Assembly (NCBI GenBank): GCA_913009765.1 | Contig: CAJVYT010000201.1 | Location: 1 to 7,654, forward strand | Reading direction: 5' to 3' | Origin: an uncultured candidate division Zixibacteria bacterium | GTDB lineage: Bacteria; Zixibacteria; MSB-5A5; GN15; FEB-12 | Length of the DNA stretch: 7,654 nucleotides | In this document: one piece after another, positions 1 through 7,654 of the stretch | Position numbering within the stretch: the first letter of the stretch is position 1 | Layout of the letters: every line of letters starts with the position of its first letter | Position numbers and translations under genes: made by a program | The notes under the pieces: model-generated | The model's input: only the letters and a program-made list of their open reading frames with translations | Database searches by the model: none | What the model was told of the DNA's origin: nothing

Positions 1-113
1 TCAACTTTTAGTAAATGAGCAAGGCTCGTAAACTGAAAATCAGGGTCTCTTCGGGCATGACCGGTTATGAGAGATAATTTCTGCCATGTTTCTCCTATAT
101 CAGTGTATGGCAT
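1..113 (-). CDS. Group II intron-type reverse transcriptase/maturase, N-terminal fragment (continues beyond window edge)
   Basis: Thirty-seven complete codons read leftwards from the ATG at 113 to the window edge with no stop. The peptide contains GHARRDPDFQFTSLAHLL, which matches the N-terminal region of group II intron-encoded reverse transcriptases, where a short helical lead is followed by F-T/R-SLAHLL ahead of the first RT block. The catalytic YADD region would lie outside the window, so activity cannot be judged. I chose the ATG at 113 because AGGG (119-122) sits five bases upstream of it; an in-frame ATG at 125 has no Shine-Dalgarno sequence. Such proteins splice and mobilise their host intron, but the 245 bases between this start and the stop of the upstream gene cannot hold a complete 5' ribozyme half. 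It could be a 5'-truncated intron or an intron-less group II-like RT. The family call is fairly firm; the role is open. Confidence 0.72.
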   Translation of the reverse strand, partial: MPYTDIGETWQKLSLITGHARRDPDFQFTSLAHLLKV

Positions 114-118
114 GACAG

Positions 119-123
119 CCCTC
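119..123 (-). promoter_or_regulatory. Ribosome binding site deciding the RT start
   Basis: The minus strand reads GAGGG followed by five bases (CTGTC) and then ATG at 113. This supports initiation at 113 rather than at the in-frame ATG at 125, which has only A/C-rich sequence upstream. Confidence 0.5.
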
Positions 124-138
124 ATCTGTGTTTCTGTT

Positions 139-177
139 TCTGTATTTGTTTTTTTAAGCAAAAAAAACAAATACAGA
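139..177. repeat. Perfect 17-bp inverted repeat (A/T-rich hairpin)
   Basis: The arm TCTGTATTTGTTTTTTT at 139-155 is exactly complementary to 161-177, with a 5-base loop (156-160). It lies just upstream of the RT start on the minus strand. The stem is long but almost all A/T, and no separate T tract follows the stem on the minus strand, so it is not a textbook intrinsic terminator. It could act as a transcript 3' end for the defence operon, a structured leader for the RT gene, or a scar of an element end. Confidence 0.75.
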
Positions 178-232
178 TTCACTTATTTTATCTTCAATGA
201 ATAAGCAGTAGATGTGCCCCTTAAACAACCAT

Positions 233-253
233 CCCTAACCACCCTCCCACCCC
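233..253 (-). other. Canonical G-quadruplex motif
   Basis: On the minus strand this stretch reads GGGG-T-GGG-A-GGG-TGGTTA-GGG: four G runs of at least three with loops of 1, 1 and 6 bases, satisfying the standard G3+N1-7 rule. It is sharply different from the A/T-rich surroundings and lies between the stop of the STAND gene and the RT start. Being on the coding strand of both, it would also be present in any read-through RNA. The motif is certain; that it folds or regulates is inference. Confidence 0.65.
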
Positions 254-306
254 ACGGGATATGCAAAATTAGTATAGAGGAGTTTATAAAGTTTGTAGTG
301 AAGAGG

Positions 307-331
307 TTAATCCTTAATTTCTTAGGATTAA
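307..331 (-). terminator. Weak hairpin downstream of the STAND gene
   Basis: An 8-bp stem, TTAATCCT (307-314) with AGGATTAA (324-331), closes a 9-base loop, 28 bases past the stop codon of the STAND gene on the minus strand. No T tract follows the stem on that strand (the next bases are CCTCTTCAC), so it is a poor factor-independent terminator. It may instead be an RNA 3'-end stabiliser. Confidence 0.3.
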
Positions 332-358
332 AGTATTTTTGATATTATCGGCAGGAAG

Positions 359-3300
359 TCAATTAGTTTTACGTCTTTTGCGTTGCTCATAAATTGTTTT
401 CTTAAAATTTATTTTATCTCCATCAAATACATATGCTGAACGCATTTCATGAATACCTAGTCCATTCATCAAGCCAAGAATTACCATCTTCTCCTGATAT
501 CCAAATAAAACTAAAGCTAATGAGTTAGATTGCAGATAATCCTTGATGTAGGACAGCCTCGCCAAAAGACCATCCCCATTATTATTAACAGCTACGATCT
601 GGATATCACCAGATGGATTTATCCAACCTGCCTGTCCATCCCATTTTAAATTACCATAGTTAATAATGTCAGGGCTTGGGACTAGTAAGGATGGAGCAGA
701 ATTATCTTGGCTGCAATCATAACCAAACTCAGCTCCCCTTAGTAAATTAATTGTAGTAATATGAGCATTTTGAGTTCCGGGTATTTCGCAATCTAAATAA
801 TTTTCTCCAATTTCAACTCGCTGCTCCCAAACCAAACTGTCAGGATATTCACCAAACAATACCTTATAATCATAAGGTTCGTATCTCGATAAATCAGGAG
901 CAAACCGACTTGACCTCAATTCTTTTTTAATCTCTTTAATTTCTGACACAGAAGCAGTTACAGTTTTATATAAAATAGCTATTCTTTTATATGGGCAATC
1001 AGAATCTTTATTGTCATCCAATTTAAATTCCAAAGGACAATAAAGAGAAAGATATAACCATTGCTCCCCTTGGTCATCCGTAACAATTATTGTATCTGAA
1101 ATGTTTGGAAAGTCTTTTTTCCACATCCAGTCCTCATTACTCAAGTTAGCAACAGCATTAAAATCATAACTCACAGGCTTCCACCATTCCATATTCTTTT
1201 TGGGTTTATTCGAATAAATCCTTAGATCTGTCGGGTCGATATCACGCAAATCAATGCCTTGAAACCTAGGATAAGAAGTTTCTTTTTCATGACCCCAAGA
1301 ATGTTTTGAAATAGGCAAATGATCAGCTAATATTCCTGCTAAGCGATGCAACAAAATCCAATAATATTTTTTCCCCAACCGCTCAGCCCAGACTGGCTTC
1401 GCACGACCACCTCCGTACTTACCTACTATATATCTATCATGGCGATGACATCTATTATCCTGACCCGGATATCCTAACTTTTCGACTTCTTTCAAAAACC
1501 AACGATGAACTTGAGCCCTTGTAATTCCAGCAGAATCAATGTCATATTCACGTAAAACACGGGGTTCCAACACATAATGAACAAAATCAGTACCAATGCC
1601 AGAATCATCAAGATTCATGTGTAGTTTAAAAGCGTCATTTTCCTTTAAGTGCGATACATCTTCTTCAGATGGAAAATCTATTGGCCATGGACTATTGTAT
1701 GGCGGTCTAAACTTGTCAGGGTCAACACTACCACCCAATATCTTGCTGTGATAAGCGATCTCCATAATTAATCTATACCAGTCACGTATTGATGCACTTA
1801 GTGGTACTTCATCGCTTAAATAAATTACATTGTATAAATATTCAGCAATGTCTTTAAGGATTTTATTATCTTCTAATCGTAAAAGTGCACCATATGCTGA
1901 TAAAGTTATCCTTTCCATAACAAAATCATCGTCAGTATGAATAAATCTGTCAATTATTTGTTTAATAATAATAGGCCTAGCTATAAACAGTTTTGTTAAT
2001 CCTTTAGTAGCCCGGTCACGAACTCTCCGGTCTGGAGCTGAACAGCACCAAGCAAGAATAACAGCCCATAATTCAGTTGTTTTGTGACTAAATGGTTTTA
2101 AGTCTGCTTTGAGAGACCATTCAATCAATCTCCATGCAGACGCTTTTTTCTCAAAATCCTCATGAAGCATACTAGACCAAAAAGTATCTCTTTCTGTCAT
2201 ATCCGTACGAACTAACATGCTATCAATAAATTCAGCATTCATAGGATGATCAGGAATGACAGCTAAACCTAATAGAGCATCCATCGCTGCAAAAAATGAA
2301 TCATATTTAGACAATCCTTCATAAACCAACTTTGTCGTCTTCATTGAAAAAGTCTTTGGATCACGCCACTGAAAACCAGCAAAAATAACAGGCAAAATTG
2401 TTTTGTAACGATCCAGATTTTCAACAATATCAGCTATTTCGACATCATATTTTTCCGGCAGAATAATTGAGCACGCTTCCAGTACCCCCCTATGCTCTTT
2501 AGCTGATTCTTCTGAAATAACTGAAAAAGCAAGTGGTCCATCAGTAAATACTGTTTTAAGATTATGAGTATCTATATCACTCAGCAATGAAAGAGAAACC
2601 AAAAAGTCAGCGACCCGGTCAAATGTAAATCGACAAAACCATTCTTTCGGACCGAGCGGGTTTGCTCTTTTTTCTACTAATGAGACAAGGCCTTCCTTTT
2701 CTAGCTGCCTAAATAATGATCGGCTGTAATCTTCAACTGCAAATATTTCTTCAACTATAGTCTTTGCTATATCCAGAGGAAGTAACCGATTATTGTCTGT
2801 AGCCATCTGTCCAGCCAGTGCTTCAACTGCCTGGTTAACTTTATTATCTCGGGGATCATATCGGCATACTTTTGCCGCATGTTTGTTCTTTTCTTCAATT
2901 AAAAGACGAAGCACAGCTGCGAACCCGAGGCTTCCCAAGGGTACAGAGTCAATACCTGAATCTTTTAGTCCCTGACAAACCAAGTGCAGAAATAAAGGAT
3001 TTGCAAATTCTCTTTGCAATAGAGGCGTTGCAGGTGGCTGTAATTCATAAAATTCGAAAAATTGTCTAATTGCGTCAAACTCACGTCCAATAAAACCATT
3101 ATGTTCAAATTCAGGCCACTCATTCCCAATATCTATTGATTCATCTATGTAAGTATCTCGGCACGATACACATAGTTTTATCCATGGGAAATGCTTGAGT
3201 TGCTGGCGTAATGTCGGTAGCCAAGATTGTTTCCATTTATGACGGTCTTCAGATTCGTTAATAGCATCAATATACACTAAAGCATGCTTGCCTGTTGCCT

Positions 3301-4603
3301 CAGAAGCGGCATTTATCATACTCCAGAGTTCATCTCGGCTGATATTTCCAGCTAATCCAAGTTTACTTGATATCGTTTCCCACGGCTCACCCTCAGTAAA
3401 GTCCTCTCCGAAAAAAACTATACCTATTTGCTGTCTTTTGCTTATGTGCAACGCATGATCAACTATAGCGTGAGTTTTTCCGACACCAGCTGGTCCACGT
3501 AAAAGCATAGTAGGACTACTCGGTAATATGGTCTCTTGACTGTCTAACCATACCGCAATCTGGTTCAAACACTTCAGTAAGTCTCTTGATATATCTAATT
3601 TTCCAGCTGGAAAATCACATATGTATTCAGCATGAAACTGCCTAAATCCCGGAGTATCAGATTTCGAACCATGTTTATCGCAAAACTCTTTGAAAAACTT
3701 CTTCTCTGCACTCGTTGCTTTACTAATAAGTTGCTCTATTGTTTCATTTACGCCTTTGTAATTAAAAACTTGTTCTGTATCAAGGATAGTTTCAATTTCA
3801 TTTCTGAGTTTATAAAGCCCTTCAGATATATTTTCCACATTGTCTCGAATATCCTCTGGTACTTCATCAGTGGTCTCCGTGCGGCGATTCCAACTTTCTG
3901 TTTCTTTACGCAGCATATCAAGAGAATTGTTTACCCTCTGCACCCAACGTACTGCGCATGCAAAAGATTCAAGAGCATCAAATGCAGGCACATCTACTGA
4001 TAATTCAGGAGAATAGCGCTTTCCGGCTTGTGAGACAGCTTCTTCCAGACGCTGTTGAAGCCACGCATTGGTCATTATCGAATCATCAAACCAATAGCGC
4101 CTTAAGCCGCCAAATGGATCAACATCGATTAGTTGGCTTCGCAGGAAACTCTCATGCCAAAATTCGATATCTAATATTGTGCCTTGAGAGGAAAGTTCTT
4201 CTGTTCTTTCCTTTTTCCATTTTTCAAGCTTTTCTGTCTGACTCTTACCCCTTCGGCCTCCTGACGTAGGCCCTGTCGGGTCAAGTGGAAAACAGAAAAT
4301 GTAGCGAGTCAACTCTGGATGATTATGAACTGCTTTTTGTAATGAGTCTGTCATCTGACGGAATTGAGAACTTCCTAAGTTGTTAAAGAACTTTGACTGC
4401 ACCCCCCACTTTGTGCCATCCGGCAATACCGATATAGCTTCGACACCGCCATCCCCCCCTGCCCCCCTGTAACGATGAAACTTGCTATTTTCAGGTAATT
4501 TTTTGCCGGGGTTTCGATGATAAATTTGACAACATAATTCTTCAAATGCTTCTCTTTTACCGCCTTGAAATGCTCTAATCTTCTGAAAATTAATTTCTGT
4601 CAT
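359..4603 (-). CDS. Avs4-like antiviral STAND NTPase with N-terminal Mrr-like nuclease
   Basis: This 1414-residue protein has the Avs layout. Residues about 1-170 form a PD-(D/E)xK nuclease of Mrr type: FEEL helix near 20-23, GAGGDGGVEA with D51, and WGVQSK with Q69 and K71. A helical linker (about 175-340) leads to a STAND NTPase with Walker A GPAGVGKT (370-377), Walker B LVYIDAINE with D446, a candidate sensor arginine in SCRDTY (R482), and NPLFLHL (535-541) typical of the winged-helix part. Residues about 690-950 are helical and include DRRVRDRATKGL (858-869); 1060-1100 carries ERLGKKYYWILLHRLAGILAD. In known Avs proteins the C-terminal half binds a conserved phage protein (portal for Avs4), triggering oligomerisation and nuclease activity in the cytoplasm; target and activity here are inferred. 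The start has a weak GAGAA six bases or so upstream. It lies 119 bases behind the 371-residue gene. Avs4 is the best match by domain type, but a related unnamed nuclease-STAND family is possible. Confidence 0.85.
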   Translation of the reverse strand: MTEINFQKIRAFQGGKREAFEELCCQIYHRNPGKKLPENSKFHRYRGAGGDGGVEAISVLPDGTKWGVQSKFFNNLGSSQFRQMTDSLQKAVHNHPELTRYIFCFPLDPTGPTSGGRRGKSQTEKLEKWKKERTEELSSQGTILDIEFWHESFLRSQLIDVDPFGGLRRYWFDDSIMTNAWLQQRLEEAVSQAGKRYSPELSVDVPAFDALESFACAVRWVQRVNNSLDMLRKETESWNRRTETTDEVPEDIRDNVENISEGLYKLRNEIETILDTEQVFNYKGVNETIEQLISKATSAEKKFFKEFCDKHGSKSDTPGFRQFHAEYICDFPAGKLDISRDLLKCLNQIAVWLDSQETILPSSPTMLLRGPAGVGKTHAIVDHALHISKRQQIGIVFFGEDFTEGEPWETISSKLGLAGNISRDELWSMINAASEATGKHALVYIDAINESEDRHKWKQSWLPTLRQQLKHFPWIKLCVSCRDTYIDESIDIGNEWPEFEHNGFIGREFDAIRQFFEFYELQPPATPLLQREFANPLFLHLVCQGLKDSGIDSVPLGSLGFAAVLRLLIEEKNKHAAKVCRYDPRDNKVNQAVEALAGQMATDNNRLLPLDIAKTIVEEIFAVEDYSRSLFRQLEKEGLVSLVEKRANPLGPKEWFCRFTFDRVADFLVSLSLLSDIDTHNLKTVFTDGPLAFSVISEESAKEHRGVLEACSIILPEKYDVEIADIVENLDRYKTILPVIFAGFQWRDPKTFSMKTTKLVYEGLSKYDSFFAAMDALLGLAVIPDHPMNAEFIDSMLVRTDMTERDTFWSSMLHEDFEKKASAWRLIEWSLKADLKPFSHKTTELWAVILAWCCSAPDRRVRDRATKGLTKLFIARPIIIKQIIDRFIHTDDDFVMERITLSAYGALLRLEDNKILKDIAEYLYNVIYLSDEVPLSASIRDWYRLIMEIAYHSKILGGSVDPDKFRPPYNSPWPIDFPSEEDVSHLKENDAFKLHMNLDDSGIGTDFVHYVLEPRVLREYDIDSAGITRAQVHRWFLKEVEKLGYPGQDNRCHRHDRYIVGKYGGGRAKPVWAERLGKKYYWILLHRLAGILADHLPISKHSWGHEKETSYPRFQGIDLRDIDPTDLRIYSNKPKKNMEWWKPVSYDFNAVANLSNEDWMWKKDFPNISDTIIVTDDQGEQWLYLSLYCPLEFKLDDNKDSDCPYKRIAILYKTVTASVSEIKEIKKELRSSRFAPDLSRYEPYDYKVLFGEYPDSLVWEQRVEIGENYLDCEIPGTQNAHITTINLLRGAEFGYDCSQDNSAPSLLVPSPDIINYGNLKWDGQAGWINPSGDIQIVAVNNNGDGLLARLSYIKDYLQSNSLALVLFGYQEKMVILGLMNGLGIHEMRSAYVFDGDKINFKKTIYEQRKRRKTN

Positions 4604-4635
4604 TATATTCTCGTTATTTAGTTTCTACTATTAAA

Positions 4636-4673
4636 TTTATTTGCCAGGTATATAAATATTACTCGCAAATAAA
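4636..4673. repeat. 9-bp inverted repeat in the gap between the two defence genes
   Basis: TTTATTTGC (4636-4644) and GCAAATAAA (4665-4673) are perfectly complementary across 20 A/T-rich bases. The repeat sits in the 119-base gap just upstream of the STAND gene. It could form an mRNA stem limiting read-through or shielding translation, or be an operator. The sequence is clear; the function is not. Confidence 0.5.
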
Positions 4674-4717
4674 GAGGTACTATGTAACTTATTATGACCA
4701 ATGTTTGAAATATAATA

Positions 4718-4722
4718 CTCCT
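4718..4722 (-). promoter_or_regulatory. Shine-Dalgarno-like AGGAG with no standard start codon behind it
   Basis: A full AGGAG follows directly on the TAA stop of the 371-residue gene on the minus strand. No ATG, GTG or TTG occurs at the usual 5-9 base distance; the nearest candidate is a TTG 16 bases on. It may be fortuitous or a remnant of an earlier gene junction. Confidence 0.3.
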
Positions 4723-5838
4723 TTAAATATCCATGTTATCAAAAGCATCCTGCAAACTGCATATATGCTCTAATTCAGACTTAAACTCATCCAATGAATT
4801 CATTTTTCTTTTTAATTTGGAAACCGTTTTATTATCAATATGGATTGGAAGTCCTGATTCAGCATATATCATGCCGAATTTTGTCTCATCACGTTTACGC
4901 AACATTGCTTCAAACCGGCCAAAAATCTCAAATATTTTCTTAGCCTGTTCTTCACCTATTGATGGATGCTGTTTAGCATGAGGCAGAAAATGCTTTTTAT
5001 AAGTTGACGGAACTAATCCAAAATAAGGAATGTGGAAAAAGAATTCAGGTGATGAATGAACCGTCAAGTTTCTATATTCGGTTCGGATAAAAACTATGTC
5101 AGAAAAAAGTCTATTTAAATCATTGCTTGAACCTACTGGAATTAACCATTTAAGCCTTTCAGACCAATTCATACCTTTGAAGTCAGCATAAGTTAAATCT
5201 TTCCGGTCACTTAGAGAAAAGCAGGCATCCATGATAACTTCAATCATTGCTAAATAAAATACTACAGCAGCTATTGTATTTGCTTCTATCCTCCTTAGCT
5301 TCTGGTACTGCAAGTTAAGCTCGCTGGACAAGCTGTGAATTGCTGTATCTATATCGCCCTTTGCTCCTGTATTCCCGTGGGAAACTTTTTGTTTTTTAAC
5401 TGACGATTTCTCTGAATTCTCCCTGAAGAAGTCATATAAGCCACGTAGCTTATGATATTGATTTTGCAGTGAAAACTCTCCACTCTCATATTTTTTCTTT
5501 GCAGTTAATGCTAAGTCGCGATCCATAATTGCAGCAGCGGCTTTTATTTTCTTAATTAATTCTTCAGCTTCCTTTGTATGATTCGGGGGACCTTCTAAAT
5601 TCCAAGCATATCTTTTCCAATCCCATAATAACCATATCCGCCCCTTATATTCTATCGGCAATTCCCAGTCAGATTTATCTCCTCCTTCGGGGAGCATTGC
5701 TTTAAGAAATACTGTAAAAACCAATCTAATTAGATAACTTGGGGGCTCATCCATTCGATCATACTTTACCAATGATACTTGGTTAGGCCATTTTTCAGAA
5801 TATTTTATGCCTGTAAGGGCCTCTAGTATTTTTTTCAT
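4723..5838 (-). CDS. Putative HEPN-domain protein, possible RNase, next to the Avs4-like gene
   Basis: I do not recognise a named family for this 371-residue protein. The strongest clue is RNLTVH at 256-261 in IRTEYRNLTVHSS: an R-x4-H motif with Asn right after the Arg, the usual form of the HEPN RNase active site (R-x4-6-H). It lies in a helical stretch, and an upstream helix (about 183-206, AVVFYLAMIEVIMDAC) carries E200, as HEPN folds often have an acidic residue in the first helix. Residues 1-85 are a separate Trp-rich, partly hydrophobic segment (YLIRLVFTVFL near 35-45); 90-150 are charged and probably coiled coil; the C-terminus (335-371) is helical. No signal peptide or clear transmembrane segment is seen. 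The start is supported only by frame and composition, since no good ribosome site precedes ATG 5838. It is first of a same-strand pair with the STAND nuclease gene, so a role as second effector, antitoxin-like partner or regulator is inferred. RNase activity is unproven. Confidence 0.6.
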   Translation of the reverse strand: MKKILEALTGIKYSEKWPNQVSLVKYDRMDEPPSYLIRLVFTVFLKAMLPEGGDKSDWELPIEYKGRIWLLWDWKRYAWNLEGPPNHTKEAEELIKKIKAAAAIMDRDLALTAKKKYESGEFSLQNQYHKLRGLYDFFRENSEKSSVKKQKVSHGNTGAKGDIDTAIHSLSSELNLQYQKLRRIEANTIAAVVFYLAMIEVIMDACFSLSDRKDLTYADFKGMNWSERLKWLIPVGSSNDLNRLFSDIVFIRTEYRNLTVHSSPEFFFHIPYFGLVPSTYKKHFLPHAKQHPSIGEEQAKKIFEIFGRFEAMLRKRDETKFGMIYAESGLPIHIDNKTVSKLKRKMNSLDEFKSELEHICSLQDAFDNMDI

Positions 5839-5889
5839 TTATTTGAGGTCATTTTAAGTATATATAAAATTATCTCATTGTAACACTTT

Positions 5890-5920
5890 TGTGATAGTCA
5901 GTTATAGCACAATTATCACA
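5890..5920. promoter_or_regulatory. Cluster of TGTGATA-type half-sites, possible operator
   Basis: TGTGATA (5890-5896) is matched in reverse by TAGCACA (5905-5911) and exactly by TATCACA (5914-5920). These are three copies of the same half-site in 31 bases, two of them inverted relative to the first. The cluster overlaps and follows the candidate promoter -10 of the defence pair, a position suited to repression. Spacing does not fit CRP, which needs TGTGA-N6-TCACA. No regulator gene is present in the window. Confidence 0.35.
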
Positions 5921-5940
5921 TATATTAGTAAAAGGTTTAA
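5912..5940 (-). promoter_or_regulatory. Candidate promoter for the HEPN/STAND pair
   Basis: On the minus strand an extended -10, TGTGATAAT (5912-5920), follows a weak -35, TTAAAC (5935-5940), with 17 bases between hexamers. Transcription would begin near 5905 and give an A/T-rich leader of roughly 65-70 bases before ATG 5838. The -35 is poor (three of six consensus bases), and such motifs arise easily in A/T-rich DNA. Confidence 0.3.
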
Positions 5941-5950
5941 GCCTTTTACT
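5927..5950. repeat. 9-bp inverted repeat overlapping the promoter -35
   Basis: AGTAAAAGG (5927-5935) and CCTTTTACT (5942-5950) are perfectly complementary around the 6-base spacer TTTAAG. It overlaps the candidate -35 element of the defence pair, so it may be an operator. As RNA it would form a short stem-loop. Confidence 0.5.
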
Positions 5951-5959
5951 CCTTTGTTT

Positions 5960-5976
5960 TCAATGCATTGCATTGA
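5960..5976. repeat. 17-base perfect palindrome, operator-like
   Basis: TCAATGCA-T-TGCATTGA has 8-bp arms around a single central base, the shape of a dimeric repressor site. It lies about 120 bases upstream of ATG 5838. No binding protein can be assigned. Confidence 0.45.
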
Positions 5977-6033
5977 TTTACCTGCTTCTTTAAGGAATCA
6001 CTTCAGGAACCACCTCAGCGTATGCGAGCGAGG

Positions 6034-6095
6034 TTCACCGAGCGAGCACGTGCGGTGAATGTAATGAACCGCACCAATCCCCATTTATGGGGATT
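6034..6095. repeat. GC-rich tandem hairpin patch
   Basis: Three stems lie within 62 bases. TTCACCG (6034-6040) pairs with CGGTGAA (6053-6059). GTGCGGT (6050-6056) pairs with ACCGCAC (6068-6074), mutually exclusive with the first. AATCCCCA-TTTA-TGGGGATT (6076-6095) has an 8-bp stem with a 4-base loop. The part around 6011-6075 is much richer in G+C than its surroundings. It could be an extragenic repeat unit, a small structured RNA or a bidirectional transcript end. The two competing stems are switch-like, but no open reading frame or ligand-binding consensus is recognisable. Confidence 0.5.
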
Positions 6096-6124
6096 CAAAC
6101 ATAAACCCAAATCTGACTAAAAAC

Positions 6125-6391
6125 ACAATCACACTCCATTGGGCGGGAATTAATCAATCCAGGCAGTCACGAGCAAGCCTGCGGATTATCAGGTTGCTGG
6201 CTTTATCCAATGAGTCGAGTAAGAGCAACAGCCTCGACTTCCTGATAAACGCAAAGGATTGAGAAGTGAAAATCGTCTCAAAGCGCTCATTGAGGCGTAT
6301 TTGGTCGTGCCAAACCCGTTTCTGTTTGGTCGAAAGCAAGAGCTGTAGAGACCCTGCCTGACTATTGGGAGGGAAAATGGAGTGTGATTGT
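6125..6391. mobile_element. 267-base MITE-like element with perfect 16-bp terminal inverted repeats
   Basis: ACAATCACACTCCATT (6125-6140) and its exact complement AATGGAGTGTGATTGT (6376-6391) bound a 267-base segment. Inside are further stems: TTATCAGG (6186-6193) with CCTGATAA (6241-6248), AGTCGAG (6213-6219) with CTCGACT (6233-6239), CAATGAG (6208-6214) with CTCATTG (6286-6292), and GTTGCT (6193-6198) with AGCAAC (6224-6229). A minus-strand open frame of 87 codons (6154-6417) overlaps it, but it has no recognisable domain or ribosome site and is probably chance. The size, terminal repeats and lack of a transposase fit a miniature non-autonomous transposon. No target-site duplication is visible at the repeat ends, so a long structured RNA closed by the 16-bp helix is an alternative. 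Confidence 0.5.
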
Positions 6392-6405
6392 TCAAGTATT
6401 ACTTG
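6391..6405. repeat. 15-base palindrome abutting the inverted-repeat element
   Basis: TCAAGTA-T-TACTTGA has 7-bp arms and begins on the last base of the right 16-bp repeat. It could be part of the element's end structure or an independent protein-binding site. Confidence 0.4.
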
Positions 6406-6413
6406 AAGTGCAA

Positions 6414-6439
6414 ACAATAATCCAGCCCTGATTTATTGT
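6414..6439 (-). terminator. Weak A/T hairpin after the 6444 stop codon
   Basis: ACAATAA (6414-6420) pairs with TTATTGT (6433-6439) across 12 bases, starting five bases past the TGA of the upstream gene on the minus strand. Only three T residues follow, so termination would be inefficient at best. Confidence 0.25.
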
Positions 6440-6443
6440 CATT

Positions 6444-7391
6444 TCACCAAATCTTCCATTTATGCACGTCACTGCCTAACTTTTTTCCCATTATCCGTTC
6501 GAGCTCCAATCCGGCTAAGGCAGCTCCTGCCGGTTTTACGGCAAAAACCAGCTTGTATGGCGGGTAATAATAAACACCTAAAGCTAATTCTTGATAAGGA
6601 CTCACTGTCACGTTTTCTGAATCTTCGCCGACAAACGAGTCCATTTCTGACGACAGTACGCTTTGATGGTCCCTGATCACAATGACGCCATTAAATGCCC
6701 TGACTGATACCCCGTGCTCTTCCGTAATATCATGAAGCCTGGAGAGCGTAATTGAACCAGGACTTTCAAAGCATTCATCAACTATTTCTGAGCTGACCAT
6801 AAGGAGTTCTTTAAGTCGTACATTCAGATAGTGAGCAGTTATGACTTTAGGGATTCGTTCCATAGAGGACTCAGGCAAACTTGCAGAAACGTTCATTTCA
6901 TTGTCCGTAAAATTAACGTGAACGTCAATTTTACTTTCCAGGGCATCAAATTCCATATCCTCAAAGAAGCGGGTTTTCTTTAAGAGATTCGTAAACCGGT
7001 CATGTATTCCAAGTGCTATCTGATTGCGTACGGTCTCAAAAGCAGGAACGATATTTTTGTCCTCATTCAGATAAACGGTACGACCGTCTTTTTGTATCTG
7101 ATCATCAAGAAAGTAGTAGCCCCCCTGCTGACCAATGGTAACGAGAGCTGACAACGTGGCCGCTTTCAGTAGAACATGCAATTGTTCATCCGGCCCGCTC
7201 ACGTCCTTATGGTAAGTAACTTCATCCCGGTTTTTAACGTTAAACTTAACTGAGTTTTGTCCGTCAAAATCAATGGTGTAGTGCAGTTTTTTACCGGTCT
7301 GGGTTAAGAGGTCTAACTGCATGGGTGAACCATCAGGAGTAAATTCGTACGAAAGGACTAATTCTTTTTGGTCCCCGGCCCGGGTTAGCAC
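6444..7391 (-). CDS. Uncharacterised protein, 5' end apparently removed by an IS630 insertion
   Basis: The frame opens at GTG 7391 (first canonical start) and runs 315 codons to a TGA. I do not recognise the family. The visible N-terminal 90 residues alternate beta-strand patterns (YEFTPDG, LHYTIDFDG, VKFNV); a mixed alpha/beta region follows, and the last 80 residues are again strand-rich, ending MGKKLG...KWKIW. No catalytic motif, P-loop or convincing membrane segment is seen. The GTG is probably not the original start: the frame upstream (7392-7481) still reads as protein, including ELIGIWHADDEKKVTYSR and FDGEYAV, until it meets the IS end. No ribosome site precedes the GTG. The original protein probably had at least 30 more residues and perhaps an export signal. 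Base composition is visibly less A/T-rich than the defence genes, so it probably belongs to a different, older segment. Likely a non-functional or N-terminally shortened gene. Confidence 0.6.
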   Translation of the reverse strand: MLTRAGDQKELVLSYEFTPDGSPMQLDLLTQTGKKLHYTIDFDGQNSVKFNVKNRDEVTYHKDVSGPDEQLHVLLKAATLSALVTIGQQGGYYFLDDQIQKDGRTVYLNEDKNIVPAFETVRNQIALGIHDRFTNLLKKTRFFEDMEFDALESKIDVHVNFTDNEMNVSASLPESSMERIPKVITAHYLNVRLKELLMVSSEIVDECFESPGSITLSRLHDITEEHGVSVRAFNGVIVIRDHQSVLSSEMDSFVGEDSENVTVSPYQELALGVYYYPPYKLVFAVKPAGAALAGLELERIMGKKLGSDVHKWKIW

Positions 7392-7481
7392 TGCGTATTC
7401 ACCGTCAAAAACAATGCGGGAATACGTGACTTTTTTCTCATCATCTGCATGCCATATGCCAATCAGCTCAGGAGTAGTATT
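7392..7481 (-). pseudogene. In-frame 5' remnant of the 6444-7391 gene
   Basis: Thirty sense codons continue the downstream frame without a stop and give ELIGIWHADDEKKVTYSR followed by IVFDGEYAV. A Gly-x-Trp followed by strand-like residues and DGEY resembles the first strands of small beta-barrel domains. There is no ATG, GTG or TTG in this stretch. The next in-frame stop upstream is the transposase TAA at 7503-7505, so the natural start has been lost. Confidence 0.6.
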
Positions 7482-7482
7482 A

Positions 7483-7654
7483 CTGACTAGTGCACTGTGA
7501 CATTAGTTTCTGATAGTTTTGTAATGTCTCTTAAGTTTTTCACGGGCTTTGCTCTTTGTAAACTGCCAGGAAATGGTCGCCTTCCGGCGATCTCGTTGAC
7601 CGGCCCAAACATATACTTCTTTAGAAAAGGTTTCTATATCACCTATACGGCGGT
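7483..7654 (-). mobile_element. IS630-family insertion sequence, 3' end only (runs off window)
   Basis: The segment holds the transposase C-terminus and the presumed element end. Reading inward on the plus strand, the end would begin CTGACTAGTGCACTGTGAC at 7483, directly after a TA at 7481-7482; IS630 elements insert at and duplicate TA. The exact boundary is inferred, because the other terminal repeat is outside the window. The end contains the palindrome AGTGCACT (7489-7496). Confidence 0.6.
7503..7654 (-). CDS. IS630-family transposase, C-terminal fragment (starts beyond window edge)
   Basis: Fifty codons read in from the right edge to TAA at 7503-7505. The peptide ends with VYVWAGQRDRRKATISWQFTK and then SKAREKLKRHYKTIRN, the conserved tail of IS630/Tc1-type DDE transposases (a Trp and an R-x-R/N pair, then A-T-I-x-W-x-F-T and A-R-x-K-L). 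This tail follows the last catalytic acidic residue, so the DDE triad lies off the window. The enzyme cuts the element's terminal repeats and inserts it at TA dinucleotides. The frame is intact as far as visible. Its stop codon is in the same frame as the downstream truncated gene, and the two are separated by only 20-odd bases of element end. Confidence 0.82.
   Translation of the reverse strand, partial: RRIGDIETFSKEVYVWAGQRDRRKATISWQFTKSKAREKLKRHYKTIRN

Follow-up and report, generated by a model that had tools for sequence, protein, structure and literature searches.

The window, the whole stretch of 7,654 nucleotides analysed here from an uncultured candidate division Zixibacteria bacterium, contains two open frames on the same strand, 119 bases apart, just where the original prediction had placed them, and the smaller gene is the upstream partner in transcription. 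Of the four contigs carrying either protein in the protein search, the longest has 7654 bases, so the window is probably an entire short metagenomic contig. The features of the locus are as follows.

359-4603, minus strand: Avs2-type STAND NTPase gene, 1414 codons, ATG start, open frame
4034-4603, minus strand: N-terminal nuclease part of the Avs2-type protein, residues 1-190, with the motif D51, E55, Q69-x-K71
4604-4722, minus strand: intergenic gap of 119 bases, overlapped by one promoter-like site (4739-4712)
4723-5838, minus strand: putative HEPN endoribonuclease gene of an unnamed family, 371 codons, ATG start, open frame

Promoter-like sites around the gap were not above chance, with seven found against a mean of 6.7 in shuffled sequence. 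Downstream of the Avs2-type gene, a palindrome whose 17-base arms match perfectly across a 5-base loop (window 139-177) is possibly a terminator. Near it, a frame at 3-125 (minus strand) runs off the left end of the window, and its residues ARRDPDFQFTSLAHLL are reminiscent of how group II intron reverse transcriptases begin; its best plasmid match was an annotated reverse transcriptase (E 0.1, 50% over 36 residues), family scans returned no match for it, and an Rfam scan found no intron RNA in the window, each of its six rows falling below the respective gathering score. A pair of perfect 16-base inverted repeats lies upstream of the HEPN gene with 235 bases between them (window 6125-6391), an arrangement like that of a small non-autonomous transposable element. 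A plasmid search with this element gave no match, and its arm at 6125-6140 had 11 single exact matches among viral contigs, one in each contig stretch, which is uninformative. An open stretch at 6444-7502 (minus strand) is 352 codons long, or 315 codons when counted from its first GTG, and searches of Pfam, PHROGs and plasmids gave no match for it.

The large protein consists of an Mrr-like PD-(D/E)xK nuclease (residues ~1-177), a STAND NTPase with its P-loop at 370-378 and a C-terminal sensor region, corroborating the nuclease-plus-STAND architecture originally proposed. Its GGDGG-VE ... Q-x-K motif comprises D51, E55, Q69 and K71, which are identical in 27/27 aligned sequences (the window protein counted), and the P-loop GPAGVGKTH carries the invariant K376. 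Sequence evidence for the link to Mrr is weak, with an hhalign probability of 9.8 against one Mrr protein in which the GDGG motifs align, and Pfam gave no Mrr row for the protein. With E 0.001 as the limit, 843 proteins matched the large protein, itself included, and the nearest relative among the best 120 of these was 60% identical. At one Avs2 relative, in Prauserella alba (L025:426-7816), same-strand frames of 1108 and 1355 codons lie upstream.

Activation by a phage-encoded protein, for example the large subunit of terminase, is a defining trait of Avs2. Six PADLOC Avs2 models matched the large protein (2.1e-296 to 1.8e-128), PDLC02164 over residues 2-1015 (2.1e-296) and PDLC02162 over residues 3-1409 of 1414, and these long matches, the best among all library models, place it within Avs2 in the PADLOC sense. 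The NCBIfam Avs2 model NF041813 matched at E 3.9e-203 with 677.7 bits against a curated cut-off of 1000, short of the equivalog level, so we label the protein an Avs2-type relative rather than an NCBI equivalog. Its sole solved relative by sequence is an Avs2 (PDB 9o4e), aligned at residues 178-993 and 1060-1224. By contrast, the PADLOC Avs4 model matched only the N-terminus (residues 1-173, E 2.4e-5, 19.8 bits), the NCBIfam Avs4 model scored 16.7 bits against a cut-off of 1500, and Avs4 identity was rejected for want of a full-length match. Judged by sequence, the protein is thus Avs2-type with an N-terminal effector resembling that of Avs4, and the earlier label "Avs4-like" has to be confined to the nuclease: the effector had been seen, and the whole protein named after it.

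The small protein is predicted to contain an N-terminal alpha/beta domain (~1-107) and a helical HEPN-like domain (~120-315) bearing the motif R256-N-L-T-V-H261 (RNxxxH). In an alignment of 18 members (A5; the partial or interrupted P0132, L046 and L053 were excluded, P0132 missing the region), R256, N257 and H261 were invariant in 18/18, so that every aligned member has the conserved R-x4-6-H of the HEPN superfamily; the remaining invariant columns were W225, G274, P277 and N368, and E200 was kept in 17/18 rows. The median pairwise identity was 22%, and since R256, N257 and H261 make up three of only seven invariant columns at such divergence, RNxxxH is more than a chance occurrence. An earlier 12-row alignment had H261 in 11/12, the exception being the truncated P0132.

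Pfam, PADLOC, NCBIfam and PHROGs gave no meaningful family match for the small protein, in keeping with the earlier remark that it has no known family name. When curated HEPN models were run on the 18 members, Csx1_HEPN (0.0031), HEPN_RiboL-PSP (0.02) and HEPN_Swt1 (0.067) each matched one member, among twelve weak rows; the profile check that had been proposed against HEPN and DUF families therefore returned weak rows for single members and none for the window protein itself. As the superfamily extends beyond its curated models, such a match is useful without being a condition of membership. The best fold match of the predicted small-protein model was the HEPN domain of AbiA (8oz7), and a Foldseek search of the PDB with the first model alone gave nothing at E 0.001. 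A PDB profile search with the HEPN alignment returned only glutathione transferase rows (E 0.2), which were taken as chance. The HEPN reading of the 371-residue protein is thus supported by the invariance of the motif, with the fold comparison being supportive only, and we regard the protein as a putative HEPN endoribonuclease.

The modelled resemblance to AbiA would also suit a catalytically inactive HEPN domain that serves dimerisation or RNA binding, as in AbiA, whose R-x6-H is dispensable according to the excerpted text of PMC11077055; however, the invariance of R256, N257 and H261 across 18/18 divergent members is hard to explain without catalysis, making this reading most unlikely. A further alternative is that the small protein is an RnlA/LsoA-type toxin whose antitoxin has been lost, fused or gone unrecognised. 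RnlA/LsoA likewise has a HEPN-like domain with R-x4-H after another domain, and the small-protein model spans, at low quality, both domains of 6y2p. We consider the toxin reading very unlikely: hhalign gave a probability of 0.2 against E. coli RnlA, with no profile similarity, ruling out RnlA homology by sequence, and the neighbours of the HEPN gene are Avs2 and, starting 176 bases upstream, short same-strand frames. Those between the HEPN gene and the 315-codon frame have 31, 68 and 87 codons (frames of at least 30 codons), a family scan found no match for the 87-codon frame, and a common partner was not seen at nine other places where the family occurs.

Among 5.8 billion proteins, a search with the single sequence identified one relative and a two-sequence profile then added ten (P0131 and P0132 being partial), giving 12 proteins with the window's own, the 11 closer relatives being 35-41% identical. 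Genome searches located nine further, more distant places in eight genomes among 1,885 distinct genomes (1894 counted, nine centres having been searched twice), and the seven of these included in A5 were 17-23% identical. Searches with alignment A3, at E 0.01 or 0.001, found the family in 0/22 genomes that have Avs2-related loci, in 1/297 and in 2/398, the latter with three places; with alignment A4 (E 1e-4), used for all other sets, it was present in 2/198, 1/201 and 2/199, and four sets from empty phyla, run without a positive control, gave 0/194, 0/199, 0/135 and 0/51. Viral contigs contained no relative of either protein, plasmids none of the window HEPN protein or of P0130, and phages none of the window HEPN protein.

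The original prediction had suggested that the two genes may form an undescribed two-component system. In its explicit form, that of a lineage-specific system, Avs2 would sense phage, cut DNA and switch on, or keep off, the adjacent HEPN ribonuclease, which is consistent with two open frames on one strand 119 bases apart and has a precedent for coupled DNA- and RNA-cutting effectors in the DUF499 systems with fused HEPN mentioned in the excerpt of PMC12839542. The lack of conserved pairing argues against it. When the Avs2 alignment was used to scan genome contigs, at least 35 loci emerged, a sample in which some matches are partial or remote, two (L031 and L032) seem to represent a single locus from two assemblies and three (L007, L024 and L030) have less than 0.8 kb of upstream DNA. 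The HEPN family occurred in the flanks of 0/35 listed loci, the best E being 2.1 with a two-sequence HEPN profile and 0.18 with a 14-sequence profile, the latter ~5 kb downstream at L006. Conversely, an Avs2-profile match was found near 0/9 of the distant family places within the DNA retrieved, two of the places lying on short contigs of 4654 bases (L048) and 3092 bases (L049). As far as these loci show, this is the outcome that the original prediction had named as refuting it.

A further, weak test compared the 11 other HEPN proteins with the best 120 of the 843 Avs2 homologues; the size of the longest contig was never in common (0/11), which argues weakly against regular pairing. Among open-licence papers, no title or abstract opening named an Avs and HEPN pair, and none is described in the excerpts of PMC10952713, PMC11811056, PMC9122126 and PMC7699616. 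The neighbourhood is therefore not conserved at the examined loci, a conserved pair is rejected on the listed Avs2 loci and the distant family places, and the two-component reading, distinctly unlikely here, is not supported for the distant members and the listed Avs2 loci, the closest subfamily of 35-41% identity lying outside the comparison.

The distant family members have varied neighbours, as seen in scans of selected genes (10, then 8 plus one family member). An HNH endonuclease gene lies 83 bases upstream of the family member on the same strand at L043:8383-10667, a possible HNH-HEPN unit, while at L052:1070-11086 the member lies between an Old-like TOPRIM ATPase gene upstream and Hma-like DUF499 and DUF1156 methylase genes downstream, all on the minus strand. 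In addition, at L053 a truncated copy is flanked by an Mrr gene and the PADLOC candidate PDC-S11, at L047 a RES-domain gene is located 66 bases upstream, at L044 an interrupted copy is accompanied by a Fic gene on the opposite strand, and a weak PD-Lambda-5_A match (E 4.4e-5) lies upstream at L045; L046 (interrupted), L048 and L049 had no recognised neighbours, as judged from translations only. No partner gene common to the nine places was seen, and such variety is in line with a gene of defence islands whose neighbours change. In a tentative, rather unlikely reading, the family would be a mobile RNase effector of a plug-in kind, functionally coupled to the adjoining DNA-targeting system (Avs2 here; HNH, Mrr or Hma-like loci elsewhere) and responding at the RNA level once the first line of defence has failed.

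Taking these observations together, we favour as the probable explanation two separate defence genes side by side, an Avs2-type sensor that acts alone and a stand-alone HEPN ribonuclease, in what is probably a defence island, since the relatives examined of each gene occur without the other and two neighbouring defence genes are thus likelier than a new two-part machine. By analogy with its family, the C-terminal part of the Avs2-type protein would bind a conserved phage protein, whereupon the STAND core would oligomerise and the N-terminal Mrr-like nuclease would cut DNA and stop infection. Excerpts on related proteins describe nuclease effectors of Avs1-Avs4 that cut phage and host genomes once terminase, portal or some other protein of the phage has been recognised (PMC12931631) and a plasmid avs2 gene that restored the portal-protein response in an Alcaligenes faecalis deletion strain (PMC13141931).

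The N-terminal alpha/beta domain of the HEPN protein may sense a trigger or bind RNA, and its HEPN domain, once dimerised, would cut RNA through R256/H261 and shut down growth, making the protein a candidate single-gene abortive or back-up effector. In the excerpt of PMC13092281, a one-protein CBS-HEPN system loses defence upon either a CBS change or HEPN catalytic changes.

The outcome is a further family of probable HEPN ribonucleases, one for which Pfam, NCBIfam, PADLOC and PHROGs yielded no name. Because its members recur next to defence genes of different kinds, the family is well suited to an anti-phage test as a single gene. A false lead is also corrected, as no conserved two-component Avs pair was found; if coupling to neighbours were true, back-up RNA effectors beside DNA-cutting sensors would become a directly testable idea.

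Compared with known systems, the large protein shares with Avs4 only a weak match in its N-terminal nuclease, its STAND and sensor parts having no reported Avs4 match, whereas its STAND core and part of its C-terminal region are homologous to Avs2; it differs from Avs2 in that residues 1-177 are unaligned to 9o4e and in its NF041813 score. For the small protein, a PDB sequence search matched neither the AbiA HEPN (8oz7) nor the HEPN proteins 2hsb and 8xdj, and it has its alpha/beta domain where AbiA has a polymerase. According to the excerpt of PMC12839542, stand-alone HEPN genes next to BREX and DUF499 systems act as back-up effectors, and those beside BREX and DUF499 (Hma) resemble the present case in that a HEPN ribonuclease gene likewise adjoins a DNA-targeting defence system, a likeness extended by the family member beside Hma-like genes at L052, but the neighbour of the HEPN gene in the window is Avs2.
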